A stretch of 64,000 nt of DNA from Lentisphaerota bacterium. Its GTDB lineage: Bacteria > Verrucomicrobiota > Lentisphaeria > Victivallales > UBA1829. The DNA is taken from positions 62,001 through 126,000 of the forward strand of contig SUVR01000003.1 in assembly GCA_015061915.1 (NCBI GenBank). Reading direction: 5' to 3'. Each line of letters starts with the position of its first letter. The stretch's first letter is position 1. This document shows, piece by piece, positions 1-64,000 of the stretch. A model generated the notes under the pieces. The model did not search any database and was not told the origin of the DNA. It saw only the letters and a list, made by a program, of their open reading frames with translations. A program made the translations under genes and the position numbers.

Positions 1-2
1 AT

Positions 3-1436
3 ACCCGCGATGGCATCCGTACCTATCGCATGATGCCGGATGGACGGCTGATTTTTGAAAAGATGTTGGAGGAAAAGAGAACTGTCACTGCAATGGCGGC
101 AACGCCGGACGGTACGCTTTACTGTGTGACCAGAGAAGCGCCGAACACGCTTTTGAAGTTCAGGAAGGGAGAAACGGAACCCCGGCGGGAACTGCTCCCG
201 TTCCGGATCGGCGGGATCTTCTCCGACGGCAAAAATGCTTTCCTCCTCAATAAAAACCGCCTTATCTGCGCAGAAACAAAAAAGGACCTGCTGACGGAAG
301 AAGAAAAGATCGTCCGTGTGATCCCCCGGGGCGACCGGAACTCGCTGGAACTGATCACAGAAAATGCAGGAAAGATTTTCAGTAAATCTCTTTCCAAAGG
401 GGAACTTACTCTGCTTCAGAAACTTACAACCGCAGATTGGAGCGGTCATCTGGCATCCGGTGAAACATATCTTGCCCGGTCTGCCCAGTGGATCCGGATT
501 CTGGACCGGACGGGAAAAGACCTTCAGATCCCCATGGTCCATGGCGAGGCGCCGGTGGTCATCTGTGCGCCGTATGTTTACAGTATCGACCGGCAGGGAA
601 AAACTTATGTGCTTTATGGCTTCAACACGGAAAAGAGCCAGAACCCGGATATGCTGCCGGATCTGACGCTGCGTTGGAATGTACTTCCCGGTCCTGCTTT
701 CCGTTACGATATTGTAATTCCGCCTTTCGCCTTTTATAATTGGAAAGATAAATATCTTTTTGCACCGGAAGCGCTGCTGGATATTTCCGATCCTGCCAAA
801 CCGGAGGTCGTTTCCCCCATCAAAGGACCTGCCGCCTGTATTGTGGAAGATTCCGGAAAAATCTATCTGGCGCAGGGCAATTTTCTTTCCGTTCTGGATG
901 CCGCAAAACTGCCGGATGTGACACCTGTTCAGACGTTCAGCAAAAGCAAAGCTGTTCCCCTCTGGTCGGATATCGCCGTGCAGGGCGATCTGCTTTATGT
1001 CAACGGCAGAAACAAGCTGACCATCTTCCGGATCGAAGGCAGCGAACTGAAAGAACTTTCCACAATCCCGCTGAATGGAAATTCATACAAGATGATACGG
1101 ATCAACAACTTGCTTTACTTCGCACCCTACGGCAGAAATACCCCGTTCCGTATTGTGGATGTGAAAGATCCTGCCAAACCGTTCATTGCGGCGGAACCGG
1201 CAATGCACAGGGGCGCAAGTGTGTTGGGGATCAAGTACGAAAATGACAAACTCTACATCGCCGACGGCAGAACGATCACGGCATACAGTCTGGAAGATCC
1301 CCTCGCGCCGAAGCCCCTTATCATCCGGTCCGGACCGGATAAAGCCATGCAGGGGTACAATTTTATTGACATCCGGGATGGCATCCTCGCCGGAAAGAAG
1401 TATCCCCGTTTTGATGTCTGGAGGGTTGACGAATGA
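3..1436 (+). CDS. LVIVD-type beta-propeller protein, 5' end outside window
   Basis: The reading frame is open from the first bases of the window, so the true start lies upstream; the first in-window ATG is at 30. At least 468 residues are visible. They contain repeated beta-blades including short motifs of the form DISDPAKPEVV, DVKDPAKPFIA and SLEDPLAPKPL, which resemble LVIVD repeats of beta-propeller proteins. Such proteins are usually exported and bind ligands or partners, but no catalytic motif is visible and the substrate is unknown. Its stop overlaps the ATG of the next gene (ATGA), so the two are almost certainly co-translated. Blade structure is fairly clear; function is not. Confidence 0.7.
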   Translation, partial: TRDGIRTYRMMPDGRLIFEKMLEEKRTVTAMAATPDGTLYCVTREAPNTLLKFRKGETEPRRELLPFRIGGIFSDGKNAFLLNKNRLICAETKKDLLTEEEKIVRVIPRGDRNSLELITENAGKIFSKSLSKGELTLLQKLTTADWSGHLASGETYLARSAQWIRILDRTGKDLQIPMVHGEAPVVICAPYVYSIDRQGKTYVLYGFNTEKSQNPDMLPDLTLRWNVLPGPAFRYDIVIPPFAFYNWKDKYLFAPEALLDISDPAKPEVVSPIKGPAACIVEDSGKIYLAQGNFLSVLDAAKLPDVTPVQTFSKSKAVPLWSDIAVQGDLLYVNGRNKLTIFRIEGSELKELSTIPLNGNSYKMIRINNLLYFAPYGRNTPFRIVDVKDPAKPFIAAEPAMHRGASVLGIKYENDKLYIADGRTITAYSLEDPLAPKPLIIRSGPDKAMQGYNFIDIRDGILAGKKYPRFDVWRVDE

Positions 1437-2407
1437 AACACCTGCTCCTTTTGCTCCTGTTCTTCTGCATTGCGCTTCCGCTTTCCGCTGTCCAGTACGG
1501 AGAGGGGGCGGACATCGAACCGCCTGCCTCTGCGATGGTGTCGGACGGGGATATACTTTATATGACTTTCTGCGGCAAAAAGAAGATGGTGGCGAAGATC
1601 AGCCTTGCCGATCCGCACAGCCCGACTTTGCTGTCGGCATACCAGACCGGATTTTTCCCTCAGGGCCTGGCTCTGCATCAGAAGAAACTTTATGTGACCG
1701 ATGGCAGATTCCTCAGCATCCTCCATACGGAAGGGAGTACCCTTTCCCTGCTGATGCGCTTTCTGATCGGAAACGATCCTGCAAAAGGCCCGGTGGATGT
1801 GATTTTTTCCAACGGGAAGCTGTTCCTTGCCGCCCGGAACGGCGGAGTCAGCCGCTTTTATGCGGATAAGGGAGTTCAGGTGCAGTCCGGATGGGCACGC
1901 TCTCTGACAGCGGAAAAAAATGGTTTTATCGCTGTTTTTCACGATTCCCTGCTGCTGCCGGACGGGAAACGGATCATGATCCCTCACGGCACGCCCCGGA
2001 AGGTACGGAGACTGCCGGACGGCAGGCTCTGCCTTGCCAACGGTTTTGCCGGGATCGCCGTGATCGGAACAGATGGCAAACCGGATCTTACGGAAAATCT
2101 CAACCGCTTTTCCTGTTACGGCGCTCATGTTTTTGACATTGTTCCCGGCAGAACAGATGCCAACGGCAGAACGCAATTTGTGTTTCTGGCGGCGGGTGAG
2201 ATCGGAGTCGTTACAGCGGATATCAGCAATGGGATCAATCTCGTAACTGCCTGTGATGCTTTGAAATGGAAAAATATCAACGGGCTCCTCCGGGGAAAAG
2301 AGAATCTGGTGTATGCGGCGGATGAAGCATACGGTCTTCATGTATTGGAGATCCAGCCGGACGGTAAAACGCTGAAACTTGTCAACAGCCTGAAACTTAC
2401 GGATTGA
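1433..2407 (+). CDS. Secreted beta-propeller protein
   Basis: A 324-residue protein with a clear signal peptide (positive MKH start, Leu-rich core, likely cleavage after residue 20 or so, LSA). The rest is a succession of short beta-strand repeats with GxLY/LYMT and KLYVTDGRFL-like elements, similar to NHL or LVIVD propellers and to the preceding gene product, so the pair probably arose by duplication. It overlaps the upstream gene by four bases and is followed 15 bp later by comM. No enzymatic motif is recognised; an extracytoplasmic binding or scaffold role is inferred. Confidence 0.65.
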   Translation: MKHLLLLLLFFCIALPLSAVQYGEGADIEPPASAMVSDGDILYMTFCGKKKMVAKISLADPHSPTLLSAYQTGFFPQGLALHQKKLYVTDGRFLSILHTEGSTLSLLMRFLIGNDPAKGPVDVIFSNGKLFLAARNGGVSRFYADKGVQVQSGWARSLTAEKNGFIAVFHDSLLLPDGKRIMIPHGTPRKVRRLPDGRLCLANGFAGIAVIGTDGKPDLTENLNRFSCYGAHVFDIVPGRTDANGRTQFVFLAAGEIGVVTADISNGINLVTACDALKWKNINGLLRGKENLVYAADEAYGLHVLEIQPDGKTLKLVNSLKLTD

Positions 2408-2422
2408 GAAAGGTTTATCGAT

Positions 2423-3973
2423 ATGGCGAAACTTGTGCGTACACACTCTGCCGCACTCCACGGCATTGAAGCGGTCCACGTGGAGATCGAAGTCAATGCG
2501 CTGGGCGGTGCCGGGGAAATGGATGGTCTGGTTACGATCGTGGGTCTGCCGGATGCCGCTGTGCGGGAAAGCCGGGAACGGGTGAAAAGCGCCATTTTTT
2601 CCTGCGGATACAAGGCGCCCCGGGGATCCACCATCATTAACCTTGCCCCTGCTGATCTGAAGAAGGAGGGTGCCGCTTTTGACCTGCCGATCGCTCTTGC
2701 CATGATCGCCGCCGCCGATGGCGTGGAGTCTTCTCAACTGACAGAGACGATGATCCTTGGGGAGCTTGCCCTGAACGGTGCTGTCCGCTCTGTCCGCGGG
2801 GTTCTGCCTGCTGCTTTGACGGCACGGAAGGAAAGCCAGATCCGCAATCTGATCGTCCCTGCGGGCAATGCACAGGAAGCTGCCATCGTTGCTGGGGACC
2901 TGAATGTTTATCCGGTTGAATCCCTTACGGATGCGATTTCTGTCCTGCAGGGGACCGTTGCTCCTATGCCGCCGGAAGCCGGAGCTGCCTTCCGGGAACC
3001 GGATTGGTCCGGCTGTCCGGATTTTGCCGATGTGAAAGGTCAGGCGGCTGCGAAACGGGCGCTGGAGATCGCAGCGGCGGGCGGTCACAATGTGCTGTTT
3101 ATCGGACCTCCCGGATCGGGGAAATCCATGCTGGCGAAACGCCTGCCGGGAATCCTTCCTCCGATGACCATTGAAGAAACGCTGGAGACCAGCAAGATCC
3201 ATTCGATTTTAGGACTTCTCCCACCCGGCGAACCGCTGCTGAAGGCGCGTCCGTTCCGGTCGCCCCACCACACGGTGAGTGATGCCGGTTTGCTTGGTGG
3301 CGGAACCAATCCCCAGCCGGGCGAGATCAGCCTCGCTCACAATGGCGTGCTGTTTCTGGACGAACTGCCGGAATTCAAACGCAATGTGCTGGAAGTGCTG
3401 CGGCTGCCGCTGGAAAACGGAGAAGTTTCCGTGTGCAGAGCCTCCGGAAGTTTTGTCTTTCCCTCGGATTTCATCCTGATCGCCGCTATGAACCCGTGTC
3501 CCTGCGGACATCTGGGGGATACACGCCACCGCTGCCGTTGCCGTTCTCTCCAGATCCAGCAGTACCGTTCCAAAATCTCCGGACCGCTGCTGGACCGGAT
3601 CGACCTCCATGTGGAAGTTTCTGCCCTGACGGAAGATGAGCTTGTTTCTGTGCCTGCGGGCGAGACCAGCGAACAGATCCGGCAGCGGGTGCTTTCCGCC
3701 CGTGAGATCCAGGAATACCGGTTCCGGGCAGACAGGAACCCGGTCCGCTGCAACGCCCAGATGCAGAGTGGACATTTCCAGCGGTTCTGTCAGCTCACCA
3801 CTTCCATGCAGACGATGCTCCGGCACGCGATCCAGCAGTTCGGCTTGAGTGCAAGAGCGTATGACCGGATCCTGCGGGTCGCCCGTACGATTGCAGACCT
3901 GGCAGGCTCGGAGGAGATCCGGCAGGAACATCTTTTTGAGGCGATCGGCTTCCGGTCGCTGGACCGTTCCTGA
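2423..3973 (+). CDS. comM: YifB/ComM family Mg-chelatase-like AAA+ ATPase
   Basis: 516 residues, the usual ComM length. The N-terminal Lon-protease-like ChlI domain contains the GLPDAAVRES motif near residues 41-50. The central AAA+ module has Walker A GPPGSGKS at about 228-235, Walker B in GVLFLDELPEF, and the cysteine-rich NPCPCGHLGD...CRC stretch typical of the family. A C-terminal Mg-chelatase helical domain follows. In naturally competent bacteria ComM is a hexameric helicase that promotes branch migration during integration of transforming DNA; many non-competent bacteria also carry it. It follows the propeller genes by 15 bp and may be transcribed with them. Confidence 0.95.
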   Translation: MAKLVRTHSAALHGIEAVHVEIEVNALGGAGEMDGLVTIVGLPDAAVRESRERVKSAIFSCGYKAPRGSTIINLAPADLKKEGAAFDLPIALAMIAAADGVESSQLTETMILGELALNGAVRSVRGVLPAALTARKESQIRNLIVPAGNAQEAAIVAGDLNVYPVESLTDAISVLQGTVAPMPPEAGAAFREPDWSGCPDFADVKGQAAAKRALEIAAAGGHNVLFIGPPGSGKSMLAKRLPGILPPMTIEETLETSKIHSILGLLPPGEPLLKARPFRSPHHTVSDAGLLGGGTNPQPGEISLAHNGVLFLDELPEFKRNVLEVLRLPLENGEVSVCRASGSFVFPSDFILIAAMNPCPCGHLGDTRHRCRCRSLQIQQYRSKISGPLLDRIDLHVEVSALTEDELVSVPAGETSEQIRQRVLSAREIQEYRFRADRNPVRCNAQMQSGHFQRFCQLTTSMQTMLRHAIQQFGLSARAYDRILRVARTIADLAGSEEIRQEHLFEAIGFRSLDRS

Positions 3974-3988
3974 AAATACAGGAGCAAT

Positions 3989-4017
3989 TTGAAAACAGCT
4001 GGAATGGGTGTTATATT
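3989..4017 (+). promoter_or_regulatory. Promoter for the GT4 glycosyltransferase gene
   Basis: TTGAAA (3989-3994), 17-bp spacer, TATATT (4012-4017), ending 24 bp before the ATG at 4042. It starts 15 bp after the comM stop codon, so the glycosyltransferase is likely its own unit. Confidence 0.65.
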
Positions 4018-4041
4018 TAGAGGAATATCAGGAACCGGAAT

Positions 4042-5175
4042 ATGAATATCTGTTTGTTTACATCCTCGTTTCTACCCAATGTGGGTGGTATGGAAAATGT
4101 GGTCGATACGCTGGCAAGGGAATACCGGGCGCTCGGTCACAATGTCGTTGTGCTGGCGAAAACACCGAAAAAAATGAAAAAAGCGCCTGAATTTGATTAT
4201 CCGGTGTACTACTACAAGCGGAGCCGGTCCGAGATCTTCTTTCTGGGGGCGCCGCGGAAAATGCTGCAGAAACTGCATGAACAATATCATTTTGACGTGA
4301 TCCACGCTCATCAGATGTATCCCACCGGGTATTTGGCGGTGGAATTCCGGAAGAAACAGAACGTGCCGGTACTCCTCACTTCTCATGCCGGCGATGTGCA
4401 GGATCAATCCAAGTACCGGAAAAGCTGGATCAAGTGCAGACGGATGGTCCGGACAATGCAGCAGGCGCCTTGCGTAACTGCAGTCGGGATAAAGACCTGC
4501 AACGAGATCGACGAGCTGACCGGTATGAAAAAAGCGATCTTCCTGCCCAATGGATGCTGTCCGCCGGCAGACCCGGAGATCTCTGCCAATCTGAAGCAGA
4601 AACTGGAAATACCGGATCTTTCAAAAGGATTCGATCTGAGCGTGGGCAGGCTTCACCCCGCCAAGGGATTGGACCATCTGGTCAGGGCCTTTGCCCTGTT
4701 GAAGGAACGGCAGATCCCGACCCTGCCTTATCTGATGGCAGGCAGCGGACAGAGCGAAGGCGAACTGAAAGCCCTGATCGCAGAGCTGAACATGGAAGAC
4801 CGGATCTTTATGCTCGGCACAGTGACGCCGGAAGAACGGGACTGGCTCCTGCGCAGATGCCGGTTTTTCTTCCAGCCGTCTCTGCGGGAAGGTATGCCCC
4901 TGACCGTGCTGGAAAGCCTTGCCGCAGGTGCCCCCGTCATCGGTTCGGACATCCCCGGAATCCGGGAGATCCTGCAGGATGGCTTCAACGGAAGGACTGT
5001 ACCGCCGGGTGACCACGAAGCACTGGCTGAGGTGCTGGAAAAAATGACCACGGAGGAGGAACAGATGCTCCGCCGGAACGCCGCCGGTATCCTGAATACT
5101 CATTCCTGGACACGCATCGCAGAACAGTATATCGCCCTGTTTGAAAAATTGATCCGTCAGAATGAGTTAAATTGA
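4042..5175 (+). CDS. GT4 family glycosyltransferase
   Basis: 377 residues with the two Rossmann-like lobes of a GT-B enzyme. The N-terminus has the acceptor-side glycine-rich FLPNVGGMENVV loop; the C-terminal lobe has VGRLHPAKGLDHLV and the donor-binding EX7E motif within LREGMPLTVLESLAAG, diagnostic of retaining GT4 enzymes. It would transfer a sugar from a nucleotide-sugar during lipopolysaccharide or exopolysaccharide assembly at the cytoplasmic face of the membrane. It has its own promoter and ends convergently with the pyruvyl-transferase gene, the two coding regions overlapping by 9 bp. Donor and acceptor cannot be assigned. Confidence 0.9.
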   Translation: MNICLFTSSFLPNVGGMENVVDTLAREYRALGHNVVVLAKTPKKMKKAPEFDYPVYYYKRSRSEIFFLGAPRKMLQKLHEQYHFDVIHAHQMYPTGYLAVEFRKKQNVPVLLTSHAGDVQDQSKYRKSWIKCRRMVRTMQQAPCVTAVGIKTCNEIDELTGMKKAIFLPNGCCPPADPEISANLKQKLEIPDLSKGFDLSVGRLHPAKGLDHLVRAFALLKERQIPTLPYLMAGSGQSEGELKALIAELNMEDRIFMLGTVTPEERDWLLRRCRFFFQPSLREGMPLTVLESLAAGAPVIGSDIPGIREILQDGFNGRTVPPGDHEALAEVLEKMTTEEEQMLRRNAAGILNTHSWTRIAEQYIALFEKLIRQNELN

Positions 5176-6207
5176 TTCCGGAGCAGGGTTCTTCCGGAAC
5201 TGGTCTTTCCAGATATCAATATTTTTCTGCGGGATCTTGAGTGCAATATCCCAGCCGTTCTGCAGAAGTCCGGGCAGTTCTTTCATATTTTCCTGCGGAA
5301 GGAACGGAAGGGAAATATCCTTTCCCATTTCCTTTGCCCGGTTGTCGATCCCAATGATCAGAACCCGGCAGCGATGCTGCAGCGCCCGAATTCCGCCATG
5401 CAGCCGGGTTCCGATAAAATCCGGTTGGATTTCTGTCAGAAAACGGTCATATTCTGTAAGATTTGGTGCAATGATATTGAATTTTCCGGCAAGTTCTGCC
5501 GGTAAGACGGCGTGAAAATAAGGAATATCTGCCGAGGATTGCGGGAAGAAAAACAAATTTTCATAGTGGGCAGCGCACGCATTCAGCAGAGCCTGATCCC
5601 GTTCCGGATTTTTAGCATAATCGGTCAGAGTTACAACAGCAGAAGACTTTTTTCCGGTGGGGATTGAGCTGCAAAAAGATTCTGTCAGGTTCCAGGTGGT
5701 GGGGCAGCCTGTGCAGATCACATTTTCAATACCGCATTTTTTCAGTTGATCGCAGGTATAAGAATCTCTTACAGAATGGAGAAAACTGCTGTCCAGCAGG
5801 GAACGGTAGAACAACCGGGAACTGAGGCTGATCATTTTCTGATATTTCCCCCAGCCAGCACCCATAAGGATGGCTTTCCGGTACTTCCACAGATCGCTGA
5901 AGGGAACTGCCCAGGTCCGCTGCGGCTTTTTGCCCTGAAGAATATTGGTACCGCCAACAAACCGGAAACACGCCTGATTACAACGGTAAACTGCTGGAGA
6001 GTGGAGTGGCGTTTTACACGGATAAGTTCCGATATATGCCTGCGGAAAAAGTTTCGCAAGTTCTTTGGAAACAGCATCGGCGATAATAAAATCTCCCACA
6101 TTGTCTGAAGTTACTGCGGGGCACAGATGCACAACAAAATTTTCCTGATCTTCTGACTGGAAAAATTTGTTCAGCGCATATTTTTTAATGTATTTTGTAA
6201 AAGACAT
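5167..6207 (-). CDS. Polysaccharide pyruvyl transferase family protein
   Basis: The ATG at 6207 is preferred; a TTG ten codons upstream (6237) is in frame but poorly placed. About 346 residues. The N-terminal half contains VTSDNVGDFIIADAVSKEL and VGGTNIL, and the C-terminal half GTRLHGGIRALQHRC, matching the Pfam polysaccharide pyruvyl transferase fold (CsaB/WcaK-like). Members add ketal-linked pyruvate to cell-surface glycans or act as related GT-B enzymes. It lies between a GT4 and an acetyltransferase, so a role in decorating a surface polysaccharide is likely. Its 3' end overlaps that of the convergent GT4 gene. Confidence 0.8.
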   Translation of the reverse strand: MSFTKYIKKYALNKFFQSEDQENFVVHLCPAVTSDNVGDFIIADAVSKELAKLFPQAYIGTYPCKTPLHSPAVYRCNQACFRFVGGTNILQGKKPQRTWAVPFSDLWKYRKAILMGAGWGKYQKMISLSSRLFYRSLLDSSFLHSVRDSYTCDQLKKCGIENVICTGCPTTWNLTESFCSSIPTGKKSSAVVTLTDYAKNPERDQALLNACAAHYENLFFFPQSSADIPYFHAVLPAELAGKFNIIAPNLTEYDRFLTEIQPDFIGTRLHGGIRALQHRCRVLIIGIDNRAKEMGKDISLPFLPQENMKELPGLLQNGWDIALKIPQKNIDIWKDQFRKNPAPESI

Positions 6208-6264
6208 TTTCCGCTTCAAAATATAGTTGTTTTGCAATGATTTCCAAGAAAAGCTATATCCGGT

Positions 6265-6292
6265 AATATATAGCCAAATCTGAAAAATGCAA
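6265..6292 (-). promoter_or_regulatory. Promoter for the pyruvyl transferase gene
   Basis: On the minus strand, TTGCAT (6287-6292), 16-bp spacer, TATATT (6265-6270), 58 bp before the ATG at 6207. The -10 lies inside a 7-bp inverted repeat (6253-6259 with 6268-6274) that could act as an operator or leader hairpin. Confidence 0.55.
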
Positions 6293-6432
6293 GGAAATAC
6301 CCGTGTTTCGCAAAATAAAAAATTGCTGCGGAATTTTGTTCTGAATACACAACTTCTGCGGTCCTCAAGAGTGTTTTTTCGGGACGATTTCTTGAGCGCA
6401 TCGCCTGAATATTTTTTGTAGAATACCGGATC

Positions 6433-7041
6433 TTACGCTTCCGGGACCGTCCAGCAGTGCTGGGGCGCCCGGTATTCCTGCCGGATGACCTTTGCCGGTA
6501 CTCCGGCAACGATCGTCTCTTTTTCAACATCCTTCGTAACAACGGCACCGGCACCGATGGTGGCATTTCTGCCGATCTGCACATCTTCCACCAGACAGGT
6601 CATAGGGCCGATATATGCCTGATCTCCGATCACTGCCGGCGTATTGTGATTGGAACCGATATTCAAAAACTGGGAAAGATTGACATTGTTGCCAATGACC
6701 GTGTTGCCGTGGATCACAATGCACATACTGTGTCCCAGATAGCAACCGTAACCGATCCGGGTCTTGAGGGGGATCTTGATCTTGTGGATCGTCTGGCAGA
6801 GCCGGTACATCGTGACCGTCCACCAGAACAGAAATCCTTTGTGCTGGGAGAGGCGGAACCAGATCATAAAATTTTCAAACGGGTGAAAGAGAGCCTTGAG
6901 AATGATCCGGGCTTTTGAGACGGTTTTTCCTTTTCTCCGGAAAAGATCACTCTGGATCAGGGTCATGCAATCCCCGTAATTTTCGACTTCCGGCAGGATC
7001 AGTTGCGTGCCATCCCGCATTGTTACAATATCTGTCTTCAT
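6433..7041 (-). CDS. Serine acetyltransferase-like hexapeptide-repeat acyltransferase
   Basis: 202 residues. The N-terminal about 90 residues are helical and contain a basic hydrophobic stretch; the rest is a left-handed beta-helix with hexapeptide repeats, including IGYGCYLGHSMCIVIHG, IGNNVNLSQF and the C-terminal AGVPAKVI motif of the LbetaH serine-acetyltransferase branch. CysE is the best-known relative, but the short N-terminal domain and the neighbours (glycosyltransferase, pyruvyl transferase) suggest an O-acetyltransferase for a surface glycan instead of cysteine synthesis. It has a CAGGAG ribosome binding site 5 bp before the ATG and its own promoter. Confidence 0.75.
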   Translation of the reverse strand: MKTDIVTMRDGTQLILPEVENYGDCMTLIQSDLFRRKGKTVSKARIILKALFHPFENFMIWFRLSQHKGFLFWWTVTMYRLCQTIHKIKIPLKTRIGYGCYLGHSMCIVIHGNTVIGNNVNLSQFLNIGSNHNTPAVIGDQAYIGPMTCLVEDVQIGRNATIGAGAVVTKDVEKETIVAGVPAKVIRQEYRAPQHCWTVPEA

Positions 7042-7100
7042 CGCTCTCCTGTGAAAAAATGCGTAAGTGCTGCAAAGGATTTATACTTACAAAACGGGAT

Positions 7101-7128
7101 AATATATCTCCGGATTTTGAAATTACAA
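7101..7128 (-). promoter_or_regulatory. Promoter for the acetyltransferase gene
   Basis: Minus strand TTGTAA (7123-7128), 16-bp spacer, TATATT (7101-7106), 60 bp before the ATG at 7041. The -35 overlaps the stop codon of the upstream Sel1-repeat gene. Confidence 0.6.
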
Positions 7129-8412
7129 GGAAAGTACCGGGTTGCTGCGGTTCTTTTCCAGCATCTGGATCGCCAGATAATCTCCTGCCTGTGCAGCGTA
7201 ATTCAGCCACAGAACAGCCTTTTTATCATCCTTGGTGCAGCCCTGCCCTTTGGCATAACAGATCGCCAGTTTCCGCATTGCGGCGGCGTGTCCCCGTTTG
7301 GCGGCTTCGGCAAACCAGAGGAAGGAGCGCAGGTCATCCTGCGGGATGCCGTCGCCTTCAGCATACATACATCCCAGCGAGTATTGTGATGCCGGATACC
7401 CCACCAGCGCAGCCCGTTCCAGCAGCATGACCGCCCGGATCGGATCCGGTTTGTCCAACCCGATGCCCTTGAGGGCAAAAAGTGCAACCCGGTGCAGAGC
7501 CTGCGGACATTCCTGTGCCATGGATCGCTCATAAAATTCCATGGCGTATTCAAAACCTTTGTCCTTTTCGTAATTTTCGCAAATAAATTCTGCGTACTTG
7601 TATTGAGCGTATGCCTGCCCCTTCAGCGCCGCTTCTTTATACAGTTCAAATGCCTTTTGTTTATCCTGTTTTTCAACTCCCTCACCGTGTTCGTAAAAGA
7701 AAGCCAGCTTGGTGACGGAATCCAGATCCTTCTTTTCGATCGCCCGCTTCAGCAGGGAAACGGTCATCGCCGGATCCTTTTCCAGCCCGCCGATCCCGCC
7801 GTAATAGCAATCCGCCAGAAAACGCAGCCCCTTTCCGGTCATATCCGGCAGTTTTTCCGCCCGGATCAGCAGAGCCACGGCATCTTTCCGATCCTGTTCC
7901 GTTACATCTTTTTTATTGAGCATAACGGCGGAAAGTTCCACCATAGCGGGCGCAAAATCTTTGTTTACAAGATTTTTTAAATGCTGTTCCGCTTTGGCGA
8001 CATCCGGAGCAACTGCCTTTTCCCCGGGCAGTTTGGAATCGTTCTGACTGCCGTGCAGATACAGCAGTGCAAGATTATATTCCGCCTCCCGGATCCCTTT
8101 GTTTGCCGCAAACAAGTAGAACAGACTGGCATTTTTCGGATCCCGGTCCACGCCGAGCCCGTGTTCCAGACAGATCCCGTAATTCAGCTGGGCGGCGCTG
8201 TTTCCGCCTACTGCGGCTTTCCGGTACCAGTATGCCGCCAATTCGTAATTGACTTTCCGGTTTTCCGTGCCGTAAAAATATTCGTTGCCCAGTTTATATT
8301 GGGCGGCTGTATCGCCCTTTTCTGCCGCATCGCGCAGGGGATCGGAAACTTTTTCTGCGCCGGAAAGTGTCAAATAAAACAGAATTTGCAACAGGATCAG
8401 TATCTTTTTCAT
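7123..8412 (-). CDS. Secreted Sel1-like repeat protein
   Basis: 429 residues, starting with a signal peptide (MKKILILLQILFYLTLSGAEK). Most of the mature protein is a run of roughly eight or nine 36-residue Sel1-like repeats of the type A..YR.AA..G...AQ..LG..Y..G.G...D, a TPR-related alpha-solenoid. Sel1 proteins serve as scaffolds for protein-protein interaction, often in the periplasm or in signal transduction. No catalytic domain is visible. The gene is divergent from the PIN-PhoH gene with a 123-bp shared promoter region and has an AAAGGA ribosome binding site. Confidence 0.85.
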   Translation of the reverse strand: MKKILILLQILFYLTLSGAEKVSDPLRDAAEKGDTAAQYKLGNEYFYGTENRKVNYELAAYWYRKAAVGGNSAAQLNYGICLEHGLGVDRDPKNASLFYLFAANKGIREAEYNLALLYLHGSQNDSKLPGEKAVAPDVAKAEQHLKNLVNKDFAPAMVELSAVMLNKKDVTEQDRKDAVALLIRAEKLPDMTGKGLRFLADCYYGGIGGLEKDPAMTVSLLKRAIEKKDLDSVTKLAFFYEHGEGVEKQDKQKAFELYKEAALKGQAYAQYKYAEFICENYEKDKGFEYAMEFYERSMAQECPQALHRVALFALKGIGLDKPDPIRAVMLLERAALVGYPASQYSLGCMYAEGDGIPQDDLRSFLWFAEAAKRGHAAAMRKLAICYAKGQGCTKDDKKAVLWLNYAAQAGDYLAIQMLEKNRSNPVLSL

Positions 8413-8437
8413 CGAAAATTCCTTTCTTTCGTGTCAA

Positions 8438-8466
8438 AATATAATGTCTTTTTTGCGTTTTTTCCA
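8438..8466 (-). promoter_or_regulatory. Promoter for the Sel1-repeat gene
   Basis: Minus strand TGGAAA (8461-8466), 17-bp spacer, TATATT (8438-8443), 25 bp before the ATG at 8412. The -35 is weak. Confidence 0.4.
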
Positions 8467-8475
8467 CTTTTTCGC

Positions 8476-8504
8476 TTGAAATTCCGCAAAAAAACATCCA
8501 TAAT
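8476..8504 (+). promoter_or_regulatory. Promoter for the PIN-PhoH gene
   Basis: TTGAAA (8476-8481), 17-bp spacer, CATAAT (8499-8504), 31 bp before the ATG at 8536, divergent from the Sel1 gene promoter. Confidence 0.5.
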
Positions 8505-8535
8505 ATACGGAAACCAACATGGAAGGAGGTCATGT

Positions 8536-9867
8536 ATGAACAACAAAAAGATCTTTGTCCTCGACACCAATGTGCTTCTCCACAGTGCCGCCGCCCTCGA
8601 ATCCTTCGCCGATAACGAGATCATCATCCCGATGACCGTTCTGGAAGAACTGGATAAGTTCAAGCGGAATCAGGATGAACTGGGCAGAAACTCCCGCCAT
8701 GTGATCCGGAAACTGGACCAGCTCCGGGAAAAAGGCAGCCTCTTTACCGGGGTCAGCCTGGATAATGCCGCCGAACCCGGTCTCTGCGGATCGCTCCGGG
8801 TCGTTATCAGCGATGGCGCCCTCTTTGAAAATGCCGATATGAACGTGCCGGACAACCGGATCCTCAATGTGGCGTCCATGCTCAAAAAGCAGTTCCCGGA
8901 AAGGCAGGTCATCTTCATCACGAAAGACATCAATCTGCGCCTGAAAGCGGACGCCTTCGGGATCAAAGTGCAGGATTTTGAAAAAGAACGGGTCGACTAT
9001 AATGAACTTTTCACCGGCAGCCGGACGGAAGAAGTCTCCGGTGAACTGATCGACCAGTTCCATCAGGAAAAATCCATTCCCGTGCCGGAGGGCATGAACA
9101 TCCAGCCCAATGAGTTCGTGCTGCTTCAGGATGCCGCAAACAGCAAGCACGCCGCTTTCGGATGGCGCCGGTTCGACCGTCTGGAAAAATTGCACGACGG
9201 CATTGCGGAACACGTCTGGAATATTACGCCCCGCAGCCGGGAACAGCGTATGGCGCTCCATCTGCTTATGGATCCGGAGATCCCGCTGGTCACCCTCGTA
9301 GGCAAAGCCGGCAGCGGCAAGACCCTCCTCGCCCTCGCCGCCGCACTGGAACTTACGGAAAAACAGAATGTCTATTCCCGGATCCTCGTTTCCCGCCCCA
9401 TTATCCCCCTCGGCAACGACATCGGTTATCTGCCCGGGGACAAGGATGAAAAGCTGGATGCCTGGATGCAGCCGATCTATGACAATCTGGAATTTCTCCT
9501 GCGTTCGGACAAACGGGAATCTTCCGCACGGCGTCAGATCGAAGAGATGAAACGCAATAAGAAACTGGAACTGGAAGCTCTGACCTACATCCGCGGAAGG
9601 ACCATCCCCAACCAGTTCGTGATCGTGGACGAAGCGCAGAACCTGACGCCGCACGAGGTCAAGACCATCGTCAGCCGCTGCGGTCAGGGGACCAAAATCG
9701 TCCTGACCGGAGACCCGGACCAGATCGACAACCCCTATCTGGACGCCTCCAGCAACGGGCTCACCAATATCATTGAACACATGAAGCACCTGCCCCTCAG
9801 CGGACACATCACCCTTATGAAGAGTGAGCGCAGCCCGCTGGCCGCCGCAGCCGCCGAGTACCTTTGA
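8536..9867 (+). CDS. PIN domain-PhoH family ATPase (YlaK type)
   Basis: The ATG at 8536 is chosen because a strong AAGGAGGT site lies at 8523-8530; the open frame extends further upstream but without family homology. 443 residues. The N-terminal PIN nuclease domain (about 1-150) has acidic residues at FVLDTNVL (D10), VPDNRIL (D106) and ITKDINLR (D131). The C-terminal PhoH ATPase has Walker A GKAGSGKT at 256-263 and Walker B FVIVDEAQNL. PIN-PhoH proteins are thought to be ATP-driven ribonucleases or RNA helicases. The metallo-beta-lactamase gene starts one base after the stop. A second PhoH protein, without PIN, is at 36.3 kb. Confidence 0.92.
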   Translation: MNNKKIFVLDTNVLLHSAAALESFADNEIIIPMTVLEELDKFKRNQDELGRNSRHVIRKLDQLREKGSLFTGVSLDNAAEPGLCGSLRVVISDGALFENADMNVPDNRILNVASMLKKQFPERQVIFITKDINLRLKADAFGIKVQDFEKERVDYNELFTGSRTEEVSGELIDQFHQEKSIPVPEGMNIQPNEFVLLQDAANSKHAAFGWRRFDRLEKLHDGIAEHVWNITPRSREQRMALHLLMDPEIPLVTLVGKAGSGKTLLALAAALELTEKQNVYSRILVSRPIIPLGNDIGYLPGDKDEKLDAWMQPIYDNLEFLLRSDKRESSARRQIEEMKRNKKLELEALTYIRGRTIPNQFVIVDEAQNLTPHEVKTIVSRCGQGTKIVLTGDPDQIDNPYLDASSNGLTNIIEHMKHLPLSGHITLMKSERSPLAAAAAEYL

Positions 9868-9868
9868 T

Positions 9869-10651
9869 ATGATGCGCTGTACCATCCTCGTTGAAAACCA
9901 TGCTCTGCCCGGTCTGACGGCGGAGCATGGACTCTCCCTCCTCGTGGAGCAGAACGGGGAAAAACTCCTGTTCGATACCGGGGCGGGAAAGGCGCTTGCT
10001 GAAAATTGTAAGAGATTGAACATCAACATCATGCCGGAATATGTGTTCCTCTCACACGGGCATAATGACCACACCGGCGGGATCGGGATTTTAGATGACG
10101 GAAAAACGGTCTTCGCCGCGGACGGCATCGGTAAAAAACGCTTCAGTTGTCATCCGGGCAAGCCGGTACGGGATCTTTCCATGCCGGAAAACAGGCTGAC
10201 ATTTGTTCGTATCTCTTCGCCCGCAGAGATCCTGCCGGGTATGTTTGCCACCGGTCCCATTCCCCGTCTCTCCGGTGAGGATTGCGGCGGTCCCTTCTTT
10301 CTGGACCCCGAAAAAAAGATGCCGGATACCATTGCAGACGAGCAGGCGCTCCTGCTGAAAGAGGGCGTTCTCATTCAGGGGTGCTGCCATGCGGGGATCA
10401 TCAATACGCTGGAATATTGCCGCAAGTCAATGCCGGAGATAAAGATACACACGATCATCGGTGGGCTGCATCTGCTGTCGGCGGATGAAAAACGGTTGAA
10501 GCGGACTGCGGATTATTTGCGGAACAGTGCCGTAAAAAGACTGTATCTGCTTCATTGTACCGGGGAAAATGCCATCGCTTACCTGCGGGCTGCCCTGCCC
10601 GATTGTGTCATCTTCACACCTGTTGCCGGGGAGCAGATCATCCTTCCCTGA
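9869..10651 (+). CDS. Metallo-beta-lactamase fold hydrolase
   Basis: The ATG at 9869 (or the next codon, 9872) is preferred because the fold begins here (MMRCTILVENH); longer frames overlap the PhoH gene. 260 residues with the metal-binding signature SHGHNDHTGG (H63, H65, D67, H68), a second histidine in CCHAGIINTL and GGLHLL. This pattern matches the branch annotated as 7,8-dihydropterin-6-yl-methyl-4-(beta-D-ribofuranosyl)aminobenzene 5'-phosphate synthase-like, whose real substrates are mostly unknown. It is translationally coupled to the PIN-PhoH gene, which suggests a nucleic-acid or nucleotide link, but that is speculative. Confidence 0.82.
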   Translation: MMRCTILVENHALPGLTAEHGLSLLVEQNGEKLLFDTGAGKALAENCKRLNINIMPEYVFLSHGHNDHTGGIGILDDGKTVFAADGIGKKRFSCHPGKPVRDLSMPENRLTFVRISSPAEILPGMFATGPIPRLSGEDCGGPFFLDPEKKMPDTIADEQALLLKEGVLIQGCCHAGIINTLEYCRKSMPEIKIHTIIGGLHLLSADEKRLKRTADYLRNSAVKRLYLLHCTGENAIAYLRAALPDCVIFTPVAGEQIILP

Positions 10652-10653
10652 GA

Positions 10654-11940
10654 TCAGTTGCGGGCGGACTGCTTCTGATAGTTTTTATGCACAAAATGCC
10701 CACCCGTTTCCGGGATGAAACAGGCCACGATCACTGCCGCTGTCGCCGGGATCAGAGCAAAACCGTACAGCCACAGATACGCCTCCTGCGGATAGATACT
10801 GCTGCCCGCCACCTTGAAATGATCCAGCAGCATTCCTGCCAGCGGAGAGAAAATGGCGATCCCAAGATAGTTGCAGTTGTTGTTGAACCCGGCGGCAAGA
10901 GTGATGGAATCACGGGAGTTGAACTCCTGTACCGCCATGGGATAGACCACGGCAAAGCCGGATGCCGCCGCAAAAAGGATCATGCCCGCCACATAAAAAA
11001 GCGGATGCAGATGGAACCGGATCGCACACAACAGCATCACCGTGGTGGCAAGGGTCAGCGACGGCGCAAAAATGATCAGCGGTTTCCGTTTGTTCTTCGT
11101 GAGACGGGTCAGGATCCCGCCGCTCAACAATGCAAACATACATACCAGCGTCTGGAAAAAGATCGTTGCCTCTGCGGCACCTGCGCTCAAACCGGCAGAA
11201 TCCTGCAGAAATTTCTTGCCGAATACCATCTGACCGATGGAATGGAAGGAAAACACCACCGTCGAGGAAAAGATCAGCATCCACGTGTACGGTACTTTCA
11301 TGATTTTCCACAGAGGTTTCAGGGAAAGTTTCGCCGGAGAAATGGGCGCAGCCGGGGCGTTCTTGCGCATAGCAAGGAACAGCAGATACAACCCCAGCGT
11401 GATCCCGCCCACCCAGTACAGCAGCGTGATCCAGTTGAACTGACGGCACAGCGCTCCGAAGGGAAGCGTCCCGAAAAGTCCGCCGCTGTATCCTACAAAA
11501 TAGATGATCCCGATCATAACGGAATAATTTTTGCGCCCGAACAGACGGTCCGCTTCTTTCACCAGACTCAGGTAAAGGGAACTTGCGCCAAGCCCCATCA
11601 GGAAACGGCAGCAGTAAAGGAGCGGTGCGTTATCGCCGCAGAAGGGAAATGCCACCACGCCGGTACAGAAAATCGCCCCCGCCACGGTTACGATCCGGAT
11701 CCCGCTGTATTTGTCCGCCAACATACCGACAATCAACTGGCAGAATGCGTAAATATAAACAAATGAAGCAGTAAGATTTGCGATCTGGACAGCGGAGAAG
11801 CCGTAATCATCCCGGAACAGATCAAAAGTCGTGCCGGGGATCGCAGTCCGCTGGAAGTAGCTGGATGCATAAAACAGCATCAGCGGAAGAAAGACCAGCC
11901 AGATCCGTTTTTTCGATTTCATTTCATCCCAGAAGCTCAT
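10654..11940 (-). CDS. Major facilitator superfamily transporter
   Basis: 428 residues with about twelve predicted membrane helices, an even hydrophobic distribution and a central cytoplasmic loop around residues 195-215 (MRKNAPAAPISPAKLS). The loop between helices 2 and 3 contains GMLADKYSGIR, a version of the MFS A-motif. Overall order resembles the organophosphate:phosphate antiporter/anion-cation symporter branches that import sugar phosphates or organic acids. The gene converges with the metallo-beta-lactamase gene (2 bp apart) and has an AAGGA ribosome binding site. Substrate not assignable. Confidence 0.85.
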   Translation of the reverse strand: MSFWDEMKSKKRIWLVFLPLMLFYASSYFQRTAIPGTTFDLFRDDYGFSAVQIANLTASFVYIYAFCQLIVGMLADKYSGIRIVTVAGAIFCTGVVAFPFCGDNAPLLYCCRFLMGLGASSLYLSLVKEADRLFGRKNYSVMIGIIYFVGYSGGLFGTLPFGALCRQFNWITLLYWVGGITLGLYLLFLAMRKNAPAAPISPAKLSLKPLWKIMKVPYTWMLIFSSTVVFSFHSIGQMVFGKKFLQDSAGLSAGAAEATIFFQTLVCMFALLSGGILTRLTKNKRKPLIIFAPSLTLATTVMLLCAIRFHLHPLFYVAGMILFAAASGFAVVYPMAVQEFNSRDSITLAAGFNNNCNYLGIAIFSPLAGMLLDHFKVAGSSIYPQEAYLWLYGFALIPATAAVIVACFIPETGGHFVHKNYQKQSARN

Positions 11941-11972
11941 ACCGGAATCCTTTTCGTTTTTGCTTGAGGGAA

Positions 11973-12000
11973 AATATACACCCGCTTTCCGTTTTTACAA
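11973..12000 (-). promoter_or_regulatory. Promoter for the MFS transporter gene
   Basis: Minus strand TTGTAA (11995-12000), 16-bp spacer, TATATT (11973-11978), 32 bp before the ATG at 11940. Confidence 0.6.
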
Positions 12001-12095
12001 GTCACGGTTCGATCTGCAAAGGACCATTATTCCTGCAATTCTCCTTCCACCCCCCCTGCGTCATTCTGCATTTTCAAAAAAATGTACTTTACGCC

Positions 12096-12124
12096 TTGCA
12101 ATCCGGCGCAGGAAATGGTATATT
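12096..12124 (+). promoter_or_regulatory. Promoter for the PHP-domain gene
   Basis: TTGCAA (12096-12101), 17-bp spacer, TATATT (12119-12124), 26 bp before the ATG at 12151. Confidence 0.6.
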
Positions 12125-12150
12125 TCCCTGTTTCAACACAGGAGAAAAAT

Positions 12151-13047
12151 ATGAAAACGATGAATTTTTTTGGACGGGAACTGAATGTTTACCGGTCCGC
12201 TCTGCACACCCACAGCACCACTTCCGACGGCAAACTGACCCCCGCTGAACTGATCGACCTTTACAAGTCGGAAGGCTATGATGTCCTTGCATTTACCGAC
12301 CATTCCAGAACCAATCCCGTTTCCACCTTCGATGGCAAGGGCATGACCCTCATCTCCGGTATGGAAATGCACCCCATCGGTCCCCGCCATATTCCGTGGC
12401 ACTTCCTGACGCTCGGCTTGCCGGAGAACTTTGAAATGACATTCACCTACGGTCAGGAAGCGATCGATGCCGCCAATGCCGTGGGGGCGCTCGTTTTCTG
12501 TGCCCATCCCTACTGGAGCGGTTTCCGGACCGATGAGATCATGCCGCTGAAAGGGCTGGCTGGTGTGGAAGTTTACAATAATTCCTGCCGCTATGTGGGG
12601 CGGGAATTCGATACCATCCACTGGGATGAATTGTTGAATGCCGGTTTCCGCTATCCCGCTCTCGCCGTGGATGACATCCATACCACCGAACATTTTTCCG
12701 GCGGTTGGGTCAATGTCCTTGCGGAAAACAAAGAACCCGCCACCATCCTCGCCGCTCTGAAAAAAGGCGATTTCTATTCCAGCACCGGACCGGAGATCAA
12801 GTCTATCTCCTTTGAAAACAATGTGTTGAAAGCGGAATTCTCTCCCTGCGTCCGGGCGGTTGTTTATGCCGAATTCTACCACGGCCACAGCGACCGCCGG
12901 AACTATTACCACGGCGTGGAACTGCAGGAGTTTACTACGCTGGAACACGATTTCACCGGCAACAAATCCAGTTATATCCGGCTCCAGATCACGGACCGCA
13001 ACGGAAAAGCCGCCTGGTCCAACCCCATCTGGCTCAACGGGAATTGA
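12151..13047 (+). CDS. PHP-domain metal-dependent phosphoesterase
   Basis: The ATG at 12151 follows GGAG (12141-12144) and begins the conserved domain; an earlier in-frame ATG would lie upstream of the promoter -10. 298 residues. PHP motifs are visible: LHTHSTTSDGKL (HxH), VLAFTDHSR, CAHPYWSG and AVDDIHTTEH, giving the metal-binding histidines and aspartates of a polymerase and histidinol phosphatase (PHP) fold with a C-terminal beta-rich domain, as in CehA/McbA-family hydrolases. Substrate unknown. A strong hairpin terminator follows and is shared with the convergent oxidoreductase gene. Confidence 0.85.
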   Translation: MKTMNFFGRELNVYRSALHTHSTTSDGKLTPAELIDLYKSEGYDVLAFTDHSRTNPVSTFDGKGMTLISGMEMHPIGPRHIPWHFLTLGLPENFEMTFTYGQEAIDAANAVGALVFCAHPYWSGFRTDEIMPLKGLAGVEVYNNSCRYVGREFDTIHWDELLNAGFRYPALAVDDIHTTEHFSGGWVNVLAENKEPATILAALKKGDFYSSTGPEIKSISFENNVLKAEFSPCVRAVVYAEFYHGHSDRRNYYHGVELQEFTTLEHDFTGNKSSYIRLQITDRNGKAAWSNPIWLNGN

Positions 13048-13108
13048 GACGGAACAAAAGTACGGTTAACTCTTCTGCCGGTTTTCATTCAAACGCCGGA
13101 CACAAAAA

Positions 13109-13146
13109 AACGGAGTATGGTTTTGACGCCATACTCCGTTTCTGAT
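13109..13146. terminator. Bidirectional intrinsic terminator
   Basis: Perfect 12-bp inverted repeat (13109-13120 with 13129-13140) with an 8-nt loop, an A-run on the left and a T-rich right flank. It lies between the convergent PHP and Gfo/Idh genes and can stop transcription from both sides. Confidence 0.85.
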
Positions 13147-13163
13147 TTTTGAGATCAGCCGCG

Positions 13164-14312
13164 TCAGCGGTTCAGCTTCTGCCAGACAGGTTCCAGATCG
13201 ATGATCTGCCGGGTCTGCGCAGCTTTATCGATTGCCAGCGCCAGAACGGCGGATTCCAGACCTTCGTTGCCGCTGCATTTCGGCAGGACATCTTCCTGAC
13301 ACATGGGACCTTCGTACAGTTCTTTCATGATGTACGCATCGCCGCCGCCGTGGTTGTCGCCGCCGAAGATGATGCTCTGCTTGTGGCTGCCCAGCGTCTG
13401 CCAGGTGAGCGTGCTGCTGTAAAGTTCGATCATAATGGTGCCGAGGGAGCAGCGGAAAACCATACGCCGTTCCGCAATGGCGTTTGCCATCGTTGCCTGG
13501 AACTGGACGCGCACGCCGTTGCGGTATTCAAAAATCGCAACCGTGTTATCCATCAGGTCCGTATCTTCGGTGAAGGGGGTATCGATTGCGTGGGGGTCCC
13601 GCCACGTTTCTTTGAAGTGGTTGGGATATTTTTCATTCAGATCCGCATTCTTGGGCAGGAAGAAGTCTCTGCCGCCGAACGCCGCCACCTTACTGGCAAG
13701 ACTGCCCACAAACCAGTTCAGCAGGTCGATGTCGTGGCAGCATTTTTCCAGAATGTGGGGACCGGCTTCGCTGGTCTTCCGGCGCCAGTTCTTCATAATG
13801 TAGGAGCCGTGATAGGGTTCGATATTTTCGCAGGCGTCAATGGTGATCAGATCGCCGAACTCGCCGCTTTCCAGCATTTCCTTGACTTTCCGGTAGATGG
13901 GAGCGAAACGCAGCACAAAACCCGTGGCAAACTTCACACCGCTCTTCTGGTGGGCGTCAAAGATTTCCTGGCAGTCTTCGATGGAGGTCGCCAGCGGTTT
14001 TTCAGTAAACACGTTCTTGCCCTGGCGGAACCCTTCCAGGATCCCTTCCTTGTGGTAAGCGTTGGGGGAGAAGACCATGACCCATTCCACGCCCTCGGTG
14101 GCGATGGCTTCCTGATAGCTGTCGCAGATCTTCATATCCGGCTGATCCCAGACTTCTTTGCTCTTTGCACGTTCACACTGAGCCTTGTCCGGGTCATATG
14201 CTGCCACGACCTGAACGTTTCTGCCGGAGTCACGCAGCAGTCTGCCGACCACGCCGCAACCTCTGCCGCCGCAGCCCAGAACCGCCACTTTCACGATTTT
14301 GTTACTTGCCAT
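13164..14312 (-). CDS. Gfo/Idh/MocA family NAD(P)-dependent oxidoreductase
   Basis: 382 residues. The N-terminal Rossmann domain has the dinucleotide-binding VAVLGCGGRGCGVVG motif at about residues 8-22, then VAAYDPDKAQCERAK. The conserved EKPLATSIEDC motif supplies the catalytic lysine, and the C-terminal alpha/beta domain is typical. These enzymes oxidise or reduce sugars, inositols and sugar derivatives, often nucleotide-linked. The gene stands alone between a terminator and its own promoter and has a strong GAGGAG ribosome binding site. The sugar substrate is unknown. Confidence 0.9.
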   Translation of the reverse strand: MASNKIVKVAVLGCGGRGCGVVGRLLRDSGRNVQVVAAYDPDKAQCERAKSKEVWDQPDMKICDSYQEAIATEGVEWVMVFSPNAYHKEGILEGFRQGKNVFTEKPLATSIEDCQEIFDAHQKSGVKFATGFVLRFAPIYRKVKEMLESGEFGDLITIDACENIEPYHGSYIMKNWRRKTSEAGPHILEKCCHDIDLLNWFVGSLASKVAAFGGRDFFLPKNADLNEKYPNHFKETWRDPHAIDTPFTEDTDLMDNTVAIFEYRNGVRVQFQATMANAIAERRMVFRCSLGTIMIELYSSTLTWQTLGSHKQSIIFGGDNHGGGDAYIMKELYEGPMCQEDVLPKCSGNEGLESAVLALAIDKAAQTRQIIDLEPVWQKLNR

Positions 14313-14353
14313 TTTTAATTCTCCTCAAAGATTTGATTGTTTTTCAACTCGTT

Positions 14354-14382
14354 TATATATAATATAACATCAAATCACACAA
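14354..14382 (-). promoter_or_regulatory. Promoter for the Gfo/Idh oxidoreductase gene
   Basis: Minus strand TTGTGT (14377-14382), 17-bp spacer, TATATA (14354-14359), 41 bp before the ATG at 14312. An overlapping TATATT just upstream makes the exact -10 uncertain. Confidence 0.45.
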
Positions 14383-14408
14383 AATGAAAGTTGTTTCGGA
14401 CTTTTTGC

Positions 14409-14436
14409 TTGATTTTTTAGTGGAATGGTGTAAAAT
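14409..14436 (+). promoter_or_regulatory. Promoter for the LD-carboxypeptidase gene
   Basis: TTGATT (14409-14414), 16-bp spacer, TAAAAT (14431-14436), 39 bp before the ATG at 14476. Confidence 0.5.
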
Positions 14437-14475
14437 ATCTTCCGGCAGAACAAAAACAGAAGGATTTTTTACAGG

Positions 14476-15372
14476 ATGAAAAACGATTGCCCATTCCCGG
14501 ATAACATCCGGAAGATCGGGATCTGTACCCCATCCAAACGGGTGGAGCCGGAACAGATCACCGCTGCTGTCGCTCTGCTGGAGAAGTGGGGGATCGCTTA
14601 TACCCTTGCTCCGGATGTTATGACCGCCGGAGAGGAGGATTACTTTGCCGCCAATGCAGAAAAACGCGCCGCCGCTTTCAATGCTCTGCTCCGGGATGAA
14701 TCCATTGATCTGATCCTGTGCAGCCGCGGCGGGTACGGCGCTGCGTACCTGCTGCCCCTGATCGATTGGGATCTGCTGAAAAAACGCAACCTCCCCGTCA
14801 TCGGATACAGCGATGTGACTGCCCTTCATCTTGCCATGCTTGCCCGCTCTGCCGGACGCCCCGTTGCCGCACGGATGGCGGCTCATCTGCCGGACATCGC
14901 CGCAGATCCTTTTTCCTGCGATTCCATGCGCCATGCGCTTGCCGGAACACCGGAAAAAACGGTGCAGCTCTCTCCCGTCATTCCATCCGTCATTTCATCC
15001 GTCACAGGCGGTTTTGTGCCTGTAAATTTGACGGTTCTTGCCAGTTTGTGCGGTTCTCAATGGCTTCCGGACTGGTCCGGAATGATCCTCGCACTGGAGG
15101 ATATCGACGAGGAACCACGCAAGATCGACCGTATGCTCCTGCAGCTGGATCTTGCCGGAATTTTTGACGCCGTCGCCGCCGTGGTCTTTGCCGGTTTTTC
15201 CGGTGAATGCGGCTCGCCTGAAGAACAGAAACGAATCTTCCGGCGCTTTGCAGAACGGCACCCGCAAATTCCATTTTTTGAGGGGCTGACCTTTGGTCAC
15301 GCTCTCCCGTCCCTGTCCTTTGCCGTTGGAAAATCCGTCACGATCCGCAAGGATGGTTTTATGACATATTGA
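14476..15372 (+). CDS. ldcA: LD-carboxypeptidase, peptidase family S66
   Basis: 298 residues, the usual S66 length. The N-terminal domain has IGICTPSKRV and the nucleophile motif VIGYSDVTALH (Ser112); the C-terminal domain contributes the catalytic glutamate in LALEDIDEEPRKIDRML and histidine in LTFGHALP. Cytoplasmic LdcA removes the terminal D-alanine from L,D-tetrapeptides during murein recycling; the microcin-C self-immunity protein MccF belongs to the same family, so the exact substrate is not fixed. Residues around 177-190 are encoded by DNA with three CCGTCA hexamers at exact 12-bp spacing (14975, 14987, 14999). Confidence 0.88.
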   Translation: MKNDCPFPDNIRKIGICTPSKRVEPEQITAAVALLEKWGIAYTLAPDVMTAGEEDYFAANAEKRAAAFNALLRDESIDLILCSRGGYGAAYLLPLIDWDLLKKRNLPVIGYSDVTALHLAMLARSAGRPVAARMAAHLPDIAADPFSCDSMRHALAGTPEKTVQLSPVIPSVISSVTGGFVPVNLTVLASLCGSQWLPDWSGMILALEDIDEEPRKIDRMLLQLDLAGIFDAVAAVVFAGFSGECGSPEEQKRIFRRFAERHPQIPFFEGLTFGHALPSLSFAVGKSVTIRKDGFMTY

Positions 15373-15421
15373 GGAAAATCTCTTTGACGCTGCGCACCTT
15401 TTCAAAACGAAAGGAGACGCA

Positions 15422-15835
15422 ATGTCCGAAAAATTACCGTATCTTGACCGGGTCGCAACATTTTACGATCACGCCCAGACCGCCACCGGTGAGGAAAATC
15501 CCGGCTGGCACATCTATTCCATGACCGAGGGAACGCCGCAGCAGGTCCTGCAATATTTTCCGGAACTGCGACTGCCTGCAGTGGTCTTCTGTACAGAAAA
15601 AATGACTTTCGGAAACAACCCGCCGATTGAGTTCGGCTTCAGCGTGATGATTTGCGTGGATGCTACCGCAGAAGATGCAGAGGAAAAACTCTGTATGTAC
15701 CGGAAAAAGATCGGGGAATTTCTTTTGGCACAGGCTGTTATGAACCCCACTCTGCAGCTGGAATCTGCGCAGACAATCTCTTTTGACCTCGCAATACGTG
15801 CCGAATTGATGCACTATTCTCTGCGGGGATATTGA
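15422..15835 (+). CDS. Hypothetical protein of 137 residues
   Basis: Not recognised. The ATG follows a good AAGGAG site (15413-15418), and codon use matches the neighbours, so it is probably real. No signal peptide, membrane helix or cysteine cluster. The sequence is mixed alpha/beta, with PAVVFCTEKMTFGNNPPIEFGFSVMICVDA in the middle and an aromatic-rich end. The size and layout faintly recall small phage tail-completion proteins, but no other phage gene is nearby and I do not assign that function. It may be co-transcribed with ldcA (49-bp gap) and converges with the lipoprotein hydrolase gene one base later. Confidence 0.6.
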   Translation: MSEKLPYLDRVATFYDHAQTATGEENPGWHIYSMTEGTPQQVLQYFPELRLPAVVFCTEKMTFGNNPPIEFGFSVMICVDATAEDAEEKLCMYRKKIGEFLLAQAVMNPTLQLESAQTISFDLAIRAELMHYSLRGY

Positions 15836-15836
15836 T

Positions 15837-16859
15837 TTATTCCCCCTGCCCCAACTGCGCTTCAAGGCTGTCCATAGATTCTTTGATGGAAGTCCATTTC
15901 CACGCTTCCGCACGGACCCGGTCACGCCGGTCAAGGATCCGGTAATGAAACCGGATGACACGGCTGTTCTGCAAGCGCCACCCCTTGTATGTCCGTAAGG
16001 TCTTCCAGGTGGAAAGATTGGCATCTGTTTGATAGACCGGAGTGGTGGCATGGGGCAGAACGATCTTCTTCTCCGGAGGATGGATCTCATTGGGCGGCAT
16101 GACTTTGGCGGAAAGGATCCGGTCCAGGATCTCCAGATAATGCACGCTCCAATGATTGTGGATCCAGTCCCAGTTTCCCGTAAAATGGGGTGCCACGTGA
16201 TACTGATAAAACCGTTCCGGCGGATAGGCGATCGCATTGCCGTATGCTCCCAGCGGCGGCGCATTGCCGATCAGACCGAGAATGATCCGCAGGGTGCCGT
16301 CTGTGGGACAATAAATATTGATGACCGGGTCCAGCGAAGCATTGATCGCTCTGCCGATTTCCGGCGCATCATCCGGAAGCGCAGCCGCAAGGAACACCCC
16401 CTGTTTTACCTTCAAGCCCTTTTTATCCAGATCCGAGAGAATGTGGATCACCACCTTTCCTCCGAGGGAGTGACCAACCAGGATCAGATTGGCGCGCTGC
16501 TCCGGCTTCAGATTGCGAATCGTTTTCCCAAGATCACGAATCAGCTTGTCCGCATTTTTGACGCACTTCGGCCAGCTGACGGCATTATCCCAGAAGGTGT
16601 AGACGATATTGGCGCCCGGGTATGCCTCGTTCAGCAAACGGATCTCCTCCGCCTGACGCTCCTGTACCATTTCTTCATACTCCGGTCCCTGCTGACTTTG
16701 CCAGCCGGGTATGTAAAGAACCGTCGGAGTTGTTGATATGCCGGAGAGGTTGGGAAGAGCCGATGGCATCTGCAGCCCGGTGCATCCGGCAAGCAGCAGA
16801 AACAGGACGGAAAGGACCGGCAGACTGCTTGCTTTTACAATCCGTCTTTTCTCCGTCAT
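15837..16859 (-). CDS. Lipoprotein alpha/beta hydrolase
   Basis: The ATG at 16859 with an AAGGAG site ten bases upstream is preferred over a TTG ten codons earlier. 340 residues. The N-terminus is a lipoprotein signal (basic start, hydrophobic core, lipobox LLAGC with Cys26). The mature part has an alpha/beta hydrolase core with TVLYIPGWQSQQG (oxyanion region) and the nucleophile elbow VGHSLGGK (Ser131). The HYLEILDRIL helix and VAPHFTGNWDWIHNHW provide candidate acid and histidine. It is probably a membrane-anchored esterase or lipase in the periplasm. It lies 42 bp downstream of uvrA and may share its transcript. Confidence 0.78.
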   Translation of the reverse strand: MTEKRRIVKASSLPVLSVLFLLLAGCTGLQMPSALPNLSGISTTPTVLYIPGWQSQQGPEYEEMVQERQAEEIRLLNEAYPGANIVYTFWDNAVSWPKCVKNADKLIRDLGKTIRNLKPEQRANLILVGHSLGGKVVIHILSDLDKKGLKVKQGVFLAAALPDDAPEIGRAINASLDPVINIYCPTDGTLRIILGLIGNAPPLGAYGNAIAYPPERFYQYHVAPHFTGNWDWIHNHWSVHYLEILDRILSAKVMPPNEIHPPEKKIVLPHATTPVYQTDANLSTWKTLRTYKGWRLQNSRVIRFHYRILDRRDRVRAEAWKWTSIKESMDSLEAQLGQGE

Positions 16860-16901
16860 TTCTTCGTCACTCCTTTTGTTTGTATTCAAATTTTGACGGA
16901 A

Positions 16902-19775
16902 TCAGCCTTTTTCAAGGATCCGTTTCAGGTATTTTCCGGTATGGGATCCCGGTACTTCCGCCACCTGTTCCGGCGTCCCGGCAGCCACCAGCGTACCCCC
17001 GTTATCGCCCCCTTCCGGACCGAGATCGATCACATAATCTGCCACTTTTGTCACATCCAGATTATGTTCAATGACCAGCACCGTGTTGCCTTTGTCCCGC
17101 AGTTTCACCAGTACTTCCAGCAACTGCTTGATGTCCGCAATATGCAGCCCGGTGGTGGGTTCGTCCAGAATGTAAATGGTATGACCCCGGGGAACGCGTG
17201 CCAGTTCTGCCGCCAGTTTCACCCGCTGCGCTTCGCCGCCGGAGAGAGTGGTGGCAGGCTGTCCCAGCTGGATATAGCCAAGCCCCACTTCCTTCAGGGT
17301 CTGGAGTTTGCGTTTGATTGTGGGGATGGCATCGAAAAACTCGCAGGCTTCGGAAACGGTCATTTCCAGCACATCCGCTATATTTTTCTTCTTGTAGTAA
17401 ACGCTCAAAGTTTCTGCGTTGAAACGCCTTCCATGACAGCACGAACATTCCACATACACATCCGGCAGGAACTGCATTTCGATCTTTTTGATGCCGTCCC
17501 CCTGACATTCTTCGCATCTTCCGCCCTTGACATTGAAGCTGAATCTGCCGGGACCGAAGCCCCGGAGTTTTGCTTCCGGCAGCGAGGCGAAAAGATTGCG
17601 GATCGCTCCGAACATTTCGGTGTAAGTCGCTGCATTGGAACGGGGTGTACGCCCGATCGGACTCTGGTCGATCACAATGGCTTTATCAATATGTTTCAAA
17701 CCAAGAACCGCTTTGTGCTTGCCCGGTTCCTCCGCATCCGCCATTTTGAACTGCTGCTGAAGGACCCGTTTCAGGATTCCGTTGACCAGCGAAGACTTCC
17801 CACTGCCTGAAACCCCGGTGACACAGGTAAATGTGCTGAGCGGGATGGAGACATCAATGTTTTTCAGGTTATTATGTTCTGCTCCGATGATCTCTAAATA
17901 TTTGCCGCTGCCGCCTTTGCGTTTTGCGGGGATCGGGATCTCCTCTTCGCCGGAAAGATATTTTGCCGTCATGGACCGGGGGAACCGGACCAGATCCGCA
18001 GGTTTTCCTTCTGCCACGATCTCTCCGCCGTGAACGCCTGCTGCCGGACCCAGGTCGATCACATGGTCCGCCGCCAGGATCGTATCAATGTCATGTTCCA
18101 CCACCACCACGGTGTTGCCGATGTCCCGCAGCCGTTTGAGAGTGGCAAGGAGTTTATCGTTGTCCCGCTGATGCAGTCCGATACTGGGTTCGTCCAGGAT
18201 GTAGAGGACGCCCACCAGCCCGCAGCCCAGCTGGGTGGCAAGGCGGATCCGCTGTGCCTCCCCGCCGGAAAGCGTGCCGGATTCCCGGTTCAGCGTCAGG
18301 TAGCCCAGCCCCACATCCAGCAGGAACCGGAGACGGTTGCGGATCTCTTTGAGGATCTCGCCCGCGATGGCGGTTTTTTCTTCATCCAGCTTCAGATTGG
18401 ACACAAAATCCAGCGCTTTTTCCACGGACATGGCATTGAACGCATCAATGCTGACACCGGCAATCTCCACTGCCAGACTTTCCGGTTTCAGCCGTTTGCC
18501 GTGGCAGACCGGGCAGACCTGCCGGACGGTCAGTTCCGCCAGACGGTCCCGCACCGCATCGGACTCGGAATCCTTCTGACGGTGGTGTAGGTTGGCAAGG
18601 ATGCCCTCAAAGGGTTTTGTCATATTGAAACGGCGTCCGCGCATCCAGAAACTGAAGTCCACCGGTTCATCTCCGGTGCCGTAAAGGAGGGCGTCTTTGA
18701 TCTTCTGGGGCAGTTTTTTCCAGGGCATATCCAGCATATCCGGTTCGTCAAAATGGGTCGCCAGACTTTTCAGCAGGTGGTTGTAATAGATGATCAGCCG
18801 CCGGGGACCGCGCCGCCATGCGGGGATGGCACCTTTGCTGATGGAAAGGTTTTCGTCCGGAATGACTTTCGCCGGATCCATTACCAATTCCGAGCCGATG
18901 CCGTTGCATACCGGACACGCTCCGTACGGACTGTTGAACGAGAAGTTGCGCGGCTCCAGTTTGGAGAAGGAAATGCCGCATTTTTCGCAGCCCAAATGTT
19001 CGCTGATGACCTCCTCCAGCCAGATGCGGTTCCGGGAATTGTTGTCCGGATTGGCTATATCTTCCGTCAGGACGATGAGTGTTCCCTTGCCGCATTTGAG
19101 GGCGGTTTCCACAGAATCGTTGAGGCGGGAGGGATCAAGTCTGCCGCAGATGAGCCGGTCCACCACCGCTTCGATGGAGTGGCGTTTGGTTTTGGCAAGG
19201 GGCTTGAGATCGTCTTCCAGAGAAAGGATCTCACCGTCGATCCGGGCACGGACGAAGCCATCCCGTTTGATCTGCTCGATCACATCCCGGTGTTCCCCCT
19301 TTTTGCCGTCGATATACGGAGCAAGGATCATCATTGCCGCCCCGTCCGGCAGCTTCATCAGCTTTTCGCAGATCGCTTGAGGACTCTGCGCCTGAAGGAT
19401 CTTGCCGCATTTGGGACAGTGGGGCGTGCCGGTGTGGGCGTAGAGCAGACGCAGGTAGTCGTAGATCTCCGTTACCGTGGCAACCGTGGACCGGGGATTG
19501 GAGCCGGCAGTGCGCTGTTCAATGGCAATGGCGGGGGAAAGTCCTTCAATGTGATCGACTTTCGGCTTGCTCATACGGTCCAGAAACTGTCGTGCGTAGG
19601 CAGAGAGACTTTCCACATACCGTCGCTGACCCTCCGCATAGAGTGTGTCAAAGGCAAGAGACGATTTGCCGGAGCCGGAAAGCCCGGTGATGACCGTAAG
19701 CGAATCCCGTGGGATCGTTGTGTCGATATGCTTCAGATTGTGTTCTGAAGCGCCGCGTATGATAATATCTGTCAT
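16902..19775 (-). CDS. uvrA: Excinuclease ABC subunit A
   Basis: 957 residues, full length. Two ABC modules are visible: Walker [16 protein letters not shown] at residue 31 and [15 protein letters not shown] in the second half, each followed by LSGGEAQR signatures. Zinc-binding cysteine pairs occur in [10 protein letters not shown]...CPVCNGIG and [11 protein letters not shown]...CSCCHGRRF, together with the UvrB-contact region. UvrA dimers scan DNA for bulky lesions and load UvrB in nucleotide excision repair. The gene has its own promoter; uvrB and uvrC are not in the window. Confidence 0.98.
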
Positions 19776-19800
19776 GATCGTTCCTTCTGTGTTTCAAAAT

Positions 19801-19828
19801 AATATAGCACAGAAGAATAAAAAAGCAA
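19801..19828 (-). promoter_or_regulatory. Promoter for uvrA
   Basis: Minus strand TTGCTT (19823-19828), 16-bp spacer, TATATT (19801-19806), 25 bp before the ATG at 19775. No obvious LexA box was seen. Confidence 0.6.
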
Positions 19829-19920
19829 CAGCCCGAAGGGCAGCATTTTTTATTCAGGCATATTGATACGGACAGTTAAGGACAGTTTGTGTTTTTCCGC
19901 AGTGATCTATTTTTTTGCGC

Positions 19921-19961
19921 AAAAAAATGGAACTGCTGCCAACTTGCAACAGCTCCATTTT
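19921..19961 (-). terminator. Intrinsic terminator after the lipoprotein gene
   Basis: Inverted repeat 19924-19938 with 19947-19961 (15 positions, two mismatches), and on the minus strand a T7 run directly after the stem (A-run 19921-19927 on the plus strand). It ends the transcript from the gene at 19984-20613. Confidence 0.75.
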
Positions 19962-19983
19962 CAGCAGATCTTACTATACCCGC

Positions 19984-20613
19984 TTATTCTTCCCAGACTG
20001 CGATCATTTCGGAATCGCAGGGCGTGTGTTCCAGATCTGTGGAGTGGGTCTTGAAGGGGATCAAACAGATGACCCAGTTGATGTACTGCGTCTGCGCATT
20101 GAGTTCCGTGATCGTTTCCAGAGGCTTGTTGGTCTTGGCATCCTTGACCGTGATGTAAAATCTGCCGTATGCGCTGCGGGTGTACTTACTGAAAAAAGCG
20201 ATTTCCGGGATCACAATGCTCAGGTCGGTATCCGGAACCGGAATCGGCAGCGGAGGAGTACCGAGCAGAAACTTGTCAATATCCGTTGCCAGAACGCCGC
20301 AGTAGAGCTGGAAGATCACATCCGCCTTTGCTGCATCCTTGCTGACGATCATTTCGTTTTCTGCGCAGCGTTTTTCCATGTAAGCCATGCACAGATCCTT
20401 CTGGGTCTGCGGGGAGAGATAGGAATAATCCATGAACACGGTTTTTCCTTTGTACTTGGTAATGTCCGCTTTGTCCAGTGCCCGTTCCACCACGGCGCAG
20501 GTGAGACCTTCTTCCACGGCGGATCTGCCGGTGTTGGTGGTGTGGGGAGTGGAGCAGGCTGTGCCAAGAAGGATCATGGCGGCGGACATGAGAATAAATG
20601 TCAGTGTTTTCAT
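19984..20613 (-). CDS. Putative lipoprotein of unknown function
   Basis: The ATG at 20613 begins a signal sequence (MKTLTFILMSAAMILLGTAC) with a lipoprotein-like but imperfect lipobox; the open frame extends 26 codons further without signal-peptide features. 209 residues. The mature region is not recognised; it contains YKGKTVFMDYSYL, a pattern reminiscent of outer-membrane-associated lipoproteins with an alpha/beta domain, and a long hydrophobic segment (PPLPIPVPDTDLSIVIPEIAFF). It lies downstream of the oad operon, separated by a hairpin, and has its own terminator. The ribosome binding site is weak. Function unknown. Confidence 0.65.
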   Translation of the reverse strand: MKTLTFILMSAAMILLGTACSTPHTTNTGRSAVEEGLTCAVVERALDKADITKYKGKTVFMDYSYLSPQTQKDLCMAYMEKRCAENEMIVSKDAAKADVIFQLYCGVLATDIDKFLLGTPPLPIPVPDTDLSIVIPEIAFFSKYTRSAYGRFYITVKDAKTNKPLETITELNAQTQYINWVICLIPFKTHSTDLEHTPCDSEMIAVWEE

Positions 20614-20656
20614 CGTCGGTTTACCGGTTAAATGTTGATTTTTTATAAAGTACGAA

Positions 20657-20689
20657 GAGCGCGAACGGGAAAACGCCACGTTCGCGCTC
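20657..20689 (-). terminator. Hairpin after oadB, possible weak terminator
   Basis: Perfect 11-bp stem (20657-20667 with 20679-20689) with an 11-nt loop, 39 bp after the oadB stop. On the minus strand only a broken T-rich run follows, so it may attenuate or stabilise the 3' end of the oad mRNA instead of ending transcription fully. Confidence 0.5.
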
Positions 20690-20727
20690 AAAATTTTCAG
20701 GGTGTCAGAAAGGCTGACAGCTCAGGA

Positions 20728-22449
20728 TCAGAGACCTCCGCAGAGTTTGAGGAGGACACCGGCGGCAACGGCAGAGCCGATCACACCGGAAACGTTGGGA
20801 CCCATTGCCTGCATGAGCAGGAAGTTCTGGCTGTCGTATTCCAGACCCACCTTGTTGACCACGCGGGCAGCCATCGGGACGGCGGAGACACCGGCGGCAC
20901 CGACGAGGGGGTTGATCTTTTCCTTGCTGAAGACGTTCATCAGTTTCGCCATCAGCACGCCGGTGGCAGTACCGATACAGAACGCCACGCAGCCGAGGAC
21001 CAGAATACCCAGCGTCTGAGCGCTCAGGAACTGTTCCGCAGAAAGCTTGGAGCCGACCGCGATACCCAGGAAGATGGTCACGATGTTGATGAGAGCGTTC
21101 TGGGCGGTATCGCTCAGGCGGTCCACAACACCGCATTCCTTCATCAGGTTACCGAACATGAGCATACCCATGAGGGGAGCGGCATCCGGCAGCAGGAAGG
21201 CGCAGAGCAGCGTGATGAGCAGGGGGAAGCAGACCTTTTCGATCTTGCTGACCTGACGGAGCTGGCCCATGCGGATCTTCTTTTCAGCATCGGTGGTGAG
21301 CAGTTTCATGATGGGCGGCTGGATGATCGGCACCAGAGCCATGTAGGAATACGCAGCAACGGCAATCGCACCCAGCAGAGCCGGAGAAAGACGGCTCGTC
21401 AGGAAGATGGAGGTCGGGCCGTCCGCACCACCGATGATACCGATGGAGGCGGCGTCCTTGATATTGAATTCAATACCCGGCACGAAGTTCAGCAGCAGAG
21501 CGCCGAGCAGAGCGGTAAAGATACCGAACTGGGCGGCACCGCCGAGCAGAGCCATCTTCGGGTTGGCGATCATGGGGCCGAAGTCGGTCATGGCACCGAC
21601 GCCCATGAAGATGAGCAGCGGGAACACGCCGGATTCAATACCAACGTTGTAGATGAGCCACTGGAGACCGCCGGGAGCGCCGATACCCGCCAGCGGAATG
21701 TTTGCCAGCAGAGCACCGAAGCCGATCGGGAGGAGCAGCAGGGGTTCAAATTCTTTCACGATCGCCAGATAGATCAGCAGCAAAGCCACCATCATCATCA
21801 GGACTTTGCCCAGACCCAGCAGCCAGGTTTCGCTGAAGTTGGCGCCGGTCTGGTGAATGATGTCGTAGATACCCGTGCTGGTCCAGAGACCGTAGAGGGC
21901 TTCACCCCAGCTGGGCAGCGGTTCCGGCTTGGAGCCGTTGGGCAGAGAGTCGTGGTTCACCAGAGCAGGCTGGAATTCCGCAATGATGTCGCCGGGGTTC
22001 AGTGTGGCGGAGCTTTCCAGACCGTCGCGGATCGCAACAACCTTGCCCGCCTGTGCCATTTTCACTTTGCCTTTGGTGCGTTCGATCGGCTTGATCGTCA
22101 TGATTTCGGCACCGTCGTAGTGCTTGTCGCCCTTCTTCAGGGAGTTGCTGTAAACGGTGGCAGTTTCATTCCAGATGTAAACCAGATAGTAGTGACCGTT
22201 CACCGGATTCACATAGTAATCGAACACTGCGTCCTTGTTGGACTGTTCTTCATTTCTGAGAAGACCGGGAACCTGTTTCTTCAGCTCACAGAGAGTCTGC
22301 GGCATTTTGGCTTCTGCAGCTTTTTCAACCGCACATTTTGCGTCTTTCACAGCGCATTTGACTTTGTCCGCACATTCATCTGCGGCGGAGACGAAGGTCA
22401 CCGCGCAGAAGAGAGCAGCCAGAGCCATGAGGGATTTCATCAGTTTCAT
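20728..22449 (-). CDS. oadB: Na+-translocating decarboxylase beta subunit with secreted N-terminal extension
   Basis: The ATG at 22449 is chosen; an upstream GTG (22461) abuts the GGAG site and cannot be used. 573 residues. Residues from about 185 on are a complete OadB/GcdB/MmdB membrane subunit with [27 protein letters not shown] and [12 protein letters not shown], the region that couples decarboxylation of carboxybiotin to Na+ export. In front lies an unusual extension: a signal peptide (cleavage near residue 22), a segment with Cys25, Cys32, Cys39 and Cys54, and a beta-rich domain up to about 165. Canonical beta subunits have about 380-430 residues. Gene order oadG-oadA-oadB, 9 bp or so after oadA. 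Confidence 0.92.
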
Positions 22450-22470
22450 GATTCGTTTCACTCCTGCAGC

Positions 22471-24531
22471 TTATTCAATGGTCATGATCGCCTGACCGGC
22501 GGTAACGACTTCTTTTGCACCGACGAGGATGGATTTGACCGTACCGGCGGCAGGAGCCTTGATCTCCGTTTCCATCTTCATGGCTTCAATGACCGCGACA
22601 ACCTGTTCGGCTTCAACGGCATCGCCTTCCGCAACTTCCACGCGGACAATGGTGCCCGGCATGGGAGCGGCAACTTCCGTACCGCCTGCGGGAGCAGCGG
22701 CAGCAGCGCCTTCTTCCACAATGCTGATGATCGCCTGACCGGCAGTGACAACTTCCTTGGCACCGACGAGAACTTCCTTGACCGTACCGGCTTTTTCCGC
22801 CTTGATCTCGGTTTCCATCTTCATGGCTTCGATCACGGCAACGACCTGACCGGCTTCAACGGCATCACCGGCAGCAACTTCAACGCGGACGATGGTGCCC
22901 GGCATGGGAGCCTTGATGTCGGCAGCAGCGCCACCGGCAGCAGCAGCCTTCTTGGCGCCGCCTTCCACAACCTGACCGCTCAGGTCGGCAGTGATCACGC
23001 CGCCTTCTTTGACCTGCACGTTGAAGGTCTTGCCTTCCACCGTGACGGTGTAAGCTGCGGGAACGGAAGCATCCGCTTTGGCAGCAGCAGCATCGGCAGC
23101 ATAACGGATACCCATGGGCTTATCGCCCTTGAGGAACGCGATACCCTTGTCGCCGCAGGCTGCGGAGATGAAGATGTTTTCTTCGGTGACTTCCAGGCCG
23201 TTCTTCTTGAGGATCTCGGTGTTGTATGCAATACCCAGTTCCGGGTTGGCATCGTTCAGTTCCACAACGGACTTGGTGGTGGGTTCGAGACCCAGCTGTT
23301 CGGAAGCCCACTGGACCAGGATCGGATCCGGAGCGACCGGCGTTTTGCCGAAGTAGCCGAGGACCATCTTGCCGTAGCCCTTGGGATCCATCTTCCAGGA
23401 ACCGTCTTTGTTCTTGCCCTGGACTGCGTTACGGAACGCCTGCTGGAAGTAGAACTGGGAGACCGGGGTGACGGAAGTACCGAAACCGCCGCGTGCAACG
23501 ACTTCACGCATTTCAGCGATACAGGCATCGTACTTGTCCAGGCAGTTGTTGTCGCGCATCATCTGGGTGTTTGCCGTGAGGGCACCGCCGGGCATGGGGC
23601 TGAAGATGATTTCCGGGGAGACCTGCATGGATTCCGGCGGCATGAAGTACTTGCTCATGCACTTCTTGAAGAGATTTTCCACCGCGAGGATCTTTTCCGG
23701 ATCGATGTCCAGCGTGTAGTCCGGATCGCCGTCCAGAACGTGATACATGGCGAGAATGTCGGCTTCGCAGGTACCGCCGGAGAGGGGAGCCATGGCGAGG
23801 TCGATGATGTCAGCGCCGCCGCGGATGGCAGCCAGGTTGCAGGCGATTGCGCCGCCGGCAGTGTCATGGGTGTGGAACTGGATTTCTTTCGCGCCTGCGC
23901 CGTAGGTGTTGTCCAGCAGTTCGCGTGCCATCTTGACCGTTTCATAAACTGTCTGGGGCTTGGAGGTGCCGGAAGCATCCTTGAATGCGAGGGAGTCGAA
24001 GGGGATGCCGCTGTCGATGATTTCCTGAAGTCTGTCCATGTAGAACTTCGGGGTGTGTGCGTAGGATTCGTTCAGCCCGGGAGCGAGGCCCATCATGGTG
24101 ACGGTGACCTGGTGCTTGAGGCCGTGAGCTGCGATGGCTTTACCGGAGACATCCAGGTTGCGGACGTCGTTCAGGGCGTCGAAGTTACGGATCTGAGTGA
24201 TCCCGTGCTTCTTGAACAGTTTTGCATGGAGGTCGATGATGTCGGAGGACTGGGAGGAGAGACCCACCACGTTGACGCCGCGGGAGAGAGTCTGCAGGTT
24301 CACGTCCGGACCGACGATACTGCGCCATTTATCCATTTCTTCAAACGCGTTTTCCTGGGTGTAGAAGAAGAGGCTCTGGAAACGGGCACCACCACCGATT
24401 TCGATGTGGTTGATACCGGCTTTTGCTGCAGCTTCGAGAGCGGGAGCGAAGTCTTCTGTTTTTGCGCGGGCACCGATGCAGGACTGGAATCCGTCACGGA
24501 ACGAGCAATCCATAAATTTGATTTTTTTCAT
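22471..24531 (-). CDS. oadA: Oxaloacetate decarboxylase-type alpha subunit with two biotinyl domains
   Basis: 686 residues. The N-terminal carboxyltransferase TIM barrel has MDCSFRDGFQS, LAFKDASGTSKP and the metal-binding FHTHDTAGG, then the conserved PYC/OADA domain. The C-terminus carries two tandem biotinyl domains (residues 541-604 and 622-685), each with an EAMKM motif; the biotin-accepting lysines would be K571 and K652. The copies are identical at 56 of 64 positions. The enzyme transfers the carboxyl of oxaloacetate (or a related 2-oxo acid) to biotin; OadB then decarboxylates it and pumps Na+. birA at the operon head would attach the biotin. Exact substrate not proven. Confidence 0.95.
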   Translation of the reverse strand: MKKIKFMDCSFRDGFQSCIGARAKTEDFAPALEAAAKAGINHIEIGGGARFQSLFFYTQENAFEEMDKWRSIVGPDVNLQTLSRGVNVVGLSSQSSDIIDLHAKLFKKHGITQIRNFDALNDVRNLDVSGKAIAAHGLKHQVTVTMMGLAPGLNESYAHTPKFYMDRLQEIIDSGIPFDSLAFKDASGTSKPQTVYETVKMARELLDNTYGAGAKEIQFHTHDTAGGAIACNLAAIRGGADIIDLAMAPLSGGTCEADILAMYHVLDGDPDYTLDIDPEKILAVENLFKKCMSKYFMPPESMQVSPEIIFSPMPGGALTANTQMMRDNNCLDKYDACIAEMREVVARGGFGTSVTPVSQFYFQQAFRNAVQGKNKDGSWKMDPKGYGKMVLGYFGKTPVAPDPILVQWASEQLGLEPTTKSVVELNDANPELGIAYNTEILKKNGLEVTEENIFISAACGDKGIAFLKGDKPMGIRYAADAAAAKADASVPAAYTVTVEGKTFNVQVKEGGVITADLSGQVVEGGAKKAAAAGGAAADIKAPMPGTIVRVEVAAGDAVEAGQVVAVIEAMKMETEIKAEKAGTVKEVLVGAKEVVTAGQAIISIVEEGAAAAAPAGGTEVAAPMPGTIVRVEVAEGDAVEAEQVVAVIEAMKMETEIKAPAAGTVKSILVGAKEVVTAGQAIMTIE

Positions 24532-24578
24532 TCTGGTTTGCCTTTGTGTTGTATGTTATTGTTCTGTAAAAAAATCTC

Positions 24579-24836
24579 TTATTTACCGCCGCGGTGCATC
24601 TTGACCGCTTCGATCGCTGCCTTTGCCAGGAGCTTATCCTGTTCGGAAAGACCGCCGGATTTCTTGGCTGCAGCCGGTTTCTTTGCAGCGGGAGCTGCTT
24701 TGACGAGTGCGTTTTTGTACGGTTCCAGGATTTTGGACATGAGTTTCATGCAGAAAATCATGAGAATGAGGAAGACATAAACCATCCCCATGCCGAGCAC
24801 CATGGCCTTGAGACCATCCAACAGCATCTGACCCAT
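24579..24836 (-). CDS. oadG: Oxaloacetate decarboxylase gamma subunit
   Basis: 85 residues: one N-terminal membrane helix (about 8-33, GLKAMVLGMGMVYVFLILMIFCM), followed by an Ala/Lys/Pro-rich linker and a C-terminal cytoplasmic helix ending HRGGK. This is the small OadG anchor that joins the alpha and beta subunits and binds zinc in studied enzymes. The position directly ahead of oadA supports the call. A short GC hairpin (24861-24873) lies in the 63-bp gap between birA and oadG. Confidence 0.88.
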   Translation of the reverse strand: MGQMLLDGLKAMVLGMGMVYVFLILMIFCMKLMSKILEPYKNALVKAAPAAKKPAAAKKSGGLSEQDKLLAKAAIEAVKMHRGGK

Positions 24837-24899
24837 AAGTAGAGTTCCTTCTGTTTGTTTGCGGCAGAGCCGCGTTTCTATTGTTAAAGAATTGTTCTG

Positions 24900-25643
24900 T
24901 TACAGCCAGGATCCTTTGACCACCCGCACGTCACCCGCGCTGAAGGTCAGAAGATCACCATCCGATTCGACTTCGATGGATCCATCCCGCCGGATCGTTT
25001 TGAAAGTTCCCTTGAAGCGTTTGCCGTCCGGTGCATCAAACAGAATCGTCTTTCCGACCAGTTTGTTTGCATCGCACCAAAGCTCAAAAATGCGCTCCGG
25101 AAACTTTGAATACATAATATAGCACTCATTCAGCGTTTTTGCCAGTAATGCTGTCAAATTTTTTACATCATATTTCTCTTTTGTAATGATTCCGAGGGAA
25201 AGGGCACGCTGATCCACCGTTGCCAGATCCTCCGGCGAAAGGTTGACATTGATCCCCATTCCGGCAATGATTCCGATCATCTGCCCGGAACCCACAACAC
25301 CTTCACAAAGAATGCCCGCAACTTTGGCATCATCAAAATAAATATCATTGGGCCACTTGATGTAAAAACGGTCGGCGACTTGCGGCACGACAGACCGGAG
25401 CAGATCCAGCACCGCCAGCGATCCCACACAGGTTGCAATAAAGACATCATTGATATTTTTCATCACAAAGGATGCCGTAATACAGGAACCGGGTGTGGTC
25501 AGCCATTTTCTGCCCAACCTGCCCCGTCCGGCGGTCTGGGAATGGGCGGCGACAAGGAGACCGTCCGGAAGGATCGGGAAATGCCGTTTTGCATAAGAGT
25601 TTGTGGAATCGACCACATCAAGATACATTATATTATCGTTCAT
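24900..25643 (-). CDS. birA: Biotin-[acetyl-CoA-carboxylase] ligase
   Basis: The ATG at 25643 begins the family core (MYLDVVDSTNSYAKRH follows) and fits the promoter; longer frames read into the palindrome upstream. 247 residues, the short class without an N-terminal repressor helix-turn-helix. The biotinyl-5'-AMP motif AHSQTAGRGRLGRKW is clear, as are IKWPNDIYFDDAKVAGILCE and GMGINVN. It would biotinylate OadA (both EAMKM lysines) and any other carboxylase. It is the first gene of the birA-oadG-oadA-oadB run, all on the minus strand. Confidence 0.95.
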   Translation of the reverse strand: MNDNIMYLDVVDSTNSYAKRHFPILPDGLLVAAHSQTAGRGRLGRKWLTTPGSCITASFVMKNINDVFIATCVGSLAVLDLLRSVVPQVADRFYIKWPNDIYFDDAKVAGILCEGVVGSGQMIGIIAGMGINVNLSPEDLATVDQRALSLGIITKEKYDVKNLTALLAKTLNECYIMYSKFPERIFELWCDANKLVGKTILFDAPDGKRFKGTFKTIRRDGSIEVESDGDLLTFSAGDVRVVKGSWL

Positions 25644-25672
25644 CAATAAAGCCCTTGTTGACCATTCCGTGT

Positions 25673-25701
25673 AATATATCCCGGAAATGCCGGAAAAGCA
25701 A
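25673..25701 (-). promoter_or_regulatory. Promoter for birA and probably the oad operon
   Basis: Minus strand TTGCTT (25696-25701), 17-bp spacer, TATATT (25673-25678), 29 bp before the ATG at 25643. Confidence 0.6.
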
Positions 25702-25771
25702 GGCGGGAATACAGGAATTTTGTGTTTATGATAGGAATGTAATCTTGACCGGGAATAACATCGCACGCATC

Positions 25772-25933
25772 CCCCCCCGGAGACAGGGCGCACGGCTTGA
25801 ATCTTCCGCCGCCGGAGCAGGCGGCGGAAGATTCTGCTTCTTTCCGGCGGGCGGTGAAACCGCTGCGCCCGCCGGAAAGAAGCGCGCTGCACCGCAGCGC
25901 AGCCGTGCGCCCTGTCTCCGGGGGGGATTTTTT
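25772..25933. repeat. 155-nt perfect four-way palindrome (cloverleaf-like element)
   Basis: A closed four-arm structure in the 393-bp gap between birA and the divergent SNF2 gene. Outer stem: 26 perfect pairs (25772-25797 with 25901-25926). Inside: arm 1 of 14 pairs (25800-25813 with 25820-25833), arm 2 of 17 pairs (25836-25852 with 25867-25883), arm 3 of 7 pairs (25884-25890 with 25894-25900). Junctions are 2, 2, 0 and 0 nt. On the plus strand it is followed by ATTTTTT (25927-25933). It could be a miniature mobile element, a cruciform-forming repeat, or a structured RNA with a terminator tail. No family assigned. Confidence 0.85.
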
Positions 25934-25955
25934 CATCCAAAAGTTATTTTCCCGC

Positions 25956-25984
25956 TTGCCTTTTTCCAAAAGCAGTGCTATATT
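25956..25984 (+). promoter_or_regulatory. Promoter for the SNF2 ATPase gene
   Basis: TTGCCT (25956-25961), 17-bp spacer, TATATT (25979-25984), 52 bp before the ATG at 26037 and 30 bp after the palindrome. Confidence 0.55.
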
Positions 25985-26036
25985 CTGATCCTTTAAACTA
26001 TGCAGTTTATTTTGCAATGGAAACAGGATCGGTAAT

Positions 26037-29000
26037 ATGGGTGAAAGTTTTGAAGCGAAGCTGATTGCAGCGGCATCGAAAGAGGTGTTCAAGAAAGCGA
26101 AACAGATTATTCGCGGCGATGAGGTGTTGTGCTGTCACGAAAGCACGCCCGGAACGCTGCGGGTAATCTGCCGTGACGCCCATGGATTTTTGTCCCGTGC
26201 GGAGTTGCGGGGTTTTCCGGACGGACCGTTTTCCGGCAGCTGCAACTGCAATGCCACGTTCCGGAGCGGGATTTGCCCGCACGCGATGGCGGCGGCGCTG
26301 TACCACGCAAAATACACCATCAAGTACCGTGAGGAGGAAGGAGTCCACGACACCCCTGCCCAGTATGCCGGCTTGAAATTTGCGGGTCTGCCCCAACTGT
26401 TGAACGAAATGCTGGTTCCGGCGGAGGCGTGGATCGAGATCAATGCGGAATCGGAATTTCCCCATGTTCCCAGCAAGTGGGAACGGGTCCCGCTTTCGGC
26501 GTCTCTGCACCTCGGGAAGCGTTCTTACTATGGCAATCTCAACAATATGCGTCAGCTGTATTTTAACAAAAATCTGGCAGCGGCGCTTCAGCTTTCCTCT
26601 TTCTCCCTGCAGGACCGGCAGATCATCCGTTATCTGGCGATCAACGCACAGCAGGACGGCACAAAACTGCAGCTGGATGCGGAGCAGTGTGCGGAATTTT
26701 TCCATTGTCTTGCCGGGTTCCAGAACTTCAAATGTATGGGGGAAAAAGTGGTTGTCCACCGCACACCAGCCACGCCGCTGCTGCTGTTGGAACGGTTGAA
26801 AGACGGATTTGTTCTCAAGTCCGCCATCGCCACGAATGGTGCGCCCCTGCCTCTTTCCGATGTGAAAGTCATTACCGGCAGAAACGGCTGCTGGGTGGGG
26901 ATGCTTGGTGAATACTGGTGGATCCCGGCACAGACAGATGTGACATGGCTCCGCAGTTTCCTGCGTACAACCGTCCAACCCTGTGATCAGAAAGCGGCGC
27001 AGACCTTGTATGCCATGCGGGACAAACTGCCGATCCGTATCGTTGCCTCCAACAATGTGAAAGTCCGGCAGCGTTCCTTCAAGACGTTGTACGATGGCGC
27101 TTTGCAGGAAGATGGTTCTCTTGCGCTGGAACTGTTGTTCGATTATGATCATCAGCTTTACAAAGCGGATCAGGCGCGTCTGGCGGCATTGAACGGCAAC
27201 TTTATCCGCCGCAACAGCAAAGCGGAGTTCGAGGCGATGCGGGAACTGGTCAATTTCGGCTTCGAGATGCACGAAAAGAAAAACACCCGGATCTTTACAT
27301 TGAAAGAAAAAGAAGCCATCGGTATGTTTGTGGATGAGGTCGTTCCCCGCTGGCTCCGGGAACAGAGATCATGCCTGCTTTCTTCTTCTCTTGCAAGTCT
27401 TTGCGGCGATTCCGGAAATTTGAAGATCAATACCAAAGTGGCGGCTTCCACGCCGGATCACTTTGATCTGGCGATCACGCTGACTGCCGCCGGTGTGCCG
27501 GTCCGTTGGCGGGATCTGACCGATGCTGCGCTCAAAAACGAATTCTTTATGACATCCCCTGCTGCTCCCGGTGTTCTGATCAAAATCCCTGCTCAGCTGC
27601 GGCTGCTGGCGGCATCTCTTCAGACGGTCACTACGCCGCTGGCGGATGACTTCGGTTATCCGGGCTGCGATATGCTGCGGATCCCCCGGCCTGCTGCTGT
27701 TTACTGGGCGAATACGGGTGCGGACATCCCCGGTGCGGTGCCGTTGGAATTTCTCAAGATCAAAGTGGATCTGGATACGCTGGCAAAGACGCTGGAAGAA
27801 CCGGATGCCGCATTCCTGGAGAACAGTCTTTTCACCGGAACCTTACGCCAGTATCAGCTTGCCGGTGTCTGTTGGCTCAAAGCCATGGGCGAACGGGGCT
27901 GCAATGTGATCCTGGCGGACGAAATGGGGCTCGGTAAGACGATCCAGAGTATTGCTCTTCTTGCGGGTGCTGCGGATAAAAACCTGCCTGCTCTCATCGT
28001 GGCGCCCACCAGTCTGGTGGATAACTGGGAGCGGGAGATCCGGAAATTTGCACCGTCCCTGCGGGTCGTGACCATTGCCGGACCGGACCGGAAAGAATTG
28101 TGGAAAAATGCCATGACGGCGGACATCTGTCTCTGTTCCTATGCACTGGCAAAACGGGACGCGGAAACGCTGCGCACGTTCCACTTCCGTTATCTGATCC
28201 TGGATGAAGCCCAGCACATCAAGAACCCCAGCAGTATCAATGCCCAGACCTGTAAAGAGATCGCAGCGGATCACAAAGTTGTGCTGACCGGTACCCCGCT
28301 GGAGAACAGTGCGGAAGACTTGTGGAGTATCTTCGATTTCCTTCACCCCGGTCTGCTCGGTTCGCTCCGCGCATTCCGTGCCCGGTATGCGGATATTGCC
28401 AAAAATCACGAGCTGGGCAAAGAACTTTCCCGTATTATTGCCCCCTTCATCCTGCGCCGGAAAAAGAGCGATGTCTGTGCCGAACTGCCCGGAAAACTGG
28501 AACAGGCGCTGTACTGCGATATGGATAACGGGCAGCTGGAACTCTACCGGAAGTACGAGGCGGAGGCGCGTCAACGCTGTTCCGATCTGAAGAACGGCGG
28601 CAGCCGTATGGAAATGCTGACCGCCCTCCTGCGTTTGCGGCAGATCTGCTGCGATCCGGCATTACTGGGCGAAGATCACCGGTCTGCCAAGTTTGAACTG
28701 TTGCAGGAACTCCTGCTGGAAAGTCTTGACAGCGGACGCAAGGTGCTGGTGTTCAGTCAGTTTACGAGTATGCTCAAGATCATACGCTCCTGGCTGGAAT
28801 CTGCCGGGATCCCCTATGAATATCTGGACGGCTCCACGAAGGACCGTATGGAGCGGGTGGACGCCTTCAACAGTTCCCCGGATATCCCCGTATTTCTGCT
28901 CAGCCTGAAAGCGGGCGGTTTGGGGCTGAACCTGACCACCGCTGATACCGTGATCCTGTACGACCCCTGGTGGAACCCCGCTGCCGAAGCGCAGGCTATG

Positions 29001-29189
29001 GACCGTTCACACCGGATCGGGCAGACCCGGAATGTGACCTGTTTCAAACTCTTTGTCCGCGGCTCCGTGGAAGAAAAAGTCCTGTCCCTTCAGAAGAAGA
29101 AACAGGACCTTTTCGGTGCGCTGGTGGAAGATTCCGCAGCAGCCCTCGGCGGCATGACGCTGGAAGACTTTGAATTCCTGCTGAAATAA
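26037..29189 (+). CDS. SWIM zinc finger-SNF2 family ATPase
   Basis: 1050 residues. A SWIM zinc-binding motif (C69-x-C71 ... C80-x-H82) sits near the N-terminus, followed by a poorly conserved middle region. The C-terminal half is a complete SNF2/Rad54-type ATPase: DEMGLGKTIQS (Walker A), LILDEAQHIKN (Walker B, about residue 723), VFSQFTSML, LKAGGLGLNLTTAD and DRSHRIGQ (motif VI). Bacterial members (HepA/RapA-distant, SWIM-SNF2 type) are DNA translocases implicated in transcription recycling or DNA repair. Single gene with its own promoter. Confidence 0.93.
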   Translation: MGESFEAKLIAAASKEVFKKAKQIIRGDEVLCCHESTPGTLRVICRDAHGFLSRAELRGFPDGPFSGSCNCNATFRSGICPHAMAAALYHAKYTIKYREEEGVHDTPAQYAGLKFAGLPQLLNEMLVPAEAWIEINAESEFPHVPSKWERVPLSASLHLGKRSYYGNLNNMRQLYFNKNLAAALQLSSFSLQDRQIIRYLAINAQQDGTKLQLDAEQCAEFFHCLAGFQNFKCMGEKVVVHRTPATPLLLLERLKDGFVLKSAIATNGAPLPLSDVKVITGRNGCWVGMLGEYWWIPAQTDVTWLRSFLRTTVQPCDQKAAQTLYAMRDKLPIRIVASNNVKVRQRSFKTLYDGALQEDGSLALELLFDYDHQLYKADQARLAALNGNFIRRNSKAEFEAMRELVNFGFEMHEKKNTRIFTLKEKEAIGMFVDEVVPRWLREQRSCLLSSSLASLCGDSGNLKINTKVAASTPDHFDLAITLTAAGVPVRWRDLTDAALKNEFFMTSPAAPGVLIKIPAQLRLLAASLQTVTTPLADDFGYPGCDMLRIPRPAAVYWANTGADIPGAVPLEFLKIKVDLDTLAKTLEEPDAAFLENSLFTGTLRQYQLAGVCWLKAMGERGCNVILADEMGLGKTIQSIALLAGAADKNLPALIVAPTSLVDNWEREIRKFAPSLRVVTIAGPDRKELWKNAMTADICLCSYALAKRDAETLRTFHFRYLILDEAQHIKNPSSINAQTCKEIAADHKVVLTGTPLENSAEDLWSIFDFLHPGLLGSLRAFRARYADIAKNHELGKELSRIIAPFILRRKKSDVCAELPGKLEQALYCDMDNGQLELYRKYEAEARQRCSDLKNGGSRMEMLTALLRLRQICCDPALLGEDHRSAKFELLQELLLESLDSGRKVLVFSQFTSMLKIIRSWLESAGIPYEYLDGSTKDRMERVDAFNSSPDIPVFLLSLKAGGLGLNLTTADTVILYDPWWNPAAEAQAMDRSHRIGQTRNVTCFKLFVRGSVEEKVLSLQKKKQDLFGALVEDSAAALGGMTLEDFEFLLK

Positions 29190-29222
29190 ATGCAGGACAC
29201 CGCATTCCGCACGTTGCATTTT

Positions 29223-29924
29223 TTACGGTTTTACCAGCGAAACGATGTCCTTCACATCCGCCCACTCGGAATCCGGGTCGTTGGTGATGTAGCGGATCTT
29301 ATCTTCAAACTGTTCCCAGAGGCGGTCATAATCCAGCGTTTCGTAGCTGTGACCCCAGAAATAGAACACGCCGGTGGCTTTGGCGGCTTCATATTTCTGA
29401 TAGAATGCACCGTTCATAAAGTGGCAGTTCGTTGCCATTGCCATGGTATCCTTGCACTTGGTGACGTCGTCCGTATATTCTGTCGTTCTGCCGTAGGTGA
29501 AGCCGGCTTCGTGCATGAGTTTGCAGGTGGATTCCGTATATCTGCCACAGGGCCACGCAAAACCGGGACATTCCTTTTCAAAGAGATCTTCCAGATATTT
29601 TTTCGCACCCACGGCGGCCTTGATAAAGTCTTCATCCGGAATGGTTCCGGCGTTTTCGTGGTGCATACAGTGGGAGGCAACTTCAAACCCGCCGTACACC
29701 GCTTTCAATTCGTTCAGACCGACTTTTCCGCAACGGAACCCCATATGGTTCCAACTGTTCGGGAAGGGATCGTGATTCCACGTGGAAACACCCCGTTCCG
29801 GCTGCATCAACCCGATATTCAGGTTGAAAGTGGCTTTGGCGTTGTACTTCTTGAGAATCTCGATGAGGCGGATATCCGTGATCACACCGTCATCCCAGCA
29901 CTGAACGACTTTCATTTTTGCCAT
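29223..29924 (-). CDS. Polysaccharide deacetylase (NodB-like) family protein
   Basis: 233 residues. The fold begins immediately with MKVVQCWDDGVITD, equivalent to motif 1 (TFDDG) with the catalytic and metal-binding aspartates, and EVASHCMHH gives motif 2 (HxxxH type). PCGRYTESTCKLMHEAGF and YFWGHSYE correspond to later NodB motifs. No signal peptide, so it probably acts in the cytoplasm on a sugar or glycan fragment. It follows the isomerase-like gene by 34 bp on the same strand, which suggests a joint role in metabolism of an acetylated sugar; this is inference. Confidence 0.8.
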   Translation of the reverse strand: MAKMKVVQCWDDGVITDIRLIEILKKYNAKATFNLNIGLMQPERGVSTWNHDPFPNSWNHMGFRCGKVGLNELKAVYGGFEVASHCMHHENAGTIPDEDFIKAAVGAKKYLEDLFEKECPGFAWPCGRYTESTCKLMHEAGFTYGRTTEYTDDVTKCKDTMAMATNCHFMNGAFYQKYEAAKATGVFYFWGHSYETLDYDRLWEQFEDKIRYITNDPDSEWADVKDIVSLVKP

Positions 29925-29958
29925 AACATTTTATCCTTATGAATATGATAAATGGTGC

Positions 29959-30852
29959 TTACGCATCGGTTTCGGGCAGAAGTTTCCGGAATGTTTCGCA
30001 GATCTCCCGGATGGACTCGTTGGCGTGGTACGGATGCACTTCACTCTGGATACACTGCAGACGCGGCGCCTGTTTGAGCAGGGAAATGATATGATCCCAG
30101 TTCACATTGCCCTTACCGGGGATCTTGTGGTCGTCCCACTGCCCCATATTGTCGTGCAGGTGGCAATTCACCACGTTGGGCAGGAGTTTTTCCAGAATGT
30201 GATCATCCCACGGAACGGGGATGCCGACTTTTTCAAACGCTCTGCCGGCATTGCTGTCTTCGTAAAGTCTGCCTTTATCCATTTCGTTGGCGTGACCGGC
30301 ATCGTAACAGAATCCCAGCGCATCTGTGGGGAATTTTTCCTTGATCGCATTGAGGAAATCGGGCGTATTGGTTTGGAACCAGATATTTTCCATACAGTAC
30401 GTGATCCCCAGTTCTTCGGCGGTGGGCAGCACCAGATCCAGCATGGCGCAGACATTGTCCATATTCTGCTGCAGGCTGCATTGTTCCGGCGTGAACCAGC
30501 TGTTGTTGCCACTGTGGACCGTAAGCGTTTTCACGCCCATATATGCCGTCATTTCCATGACCAGTTTCTGATATTTTGCCATGATCCGGCGCCGGGCGGG
30601 GGAGACGGGTGCATTCAGGTTGAGTTCGTTTTCGTACGGCACATGAGCGTCCACAAATGTCAGCCCCTCGGCAGCCATTTCTTTCTGCATCCGTTCCAGA
30701 TTGGTCATATTGTGAAGACACTGGCGGATCAGACCGGCGGTATAGACCAGGTGTTTTGCGCCGTTTGCTGCAAATTCGTGCATGATCCGGGGACGCATTT
30801 TTTCGCTGACTTCTTCAAAGTCATAGAGATAGGTAACAGGAACGGGATACAT
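29959..30852 (-). CDS. Sugar phosphate isomerase/epimerase (AP endonuclease 2-type TIM barrel)
   Basis: The ATG at 30852 is preceded by GAGG seven bases upstream and is preferred to the start at 30894, which lies before the promoter -10. 297 residues. TIM-barrel features: KTLTVHSGNNSWFTPEQC, GITYCMENIWF (metal-binding glutamate), GFCYDAGHANEMDKGR, VVNCHLHDNMG and IQSEVHPY; these supply the usual Glu-Asp-His-Glu metal site of the xylose-isomerase-like superfamily. Likely an isomerase or epimerase of a sugar or inositol derivative; substrate unknown. Co-directional with the deacetylase gene. Confidence 0.82.
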   Translation of the reverse strand: MYPVPVTYLYDFEEVSEKMRPRIMHEFAANGAKHLVYTAGLIRQCLHNMTNLERMQKEMAAEGLTFVDAHVPYENELNLNAPVSPARRRIMAKYQKLVMEMTAYMGVKTLTVHSGNNSWFTPEQCSLQQNMDNVCAMLDLVLPTAEELGITYCMENIWFQTNTPDFLNAIKEKFPTDALGFCYDAGHANEMDKGRLYEDSNAGRAFEKVGIPVPWDDHILEKLLPNVVNCHLHDNMGQWDDHKIPGKGNVNWDHIISLLKQAPRLQCIQSEVHPYHANESIREICETFRKLLPETDA

Positions 30853-30896
30853 ATTTTTCCTCACAGATTGTATGGTGTGTAAAAAATTCTGCATTT

Positions 30897-30925
30897 AAAA
30901 TACCGTATCTGACGCTCTTTTTCAA
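30897..30925 (-). promoter_or_regulatory. Promoter for the isomerase-deacetylase operon
   Basis: Minus strand TTGAAA (30920-30925), 17-bp spacer, TATTTT (30897-30902), 44 bp before the ATG at 30852. Confidence 0.55.
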
Positions 30926-30947
30926 GAGGAAAGAAGAAAAATTGCCC

Positions 30948-30976
30948 TTGATTTTTCCAGCATTCCGGTGTATGTT
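30948..30976 (+). promoter_or_regulatory. Promoter for nfo
   Basis: TTGATT (30948-30953), 17-bp spacer, TATGTT (30971-30976), 33 bp before the ATG at 31010; divergent from the isomerase promoter. Confidence 0.5.
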
Positions 30977-31009
30977 CCATTGATCATACAAAAATTCAGA
31001 ATAGGAGAA

Positions 31010-31843
31010 ATGAAAATGCTGCACATCGGTTGTCATCTTTCTGCAGCCGGCGGATACCGGAAAATGGCGCAGGATGCTTTGAGCATCGGAGCGGATACCT
31101 TTCAGTTTTTCACCCGCAATCCACGGGGCGGCTCGGCAAAAGCACTGGATCCCGCAGATATGGCGGCGTGTGCGGCGATTTGTAAAGAACACCAGTTCGT
31201 CCCGCTGGTCGCCCATTCCCCCTATACCCTGAATCCCTGCGGCTCCGAAGCACGGGTCCGGGACTTTGCGGAAATGGTGTTCAAAGATGATTTGGAAATT
31301 CTGGAAAATCTCCCCGGAAACTACTACAATTTCCACCCAGGAAGCCACGTGGGACAGGGTGTCGAGGCGGGGATCGATCTGATCGTGAAACTGCTGGACC
31401 GGGTGATGAAGCCCGGCTTGAAGACGACCATCCTGTTGGAGGCAATGGCGGGAAAAGGCAGCGAAGTCGGATCAAAATTCGAGGAACTCAGGGAGATCAT
31501 AGACCGTGCCGAACGGGGCGACGAGCTGGGTGTCTGCATTGATACCTGCCATATTTACTGCGCCGGGTACGACGTGGTGAACGATCTGGATTCCGTCGTG
31601 GCGGAGTTCGACCGGATCGTGGGGCTGGACCGGCTGAAGGCCATCCATCTGAACGACAGTATGCAGCCTTTCGCCAGTCACAAGGACCGTCACGAAAAGA
31701 TCGGCGCCGGAACATTGGGGGTGGAAGCGATCCGGAGGATCGTGACTCATCCCAAGTTGAAAGATCTGCCCTTTATTCTGGAAACACCGCACGATACTTT
31801 GGAGGGATACGCCCGGGAAATCGCACTTTTACGGCAGTCTTGA
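31010..31843 (+). CDS. nfo: Deoxyribonuclease IV (AP endonuclease)
   Basis: The ATG at 31010 follows AGGAG (31003-31007); 277 residues. Motifs of endonuclease IV are all present: HIGCHLSAAGGY, FFTRNPRGG, YNFHPGSHVG (signature 1), LLEAMAGKGSEVG (signature 2 with the bridging glutamate), VCIDTCHIYCAGYD and HLNDS, giving the trinuclear zinc site. It cleaves DNA 5' of abasic sites in base-excision repair. The next gene, fabD, has its own promoter overlapping this stop codon. Confidence 0.96.
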   Translation: MKMLHIGCHLSAAGGYRKMAQDALSIGADTFQFFTRNPRGGSAKALDPADMAACAAICKEHQFVPLVAHSPYTLNPCGSEARVRDFAEMVFKDDLEILENLPGNYYNFHPGSHVGQGVEAGIDLIVKLLDRVMKPGLKTTILLEAMAGKGSEVGSKFEELREIIDRAERGDELGVCIDTCHIYCAGYDVVNDLDSVVAEFDRIVGLDRLKAIHLNDSMQPFASHKDRHEKIGAGTLGVEAIRRIVTHPKLKDLPFILETPHDTLEGYAREIALLRQS

Positions 31844-31867
31844 AAAATCGCAAAATAGTGCTATATT
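31840..31867 (+). promoter_or_regulatory. Promoter for fabD-fabG
   Basis: TTGAAA (31840-31845) overlaps the nfo stop codon; 16-bp spacer; TATATT (31862-31867), 48 bp before the ATG at 31916. Confidence 0.6.
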
Positions 31868-31915
31868 AAGGAATCGAGCGAAAAATCTGAATCCAAACCA
31901 ATGGAGAAACAAACG

Positions 31916-32839
31916 ATGAAACTCGCATGGATCTTTTCCGGTCAGGGCGCACAGAGCGTCGGCATGGGCCGGGATCTTTATGAAAACAGTGCTGCCGCCA
32001 AGGCTGTCTTTGACGAAGCCGATGCAGTCCTGGGCTACTCCATCAGCGATATCTGCTTTAACGGTCCGGGCGAAAAGCTCACCAGCAGTATCTATTGCCA
32101 GAGTGCGATCTACACTATGTCTATGGCGTGTCTCGCCGCATTCAAAGAACGTTATCCCGAAGCGCCCGCACCTGTGGCGGCTGCCGGTCTGAGTCTGGGG
32201 GAATACGCCGCCCTCGCCTCCGCCGGATACTTCACTTTCGCAGATGGTCTCAAACTGGTCACAAAGCGCGGCGGTTTCATGGATGAAGCCTGCAAACTGA
32301 CGGATGGCGCCATGGCAAGCATCATCGGCGGCAAAGACGATGTGATCGATTCTGTCTGCAAGCAGTACGATATTGATGTGGCAAACTACAACTGCCCCGG
32401 TCAGACTGTCATCAGCGGTCCGAAGGATCTGGTGGAAAAAGCGGCTGCCGACATTAAAGCCGCCGGCGCAAAACGGGCGCTGGTGCTGAACGTGGCGGGC
32501 GGTTTCCACAGCCGTCTTATGGCGTCTGCGGGCGAAGCGCTCAAGCCGGTGCTGGATGAAGTCCCCGTCTCTCCCCTCCGGTTCCCGGTCGCCCAGAATG
32601 TGACCGGTGCCATTGTGGAAGATGAAAGTGCGATCAAGCCGAACCTGATCACACAGGTCGCCGGCAGTGTCCGTTGGGAAGGCTGCGTGCGGGACATCAT
32701 CGCAAAAACGGGCGCAGATGCGTTTATTGAGTTCGGACCCGGCAACGTGCTGACGGGGCTGGTCCGCAGAACGGTCGCTGATGTAAAGCTGTTCAATGTC
32801 TCCTGTATGGATGAACTGGACAAGTTTTCGGCGGAATAA
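31916..32839 (+). CDS. fabD: Malonyl-CoA:ACP S-malonyltransferase
   Basis: The ATG at 31916 is chosen because GGAG (31903-31906) overlaps the earlier ATG at 31901 and is correctly spaced for 31916. 307 residues. IFSGQGAQSVGMGRDLY is the N-terminal motif; GLSLGEYAALASAG holds the nucleophilic serine (the usual GHSxGE histidine is leucine here); the KRGGFMDEAC and VAGGFHSRLM motifs give the malonyl-binding arginine and catalytic histidine. It loads malonyl groups onto acyl carrier protein for fatty-acid synthesis. First gene of a fabD-fabG-acpP-fabF cluster. Confidence 0.96.
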   Translation: MKLAWIFSGQGAQSVGMGRDLYENSAAAKAVFDEADAVLGYSISDICFNGPGEKLTSSIYCQSAIYTMSMACLAAFKERYPEAPAPVAAAGLSLGEYAALASAGYFTFADGLKLVTKRGGFMDEACKLTDGAMASIIGGKDDVIDSVCKQYDIDVANYNCPGQTVISGPKDLVEKAAADIKAAGAKRALVLNVAGGFHSRLMASAGEALKPVLDEVPVSPLRFPVAQNVTGAIVEDESAIKPNLITQVAGSVRWEGCVRDIIAKTGADAFIEFGPGNVLTGLVRRTVADVKLFNVSCMDELDKFSAE

Positions 32840-32896
32840 GACAACGAATTGAAACGGAATTACCGAACCCCTGTTAAAAACAGAAAGGCAAGAAGA

Positions 32897-33643
32897 ATGA
32901 CAAAGACACTCGAAGGCAGAGTTGCGCTGGTGACCGGCGGAGCTCGCGGAATCGGCAAGGCAATCTGTGAACGCCTTGCAAAAGAAGGTGCGGCGGTCGT
33001 GATGGTTGACATCATGCAGGAAGTCGCAGAAGCTACCGCGGCAGAATTCCAGGCAAACGGTTACGATGCAATGGCGCTTGCGGCAAATGTTGCCAAAATG
33101 GAAGATGCCGAAGCCGCTGTGAAAGCGACTCTGGACAAGTACGGCAAGCTGGATATCCTCGTGAACTGCGCCGGCATCACCAAGGACAACCTCCTTATGC
33201 GTATGAGCGAACAGGATTTCGATGCCGTGATCGCTGTGAACCTGAAGGGGACCTTCAACTTTATCAAGGCTGCCATCCGCCCCCTGATGAAGAATCGTTA
33301 CGGCAAGATCGTGAATATCTCCAGCATCGTCGGCGTTTCCGGCAATGCCGGTCAGGTGAACTATGCCGCTTCCAAGGCAGGCGTCATCGGCATCACCAAG
33401 TCTGTCGCCAAGGAACTGGGCAGTCGCAACATTATGGCAAATGCCATCGCTCCCGGCTTCATCCAGACGCCCATGACGGACAAGCTGCCCCAGGAAGCAC
33501 GGGATGCCTTCATGAACATGATCTCTCTCAAGCGCCTCGGTCAGCCCGAAGACATCGCCAACGCCGTTTACTTCCTGTGTTCTCCGGATTCCGATTACGT
33601 TTCCGGTCAGGTCCTGAACGTCTGCGGCGGCGCACTGATGTGA
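32897..33643 (+). CDS. fabG: 3-oxoacyl-[ACP] reductase
   Basis: The ATG at 32897 starts the family domain; an in-frame ATG 16 codons upstream lacks homology. 248 residues. Short-chain dehydrogenase motifs: ALVTGGARGIGKAI (NADPH binding), NCAG, the serine of INISSIVGVSG and the YAASK pair, with the PG motif of the C-terminus. It reduces 3-ketoacyl-ACP in the elongation cycle. It lies 57 bp after fabD in the same unit and is followed by the acpP promoter. Confidence 0.96.
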   Translation: MTKTLEGRVALVTGGARGIGKAICERLAKEGAAVVMVDIMQEVAEATAAEFQANGYDAMALAANVAKMEDAEAAVKATLDKYGKLDILVNCAGITKDNLLMRMSEQDFDAVIAVNLKGTFNFIKAAIRPLMKNRYGKIVNISSIVGVSGNAGQVNYAASKAGVIGITKSVAKELGSRNIMANAIAPGFIQTPMTDKLPQEARDAFMNMISLKRLGQPEDIANAVYFLCSPDSDYVSGQVLNVCGGALM

Positions 33644-33714
33644 GAAAAATGACCAAAATTTAATCTTTTTTCAGGTCGTTTGCAGAAAAATTTACAGGTT
33701 TTCCTGAAAAAAAC

Positions 33715-33744
33715 TTGAAAAATTGAAAAAAAATGGCATATTAT
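33715..33744 (+). promoter_or_regulatory. Promoter for acpP
   Basis: TTGAAA (33715-33720), 18-bp spacer, TATTAT (33739-33744) within a strongly A-rich stretch; 81 bp before the ATG. A separate strong promoter fits the need for abundant acyl carrier protein. Confidence 0.5.
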
Positions 33745-33825
33745 AATAAGGATGCCGTTTTTTAGAAGACCAAAAACGAACGATAACCGAAAATAAAGCC
33801 TTAAACTAAACGGAAAGGATTTGCA

Positions 33826-34065
33826 ATGTCTACTGTTGCAGAAAAAGTCAAAAAGATCGTCGTCGACCAGCTCGCAGTTTCCGAAGACCAGGTCACCGAA
33901 GATGCCCGCTTCATCGAAGACCTGAACGCTGACTCCCTCGACATCGTCGAGCTGATCATGGCTCTCGAAGAAGAATTCAGCGCTGAAATCCCCGACGAAG
34001 AAGCTGAAAAGCTGAAAACGGTCGGCGATGCGATCAAGTACATTGAGGGCAAGCAGGGCGAATAA
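33826..34065 (+). CDS. acpP: Acyl carrier protein
   Basis: 79 residues, acidic, with the phosphopantetheine attachment site in [19 protein letters not shown] (Ser of DSL). It carries growing acyl chains for the Fab enzymes encoded on both sides. Own promoter upstream, AAAGGA ribosome binding site, and a strong terminator downstream, so a short abundant transcript is expected. Codon use is strongly biased (GAA, AAG, ATC, CTG), as in highly expressed genes. Confidence 0.98.
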
Positions 34066-34086
34066 CCCCAACCGCTCCCGAAAAGA

Positions 34087-34118
34087 GGGTCATTCGCAAA
34101 AGAATGACCCTTTTTTTT
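34087..34118 (+). terminator. Intrinsic terminator after acpP
   Basis: Perfect 9-bp stem (34087-34095 with 34102-34110), 6-nt loop, followed by eight T residues (34111-34118). Read-through would feed fabF, whose ATG is 40 bp further on. Confidence 0.9.
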
Positions 34119-34157
34119 AACTGAAATTTTTGAATTAAATGACGGAGAATATTCCCC

Positions 34158-35417
34158 ATGGAAAAGAAACGTGTTGTGATTACCGGAATGGGCGCCATCA
34201 GTTGCGTTGGAAATGATGTTGCTGCCATGTGGGATTCGCTGGTGAACGGGCGCTGCGGGATCGGTACCGTGACCCGCTTTGACGCCACCAATTACAAGAC
34301 GCAGGTCGCGGGCGAAATCAAAGGTTTCGATCCGCAGAAATATCTGGACCCGAAAGAAGCTCGTCGTTTTGACGATTATTGTTTATATGCTATCGCCGCC
34401 GCCGCTGAAGCCATTGAGGATGCAGGACTTCCCCGGGATTTCCGCAATGAAGGCTGCCCCGTCGATCCTGACCGGATCGGTGTGCTGGTCAGCAGCGGGA
34501 TCGGCGGAATCCACACCTTTGAACGGGAATGTGCCGTTCTGTTTAACCGCGGTCCCAGCCGCGTGAGCCCCTTCTTCATCCCCATGCTGATCTCCAATAT
34601 GGCAAGCGGTCAGATCGCTATCATGTATGGCGCTCAGGGACCCAACTACGCCGCCGTGTCTGCTTGCGCAAGCGGTACACACGGAATCATTGATGCCGTC
34701 CGTACCATCCAGCTCGGCGATGCAGATATGATGATCACCGGCGGTGCGGAAGCCGCAATTTGCGAACTCGGTTTTGCCGGGTTCTGCTCTATGAAGGCGA
34801 TGAGTACCCGCAACGATGACCCGCTCCACGCTTCCCGTCCCTTCGACAAAGATCGTGACGGCTTCGTGATGAGCGAAGGTGCCGGTGTGCTGGTGCTGGA
34901 AGAATACGAACACGCAAAAGCACGCGGCGCAAAGATTTACGCCGAGATCGCTGGTTGCGGTGCCACCGGCGATGCCTACCACATCACCAGCCCCGCTCCC
35001 GGTGGCGAAGGTGCGGCAAAGGCGTTCAAGATGGCGCTGAAAAATGCACAGATCAATCCTGAAGATGTGGACTACATCAATGCCCACGGTACTTCCACCC
35101 ACCTGAACGACTGGTACGAAACACAGGCGATCAAGTCGGTCTTCGGCGATTACGCTTACAAAGTCGGGATCAGCAGTACCAAGGGGACTATGGGACACGG
35201 TCTCGGTGCTGCCGGCGGTTTTGAAACGATCGTTTGTGCAAAAGCAATTCAGAGCGGAATCATCCCGCCCACCATCAACTACACAACGCCGGACCCGGAC
35301 TGCGATCTGGATGTCACCCCGAACACTGCCCGCGAACGGAAGATCGATATTGCCATTAACACCAACCTCGGTTTCGGTGGACACAATGGCGTGGTGATCC
35401 TGAAACGCTGTGACTGA
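34158..35417 (+). CDS. fabF: Beta-ketoacyl-ACP synthase II
   Basis: 419 residues. The thiolase fold carries VVITGMGAISCVGND at the N-terminus, the active-site cysteine in VSACASGTHGIIDAV, and the two histidines in INAHGTSTHLND and TKGTMGHGLGAAG. It condenses malonyl-ACP with the growing acyl-ACP. It lies just past the acpP terminator with no separate strong promoter seen, so its level may depend on read-through. fabH is not in this cluster. Confidence 0.97.
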   Translation: MEKKRVVITGMGAISCVGNDVAAMWDSLVNGRCGIGTVTRFDATNYKTQVAGEIKGFDPQKYLDPKEARRFDDYCLYAIAAAAEAIEDAGLPRDFRNEGCPVDPDRIGVLVSSGIGGIHTFERECAVLFNRGPSRVSPFFIPMLISNMASGQIAIMYGAQGPNYAAVSACASGTHGIIDAVRTIQLGDADMMITGGAEAAICELGFAGFCSMKAMSTRNDDPLHASRPFDKDRDGFVMSEGAGVLVLEEYEHAKARGAKIYAEIAGCGATGDAYHITSPAPGGEGAAKAFKMALKNAQINPEDVDYINAHGTSTHLNDWYETQAIKSVFGDYAYKVGISSTKGTMGHGLGAAGGFETIVCAKAIQSGIIPPTINYTTPDPDCDLDVTPNTARERKIDIAINTNLGFGGHNGVVILKRCD

Positions 35418-35464
35418 ACACTTTAACTGATAACTGCTGAATACAAAACTGGAGGATCCACAAG

Positions 35465-36268
35465 ATGATTGCGAAAAAAATGCTGCTTCTCTCCGCTGCC
35501 GGAAGTGTGTTGCTGCTTGCGGCGTGTCAGACTGCGCAGGATGTGCCCGTTCCCGAAGATGAACTGGCAAAAGAATGGACCGGTCCTATCAAGACTGCTT
35601 ATCCCGAATGGCAGCCCACACAGGAGATGCCCAAGGGCAATGCAGAATACGATGCCGTATTTGCCGCCGCTCCCAAAACGGCTGCTCCTGAACCCGTGGA
35701 AGCTGTAGACCTTGCCGCCGCTCAGGAAGAAAACACGGAAAAAGCCCAGTATCCCATCCTCTACGCTCCCTGCCCCGATAAAGTCCGGCTGGATGTGGCG
35801 GAAAATGGCGATTTCCTGGTGAATGGTTCTGTGCTTCCCGCAGAGATCGTGGAAAAATATCTGAACAAGATCGTTGCTGCTCATAAGGAAAAATCTGCGG
35901 CGATCATTTACATCCAGAGCAGCAAAGCCCCCATGGATAAAGCAAATGATCTGCTGGAGATCTGTCGCAAGGCAAAAGTCGCCAATGTGACTTTTGTCGC
36001 TCCTCAGGAAAAAGCAGTTGCAAAGAAGCCGGTTGCAAAGAAGCCGGCAAAGAAAAAAGCAGTGAAGATGGTCATTGATACTGCCAAGCCGGGTACGGCT
36101 TATGTGGTGAAGAAAGATGATACACTCGGTGGTATCGCCCGAAAATTCTACGGCAGAGCTTCCCTCGCAGGTCTGATCTTTGAGCACAACAAGAAAACGG
36201 TCAAAGATATTCACAAGATCGTGCCGGGCATGAAGATCATGATCCCTGCCCTGAAAGAGGCTGAATAA
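35465..36268 (+). CDS. Lipoprotein with ExbD/TolR-like and LysM domains
   Basis: 267 residues with a strong GGAGG ribosome binding site. The N-terminus is a lipoprotein signal with lipobox LLAAC (Cys21). Residues about 105-180 have the pattern of the periplasmic domain of ExbD/TolR (VRLDVAENGDFLVNGSVLP, AAIIYIQSSKAPMDKANDLLEICRKA, VANVTFVAPQ), but without the membrane helix. A Lys/Ala/Pro-rich linker (182-203) leads to a C-terminal LysM domain (212-261, YVVKKDDTLGGIARKFYG), which binds peptidoglycan. It probably tethers the outer membrane to the cell wall. The ExbD-like match is my reading of the pattern and needs a profile check. Confidence 0.75.
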   Translation: MIAKKMLLLSAAGSVLLLAACQTAQDVPVPEDELAKEWTGPIKTAYPEWQPTQEMPKGNAEYDAVFAAAPKTAAPEPVEAVDLAAAQEENTEKAQYPILYAPCPDKVRLDVAENGDFLVNGSVLPAEIVEKYLNKIVAAHKEKSAAIIYIQSSKAPMDKANDLLEICRKAKVANVTFVAPQEKAVAKKPVAKKPAKKKAVKMVIDTAKPGTAYVVKKDDTLGGIARKFYGRASLAGLIFEHNKKTVKDIHKIVPGMKIMIPALKEAE

Positions 36269-36270
36269 GC

Positions 36271-37311
36271 ATGGCAATTTCCGAAGGAAATGCTGAAGAC
36301 GACGGTGTTCCGCGACCTGACGGGGTCGTGGAGCAACGTTGTTATTTTGATACACCGGGTACGCTGACGGCAATTTTTGCGGCGGACCCGGTTTCCAATT
36401 TGAAACGGGCTGCCGGAAAACTGGAAGCCGCTTTCGTTTCCCGTGATAACTGGGTCCAGATCAATGCGCCGGATCAGGAAATCGTCGAAAAATGTGAACG
36501 GTTCCTCCAAACCCTGCAGGAACTTTACCGTTTGACCGGCGCTCCCCTGATGCAGCACGATTTCGACCAGATTCTCAATGCCTGCGCCGAAAACCGGTCC
36601 GGCGACCTGAAAGAATGTTTTGCCGAGCGGATCAAAGTCAGTCCCAGGAAACGGGAGATCATGCCCCGGACGCCCACACAACTGGATTATGTGCGGGCGC
36701 TCCGGAAAAAGTCGGTCGTCTTCGGTGTCGGTCCTGCCGGTACCGGAAAGACATATCTTGCTATGGCAATGGCGGTTTCCAAACTGCTTGCCGGCGAATG
36801 TGACCGGATCATTCTGACCCGTCCTGCGGTCGAAGCCGGAGAAAATCTCGGATTCCTGCCCGGAAAACTGGAAGAAAAGATCAACCCGTATCTGCGTCCC
36901 CTCTATGATGCGCTGTATGATATGATGGATTTTGCAGAAGCGGAACAGTTGATCTCCCGTAATATCATTGAAGTTGCACCTCTGGCGTTTATGCGCGGTC
37001 GCACGCTCAACAATGCTTTCATTATTCTGGACGAAGCCCAGAACGCCACGCCGGAACAAATGCTTATGTTTCTGACGAGACTCGGCTTCAAGTCCCAGTG
37101 TGTGATTTGCGGCGACCCCTCTCAGACGGACCTGCCCCACAGGAAAGCATCCGGATTGGCAGATGCCGTACGGCGGTTGGAACCGATCCACGAAATCGCT
37201 GTCTGCCGTTTCAATGCCGGTGATGTGGTACGGCATCGGCTGGTGGAAAAAATTGTGCTTGCCTACGCCGAAAAGCCGGATGAAACAGAAAACGGGGAGG
37301 TGGAACAATGA
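36271..37311 (+). CDS. ybeZ: PhoH-like ATPase (YbeZ type)
   Basis: 346 residues. A short KH-like N-terminal domain (residues about 25-100) precedes a PhoH ATPase with Walker A GVGPAGTGKTYLAMA, ILTRPAVEAGENLGFLPG, Walker B FIILDEAQNATPEQM, and GDPSQTDLP. YbeZ proteins work with the RNase YbeY in rRNA maturation; ybeY lies two genes downstream, as in many bacteria. The stop overlaps the ATG of the HD-domain gene (ATGA). First gene of a five- or six-gene unit. Confidence 0.92.
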   Translation: MAISEGNAEDDGVPRPDGVVEQRCYFDTPGTLTAIFAADPVSNLKRAAGKLEAAFVSRDNWVQINAPDQEIVEKCERFLQTLQELYRLTGAPLMQHDFDQILNACAENRSGDLKECFAERIKVSPRKREIMPRTPTQLDYVRALRKKSVVFGVGPAGTGKTYLAMAMAVSKLLAGECDRIILTRPAVEAGENLGFLPGKLEEKINPYLRPLYDALYDMMDFAEAEQLISRNIIEVAPLAFMRGRTLNNAFIILDEAQNATPEQMLMFLTRLGFKSQCVICGDPSQTDLPHRKASGLADAVRRLEPIHEIAVCRFNAGDVVRHRLVEKIVLAYAEKPDETENGEVEQ

Positions 37312-39692
37312 GACCGATCTGGGAAAAAATCAAAATGCATTGGCTGGCGCTGCTCGCTCTGCTCGTGTTGATCATCGGAACGGCACTTCTGCTGGCAAGC
37401 CCCGTGACTCCCGATGCCTTCGAGGTCGTGGAAGGCTATCCGCTGCCCCGTAACATTTACTCTGAAATCGATTTTGAAACGCTGGATTATGAGAAATCTG
37501 AGGCTGCCGGAAAGCTCGCCGAAGAAAAAACTCCGCGCTGTTTCCGGCTGGATCTGCAGAAAATGACCCAGACGATCCGGAAGATCGATGAACTGCTTGT
37601 AAAGTTGAAACGTGCTGCACAACAGGCAGATGCAGGCGTGACGATCGAAAGTGCGGAACCCGCCATTGAACTGACGGAGAGCGAAGAAAAAGCGATCCGC
37701 CTTCTGGTCAAGACGGAACATCTGGACGTACTGGGGGAATCCTGGAAGGGATCGGTCCGGTTCGGTATCCTGGGGCAGAAACAGCAGGAGCCGCTGGGAG
37801 CAAATGAAAAACTTTTTGTAACGCACAGCGATGGCACTGTGCGGGATACTCCCGTGGAGCATACCCAATATTACCGCAAAGAGGCGTTGGCGAAGAAAAT
37901 GCTCTGCGATATTTATGAGGATCGTATTTCCGATTCGGAAATGAAGAATTCCAAGCTGCCTGCATATTTTAACGACATCATTACGGAAAACCTCTTCCCC
38001 GATAATGTGTTGACGATGATCCACCGGGATGCCGCTGTGGAAAAAGCAAAAGTGTACCGCAAGATCCTGACCGGACAGCTCCTGCTTGCCAGAACCAACG
38101 CTCTGACAAAGGAGGAAGTACAGCTTTATCAATCCTACCGCGAGAAGCTGAGTGCCGACCTGCAGCGCGGCAGCAGCGGTGCGGTTGTGTTGTATCGCCT
38201 GTGTGTTGCCCTGGCTCTGCTGTTTTTTATGGGACTTTATATGTACCATCAGTATCCGGAGATCGCCACCAATGCAAGAGCGGTTTGGCTCTGGTGCGGC
38301 GTGATCCTTCTTTGTCTGCTGATGTTCCGGGTGATCGCTGCCGGCTTTTTCCTGCTTGCGGACTTCGGCGGCATACCGCACTGGACCGTATTCCTGGTGT
38401 TGCCGCTTGCTGTGCCATCTCTCCTGATTTCAGTGATTTACGGGTACCGCCCGGCAATCTATATCGGGATTTTTGTCAGCGGGATCGCTGCGTGTACCCT
38501 GAATAATCCTTTTGCCGTCCTGATGACCGGTGTGCTGGTGTCTGCGATCGCAGCATTTATGGTCCGGTCTGTGATCCATTACAAACAGTTCTTTGTCCGG
38601 GCAATTCTTGTTTGTACTGCGGCAACTGCTCTCTGTTCGGTGATCTTTGCCGGAAATTATGCTTTTTCCAGTGCGCCGCCGGAGGCTCTCGCTTCCAAAC
38701 AGCAGCAGCTGATGGAACAGGTGGATGAGGATGGTAAAAAGGCCGATGAGGGTGCCGGAAAAATATTCGGGGTTCAGGTCATAATCCCGGCAACGGGGGA
38801 AGTCGCTCCGCTCTTCAAGTTCCGGATCTTTACGATTTTCTTCGGTTTGCTGCTGATCCCTGCGATTTCCGGACTGGTGACGGTTTCCCTCGCCCAGCTC
38901 CTGCTCTTTATGCTGGAATCCTGTTTCCGCGTTACATCCAGTATGACCTATCTCTCTTATACGGACCGGAACCATAAGTTGTTGAAAGAGCTGCAGATCA
39001 GTGCGCCGGGAACCTATCATCACTGCGAGCGGGTGGCGTTGCTGGCGGAAAATGCCGCCGATGCCATCGGGCTGGATCGGGTACGGGTGCAGGCGTGTGC
39101 CCTTTTCCATGACGTTGGAAAGCTCAAGTATCCCAATATGTTTACGGAAAACAATGCGCCGGGTGAGGAAAATATGCACCGGAATTTCGCTCCCCTCCAG
39201 AGCGTGAATATCATTAAAGAACACGTCGCATACGGTATGGAATTGGGCAAAAAATACAAGCTGCCTCCCCTGTTGCTGCGTGCCATTCAATCGCACCACG
39301 GTACGGATTTCATCTCTTTCTTCTATGCCAACGCACAGCGGGAAGCGGTCTCTGCCGGGTTGCCGGAACCGGATGAAAAGGATTTCCATTATGACGGACC
39401 CCTGGCGGTGGATAAGGAAGTCGTTTTGATCATGCTGGCGGATTGCTGTGAAGCTGCGGTGCAGAGCATTCCGGAATTGACCAAAGAAAAGGTGTATGAC
39501 ATGGTCAATATGCTTTTCGAGAAAAAACAGAAAGGCGGACAGCTGGAAGCTACTGCCTTCACTCTGAAAGAGTTGCATACAGTACAGAAAGTTTTTGTGG
39601 ATTCCCTCCTCTCTATGCACAACAAACGGATCGCATATCCCGATCAGGGGGACCATAATACAAAAAAACAGAAAGGCGGAAAGAATACATGA
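37308..39692 (+). CDS. 7TM-HD domain membrane protein (PgpH-like, candidate c-di-AMP phosphodiesterase)
   Basis: 794 residues. An N-terminal membrane helix (11-30) is followed by a large extracytoplasmic 7TMR-HDED domain, then about seven membrane helices (residues about 300-545) and a cytoplasmic HD domain with YHHCERVALLAENAADAIG, the FHDVGK metal motif and IQSHHGTDF. In Listeria PgpH, the same architecture hydrolyses cyclic di-AMP. The phoH-pgpH-ybeY order is conserved in many phyla. Overlaps both neighbours by four bases. A matching diadenylate cyclase is not in the window. Confidence 0.9.
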   Translation: MRPIWEKIKMHWLALLALLVLIIGTALLLASPVTPDAFEVVEGYPLPRNIYSEIDFETLDYEKSEAAGKLAEEKTPRCFRLDLQKMTQTIRKIDELLVKLKRAAQQADAGVTIESAEPAIELTESEEKAIRLLVKTEHLDVLGESWKGSVRFGILGQKQQEPLGANEKLFVTHSDGTVRDTPVEHTQYYRKEALAKKMLCDIYEDRISDSEMKNSKLPAYFNDIITENLFPDNVLTMIHRDAAVEKAKVYRKILTGQLLLARTNALTKEEVQLYQSYREKLSADLQRGSSGAVVLYRLCVALALLFFMGLYMYHQYPEIATNARAVWLWCGVILLCLLMFRVIAAGFFLLADFGGIPHWTVFLVLPLAVPSLLISVIYGYRPAIYIGIFVSGIAACTLNNPFAVLMTGVLVSAIAAFMVRSVIHYKQFFVRAILVCTAATALCSVIFAGNYAFSSAPPEALASKQQQLMEQVDEDGKKADEGAGKIFGVQVIIPATGEVAPLFKFRIFTIFFGLLLIPAISGLVTVSLAQLLLFMLESCFRVTSSMTYLSYTDRNHKLLKELQISAPGTYHHCERVALLAENAADAIGLDRVRVQACALFHDVGKLKYPNMFTENNAPGEENMHRNFAPLQSVNIIKEHVAYGMELGKKYKLPPLLLRAIQSHHGTDFISFFYANAQREAVSAGLPEPDEKDFHYDGPLAVDKEVVLIMLADCCEAAVQSIPELTKEKVYDMVNMLFEKKQKGGQLEATAFTLKELHTVQKVFVDSLLSMHNKRIAYPDQGDHNTKKQKGGKNT

Positions 39693-40204
39693 GTCTTTCA
39701 TCCGAAATAACCGTTTCTTTTTCCTGGCGGACCGAACGCTGCTTCCGGCGACCGCGGGTGGCTGCTGTCCGGAAGCTGGCTTTGCGGGCGGCTGAACTGG
39801 CTGGAACCGGTCTTGACAGCGAAAATCCTCTGGGCGTCAGCTTCCTTTCGTCTAAAAAAATGGCGGAAGTCAACTGGGATTTCCTGACCCATTCCGGCGA
39901 TACGGATGTGATCTGCTTCAACTACCGGGAGGCGGAAGATGATTTCGGCGCCGGTGTCGACATCCTGATCTGTCCTGCTTTTGCGCTCCGGGAGGCTGCC
40001 AAACGCGCCCTGCCCTACGGACGGGAAGTTGCTCTTTATCTGGTGCATGGTCTGCTCCATGCTGCCGGTTACGATGATCTGAAACCGGAGCTGAAACGGA
40101 AAATGCGCCGTGCCGAAAAAAGAGTTATGACGGTTCTGGAAAAAGAGTTCGATTTGTGCTCAATTTTCCAATATGACGGGCAAATGACGGAGGAAATGTC
40201 ATGA
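39689..40204 (+). CDS. ybeY: Endoribonuclease YbeY (rRNA maturation)
   Basis: 171 residues. The metal-binding signature is HGLLHAAGYDD (HGxLHxxGYDx form, three metal ligands), preceded by DTDVICFNYR and GVDILICPA. YbeY helps process the 3' end of 16S rRNA and supports 70S quality control. The gene overlaps the HD-domain gene and the CorC-like gene by ATGA junctions on both sides, indicating tight co-translation. The final histidine of the canonical HxxxxxH signature appears replaced by aspartate, as occurs in some family members. Confidence 0.93.
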   Translation: MSLSSEITVSFSWRTERCFRRPRVAAVRKLALRAAELAGTGLDSENPLGVSFLSSKKMAEVNWDFLTHSGDTDVICFNYREAEDDFGAGVDILICPAFALREAAKRALPYGREVALYLVHGLLHAAGYDDLKPELKRKMRRAEKRVMTVLEKEFDLCSIFQYDGQMTEEMS

Positions 40205-41487
40205 ACATCTGGTTGCTTTCCCTGTTGATTTTTGCCGTCTTGTGCCTCCTGTTCCTGACCTGTGTTTTCGAGGCGTTTGACAGCCTTTCCGGCGGCAGGA
40301 TCCGGAAGGTCGAGACGAAAGATAAAGCCTTCGCCGCCAAGTTGGAAGAATGGATGGCGCATGATAATGTCCTCCGGGCGATCCTGAAGATCCTCATGTT
40401 CATTACTGCCTCTCTGGTGGGCGGATTGGGATACGCGGTCCTTTCCGGGGCGTATCCGGAGTTCGCACGCCAGTGGTGGTGGGCGGTCATCATTGCGGCG
40501 ATCGCAGTTGCCACTATGATCTCGGAGATCATTGCGCGCTTTATCCTGTTCCGGCTTTATCTTTTTATGATCCGGGTTGCGGTCCCTCCCGTCTATTTCA
40601 TTGCAAGAACTTTCCTGCTGCCTTTCGCCTGGCTGTTGGAAAAGGCGGACAGCACCACCGATGACTGGCAGAAATCGGAAGATCCCGATGAAAAGGTCAG
40701 CGTGGAAGATGAAATCCTTTCTTATGTAGACAGTTACAACGATGACACGGAAAGCGACCTGCAGGAAGGCGAAAAGGAGATGATCCGGGGTATTCTGGAA
40801 ATCGGTGATATGTCGGTCCGGGCAATTATGACGCCCCGGGTGGATCTGGTCGCCCTGCCCGGTACTGCCAGCATCGAAGATGCAAAAAAGCTCTTTATTG
40901 AGTCCGGTCACAGCCGGATCCCCGTTTATGGCAGGAGTATTGATGAGATCCGCGGTGTTATCTATGCAAAAGATTTTCTTTCTGACGAGCAGACGAACGG
41001 AAAAAATCTGTTTCAGCTGGCGCACGCGCCGATCTTTATTCCGGAGACAAAAGAAGTGGCGGAGCTGTTAGAGGAGATCAAGCGGTCACGCAACCACTTC
41101 GCGGTGATTATTGATGAATTCGGCGGAACCTCCGGCGTTGCCACGTTTGAGGACATCATTGAGGAGATCGTGGGAGAGGTCCACGATGAATACGATACGG
41201 AATCCGATATCGAAAAGAAGCCCCAGCTCCTGCCCGATGGCACCATCGTCCTCGAAGCCAGAACCCCTGTTTCCGATGTGAATGACATCGCAGATGTGGA
41301 GATCCCGGATATCGAAGGTGCTGAAACCATCGGCGGTTACATCTGTGCCGCTCTCGGCAGGATCCCGGAGCCGGGAACCGAATTCACCGTTCCCGAACAG
41401 TTCCGGGCGGTGGTGTTGGAAGCGGATACCCGAAAGATCAAAACGATCCGGCTGGAACTGTTGGATCCTGCAGAAAAAGAGGCGTAA
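40201..41487 (+). CDS. CorC/HlyC family CBS-domain membrane protein
   Basis: 428 residues. The N-terminal about 150 residues hold three or four membrane helices of the CNNM/DUF21 type. A CBS domain pair follows: VRAIMTPRVDLVALPGTASIEDAKKLFIESGHSRIPVYGR and the EIKRSRNHFAVIIDEFGGTSGVATFEDIIEEIVGE motif typical of CorC, and a C-terminal CorC_HlyC domain. Members (YbeX, CorC, MpfA) are implicated in Mg2+ efflux and, through ybeZ-ybeY-ybeX linkage, ribosome metabolism. Overlaps ybeY by four bases. Confidence 0.9.
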   Translation: MNIWLLSLLIFAVLCLLFLTCVFEAFDSLSGGRIRKVETKDKAFAAKLEEWMAHDNVLRAILKILMFITASLVGGLGYAVLSGAYPEFARQWWWAVIIAAIAVATMISEIIARFILFRLYLFMIRVAVPPVYFIARTFLLPFAWLLEKADSTTDDWQKSEDPDEKVSVEDEILSYVDSYNDDTESDLQEGEKEMIRGILEIGDMSVRAIMTPRVDLVALPGTASIEDAKKLFIESGHSRIPVYGRSIDEIRGVIYAKDFLSDEQTNGKNLFQLAHAPIFIPETKEVAELLEEIKRSRNHFAVIIDEFGGTSGVATFEDIIEEIVGEVHDEYDTESDIEKKPQLLPDGTIVLEARTPVSDVNDIADVEIPDIEGAETIGGYICAALGRIPEPGTEFTVPEQFRAVVLEADTRKIKTIRLELLDPAEKEA

Positions 41488-42171
41488 ATGAGCAGATTTT
41501 TGAAAAATTCGATCCTGACAGGGATCTTTGTCGTTGTACCGATCTTCGTTTCTCTGTGGATCGCATGGGTGATTTATGACGCCCTGACTTCCTGGGGCGT
41601 GGAGCTGGCGGGAAAACTGAATTTCGGCTGGGATGTTTCCACATTCTGGAAGGTGCAGATCGTCCGGATCGCAAGTTTGCTGGTCATGGCGTTGCTGTTG
41701 GTCCTGATCGGGGTGATCGCACGCAATACTTTGGGAAAAAAATTGGTACAGGGCTTTCAGAAACTGTTACTGAAGGTGCCGATCATCAAAACCATCTACT
41801 CCACTTCCCAGCAGGTCGGAGACGCTCTCTGGAATGCCAATGGCGGCGATATGTTCAGCAAGGCTGTCCTTTTTGAGTATCCCCGGCGCGGTTCCTGGGC
41901 AGTCGGTTTTCTGACCAACGAAAACAAACAGCAGTTTGAGATCACACGGGCTTTGAACCGGGAACTGGTCAGTGTTTTCATACCCACCACGCCCAATCCG
42001 ACCAGCGGATTCCTCTTCCTGATTCCGAGGGAAGATTGTATTATCCTGAATATGACCGTAGCGGAGGCGATGAAATATATTGTCAGCTGCGGCGCCGTGA
42101 TCCCTCCGGAAAAAGCCGGGGAACTGGCGGAAAAAACAACGGAAAAGAACACGGAAAGCGTGGAAAAATGA
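41488..42171 (+). CDS. DUF502 family membrane protein
   Basis: 227 residues. Two N-terminal membrane helices (about 8-30 and 55-78) with the motif NSILTGIFVVVPIFVSLWI, then the cytoplasmic beta-rich domain containing LVQGFQKLLLKVPIIKTIYSTSQQVGDAL and VSVFIPTTPNPTSGFLFLIP, both diagnostic of DUF502. Function unknown in the family. Begins directly at the stop of the CorC-like gene (TAAATG) and ends by an ATGA overlap with xseA. The C-terminal tail is rich in Lys, Glu and Thr. Confidence 0.88.
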   Translation: MSRFLKNSILTGIFVVVPIFVSLWIAWVIYDALTSWGVELAGKLNFGWDVSTFWKVQIVRIASLLVMALLLVLIGVIARNTLGKKLVQGFQKLLLKVPIIKTIYSTSQQVGDALWNANGGDMFSKAVLFEYPRRGSWAVGFLTNENKQQFEITRALNRELVSVFIPTTPNPTSGFLFLIPREDCIILNMTVAEAMKYIVSCGAVIPPEKAGELAEKTTEKNTESVEK

Positions 42172-43364
42172 CCACGGAAAAGGTTTGGCAGGTCTCGGAA
42201 GTCACGGCGATGGTCCGGGATATGCTGGAGCAGAGCCTGCTCCCCCTCTGGATCAGTGGCGAGATCGGAAACCTGACACTGCACCGGTCAGGACACGTTT
42301 ATATGACGATCAAAGACGCCCAGTCTCAGATGAAAGCCGTCTTTTTCGGCGGGGTTGCCCAATGCCGGGCGCTGGATCTGCGACAGGGCTCCAAGGTGGA
42401 GGTCCTGGGCAAACTTTCGCTCTATCAGGCAGGCGGCGAGTTCCAGTTGAATGTACGGGCGGTACGCCTCTGCGGTGTCGGGACCCTGCAGGAACAGTTT
42501 GAAGCCATGAAGAAGCGTCTGGCGGAGGAAGGTCTTTTCGATGCCGCACGGAAAAAAGAGATTCCCTTTCTTTGCCGCCGGATCGGACTGGTGACTTCTC
42601 CCTCCGGGGCGGCTGTGAAAGACTTTATCAAAGTTGCGACACGCCGTTTTCCCGGTCTGGATATCCGGATCTGCCCTGCCCCGGTACAGGGAAAAGGCGC
42701 AGAGAACAAACTCGCTGCTGCCATCCGGTTTTTCAACCGGATAAATGAGGTGGATGTGATCGTGCTGACCCGTGGCGGCGGTTCCCTGGAAGACCTCTGG
42801 CCTTTCAATGAAGAAGTGCTGGCACGGGCGATTGCCGCCAGCCGCATCCCCGTGGTCAGTGCCGTGGGACACGAGATCGATTTCACCATCGCCGATTTTG
42901 CTGCGGACCTGCGGGCGCCCACTCCTTCCGCCGCTGCCGAGATGATCGTGCCGGAGCTTTCCACCGTCTCCAAAGACATCCTTCAGTTTCAGAACCGGAT
43001 CCGCAATGCCATGCAGATCGCCGTCGAACGGGCAGGCAGACGGTTGGAACGGGTGGAGAAACAGACCCTTTTTCAGCGGATCGAACGCTTTATCGCCGAT
43101 CGCCGTCAAAAAGTCGATATGACGCTCCAAAATATTTTTGACGGAGTAAATGACGGATTTGACGACGCCCGCCGTCGTCTTGATAAAGCAAACAATACCA
43201 TTGAGTTATGTTCGCCGATGGCAACCGTCAGACGGGGATTTGCCATTCTGACGGATCCTGTGACGGGTGAGCCGCTGACTACGGTTTCTTCCGTCAAAAA
43301 GCAGGAAAAAGTCCGGGCGATCCTTTCCGACGGCACCATCGACCTGAACATTCCCCGTCCCTGA
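42168..43364 (+). CDS. xseA: Exodeoxyribonuclease VII large subunit
   Basis: The ATG at 42168 overlaps the DUF502 stop; earlier in-frame starts lie inside that gene. 398 residues. The N-terminal OB-fold has LWISGEIGNLTLHRSGHVYMTIKD, and the catalytic domain includes RIGLVTSPSGAAVKDF, DVIVLTRGGGSLEDLWPFNEE and SAVGHEIDFTIADFAADLRAPTPSAAAE. A coiled-coil region follows and the C-terminus closes with ATVRRGFAIL. ExoVII degrades single-stranded DNA; its small subunit gene xseB, often adjacent, is not found here. Confidence 0.95.
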   Translation: MTTEKVWQVSEVTAMVRDMLEQSLLPLWISGEIGNLTLHRSGHVYMTIKDAQSQMKAVFFGGVAQCRALDLRQGSKVEVLGKLSLYQAGGEFQLNVRAVRLCGVGTLQEQFEAMKKRLAEEGLFDAARKKEIPFLCRRIGLVTSPSGAAVKDFIKVATRRFPGLDIRICPAPVQGKGAENKLAAAIRFFNRINEVDVIVLTRGGGSLEDLWPFNEEVLARAIAASRIPVVSAVGHEIDFTIADFAADLRAPTPSAAAEMIVPELSTVSKDILQFQNRIRNAMQIAVERAGRRLERVEKQTLFQRIERFIADRRQKVDMTLQNIFDGVNDGFDDARRRLDKANNTIELCSPMATVRRGFAILTDPVTGEPLTTVSSVKKQEKVRAILSDGTIDLNIPRP

Positions 43365-43444
43365 TCCCCTCCCCCGTTTTCAGCTGCACGCCGGAGTCAG
43401 ATCACAAAAATAGCGGAGCATTTCTTGTTGTTGATTTCCGGCAG

Positions 43445-44032
43445 TTATTCTTCTTCCGCGGAAACCAGATCATACTTGTTCGCGCCTTTTTGCGACGGGT
43501 AAAGTCCCAAAAAGAGGAAAACGGCAAGATGAAGAATACCCCAGAGTCCTACCCCTATCCCCATTTTTCCTAATGTTAAAAGAGAAATAGCAAGAACAAG
43601 AAAGAACATCAGTCCTTTACATACAGACGCAATAAATACAAACGGTGCAAGAAGGAACAGCAGAAACGCCCGGGATCCCCCTATGCCAATGTCATGCAAA
43701 CGGCGTACGCACAGGCAAACAGTTGCCGGAATCCACCTCACAAGGTAAATAACACCCGCCGGAATCGCAATGATCATAGCAGACCTTATATCTTCTGTCA
43801 GTATAAGCAACAGGAAAACAATGGCATTCAGAATGACATTTTGAATGATACCGAACAGGATCGCAAACCAGAATTCTTTCCGGCTGGCTCTTCCTTCAAC
43901 GCTGTATGCGTTATCCGAAAATGTTATAAGAGTTATCTTTTTCGGTGTTGCCTGCGGTGCACCTGCTTCTTTGTTTTGATTTTCCATAGTTTGTTTTTCT
44001 TTCGTAGTCTTCAAATCGTCAACTTTGTTCAT
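43445..44032 (-). CDS. DUF805 family membrane protein
   Basis: The ATG at 44032 (195 residues) is preferred, though one at 43987 is also possible. Hydrophilic N-terminus (about 45 residues), then four membrane helices. The GRASRKEFWFAILF and VRRLHDIGIGG motifs are the DUF805 signature. Function unknown; members are small inner-membrane proteins sometimes linked to stress or phage defence. The 5' end overlaps the stop of the next upstream gene by 14 bp, so the two are an operon. No terminator was recognised between this gene and xseA. Confidence 0.78.
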   Translation of the reverse strand: MNKVDDLKTTKEKQTMENQNKEAGAPQATPKKITLITFSDNAYSVEGRASRKEFWFAILFGIIQNVILNAIVFLLLILTEDIRSAMIIAIPAGVIYLVRWIPATVCLCVRRLHDIGIGGSRAFLLFLLAPFVFIASVCKGLMFFLVLAISLLTLGKMGIGVGLWGILHLAVFLFLGLYPSQKGANKYDLVSAEEE

Positions 44033-44426
44033 TTTCTTTTTTTGCGTCCTCTGCTGTCTCACGATAATCACGTTTCAAAATCCGGTTGGCAGATGAGTTT
44101 GTTTTTATCAAAACAATGATCAAAATGATCCATACTACGCCTGTTAAGATGGGTGGAAGAAGATACATAGCCACCAGTGCAGCCAGCATAATAACGATGA
44201 TTCTCAGACATCCGGCTTTGTTTTGGTTGCGCGTATGAGATTGGAATCGTTCCACCGCTTTTGCTGTCTGAGCATTTCTGGAGGGGACTGCAAGCTTGAC
44301 CGCAGGTTTCGCAACTCGTTTCATACCCGGTTTTACAACTGGTTTCGCAGCGGGTTTTACCGTCGGTTCGCAACTGGTGTTTTCACCAAATTCTTCACAT
44401 TTGTTCTCTTTTTGTTCTTCGGACAT
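44019..44426 (-). CDS. Small membrane protein with KP-rich N-terminus
   Basis: 135 residues, not recognised. An AAGGAG site lies 8 bp before the ATG. The N-terminal half contains imperfect VKPAAKPVVKPGMKRVAKP-type repeats, basic and proline-rich, followed by two hydrophobic segments (about 75-92 and 93-106) and a charged C-terminus. It may be a cytoplasm-facing small membrane protein. It overlaps the DUF805 gene, so both are likely translated together. A terminator-like hairpin lies only 43 bp upstream of its start codon. Confidence 0.6.
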   Translation of the reverse strand: MSEEQKENKCEEFGENTSCEPTVKPAAKPVVKPGMKRVAKPAVKLAVPSRNAQTAKAVERFQSHTRNQNKAGCLRIIVIMLAALVAMYLLPPILTGVVWIILIIVLIKTNSSANRILKRDYRETAEDAKKENEQS

Positions 44427-44468
44427 TATTTTTCTCCTTGATTTTTGTATGATTCAGACAACAAAAAA

Positions 44469-44508
44469 GCCGTGGTCCCGGTGACGGGATCACAGCTGAG
44501 ACTTTTTT
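44469..44508. terminator. Terminator-like hairpin upstream of the small membrane protein gene
   Basis: Inverted repeat 44469-44480 with 44485-44496 (one mismatch, one G-U), GTGA loop, A6 on the left (44463-44468) and T6 on the right (44503-44508). It has terminator form in both directions. It lies between the gene start (44426) and the microsatellite, so it may end upstream transcription or act as a leader attenuator. Confidence 0.6.
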
Positions 44509-44552
44509 GATTGCAGATAGAGGAAAAACGGGCAGAAATTACGCCGGATTGA

Positions 44553-44773
<221 letters not shown>

Positions 44774-44885
44774 CCTGTTTGAACATATTTGTCATAATCA
44801 AAGTATTCATAATGCGCTTACTATATATCCATTTTTTTGCAATGTCAAGGGGCGTAATCGCAAACACTTCAAAAATGAGGGAATA

Positions 44886-46073
44886 TTATTTCGCCGCTGG
44901 GGCTGCCGGAACCTTGAGCTTTTTCAGTTCGGTCCGTGCTTTGACGGCATCCGCTTCGGCTTTTTTCCGTGCGGTGATGGCAGCATCCGCTTCTTTCCGG
45001 ATCTGTTCCAGATCTTTTTTCGATTTGACGGCATCCGCCTCCAGTTTTTTGATCTGTTCCTGCAGTTTCTTCACCTCTGCGGCGCTGTTGGTTTTCCGTG
45101 TGGCGCCGGAATTTTTTGCGATCGCCAGATCCCGGATCGCCTGTTGAAGATCTTTCTGAACGGCAGCCACCTGCTTTTCCGCAAGCTGTTTTTCCGTCTT
45201 GATCTGTTCTTCGCGGGCTTTGAGGGCGATTTGCAATGCGGCATATTTTTCCGCCGCTTTTTCTGCGTTCAGACGCTGTTCCGCCAGCTGCTTCTGGAAT
45301 TCCGCCTGAGCCTTGGCGGCTTTCTCGGCATAGAGCTGTTTTTCCGCCGCCAACTGTTTTTCCGTGGCAAGACGGACCGTTTTTTCCTGCGCCGCCTGAT
45401 CCTTCAACAACTGTTCCCGTGCGGCTGCCTGTTTTTCATTTTCTGCCATCTGCTGACGGAGTGCTTCCTGTTGTTCCTGCAGTGCTTTTTCCCGCATGGC
45501 GTTTTCGCTCCGGAGATTCGTCAATTCCCGGTATCCGAACCAGGAAATGACGGCGATCCCGGCGATCAGGAGCAGGATTACCGGTGCCCAGATCCAGGCT
45601 TCCGATCTCTTTTTGACGGGTTCCGGCGGTGGCGGAAGGGCTGCGGCTGCTGCTTCAAGACGATCGATCTTTTCCATCATTGCCCGAAATTGACGGAGCA
45701 GTTCCTCTGCCTGTTCCGCCTGATAATCAACACGTTGCGGAAGCGTCTCCGTCACTTCTCCGTCAGACGCCCCCTGCCCTGCACCGTCATTGACGGCAGT
45801 TTCCGTCACATTTTCCGGCTCCGGCTGGGGATGGACGGCATAAAGTTTCGCAAGGGTGGAGTCAATATCAAAAGAAGACTTGCCCTGCCCCCGCAGTTCA
45901 GCGATTTTTTTCAGGACCGTCAGGGTGCTGTCCGAGTAGATCCGTCGTTTTCCCTGAACAGAATAATCCATATAGACCGCATATTTTGCAAGCCAGTCAT
46001 TGACCGTGGTCCGTTTCACCCCCAGCAGTTCCGAAAGTTCAATAACGGTGTACTTCCCATTTTCAGTTGCCAT
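44886..46073 (-). CDS. Membrane-anchored MerR-like helix-turn-helix protein with coiled coil
   Basis: 395 residues. Residues 8-65 form a MerR-type winged helix (YTVIELSELLGVKRTTVNDWLAKY, then QGKRRIYSDSTL). A Glu/Thr-rich linker follows, a single membrane helix at 160-180 (WIWAPVILLLIAGIAVISWFG), and then about 200 residues of Ala/Glu/Lys/Gln coiled coil. The topology would put the DNA-binding part in the cytoplasm and the coiled coil outside. No ligand domain is visible. It starts 3 bp after the ribF stop with an AAGGAG site inside ribF, so it is co-transcribed with ribF. Role unknown; membrane-tethered regulation or chromosome anchoring are possibilities. Confidence 0.75.
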   Translation of the reverse strand: MATENGKYTVIELSELLGVKRTTVNDWLAKYAVYMDYSVQGKRRIYSDSTLTVLKKIAELRGQGKSSFDIDSTLAKLYAVHPQPEPENVTETAVNDGAGQGASDGEVTETLPQRVDYQAEQAEELLRQFRAMMEKIDRLEAAAAALPPPPEPVKKRSEAWIWAPVILLLIAGIAVISWFGYRELTNLRSENAMREKALQEQQEALRQQMAENEKQAAAREQLLKDQAAQEKTVRLATEKQLAAEKQLYAEKAAKAQAEFQKQLAEQRLNAEKAAEKYAALQIALKAREEQIKTEKQLAEKQVAAVQKDLQQAIRDLAIAKNSGATRKTNSAAEVKKLQEQIKKLEADAVKSKKDLEQIRKEADAAITARKKAEADAVKARTELKKLKVPAAPAAK

Positions 46074-46076
46074 ATT

Positions 46077-47042
46077 TCACTCCTTTCCAGCCAGTGCGGC
46101 TGCCGTATGTTCAATGTCTTTTTTGATTTGTTCTTTCAGTGCGTCCGGCGTGGGGAACCGACATTCCGCCCGCAGAAACCGGACCGGTTCCAAGGTGATT
46201 TCTTTTCCATAAAGGTCCACAGCAGTGTTCAGCAGATGCGCTTCCACACGCAGCAGATCTTTTTTTCCATAGGAATCAAAGGTCGGCGAAGACCCGATAT
46301 TGACCACCGCTTTGTATGGCGTTCCTTCCAGACGCACCAGCGCGGCGTAGACCCCGGCAGGAGGCAGCACGCCTGCTTTTACATCCAGATTGGCGGTGGG
46401 AGCATTCAATTTTGTGGAAGCGACCTGCTCCCCGTGAATGACGGATCCGTAAATGGCGTAAGGGGCGCAGAGAAAACGGGATGCTTTCTCCAGATCACCG
46501 GCTGCCGCCGCAGCACGGATGGCACTGCTGGAGACAGTTTCCCCGTTGATCTCCACTTCATCCACCGGGGAGAACATGAACCCGTGACGGGTTGCAAGTT
46601 CTGTCAGAAGTCCGGCATTTCCTTTTCCGCCGGCACCGAACCGCCATTTTTTTCCGACACAGACGCCGCAGAGAGTGATGCCGTCACTTTTCAATGTATC
46701 GGAGATGAATTCCTCCGGTGTTTTGGCGGCAAATTCTGCTGTAAATGGAATGGTGACAACTGCTTGCGCACCGTTTTCTGCCAAACGACGGATCTTTTCG
46801 TCATTCGGAAGGAGCAGGGCAGGGGCGGTATCCGGCTGGATGATCTGACGGGGATGTGGCGAAAAAGTGACGGCGACCGGTGTGGATCCGGTATCGGCAG
46901 CGATTTTCTGCAGTTCAGCAAGAAGCCGCCGATGTCCGGCATGGACACCGTCAAAGACCCCGATCGCCACGGCGATCCTTCTGATCCCGCAGGCTTTCAA
47001 GGCGTCAATTTTATCAACGCAGATGATTTTTTGATCCGTCAT
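46077..47042 (-). CDS. ribF: Bifunctional riboflavin kinase/FAD synthetase
   Basis: 321 residues. The N-terminal nucleotidyltransferase (FAD synthetase) has VAIGVFDGVHAGHRRLL and VGKKWRFGAGGKGN, with ISSS-like SSSAIR ending the domain. The C-terminal flavokinase has STKLNAPTANLDV, GVYAALV and the SSPTFDSYGKKDLLRVEAHLL stretch with the catalytic glutamate region. It makes FMN and FAD. Promoter upstream has three CCGTCA boxes next to it. Confidence 0.95.
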   Translation of the reverse strand: MTDQKIICVDKIDALKACGIRRIAVAIGVFDGVHAGHRRLLAELQKIAADTGSTPVAVTFSPHPRQIIQPDTAPALLLPNDEKIRRLAENGAQAVVTIPFTAEFAAKTPEEFISDTLKSDGITLCGVCVGKKWRFGAGGKGNAGLLTELATRHGFMFSPVDEVEINGETVSSSAIRAAAAAGDLEKASRFLCAPYAIYGSVIHGEQVASTKLNAPTANLDVKAGVLPPAGVYAALVRLEGTPYKAVVNIGSSPTFDSYGKKDLLRVEAHLLNTAVDLYGKEITLEPVRFLRAECRFPTPDALKEQIKKDIEHTAAALAGKE

Positions 47043-47076
47043 TTTTCACTTCCAGCTGATTCTATACTCCATATAT

Positions 47077-47104
47077 AATATATATGGTTCTGCTGAAATG
47101 TCAA
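47077..47104 (-). promoter_or_regulatory. Promoter for ribF
   Basis: Minus strand TTGACA (47099-47104), 16-bp spacer, TATATT (47077-47082), 35 bp before the ATG at 47042. CCGTCA boxes at 47105, 47116 and 47135 abut the -35, in the position of an upstream operator or activator site. Confidence 0.65.
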
Positions 47105-47160
47105 CCGTCATTTTGCCGTCATTGTAAAACTTTTCCGTCAAAAGACGGAAGTGGACGGGA

Positions 47161-49566
47161 TCACCGGATGATCGTTTTGACGGAGCCGGGGATGCTTTCC
47201 GGGGCGAGAGCAGGGTTCCGGGAACAATCCAGAAAATCCAGAGCCATACCGTTCAGTACGGAAAGATCCCGGAGTTTGTTGCCGGAGCAGTCCAGCCACC
47301 GGAGCGACTTCATTTTCCGGATGTCGCCGAGTTTTTCCAGATTGAGACCGGACAGGTCGAGCCAGGTCATTTTCTTTCCGGCAGAGGAGTTTGCCAGCAG
47401 ATTGAGAAAACGGAGCGCATCTTCCGGCGGCAGATCCTGTCGCGGCATGGCAAGAAGCTGGATCAGCACCGGATTTTCCGGCTGTTCTTCCATGATTTTT
47501 TCGGCGGAATCCAGCGCCTGCCGGTAATTTTTCCGGTTCCATTGGAACAATGTTTCATGGGTGGCGATTTCGGCTTTCCGGGTGAACGCGGGCGCTTTTT
47601 CAATGATGGCAGTGACACGCTGCCGGAGCAACGGAGTGTTCGCCAACTGGATGGCAGAGAGACGGCTTGCATTTGTAAGTGCCTGATCTGCAAAGCCCTC
47701 GTTCGGATAAAGTCGGGCAATGGAAAGATATTCTTCCAATGCCTGCCGGTAAAGCCCTTCTTCTTCCAGAAGTGACGGGCGGATCAGCGGGGGAGGGGAG
47801 TTCGGCACGGTCTGACGGAGCAGCTTGATCTCCTGCACTGTGACCGGTGCCTGAAGAGAACGGATCCCGATACTGTACCGGTCCGGTCCGCCGGAGAGCA
47901 GCAGATCGGTCGTTTCCAGCAGGGGTGTTCCCGTTTCGTTCTGCCCTTCATAAATCCGGATCCGGTTTCCCTCTTTGACCAGTATCAGGGAGAATTTTCC
48001 GGTCAGACATTCTTTTTTTGCAACAGCCAGCGGGATCTGCCCTGCTCCGGTGGTGATCATTGCCCAACCACCTTTTCTGTTCAGACGGAGGGCATACCCC
48101 GGAGGGCAGCTGTTTTCGTCATTGAGCGGGGTATTTTCTGCGGCGAATACCACATCAATTCCGGTTTCGACCGGTGCGGAACAGGAGATCTGCAGCTTCA
48201 TACTGCCGCTGACGGCACGATTCAGCCACAGCCATTCCCCGGTATTCAATAAAATATTGCCGGAACTGTTGCGGCGGAGCGGGCGTTTTGCCCGGTTACC
48301 GGGTGCCTGCAGCAGAAAATCCGTTTCTTCCTGAAAATCGGCGGTAAAGACATCCCGCCACTCGGTCATATCCCGGTTGTACTGCAGAAATACATAGACG
48401 GACCCGACAGCCCCGAAGAACATGGCGATCGCCAGAAGAACCGTCAGGAGCAGGTGCCGGCGAAAGAACAGGACCGTTTTTTTGGCGATGGATGCCTTTT
48501 CTGCCAGCGTGGCATAGCCGCCGATAAAGGCGTTGACCTCGTTCCGCAATTCTTTCACCGACTGATAGCGATCTGCCGGATTCAGACTCATGGCTTTCCG
48601 GATGACTGCTTCCACGCCTGCGGGGATTTCCCGTTCCGGCGCACGCAGGGAAGGGGGCGTGATCTTGCCGGTAAGGGTGGCTTCGATCCGGTCTCTGACA
48701 TCTTTTTCTTCCAGCGGATCTTTCCAGGTCATTAGAGAGTAGAGGATCGCCCCCAGAGAATAAATATCGGTCCGTTCATCCCGTGCGCTGTTTTTTCCAG
48801 CCGCCTGCTCCGGCGCCATATAGCCCGGCGTTCCCTTCATAATGCCGTCAAGCGTACCGCTTCCGAACCCGGAAATCTTTGTTTCTGTGTTGAAATCCGG
48901 CGTTTCAGGGGCATTCAGGTGATCCCGTACCTTTGCCAGTCCCCAGTCCATGATCAGCACTTCACCGAAATCACCGACCTGGATATTTTCCGGCTTCAGG
49001 TCAAGATGGATGACGCCTTTGGAATGGGCAAATGCCACACCGCTGCAGATCTTGAGAAAGATCCGCAAAAGCCGGATCGTGTTGTATTCCGCATTGAATT
49101 GTTCATTGCCTTCCGCCAGTTTTGCGATCAAAGCGGCAAGCGTGCCGCCCCGGAGCAGCTTCATTGTATAATAGGGAGCCCCTGTGGAGTCGATACCGAT
49201 CTCATGGACAGGAACGATGTTGGGATGTTCCAGACTGGCGGTGATCCGTGCTTCCTCGATGAAGCGCACCAGATCTTCCCGGGGACGGGTCGGTGCTTCC
49301 GGAAGGACTGCCATCGCCACATCGCGGGTCGCATCCAGGTCCTTCATCTGCAGAACCATTTTCATCCCGCCACGACCGATACTGCGGACAAAACGGTATT
49401 TCTGGACCGGTTTGACAGACAGACGGTCGATGGAGCCGGTATCCAGCTCCAGATTTTCCCGGTCAAGCTGTTTTTCCGGGTTGTTATTACCATCGGTCGG
49501 CAGTTCAAATTCCACTGCTGCCATTTCCACGGTCGCACCGGGCAGATTTTCGCTGGCGTTGTTCAT
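47161..49566 (-). CDS. Ser/Thr protein kinase, transmembrane, with TPR/LRR-like sensor region
   Basis: The ATG at 49566 has an AAGGAG site 9 bp upstream. 801 residues. The kinase domain (about 57-350) has IGRGGMK in the glycine loop, the catalytic loop HLDLKPEN (H187, D189, K191, N194), DWG in place of DFG (207-209) and an APE motif (251-253). The beta-3 position normally held by lysine is alanine (VAMAV, A86), while K69 lies in the loop 17 residues earlier, as in eukaryotic WNK kinases. A membrane helix (371-393) leads to an extracytoplasmic part with a beta-rich domain, TPR-like helices and C-terminal leucine-rich repeats. Divergent from the pseudopilin gene. Confidence 0.92.
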   Translation of the reverse strand: MNNASENLPGATVEMAAVEFELPTDGNNNPEKQLDRENLELDTGSIDRLSVKPVQKYRFVRSIGRGGMKMVLQMKDLDATRDVAMAVLPEAPTRPREDLVRFIEEARITASLEHPNIVPVHEIGIDSTGAPYYTMKLLRGGTLAALIAKLAEGNEQFNAEYNTIRLLRIFLKICSGVAFAHSKGVIHLDLKPENIQVGDFGEVLIMDWGLAKVRDHLNAPETPDFNTETKISGFGSGTLDGIMKGTPGYMAPEQAAGKNSARDERTDIYSLGAILYSLMTWKDPLEEKDVRDRIEATLTGKITPPSLRAPEREIPAGVEAVIRKAMSLNPADRYQSVKELRNEVNAFIGGYATLAEKASIAKKTVLFFRRHLLLTVLLAIAMFFGAVGSVYVFLQYNRDMTEWRDVFTADFQEETDFLLQAPGNRAKRPLRRNSSGNILLNTGEWLWLNRAVSGSMKLQISCSAPVETGIDVVFAAENTPLNDENSCPPGYALRLNRKGGWAMITTGAGQIPLAVAKKECLTGKFSLILVKEGNRIRIYEGQNETGTPLLETTDLLLSGGPDRYSIGIRSLQAPVTVQEIKLLRQTVPNSPPPLIRPSLLEEEGLYRQALEEYLSIARLYPNEGFADQALTNASRLSAIQLANTPLLRQRVTAIIEKAPAFTRKAEIATHETLFQWNRKNYRQALDSAEKIMEEQPENPVLIQLLAMPRQDLPPEDALRFLNLLANSSAGKKMTWLDLSGLNLEKLGDIRKMKSLRWLDCSGNKLRDLSVLNGMALDFLDCSRNPALAPESIPGSVKTIIR

Positions 49567-49623
49567 CGCTCGGACTCCTTTGTCATAAAAACCACATGGG
49601 ATCTGATTTTCTGATCCAATTAT

Positions 49624-49652
49624 ATAATACACCCGCACGGGCGTAAAGTCAA
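49624..49652 (-). promoter_or_regulatory. Promoter for the Ser/Thr kinase gene
   Basis: Minus strand TTGACT (49647-49652), 17-bp spacer, TATTAT (49624-49629), 57 bp before the ATG at 49566. Confidence 0.65.
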
Positions 49653-49778
49653 GGCGGACAGCCTGAAAAATCTTTCCGCAATTCACCTTGAAAATCAGAA
49701 AAAGCGGTTATTTCAGGTGAAAATTTGAAAAAAGCAGAAAAAAAGTAAGATTTTTTTGTGTTTTTTGAGAAAAGGGAC

Positions 49779-49807
49779 TTGTTTTTCTGGTGCAAGTGGG
49801 ATATAAT
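49779..49807 (+). promoter_or_regulatory. Promoter for the pseudopilin gene
   Basis: TTGTTT (49779-49784), 17-bp spacer, TATAAT (49802-49807), 57 bp before the ATG at 49865. This is the best -10 in the window and fits strong expression. Confidence 0.65.
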
Positions 49808-49864
49808 TATAGGTAGAGACTCAAACAACAACAAAATATCTAACCAATGAGGAGAAAATCACTC

Positions 49865-50530
49865 ATGAAAAGAAAACAATTCACCCTGATCGAAATGCTC
49901 GTTGTTATCGCGATCATCGCTGTTCTGGCTACCATGATCGGTTCTGCCGTGTTCGGCGTGAAGGAAAAAGGTAACAGAACTGCCTGCTTGAACAACCTGA
50001 AACAGCTCTACACGGCTCTGAACACCTACAGAGACGCTCAGGGCGGTTTCCCGTTCATCGATGCCAGCACCCACACTGCATCCGGTGGTGAAGCTCACGT
50101 GAAACTGCTGAAGAAGATCCGCGTGACCGAAGCCGGTAACAACCCGAACCTCTACATCTGCCCCTCCGCTTCCAACGTGGTCGCCGGTGAAGATGCTTCC
50201 GATGACGATCTGAAGACCGCAAGAACGGAAGCTCCCGGTAACGTTGCAAGCTTCTTCAAGTCCAACAACAACTCCTACGCATACTTCATGGGCGACTCCA
50301 CCAAGCTCGAATCCGGTACGACTATGAGAACCACCAGCGGTATCCTCGCTGACGGTTTCCGCGGCGCTGCTCCCCAGAAGGCAAACGGCTCCTCCGAAGA
50401 AGGCTGGAACCACAAGGGCGCTGGTAACTTCGTCCGTGTCGACTCCTCCGGGGTTCAGAAGGAAGACGAAAACTGGCCGGATCAGGTCAAAGGTACTCCT
50501 GCTGAAGACTGGGCTGCATTCAAGCTCTGA
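49865..50530 (+). CDS. Type IV pilin/pseudopilin-like protein
   Basis: The ATG at 49865 is preferred; the AGGAG site (49848-49852) serves it better than the ATG at 49847. 221 residues: a short leader (MKRKQ), then FTLIEMLVVIAIIAVLATMIGSA, the classical methylated N-terminal helix with Glu5. The rest is a GspG/DUF1559-type globular domain with CLNNLKQLYTALNTYRDAQGGFPF, and two cysteines. The residue before the cleavage site is Gln, not the usual Gly. Own strong promoter and terminator and highly biased codons suggest abundant production. It is probably assembled by the PilB/PilC/PilT genes at 52-58 kb. Confidence 0.88.
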   Translation: MKRKQFTLIEMLVVIAIIAVLATMIGSAVFGVKEKGNRTACLNNLKQLYTALNTYRDAQGGFPFIDASTHTASGGEAHVKLLKKIRVTEAGNNPNLYICPSASNVVAGEDASDDDLKTARTEAPGNVASFFKSNNNSYAYFMGDSTKLESGTTMRTTSGILADGFRGAAPQKANGSSEEGWNHKGAGNFVRVDSSGVQKEDENWPDQVKGTPAEDWAAFKL

Positions 50531-50557
50531 TAAACAGCGGTACATCTGAAAAGATCG

Positions 50558-50589
50558 AAAGCGGATACAGCAATGTATCCGCTTTTTTT
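50558..50589 (+). terminator. Intrinsic terminator after the pseudopilin gene
   Basis: Perfect 12-bp stem (50558-50569 with 50574-50585), GCAA tetraloop, T7 run (50583-50589). Confidence 0.92.
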
Positions 50590-50674
50590 ATGTCTTGAAA
50601 ATTCGGGATTTACAACGAACGCAGCCGGACAGCCGGTGGTTTATCCATTGGTTGCCGGCATTAACATTGCAGGT

Positions 50675-50713
50675 AAAAAAATGCGAAGCCGGCTTGTGAG
50701 CTGTGCTTCGCAT
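50675..50713 (-). terminator. Intrinsic terminator for the coaX-trpF unit
   Basis: Perfect 9-bp stem (50681-50689 with 50705-50713) followed on the minus strand by a T run (A-run 50675-50681 on the plus strand). Lies 47 bp past the trpF-like stop; no gene is seen between the two convergent terminators here. Confidence 0.8.
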
Positions 50714-50759
50714 GAAACGTTTTTGAGAGGGGAATACAGGGAAACTTATCCTGCAAAAT

Positions 50760-51413
50760 TTACATCATCCGGGCGTTCTGACAGAAGGCAAGGGCTTTTT
50801 CGTAGTCCAGTTTTCCCTCTGCATCGCGGAGGCGTGAATTGGCATCGACGGCATAAGGCTTGACCTTGCGAATGGCGTCGGCGACATTGTCGGCGGCGAG
50901 TCCACCGGCAAGAGTGACGGGGAGAAGTGCGGAGGAGGTGAATTTTGCCGCCAGATCCCAATCGCAGATCACGCCGGTTCCACCGACTTTGCGCTGTTCC
51001 GGAAGACAGCTGTCCAGAAGAATGGTATCTGCCACAGCATAGTAATCCATCAGGTCCAGGATCTGCCGTTCTTCCTGCAAATGGGTCGCCACGATCAGTT
51101 TTGCCTGTGCGATCAGTTTATCCCGGAGGGTCGCCACCTGCTCCGGCGTACTGCCGCCGTGGAGCTGGATCGTATAGATCCCGGTCCTGCTGACAAGATC
51201 AAGGATTTCAGCGGGTTCCGTCAGGTGAGTGACCAGTACCGGCTGCACATACGGGGGCAGGGCGGTTGCCAGCCGAGCCGCTGTTCCCGGAAGGATGAAT
51301 GAAGGGGAGGCATGGACCTGCCCCACGAGAAAACCGACTGCATCAGCGCCGGCAGCAACAGCGGTATTAAGGTCTTCTTCGTTGCGGATGCCGCAAATTT
51401 TTACACGTACCAT
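50760..51413 (-). CDS. TrpF-like phosphoribosylanthranilate isomerase family protein
   Basis: 217 residues, a TIM barrel starting VKICGIRNEEDL, with the catalytic cysteine of KICG, IQLHGG (strand 4) and TILLDSC (catalytic-aspartate strand). The C-terminal phosphate-binding motif, usually SGVE with G.KD, is instead AVDANSRLRDAEGKLD. No other tryptophan gene is near; the partner is coaX, separated by 2 bp. It may be TrpF or a paralogue with changed specificity, so the gene symbol is withheld. Confidence 0.8.
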   Translation of the reverse strand: MVRVKICGIRNEEDLNTAVAAGADAVGFLVGQVHASPSFILPGTAARLATALPPYVQPVLVTHLTEPAEILDLVSRTGIYTIQLHGGSTPEQVATLRDKLIAQAKLIVATHLQEERQILDLMDYYAVADTILLDSCLPEQRKVGGTGVICDWDLAAKFTSSALLPVTLAGGLAADNVADAIRKVKPYAVDANSRLRDAEGKLDYEKALAFCQNARMM

Positions 51414-51415
51414 AA

Positions 51416-52114
51416 TTATTCCATCACTTTCTTATAAAGCGCTCTGATCCCCTCTTTGGTGAAGTCTGCGCCGCCATATTCCAGACCGGGGATATGGCGC
51501 ATCAGGAAATCTGCATCACCGCCGCACGCTACAATGCGGAGCGATTTCCCGGGAAAAAGAGCTTTTGTTTTTTCAATGATATGATTGATCCCGGCGATCA
51601 GCATGGCATCTGTACCCCAGCGGAGGTCGGAAATGGATGATTTTCCCGGGAATTCCGGCAGGTCATCGTAAAGGGGGAAGACGGGCAGTTGTGCGGTAAA
51701 CAGGTTCAGAGATTTGCGCAGCAACAGTCTTCCGGGAAAGATGGCACCTCCCCTGTAGACCCCGTTTTCATCCACGATTTCGCAGTTGACTGCTGTGCCG
51801 CAGTCAATGGTCATAGCGGGCAGAATGCCATCCAGAAGCAGTTTTGACGCATTGGCGATCCGGTCCGCTCCCAGTTTCCCGGCTTCCACCAGAGAAAGAT
51901 CCGGAATTCCGGGAGTATCTTTGGTGATCCAGAAGATGTCGGGGCGTGCCTTCCGGAGTTTTTCCGTCAGGGCGGGTACGACGCTTGATGCGGCACAGGG
52001 AACACCGGCTGGAATCATCTCCGGCGTGAATTCCATCGTTGGGATCCGGCTTTCTTTTCCGTCATAATCCATACGGACATGAGTGTTACCGATGTTCAGA
52101 ATACAAAGCGTCAT
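51416..52114 (-). CDS. coaX: Type III pantothenate kinase
   Basis: 232 residues of the ASKHA fold. Present are LNIGNTHVRMD (phosphate-binding P-loop), GADRIANASKL, TIDCGTAVNCEIVD (second phosphate motif) and GGAIFPGRLLL. It phosphorylates pantothenate, the first step of coenzyme A synthesis. The P-loop starts Asn7 where family members have aspartate (DIGNT). Four CCGTCA boxes at 52172-52214 lie 58-100 bp upstream. Confidence 0.9.
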   Translation of the reverse strand: MTLCILNIGNTHVRMDYDGKESRIPTMEFTPEMIPAGVPCAASSVVPALTEKLRKARPDIFWITKDTPGIPDLSLVEAGKLGADRIANASKLLLDGILPAMTIDCGTAVNCEIVDENGVYRGGAIFPGRLLLRKSLNLFTAQLPVFPLYDDLPEFPGKSSISDLRWGTDAMLIAGINHIIEKTKALFPGKSLRIVACGGDADFLMRHIPGLEYGGADFTKEGIRALYKKVME

Positions 52115-52171
52115 ACGTTTGTCACTTTCTCTAACCTGCTGAATAGTAACATATTATTTAATTTCTGACTG

Positions 52172-52214
52172 CCGTCATAACGGTCCGTCACATTTCCGTC
52201 ACAGCGTTCCGTCA
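52172..52214. promoter_or_regulatory. Array of four CCGTCA boxes upstream of coaX
   Basis: CCGTCA at 52172, 52185, 52196 and 52209 (start-to-start 13, 11 and 13 bp, about one helical turn). Located between coaX (start 52114) and the pilC terminator. A protein-binding array is possible; no binding family is assigned. Confidence 0.4.
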
Positions 52215-52224
52215 CAATCTGCCG

Positions 52225-52260
52225 GAAAAAAGACCGGACAGACCGTTGAAAGTCTGTCCG
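52225..52260 (-). terminator. Intrinsic terminator for the pilus motor operon
   Basis: Perfect 9-bp stem (52235-52243 with 52252-52260) and, on the minus strand, a T6 run just beyond (A-run 52226-52231 on the plus strand), 31 bp after the pilC stop. Confidence 0.85.
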
Positions 52261-52290
52261 ATCGGTTCCCATTGGGATTTTCCCCGTTGC

Positions 52291-53559
52291 TTATGCCGCA
52301 GAAAGGGTTTCGATGATCTTGATGAGGGGGAGGAACATAGCGATAACAATACCGCCGACCACCACTGCCAGGAACACCATCAGCATCGGTTCGATCATGG
52401 AGGTCAGAGCGGCAACGGCGTTGTCCACTTCTTCATCGTAAGTATCGGCGATTTTTTCCAGCATTTCCGGCGTTTTTGCGGTTTCTTCACCGACTTCGAT
52501 CATACTGACGACCATAACGGGGAAGACATTGGTGCTGGAAAGAACGGAAGACATGGTTTCCCCTTCTTTCACCGCATCGTGGATCTGCTGCACTGCCTTG
52601 GCGATCAAGGCGTTATCTGCAGTATCGCGCACGATCTTGAGGGCGTCCAGAGCGGGCACGGCGGACCCGGTAAGAGTACCGAGCGTACGGGCAAACTTGG
52701 AAATGGCATTTTTGGAGATCAGAGGACCGAACATCGGCATCCGGAACTTGATTGTGTCAAAGAACAGTTTGCCGCCGGCAGTCCGGTTGATGAGGTTGAT
52801 CCCCACAATGAGGATAACCACCCCGATAACAACGAGCAGAATATGCTCCTGCAGGGCATTACTGATGTCCATAACAAGCTGTGTCAGAGCGGGGAGCTGG
52901 GCATCTTTACCGAGCATCCCTTCAAACATGGTCTTGAATTTCGGCACGACCCCGACCATCAACCCGGCAGTCATGATAATAGCGATCGTCAAAACGATGA
53001 TCGGGTATGTCATGGCAGACTTGACTTTACCGGCGATCTTTTCCGCTTTTTCACGGAATGCCGCCAGACGGGAAAGGATCAGGTCCAGCTTACCGGATGC
53101 TTCACCGGCGCGGATCATATTCACATACAGGTTGTCGAAGGATGTGGGGAACTGAGCCAGCGCTTCGGAGAAGCCGGAACCGCCTTCCACGGAAGATGCA
53201 ACTTTGCCGAGGATCTTGCGGACAGCCGGATTTTTTGCCTGTCTTTCCAACGTGCGGAGAGAACGCACCAGCGGCAGACCGGCTTCCAGCAGGATCGCCA
53301 GCTGACGGGAGAGGATCGTCAGATCCTTACCTGCGATTTTCGTCGGACCGATATTGATCTCCATGGAGAACATGGAGGTTTTCTTTTTCTCTCCGCCGGC
53401 AGCCTTCTTGGCGGCAGTACCGGTGGCGGGTTTGATGCTGGTGGGGTGCATCCCCTGTTCTTTGAGGTATTTGGAAACAGCCATTTCATTGGGGGCATCC
53501 TTGAAGCCCTTGGTCTCCTTGCCGGCCGCATCCATTGCAGTGTACTGAAAAAGTGGCAT
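52291..53559 (-). CDS. pilC: Type II secretion/type IV pilus inner-membrane platform protein
   Basis: 422 residues. It begins with MPLFQYTAMDAAGKETKG, a typical PilC/GspF N-terminus, and has two T2SSF helical domains separated by membrane segments; GLPLVRSLRTLERQ, GSGFSEALAQFP, and the second-half copy VPALDALKIVRDTADN with EVGEETAKTPEMLEKIADTYDEE are diagnostic. About three membrane helices. The platform protein is turned by the PilB/PilT ATPases to add or remove pilin subunits. Last gene of the pilB-pilB-pilT-pilC operon. Confidence 0.94.
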   Translation of the reverse strand: MPLFQYTAMDAAGKETKGFKDAPNEMAVSKYLKEQGMHPTSIKPATGTAAKKAAGGEKKKTSMFSMEINIGPTKIAGKDLTILSRQLAILLEAGLPLVRSLRTLERQAKNPAVRKILGKVASSVEGGSGFSEALAQFPTSFDNLYVNMIRAGEASGKLDLILSRLAAFREKAEKIAGKVKSAMTYPIIVLTIAIIMTAGLMVGVVPKFKTMFEGMLGKDAQLPALTQLVMDISNALQEHILLVVIGVVILIVGINLINRTAGGKLFFDTIKFRMPMFGPLISKNAISKFARTLGTLTGSAVPALDALKIVRDTADNALIAKAVQQIHDAVKEGETMSSVLSSTNVFPVMVVSMIEVGEETAKTPEMLEKIADTYDEEVDNAVAALTSMIEPMLMVFLAVVVGGIVIAMFLPLIKIIETLSAA

Positions 53560-53590
53560 ATTGGGTTACTCCATATCTGTAATGAGTTAT

Positions 53591-54652
53591 TTATTCCATA
53601 CCGAGCAGGCCGAGGATTCCTTCCTTGTCCTGCGCCATGGTGATCATATCGCCATACGAGATCTTGCCTTCGCGGTAAAGGTCCGCCAGATGGGAATCCA
53701 GGGTATTCATACCGAACTTGGAGCCGGTCTGAATATCGGATGTGATCCGGTAGGTCTTGTTGTCACGGATCAACGCCTGAATGGAAGGCGTGGAAATCAT
53801 GATTTCAAATGCCGCAACACGACCCGGTTTGTCTGCCCGGGGCAGCAGGACCTGCGAGATAACAGCCACGAGAGAGGATGCCAGCTGGGTACGGATCTGT
53901 GCCTGCTGATTGGTGGGGAAGGCGTCCACAATACGGTCGACCGTTCTTGCAGCGCCGGTGGTATGCAGGGTACCGAAGACCAGGTGCCCGGTTTCGGCAG
54001 CGGTAATGGCGGCTTCGATGGTTTCCAGGTCGCGCATTTCCCCCACCAGAATGATATCCGGGTCCTGACGGAGCGCGCGGCGGAGTGCTTCTGCGAAGGA
54101 GGGAACGTCCGCTCCGATCTCACGCTGGATCACAACGCTCTGTTTGTGCTGGTGGTAAAATTCGATCGGGTCCTCCACCGTGATGATGTGGCAGGCGCGT
54201 TCGGTATTGATCACATCCAGCAGGGAGGCAAGAGTGGTGGATTTACCGGACCCGGTAGGACCGGTGACAAGAATCAGACCGCGGGGTGTATAGAGCAGGT
54301 CCTTGATGCTGGGGGGAAGTCCCAGTTTTTCCAACGGGAGCAGCGTGTTGGGGATCTGACGCAGAACAGCACCCCAGTGACCCTTCTGATGGAAAATACT
54401 TACACGGAAACGGGCCTGATCACCAAATGCGATACCAAAGTCTGCCCCTCCGTTGGTTTCCATCTGTTCGATCTGCCGTTCGTTGGCAATGCTGCGGATA
54501 AGCCGTTCGGTATCTTCCGGCAGCAGTGGAGGCAGTTCGAGCTGCGTCATCGAGCCGTGGAGTCGGACGACCGGCGCTGCGCCGACTTCGATATGCAAGT
54601 CACTTGCTCCTTCATCGACCACGAGCTGGAGCAGTTCATTCATTTCGACCAT
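53591..54652 (-). CDS. pilT: PilT-type pilus retraction ATPase
   Basis: 353 residues. N-terminal PAS-like domain with [19 protein letters not shown], then the hexameric ATPase with Walker [14 protein letters not shown], Asp box TVEDPIEF, Walker [10 protein letters not shown] and His box [18 protein letters not shown]. Ends with a PilT-like AIRNLIREGK equivalent ([16 protein letters not shown]). It drives pilus disassembly and twitching or DNA uptake. Located 36 bp after the second PilB-type gene. Confidence 0.94.
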
Positions 54653-54688
54653 AATTGCACCTTCTTTCGCTGTATATAAAACTGATTA

Positions 54689-56371
54689 TTATGTATACTT
54701 GAGGACTTCTTCCATCGTGGTATCGCCGTTGAGAATGGCGCGGATACCGTCTTCACGCATGGTTTCCATGCCCAGTTCCCTGGCTTTATCGCGGATCACG
54801 ATGGTCGGCGCATTCTGGAGAACCAGATCGTTGATACGGGAATCCATAACCAGCAGTTCCGTGATGGCTTTCCGGCCTTTGTAACCGGTATTCTGACAGA
54901 GGTTGCAGCCCTTGCCGTAATAGAACTTGTTATCGCCGATATCCGAACGCTTGAGACCCAGCGCCGCCAGGTCTTCGTCGGTGGGCGTGAAGGCGGTTTT
55001 ACAGCCGTTGCAGACCTTACGGATCAGTCGCTGACCGAGAACGCCGATCAGGGAGGATGTGATCAGGAAGGGTTCCACCCCCATATCGACCAGTCGGGTA
55101 ATGGCACCGGCGGCGTCGTTGGTGTGGAGTGTGGTGAACACAAGGTGCCCGGTGAGGGACGCCTGCACAGCCATTTCAGCGGATTCCAGGTCTCGGGTTT
55201 CCCCAAGCATGATGATGTCCGGGTCCTGACGCAGGAAGGCGCGGAGTGCGGCGGCGAAGGTCATGCCGACAGCATCGTTGATCGGCACCTGCACAATACC
55301 TTCCAAGTCGTATTCCACCGGGTCTTCAGCGGTGAGGATCTTATCTTCCACCTTATTGATCTCCTTGAGTGCGGAGTACAGCGTGGTGGTTTTACCGGAA
55401 CCGGTAGGACCGGTGATGATGAAGATCCCGTTCGGCATGGAGATAATGTCACGGATCTTGTGAAGGACATTTTCATTGATCCCCAGCATATCCAGGTCCA
55501 GGTTCACCACAGAGCGGTCAAGAACACGAAGCACCACGGATTCGCCGAACTGGGTCGGCAATGTGGATACACGGAGGTCAATGGGGTTTCCGGCAACACG
55601 AAGCTGAATACGACCGTCCTGCGGCTTTCTGCGTTCGGAAATGTTCAGGCTGGACATGATCTTCACACGGGAGATGACCGGGATCGCCAGATTTTTGGTG
55701 GCGGGCGCCATTTCATAAAGCGCACCGTCGATACGGTAACGGATCTTGAATTCTTTTTCAAACGGCTCAAAGTGGATGTCAGACGCTTTGTCTTTCACAG
55801 CCTGATAAAGAACGGCGTCCACAAATTTGATGATCGGCGCTTCGCTGGCGGCATTTTCCAGATCGTTTTCGTTCAGATTCGCCAAACCGTCCTGCAGTTC
55901 CATTTCGGCGAGCATATCCTGCATGGAACCCATATCCATCGGATAATATTTTTCCAGGAACCGGTCGATCTGTGCTTCGGGAGAAACGACCGTGATGATG
56001 TCCTTGTTGAGCATAAAGCGCAGTTCATCACCGATCTGATAGTTCAGCGGATTGCGCACCGTGACCGTAAGGGAAGTACCGTCATAGCTCAGGGGGACCA
56101 CGCCCAGCATACGGGCGGTGTCACCGGGGACCATATCGATCACGCTTTTTTCGATTTCCACATGGGTGAGGTCCACCACTTCGGTACCCAGGTTCGTTGC
56201 GATCATTTCCAGAAGCTGATCTTCCATGATCATATCATAGTTGATCAGCAGCTCCTTCAGCGGTTTCGCAGAGCGTTCGTATTCTTCTTCCACCTCGGCA
56301 AGCTGATCCGCAGGGATAATCCCGCTTGCGAGGAGCATATCTTTCAAGGACTGACTTTCAGGATCCAGCAT
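54689..56371 (-). CDS. PilB/GspE family assembly ATPase (second copy)
   Basis: 560 residues. N-terminal GspE/MshEN-like domain, then the ATPase with Walker A GPTGSGKTTTLYSAL, LTAEDPVEYDLEGI (Asp box), Walker B GETRDLESAEMAV and the tetracysteine zinc motif CNGCKTAF...CNLCQNTGYKGRKAI. It powers pilin extension or type II secretion. It is a paralogue of the preceding gene; different N-terminal domains suggest different partners. Gap of 13 bp to the upstream paralogue. Confidence 0.92.
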   Translation of the reverse strand: MLDPESQSLKDMLLASGIIPADQLAEVEEEYERSAKPLKELLINYDMIMEDQLLEMIATNLGTEVVDLTHVEIEKSVIDMVPGDTARMLGVVPLSYDGTSLTVTVRNPLNYQIGDELRFMLNKDIITVVSPEAQIDRFLEKYYPMDMGSMQDMLAEMELQDGLANLNENDLENAASEAPIIKFVDAVLYQAVKDKASDIHFEPFEKEFKIRYRIDGALYEMAPATKNLAIPVISRVKIMSSLNISERRKPQDGRIQLRVAGNPIDLRVSTLPTQFGESVVLRVLDRSVVNLDLDMLGINENVLHKIRDIISMPNGIFIITGPTGSGKTTTLYSALKEINKVEDKILTAEDPVEYDLEGIVQVPINDAVGMTFAAALRAFLRQDPDIIMLGETRDLESAEMAVQASLTGHLVFTTLHTNDAAGAITRLVDMGVEPFLITSSLIGVLGQRLIRKVCNGCKTAFTPTDEDLAALGLKRSDIGDNKFYYGKGCNLCQNTGYKGRKAITELLVMDSRINDLVLQNAPTIVIRDKARELGMETMREDGIRAILNGDTTMEEVLKYT

Positions 56372-56384
56372 AATTCATTTCTCC

Positions 56385-58088
56385 TTAGTTGGCATCGCCG
56401 ATGGTAGTCGCAAGGACTTCGGCAAGGGTGGTTGTGCCTGCGGCGGCTTTGCGGAGACCATCTTCACGCAGGGTTCTCATGCCGCTCTTTCTGGCGGCGT
56501 CGCGGATAACATTGGATGCGGCTTTGCCGTAGATCAGATTCTGGATCTCTTCCTGAAGAATGAAGATCTCATAGATACCCATACGGCCTTTGTAACCGGT
56601 ATGACCGCAAGCGGAGCAGCCGCGTCCCTTCATAAATGTGGAGTTCTTGATGAAGTCCTCATCCAGTCCGAGGAGGCGGATCTCATCCGCAGTCGGTGTG
56701 TAAGGCTGGGCACATTTTTTGCAGACGCGGCGGACCAGACGCTGTGCCATAATCGCCCGGACAGAGGATGCCACAAGGAAGGGCTTGACGCCCATATCGA
56801 TCAGTCGGGTCACGGCGCTGGGGGCGTCGTTCGTGTGAAGCGTACTGAACACCAGGTGACCGGTAAGAGAGGCGTTGATGGCGATTTCTGCCGTTTCCAG
56901 GTCTCGGATTTCACCAACCATGATGATGTTCGGCGCCTGACGCAACATAGCACGCAGAGCGTTGGCAAACGTCATCTGGACCGCAGGGTTCACCTGAACC
57001 TGATTGATACCGGCAAGCTGATATTCCACCGGGTCTTCCACCGTAATGATCTTCCGGTTCGGTGTGTTGATCGTGTTCAGGAATGCGTAAAGACTGGTAG
57101 TCTTACCGGAACCGGTCGGTCCCGTCACAAGGAAGATACCGTCCGGCAGCCCGATGATCTTATCGATCTTTTCCTGGTCGTCCGTATAGAATCCGAGCTG
57201 GGGAATATCCAACTGGATACTGGACTTATCCAGAATACGCATAACGATACTTTCGCCGTGAGTCGTGGGAATATCAGACACACGAAGGTCGATACTGACC
57301 CCCTGCACCATGACCTGAATACGACCGTCCTGCGGAATACGTTTTTCCGAAAGGTCCATACGGGACATGATCTTGATACGGGAGATGATGTTGCTCTGCA
57401 GGTACTTCGGGGGACTTTCCATTTCCCGGAGAACACCGTCGATACGGTAACGGACACGGAACCGGCGTTCCAGCGGTTCCAGATGAATGTCGGAAGCCTT
57501 CATCTTATATGCTTCCGTAATAAGCAGGTACACAAGGCGGATGATCGGGGCGTCATCGCCGCTGGCTTCATTGCCGGAATCTGCATCTTCCACCTGTTCC
57601 AGACTGCCGGTTTCCATACCGTTCAGCAGCGTGTTCACGGAGTCGGTAAGGGTGCCGTAGAAGCGGTCTATGACTTTCTGGATCTGGTCCTGCGGAGAGA
57701 TGACCGCCTCCACATCCCGGTTCAGTACATAGCGCAGACCGTCCAGCGCATCCATTGCGGTGGGATCGCTCATGGCAACCGTCAGAATATCGTCATGAAG
57801 CATCACGGGAATGGCATTGTACTGACGCACGATTTCCGGAGTCATCGTCTGAATGATCTCATCCGGGATCTCGTAGCCGGTCAGATCCAGCGTTTCCAGC
57901 CCGTACTGCTGGGCAAGCATCGCCATAAGTTCATCCCGTTCCACATATTTCAGCTCCTGCAGCGCTTCGATAATATCGAATCTGCCATCGGAATCTGCTA
58001 CTTTCTGCCAGCCTTCATCGACCTGTTCCGGTGTCACCATACCGTATTCGGTCAACAGCTCCAAAATATAATCGCTGTTCTCCACCAC
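56385..58088 (-). CDS. PilB/GspE family assembly ATPase (first copy)
   Basis: The start is GTG at 58088 (AAAGGTG upstream). 567 residues. N-terminal MshEN-type domain (YILELLTEYGMVTPEQVDEGWQ and LMAMLAQQYGLETLDL), Walker A GPTGSGKTTSLYAFL, Asp box TVEDPVEYQLAG, Walker B GEIRDLETAEIAI and zinc site CKKCAQPY...CSACGHTGYKGRMGI. First gene of the motor operon with its own promoter. Two extension ATPases plus PilT suggest both a pilus and a secretion-type apparatus may share PilC; pilQ/gspD and pilM-P genes are not in the window. Confidence 0.92.
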   Translation of the reverse strand: MVENSDYILELLTEYGMVTPEQVDEGWQKVADSDGRFDIIEALQELKYVERDELMAMLAQQYGLETLDLTGYEIPDEIIQTMTPEIVRQYNAIPVMLHDDILTVAMSDPTAMDALDGLRYVLNRDVEAVISPQDQIQKVIDRFYGTLTDSVNTLLNGMETGSLEQVEDADSGNEASGDDAPIIRLVYLLITEAYKMKASDIHLEPLERRFRVRYRIDGVLREMESPPKYLQSNIISRIKIMSRMDLSEKRIPQDGRIQVMVQGVSIDLRVSDIPTTHGESIVMRILDKSSIQLDIPQLGFYTDDQEKIDKIIGLPDGIFLVTGPTGSGKTTSLYAFLNTINTPNRKIITVEDPVEYQLAGINQVQVNPAVQMTFANALRAMLRQAPNIIMVGEIRDLETAEIAINASLTGHLVFSTLHTNDAPSAVTRLIDMGVKPFLVASSVRAIMAQRLVRRVCKKCAQPYTPTADEIRLLGLDEDFIKNSTFMKGRGCSACGHTGYKGRMGIYEIFILQEEIQNLIYGKAASNVIRDAARKSGMRTLREDGLRKAAAGTTTLAEVLATTIGDAN

Positions 58089-58140
58089 AATCTTTGCACC
58101 TTTCTGTCATAGTTTTTTAAAAAATTATTCCACATTGTGA

Positions 58141-58169
58141 AACATAAATCGCAATCTTACATTTTTCAA
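58141..58169 (-). promoter_or_regulatory. Promoter for the pilus motor operon
   Basis: Minus strand TTGAAA (58164-58169), 17-bp spacer, TATGTT (58141-58146), 52 bp before the GTG at 58088. Confidence 0.55.
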
Positions 58170-58242
58170 GCACCTTTTGCAAAAAAAATCTAAGAAAGAA
58201 AGAGAAATTCAAGAAAAATTAGATTTTTTTCAATTTTAAACT

Positions 58243-58270
58243 TTGATAAATGCGTTTCAGGGGTTATATT
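58243..58270 (+). promoter_or_regulatory. Promoter for the metallophosphoesterase-GT9 operon
   Basis: TTGATA (58243-58248), 16-bp spacer, TATATT (58265-58270), 48 bp before the ATG at 58319; this excludes the in-frame start at 58250. Confidence 0.55.
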
Positions 58271-58318
58271 CCAAAAGAAAGTTTTAAAATCGGAAAAGAT
58301 AACAGAACAGGTAAAACT

Positions 58319-59116
58319 ATGAAATACGCAATCGTCAGTGACATTCACGGCAACCTGGAAGCGTTCCGGGCTGTTTTGGAAAAATGCGGGCAGCTGGGCG
58401 TCAACCAGTATATCTGCCTCGGCGATACCGTGGGATATGGCGCAGATCCGTCCGCTTGTCTGCAGTTGCTTCGGTCCCTTAATCCACTGGCTGTGGTCAA
58501 AGGAAATCATGATGAATTCGCATCCAACGATGACGAAGTCATGGAAGGATTCAATCCTCACGCACGGGCAGCGGTCCTCTGGACAAAATCCCAGCTCAGT
58601 GCCGATGAACGGGAATATCTGGCGCGCCTTCCTTTGCGTATGTCTCCCCGCGGCACAAAACTGACTGTCGTTCACGCAACTCTGGACAGCCCCGATTCCT
58701 GGGGATATATCTTCGATTCTCACCACGCAGCAGATAATTTCGCCTATCAGTACACGCTGCTCTGCTTCTGCGGACATTCCCATGTGCCTCTGGCGTTCTG
58801 CAAAAAGCCCGTGCTGATGCACTCCGGAAAACCCATTGAAGAAATCACAGACTGGGCAATGCACGGCGAAACCGATTTCACCCGTGAAACCTATGCTGAA
58901 ATCTTCATCCAGAACGGTTTTAAATATCTGGTCAATGTCGGCAGCGTTGGACAACCCCGCAACCGGGATCCCCGTGCTTCTTTTGCTGTGTATGATGATG
59001 AAAAAATGGTGATCACACGCTATACGATCCCATACGATATCGCCACGGCACAAGCCAAGATCCGTGCCGCCGGATTGCCGGAACGCCTTGCCACGCGCCT
59101 GGAAGTCGGCGGTTGA
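58319..59116 (+). CDS. Calcineurin-like metallophosphoesterase
   Basis: 265 residues starting MKYAIVSDIHGNLEAF, with metal-binding motifs SDIHGN (D..H), CLGDTVGYGADP (GD), KGNHDE (GNHD), VVHATLDS and CGHSHVPL (GHxH), the full calcineurin-like set. This layout matches the YfcE/diadenosine tetraphosphatase-like serine/threonine phosphatase group, often cytoplasmic phosphodiesterases. Substrate unknown. The GT9 gene follows after 19 bp. Confidence 0.9.
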   Translation: MKYAIVSDIHGNLEAFRAVLEKCGQLGVNQYICLGDTVGYGADPSACLQLLRSLNPLAVVKGNHDEFASNDDEVMEGFNPHARAAVLWTKSQLSADEREYLARLPLRMSPRGTKLTVVHATLDSPDSWGYIFDSHHAADNFAYQYTLLCFCGHSHVPLAFCKKPVLMHSGKPIEEITDWAMHGETDFTRETYAEIFIQNGFKYLVNVGSVGQPRNRDPRASFAVYDDEKMVITRYTIPYDIATAQAKIRAAGLPERLATRLEVGG

Positions 59117-59135
59117 GCGGAAAGCAGATCTCCGT

Positions 59136-60170
59136 ATGCGCTTCCTGATCGTCAAACCAAGCAGCCTCGGCGATGTCTTGCACGCGTTCCCTGCGGTACA
59201 TACCCTTTGCCGGGAGACCGGCGGAACGGCTGACTGGCTGATTCATCCGGCGTTTGAGCCTGTTTTGAAATATTTGCCGGAAGTACGGAGGACCATTCTG
59301 TTTGACCGGAAGGGGCTCGGTTCCTTTAAAACCTTCCTCCCCACCCTCACAAAACTCCGGAAGGAACTCAAAAAGGAAACGTACGATGCCGTGATCGACT
59401 TGCAGGGACTTTTCCGCAGTGCCTGGTTCGCCGGTATGGCTCCCTCCAAGGTCCATGCCGGACCCGCCAACCCCAGAGAAGGTATGGCAAAACTGTTTTA
59501 CAATACAAAGTTGGAAATGGACCTCCGGATCCATGCCGTGGTGCGGAACAACCGGGCAATCGCCGGTTTCCTGAAAAAGGATCCCAACACGATGGATTTC
59601 TCCTGTCCGCTGCCCCCCGTGCCGGAATATCTGAAGAAAGCGGAACTGATCATGGCGGAAGCGGGGATCCCTGCCGGAAAAAAGATCATCGGGATCGCCA
59701 CTGGCACCCGTTGGGTCACAAAGCAGTGGGAACCCGAATTTTTTGCGGAGATCGTCAACCGTTTGGGTGGCGATCATACGATTATGCTGCTGGGGACAAA
59801 AGCCGACTCCGCAGAGGCGCAGAAAGTGAAAAGTCTGCTCAAAAAACCGGAAAATGCCTTTGATCTCTGCGGAAAATCCGGTACCGGCGATCTGGTGGAA
59901 CTGATCCGCAAATGTTCCCTGCTCCTTTGCAATGACAGCGGTCCAATGCACATCGGAGCGGCTCTGGATGTGCCGGTCCTCTCCTTTTTCGGTCCCACAT
60001 CCCCCGAACTGACCGGACCTTACAGCGAAAAGGCAAAAGTCCTGCAGCCCGACTTGGATTGCATCCGCTGTTTTCAGAAAAAATGTGCAAATCCCCGCTG
60101 CCATTACGGAATTTCTGTGGAATGTGCTGCAGAAACCGCTGCTGCGATGCTCGTTTTGAATCAAAATTGA
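59136..60170 (+). CDS. Glycosyltransferase family 9 (heptosyltransferase-like)
   Basis: The ATG at 59136 begins the GT9 N-terminus (MRFLIVKPSSLGDVLHAFPAV). 344 residues. DVIDLQGLFRSAWFAG-type stretch (DAVIDLQGLFRS), GTRWVTKQWEPEFFAEIV and CNDSGPMHIGAALDVPVLSFFGPTSPELTGPY are the GT9 motifs; the aspartate of SSLGDV is the likely base. It transfers heptose or another sugar to lipopolysaccharide core. Co-transcribed with the phosphoesterase and the next secreted-protein gene. Confidence 0.92.
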   Translation: MRFLIVKPSSLGDVLHAFPAVHTLCRETGGTADWLIHPAFEPVLKYLPEVRRTILFDRKGLGSFKTFLPTLTKLRKELKKETYDAVIDLQGLFRSAWFAGMAPSKVHAGPANPREGMAKLFYNTKLEMDLRIHAVVRNNRAIAGFLKKDPNTMDFSCPLPPVPEYLKKAELIMAEAGIPAGKKIIGIATGTRWVTKQWEPEFFAEIVNRLGGDHTIMLLGTKADSAEAQKVKSLLKKPENAFDLCGKSGTGDLVELIRKCSLLLCNDSGPMHIGAALDVPVLSFFGPTSPELTGPYSEKAKVLQPDLDCIRCFQKKCANPRCHYGISVECAAETAAAMLVLNQN

Positions 60171-60189
60171 AAGAAAAGAAAGGTGAAAT

Positions 60190-61173
60190 ATGATGAATTT
60201 GAAAAAAACAATGCTCTTCCTGCTGATTGCAGCTTCCTTTTTCTGCATCATAACGGAACTTCACGCGCAGATCGGTATCCAGATCAAAATCTCACAGACA
60301 AGTTATCTGCCCTTTGAACCCGTTTTTGTCCGCGTTTCCATCACAAACCGGGCTGCACATCCGCTGGCTTTCGGAAGCAATGAACGCCTGAAAGGAACAT
60401 TGCGGTTCGAGATCGATCCGCTGGACGGACCCGTTAAACGGTCGCTGCCCCTGAAAGATGCCTCTGTTTATCCCCCGCTGACCGGAAGCATCATCCCCCC
60501 CGGCGCCACAAAGGAGTATACGTTCAACTTGTGCGACTACTATGACCTGCAGCTGCCCGGAAGATATGTGATCAAAGCGGTCTTGAAACACAGCCTCCTT
60601 CAGCACGAATACCTTTCTCAGCCCGCATATATCTCTATTGTAAAGGGACAGACCGTATGGAAAACAGAAGTGGGGCTGCCATCCATCACCGGAAATAATG
60701 TGGACGAAAAAAACAAGATCAAATTGAGACGCTACTCCATCCTGACCTATAATACCGGATCCTCTCTGGTTTATAACCTGCTCGTCGATGATGATAAAAT
60801 GGTCTATGCAAACCGCCGGGTGGCTTTCAATCTCGGACCCGAACTGGCTCCTCAATGTCAGATCGACTTCCTCAGCAGACTGCACGTGATCCTGGCGGCA
60901 AGCAGTAAAGTCTTTGCATATTATGTCTTTACACCGGATGGAAGATTGGACGAACGAAAGATCCTGGTCCGGATCGATGCCATCCCGCGCCTCAGTATCG
61001 ATCCCAAATCCGGTTTCGTGACTGCCGTCGGCGGACGGGAAGCCAGACCCGATCAGGACTATGAAGAGATCCGCGATCTGCCATTCCTCGGTCTCAAAGC
61101 CAATGGCGCTGCCAGCCTGCCCGCTCCTCCCAAAGGCGACTCCATCAAAAGTTTGAACGCGATTCCCGATTGA
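60190..61173 (+). CDS. Secreted protein of unknown function
   Basis: 327 residues with a signal peptide (MMNLKKTMLFLLIAASFFCIITELHAQ, likely cleaved after HA-Q region, residue 26). The mature part starts with an Ig-like beta-sandwich reminiscent of bacterial NEAT/CARDB-type domains (ISQTSYLPFEPVFVRVSITNRAAHPLAF) followed by more beta strands and a Pro-rich C-terminus. No enzymatic motif. Directly after the GT9 gene (19 bp), probably in one transcript. Function unknown. Confidence 0.68.
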   Translation: MMNLKKTMLFLLIAASFFCIITELHAQIGIQIKISQTSYLPFEPVFVRVSITNRAAHPLAFGSNERLKGTLRFEIDPLDGPVKRSLPLKDASVYPPLTGSIIPPGATKEYTFNLCDYYDLQLPGRYVIKAVLKHSLLQHEYLSQPAYISIVKGQTVWKTEVGLPSITGNNVDEKNKIKLRRYSILTYNTGSSLVYNLLVDDDKMVYANRRVAFNLGPELAPQCQIDFLSRLHVILAASSKVFAYYVFTPDGRLDERKILVRIDAIPRLSIDPKSGFVTAVGGREARPDQDYEEIRDLPFLGLKANGAASLPAPPKGDSIKSLNAIPD

Positions 61174-61349
61174 TCCGGCGCAGGAAGTTTCCCGGCGCTG
61201 CAACTGCCCTGCATCCGGGACATCTCACGTATGCTGACGCCGCGCTGGAGAAGGTTTCCCCGCCGGATGGCTCGCAACTCTCCCCGATTTCTGCCGTCCC
61301 AACGGCAATTCGGACATTTCGGACAAATTCCTGATGGGGACGCACCCAC

Positions 61350-61435
61350 GCACGCTGAAGGCGTGCGGGATCACAGACTATGGGCTTGCCCATAGGTCTC
61401 CGGCATTGTCAAAAGTATGCACGCTGAAGGCGTGC
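61350..61435. repeat. Repeated 17-nt hairpins flanking an 8-bp hairpin
   Basis: Identical 17-nt copies at 61350-61366 and 61419-61435, each a 6-bp hairpin with TGAAG loop; between them lies another inverted repeat (61378-61385 with 61388-61395). The 268-bp gap between the secreted-protein gene and the convergent oppF contains nothing else recognised. They look like REP-type intergenic elements. Confidence 0.7.
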
Positions 61436-61441
61436 AGGAGG

Positions 61442-62401
61442 TCACTCTGCCAGGTGGCAGGCGCAGGTTCTACCGGGACCGATCTCACGCATGGCGGGTT
61501 CTTCCGTCTTGCAGCGGTCCGTGGCAAAGGGGCACCGGGTGTGGAAACGGCATCCGGACGGCGGATCAAGAGGTGAGGGCACATCGCCGGTCAGCACGAT
61601 CCGTTCGCTCCGTTTCCCCGGGTTGATGCTGGGCACGGCGGAGAGCAGGGCTTTCGTGTACGGGTGTTTCGGATCAGCACACAGATCCGCCGCCGGACCG
61701 CTCTCCACGATCTTTCCCAGATACATGACCATGATCCGGCTGGAAATGTGTTCCACCACCGCCAGATCGTGGGCAATGAAAAGAAACGCCACGCCGGTTT
61801 TCTGCTGGATCTCCTGAAGCAGGTTCACGATCTGCGCCTGCACACTCACGTCCAGTGCGGAGACCGGCTCGTCCGCCACGATAAAACGGGGATTCACCGC
61901 CAGCGCACGGGCGATTCCGATCCGCTGACGCTGTCCGCCGCTGAACTGGTGCGGGTGACGCCGTGCGTGTGCCGGGTTCAACCCCACCATTTTCATCAGT
62001 TCCGTGATCCGCGCCTCCCTGCCGGCTTTGTCCAGATCGCTGTGCAGTTTCAGCGCCTCCTCCAGCACGGCATAGATGCTCATACGGGGATTCAGCGAGG
62101 CGTAGGGATCCTGAAAGATCATCTGGTAATCACCGCGGCTTTTCCGCAGTTTTTCTCCCTTCAATGCGAGCAGATCGGTGCCGTTCAGCGTAATGGAGCC
62201 GGAAGTGGGCTCCTCCAGACGCATCAGTGCACGGGCGAGGGTGCTTTTGCCGCAGCCGCTTTCACCCACAAGTCCGAGAGTCTCCCCCTTCTCCAGCGTG
62301 AACGAGACGCCGTCCAGCGCCTTGACAAACCGTTTGGGCGCAAAGAATCCGCCCCCGGCAGGGTAATATTTTTTGAGATCGCGGACTTCCAGCAGGGACA
62401 T
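61442..62401 (-). CDS. oppF: Oligopeptide/dipeptide ABC transporter ATP-binding protein
   Basis: 319 residues. Walker [18 protein letters not shown], signature [15 protein letters not shown], Walker [16 protein letters not shown]-loop [11 protein letters not shown], plus the C-terminal oligopeptide-transporter extension with [14 protein letters not shown] (cysteines typical of OppD/F, likely Fe-S binding). It would drive peptide import with a permease. No oppA, B, C or D gene is in the window; it is 5 bp after the FAD oxidoreductase gene. Partner transporter must be elsewhere. Confidence 0.9.
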
Positions 62402-62406
62402 CGCTC

Positions 62407-63639
62407 TTATGCCTTGACCTTGACTTCCTGGGGAAGTTCGCCAACTTCCCGCATATCCAGCAGGAAGTTCTGTTTTTTCAGTTCCGCCTGAAGGTCGGCA
62501 ACATTCAGCTGATCGGGCGTGATGTTCCGTTCCGCAGCCATAGCAGCTGCCATACCGGCAGATTCACCGCTCATGGCGGCTGCCTGGATCACACGGAAGA
62601 CCTGCCACGCTTCGCCGTCGGAGGCAAGGCAACGGCCCGCCGCCAGTACGCCGGGGAGATCTTTCGCCAGCAGCGCGCGATAGGGCAGACACCACAGATC
62701 GTGTCCGCCGCGCCAGTCCGCCACAACGCCCACGCTGTCTTCAAAGTGGGTGAATTTTTCGTCCGTTTTCACGGTATAAACGCCCTCAATACGGCGGGAC
62801 ATCCGGTGATTGACCATAGCGGGCAGCATGGCGGGGAAGGCGTGCTTTCTGCCGTGTTCCTTCTGGATATCCTTGTAGGCATCCAGCGCCAGTTTGCGGC
62901 TCTGGGTCACAAAGCGGGAGACTTCCTTGCCGTCGATCCCGTGGAAGGGTTCGATCCCTGGGATCTGCCCTGCTCCGGTATCGCTGCAGCCCCAGCCGAT
63001 GAGCTGTGCCAGCGGGGTGCCGTCGTTGGTTTCTGCGGCTTTCTTCGCCGCTTCCATAGAGTAGCCCATGCCCCAGATGGAGATGTAATTGGTGCCGTCC
63101 ACAGTGGGAGTTCCGGCACGCCACGCAATATCGGCGTCCCCGGTGGCGTCCACAAATGCTTTTGCCTTGATCATACCGCGTCCGGACTTGTTTTCCACCA
63201 CGATCGCCGTGGCTCTGCCGGATTCGTCCCGCACGGTCCCGCACAGGAGCGTATCGTACCAGAGGACCACGCCCGCCTGATCCAGCAGTTCATCCATACC
63301 CAGCACAAAAGACATGGGGTTGAAGGCGCAGCCGTAACGGGCGCTGCCTTCCGGATTCTTCCAGTCCGGCACATCGCCGGGACCGTACTTGATACTGGTG
63401 AGGAGCAGTTCCTCGGAGATGCCGAAAGTGACCTGATTGTGGCGGCTGTCACTGAGGGGCAGATAGTAGAGAACGGAACCGATGGTGGCAAGCCCGCCGT
63501 TGAGGATCGTTTTTTCCACGAGTGCGGTCTTCAAGCCCCGTCTTGCGGAAGCCAGAGCGGCGGCGACACCAGCCATACCGGCGCCGGCGACCACAACGTC
63601 ATATTCCGTCACAAAATCGTACTTGCAAGCTGAATCCAT
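62407..63639 (-). CDS. FAD-dependent oxidoreductase
   Basis: 410 residues. The N-terminal Rossmann motif is [23 protein letters not shown], followed by [18 protein letters not shown] (flavin contact). Later [16 protein letters not shown] is typical of the FAD_oxidored family, and the C-terminus carries the FAD-binding [17 protein letters not shown]-type motif. Several similar proteins in PVC bacteria are annotated only as FAD-dependent oxidoreductases; substrate unknown. Good AAGGAG site; 24 bp downstream of RNase Y and 5 bp upstream of oppF. Confidence 0.85.
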
Positions 63640-63663
63640 AATTCCGTATCTCCTTCACCTGAA

Positions 63664-64000
63664 TTATTTTGCGTATTCTACAGCCCGTGTTTCGCGGATG
63701 ATGGAAACCTTGATCTGACCGGGGTAGTTCATTTCTTTTTCGATGCGCAGGCAGATGTCCCGCGCCATCAGATTCGCCTGAGCTTCGGAAACTTTTTCGG
63801 GCTGGACAACCACACGGACTTCTCTGCCCGCCTGGAGCGCAAAGCAGGAATCCACGCCCGGAAATTCCTTGGCGATCGTTTCCAGCTGTTCCAGACGCTT
63901 GAGATAAAGTTCCGTGGTCTCACTGCGGGCGCCGGGACGGGAGGCGCTCAGGGCGTCGCAGGCATTGACCAGAATGCCGTAGATGGAAGTGGCTTCCACT
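63664..64000 (-). CDS. rny: Ribonuclease Y, C-terminal part (gene continues past window)
   Basis: Only the last about 112 codons are visible; the start lies beyond base 64000. The sequence [54 protein letters not shown], and the final [20 protein letters not shown] match the RNase Y C-terminus exactly in order. RNase Y is a membrane-anchored KH-HD endoribonuclease that initiates mRNA decay. Confidence 0.93.

Follow-up and report, generated by a model that had tools for sequence, protein, structure and literature searches.

A glycine-loop lysine coupled to alanine at the beta3-lysine position in receptor-type kinases of PVC bacteria

The lysine on strand beta3 is a textbook diagnostic of active protein kinases, and genome surveys discard kinases that lack it. 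A preliminary description of the window studied here (the whole stretch of DNA analysed, 64,000 nucleotides) drew attention to a kinase with alanine at this position, Ala86, and with a lysine, Lys69, in its glycine-rich loop. This raises the question of whether such a protein is a dead kinase, or an enzyme whose ATP site has been rewired in the way known from the eukaryotic WNK kinases.

The lysine swap and its gene

Translation of the gene and the alignment of its relatives confirmed the Lys69/Ala86 swap in the kinase encoded at 47161-49566 (Table 1). Lys69 is contained in the Gly loop GRGGMK and Ala86 in VAMA, at the place of the lysine in VAIK-type motifs, with a separation of 17 residues. 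With MAFFT, GRGGMKMVLQMKDLDATRDVAMAVL could be aligned to WNK1 over 25 letters without any gap, such that K69 corresponded to K233 and A86 to C250; the WNK1 sequence used for this purpose was checked and is identical to PDB chain 5w7t. The spacing and the equivalence to Lys233/Cys250 of WNK1, as originally proposed, are therefore exact. In the comparison with both WNK and PknB-like kinases, a check that had been suggested at the outset, the positions matched WNK1 and the profile of the clade was nearer to PknB. A degenerate codon pattern for the swap had one match in the window against 0.00 expected in shuffles, and relatives in many genomes carry the swap, which together rule out chance or a sequencing error.

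The AF2 model of residues 44-360 (pLDDT 91.4, pTM 0.90) has K69 where beta2 begins, A86 on beta3 and E105 on alpha-C, and the nearest solved folds to the kinase domain are those of PknB. For the ectodomain, a Pfam search gave no match in the N-terminal part, a weak match for the TPR stretch (TPR_14, E 0.05), and a match for the C-terminal leucine-rich repeats that was just short of the cut-off (LRR_4, E 5.5e-6). The neighbouring genes encode a ribF-type FAD synthetase, a MerR-type protein, a pilin-like N-methylated protein, a PRA isomerase and a type III pantothenate kinase, and suggest no operon function for the kinase gene. Elsewhere in this neighbourhood, a perfect (CTTG)21.5 tetranucleotide array occupies positions 44578-44663, flanked by the MerR-type gene and by ORFs for small membrane proteins. 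Repeats of this type are prone to slippage and the array could be phase-variable; it is positioned outside clear genes.

Table 1. Features of the kinase gene, with positions in the window
Feature	Position	Strand	Remarks
Receptor-type Ser/Thr kinase gene, 801 aa	47161-49566	-	ATG start, AAAGGAG ribosome-binding site upstream; Pfam Pkinase E 2e-32
Kinase domain, residues 56 to about 353	48508-49401	-	Pfam Pkinase; AF2 model; nearest solved fold PknB
Lys69 codon, third Gly of GxGxxG, start of beta2	49360-49362	-	Invariant, 154/154 swapped rows
Ala86 codon, beta3-lysine position	49309-49311	-	Ala in 154/154 swapped rows
Glu105, alpha-C glutamate	49252-49254	-	Glu in 154/154 swapped rows
HLD, residues 187-189; HRD Arg replaced by Leu, catalytic Asp retained	49000-49008	-	
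DWG, residues 207-209, metal-binding motif	48940-48948	-	
Transmembrane helix, residues about 372-394	48385-48453	-	Hydropathy 2.4-2.5
Predicted extracytoplasmic region, residues 397-801	47164-48378	-	TPR-like stretch, then C-terminal leucine-rich repeats

Coupling of residues 69 and 86 among relatives

Of 61 genomes, 51 gave homologues at E 1e-40 in a search for relatives, the best full-length ones being 41-43% identical to the kinase. The homology-only set consisted of 31 rows with K69/A86 and 47 canonical rows, plus three fragments without both columns. None of the distinct rows was discordant: lysine at position 69 always came with Ala86, and the 47 rows with Lys at position 86 carried another residue at 69 (40 Gly, 5 Ala, 1 Ser, 1 Thr). 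This association is highly significant in a test that ignores the kinship of the rows (Fisher, 2e-22), and in the same set K69 and A86 were the sole two columns that discriminated perfectly between the groups (JS divergence 1.0).

Scanning 84,980 species genomes for the degenerate codon pattern yielded at least 119 matching stretches. According to their record names, the matches listed originate from Lentisphaerota (73), Verrucomicrobiota (17), Kiritimatiellota (15), Planctomycetota (9) and records with no assigned phylum (4); this is apart from L105, a non-kinase that we rejected as a chance match. For one further locus, L077, the translation yielded no readable frame. Two further matches from the phylum scan, in genomes G136 and G117, also look like chance. 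The homology set and all pattern loci were combined into an alignment of 154 distinct rows with the swap, and each of these relatives with Lys69 had Ala86. The swap thus occurs in Lentisphaerota, Kiritimatiellota and Verrucomicrobiota, and rarely in Planctomycetota. Individual genomes can hold many copies: in Lentisphaera marina (G186, from which L076 comes) the swapped type accounts for 15 of the 19 pattern-matched kinases, which represents a large expansion, and Lys69 patterns matched 10 times in G445 and 12 times in G481.

For the coupling itself, patterns were used in which residue 69 could be Gly or Lys and residue 86 could be Ala or Lys. A scan of 145 Verrucomicrobiota genomes gave 39 K..A and 11 G..K stretches, and six cultured-strain genomes (Rhodopirellula rubra, Planctomycetes bacterium CA13, Pontiella sulfatireligans, Lentisphaera marina, zth2 and Rubritalea profundi) gave 25 K..A and 60 (G or S)..K stretches, with no discordant case in either scan. 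Pooled, this amounts to 64 swapped and 71 canonical kinases and 0 discordant ones, meaning that kinases with both lysines or with neither were absent from these 145 plus six genomes. A reversed control pattern had 0 matches in the genome scans. When Lys69 was fixed and residue 86 left unconstrained, 92 of 95 matches had Ala and one had Gly, the other two being not kinase-like; Lys or Cys at position 86 was found in none of the 95. Both lysine codons, AAA and AAG, are used at 69 and all four alanine codons at 86. Since the synonymous codons vary while the encoded residues are fixed, the two positions are under purifying selection. The K69/A86 swap is therefore a fixed trait of the whole family and not the oddity of a single gene.

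Catalytic residues and the proposed ATP site

The preliminary description regarded the catalytic loop HLDLKPEN (residues 187-194) and DWG as otherwise intact. This holds for the aspartate, the asparagine and DWG, but not for the loop as a whole, because the HRD arginine is Leu188. Residue 188 was Leu in 140 swapped rows, Phe in 7, Met in 2, Tyr in 1 and Ala in 1, and never Arg, against Arg or Cys in most canonical rows. It is the third-best discriminating column after 69 and 86, and the loss of the HRD arginine accompanies the swap across the whole clade. The other catalytic residues are retained: besides Glu105, the swapped rows have D189 in 151/151, N194 in 150/150, D207 in 149/150, the alpha-F Asp267 in 144/144 and Arg333 in 137/138, and the activation-segment GT and APE residues (Gly245, Thr/Ser246 and Pro252-Glu253) are near invariant. 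Residues 207-209 read DWG in 147, DFG in 2 and VWG in 1 of the 150 swapped rows scored, so that residue 208 is Trp in 148 and Phe in 2. Gln, His or Asn predominates at residue 196 (window 48979-48981), the usual adenine-floor position, in place of Met or Leu; with a polar residue here in most swapped kinases, nucleotide recognition may also be different.

The strict coupling of residues 69 and 86, together with the conservation of the other catalytic residues, fits an active rewired enzyme and not a decaying pseudokinase, which supports the original suggestion of a rewired ATP site. On this basis, we consider it likely, with a probability of roughly 0.8, that the family consists of active protein kinases in which Lys69 has taken over from the beta3 lysine, a WNK-type solution reached by convergence, which the clade would have acquired once and independently of WNK. 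We infer the geometry between Lys69 and ATP, the enzymatic activity and the mode of regulation as follows. In a membrane-anchored receptor kinase, the lysine that binds the ATP phosphates would have moved from beta3 (Ala86) to the Gly loop, where beta2 begins (Lys69). There, Lys69 most likely enters the space left by the beta3 lysine, for which the small Ala86 would make room, and touches the alpha and beta phosphates, while pairing with the alpha-C Glu105 as Lys233 of WNK1 does with Glu268. Asp189, Asn194 and Asp207 would perform the usual catalysis and metal binding. Leu188 in place of the HRD arginine suggests activation without the usual contact between this arginine and a phosphate on the activation loop; the swapped enzymes would thus be non-RD kinases, in which control by activation-loop phosphate may differ.

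The protein could instead be a conserved pseudokinase that binds a nucleotide or a partner without phosphotransfer, with K69 having a structural role only. Neither the beta3 lysine nor the HRD arginine is retained, and bacterial kinases without the K-D-D triad are commonly classed as non-functional (for the definition of a pseudokinase, see PMC12599244); a survey of PVC bacteria accepted a kinase as functional only with the K-D-D sites in place (PMC11032199), and by that standard the swapped clade would be set aside as dead. We nevertheless regard this explanation as unlikely. While the lysine is missing from beta3, the catalytic and metal-binding aspartates are not missing, the alpha-C Glu, the Mg-binding residues, GT, APE and the alpha-F Asp hardly vary among the 154 rows, and the compensating Lys69 is invariant. 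We reject decay into a pseudokinase on account of these conserved catalytic residues. Degenerate paralogues among the DWG kinases have the opposite pattern: in L199 and L244, both from genome G039, the beta3 Lys is present and it is N, D or DxG residues that have been lost, as in genuine, ordinary pseudokinases.

Even if the enzyme is active, another basic residue or an altered mode of metal or ATP binding might do the work, with K69 as a mere covarying helper. The clade-specific changes near the pocket (M85, Leu188, Pro131 and Gln/His/Asn196) do indicate a wider redesign. K69 apart, however, no position near the pocket has become both basic and invariant across the clade, the columns of K69 and A86 alone discriminate perfectly, and a separate swap in a planctomycete kinase (L254, see below) has its lysine at the same position with HRD retained, which makes this explanation very improbable. 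A more speculative extension of Lys69 replacing the beta3 lysine, and one that we think rather doubtful, is that the pocket freed by the change from Lys to Ala serves, like that of WNK, as a regulatory site for an ion or a small ligand across the PVC clade, in which case lysine relocation would be a repeated route to sensing within the pocket.

Origin of the swap and comparison with known systems

In a tree built without columns 69, 86 and 188, the swapped rows sit inside the canonical PVC DWG kinases. A tree constrained to place them in a single clade exceeded the one from the free search by 29.3 lnL units (p-AU 0.83), and these data fit a single origin of the swapped kinases from PknB/PknD-like PVC kinases. 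One canonical sister, the receptor kinase L041 (G044:C372), has GGMG..VAMK and HRD, yet has an ectodomain in common with the swapped receptors (E 1.6e-169), which points to a direct canonical ancestor of the same receptor architecture. Since the swap looks like a single event, the many concordant sequences measure maintenance of the swap and not its repeated origin. A search of plasmids returned generic kinases alone, from Streptomyces and others.

Membership of the true WNK family, by acquisition from eukaryotes or as an ancestor of theirs, would account for the identical lysine position and spacing but can be dismissed, as the clade profile scored 122 bits for WNK1 versus 244 bits for PknB, WNK1 was placed on a long branch outside the PVC kinases and PknB, the nearest folds are PknB, and the clade, with Ala for Cys, HLD for HRD and DWG for DLG, is nested in canonical PVC kinases. 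The likeness to WNK is therefore convergence, and evolution seems to have reached the WNK-style solution independently in this bacterial group. A Planctomycetota kinase (L254/L263; G319:C97:25938-26483) reads GGMK..VALG, so that residue 69 is Lys and residue 86 is Gly; its HRD and DFG motifs are retained, and all 20 of its 20 scored homologues are canonical with Gly/Lys. It appears to show a second, separate bacterial swap of Lys and Gly, although as one sequence it should be treated with care. Counting the swapped clade, L254 and WNK, there would be about three independent swap events.

A large bacterial clade and a separate planctomycete swap offer natural replicates for how catalytic residues move, which bear on the accompanying changes, such as that from the HRD Arg to Leu, and on a possible conversion of the vacated site into a sensor. 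The swap can be tested in members available in culture (Lentisphaera marina, Pontiella sulfatireligans, Rhodopirellula rubra and Rubritalea profundi), with L041 as a good ancestor-like comparison and L199 and L244 as a useful pseudokinase contrast. Our literature search found no report of a WNK-like lysine relocation in bacteria; this search did not cover the 2025 atlas of bacterial STKs (PMC12233097), and priority is therefore uncertain. Relocated lysines are already known in WNK, POMK and CAK-chloro.

In WNK1, the beta2 lysine, Lys233, replaces Lys72 and is required for activity, while the beta3 position is occupied by Cys250 (PMC4718504, describing Xu 2000 and Min 2004). The swapped kinase resembles WNK in having Lys at the third glycine of the Gly loop, in the 17-residue spacing, and in retaining the alpha-C Glu and the Asp, Asn and Asp residues. 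It differs in being a bacterial receptor type, in having Ala instead of Cys on beta3, in the absence of the HRD arginine (R348 in WNK1, Leu188 here), and in Trp208 of DWG where WNK1 has L369 of DLG. With Leu in place of the HRD Arg and a polar residue 196, the pocket is also unlike that of WNK1. The chloride site of WNK1 includes Leu369 of DLG, and the L369F mutant is insensitive to chloride (PMC13397483). Since this leucine is Trp in the swapped kinases, WNK-style chloride sensing is not expected, and a chloride site of the WNK type is unsupported; Trp in DxG is also common in the canonical sisters of the clade.

The canonical beta3 lysine is likewise missing from the bacterial pseudokinase families ActPs2, DYD and DLHK, for which ATP binding through other basic residues has been proposed, in a review that mentions no Lentisphaerae, Verrucomicrobia or Planctomycetes (PMC12599244). 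Unlike the swapped clade, these families come from other phyla and have Arg at beta3 or have lost parts of HRD/DFG, and none is described with Lys at the third glycine and Ala on beta3. In POMK and CAK-chloro the positive charge is displaced from beta3, in POMK to the G-loop (PMC12599244, PMC1821047). These are different families, and POMK is without the alpha-C Glu that is invariant in the swapped clade. Closest in sequence and fold are PknB and PknD, which share the order of kinase, transmembrane segment and ectodomain, with the DWG PVC kinases as the sister group. What separates the swapped kinases from these PknB/PknD-like relatives is GGMK..VAMA with HLD, as opposed to GGMG..VAMK with mostly HRD or HCD. 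Judged by its sequence, the kinase belongs to a variant subgroup of the PVC receptor Ser/Thr kinases, with Ala86 in place of the canonical beta3 lysine.
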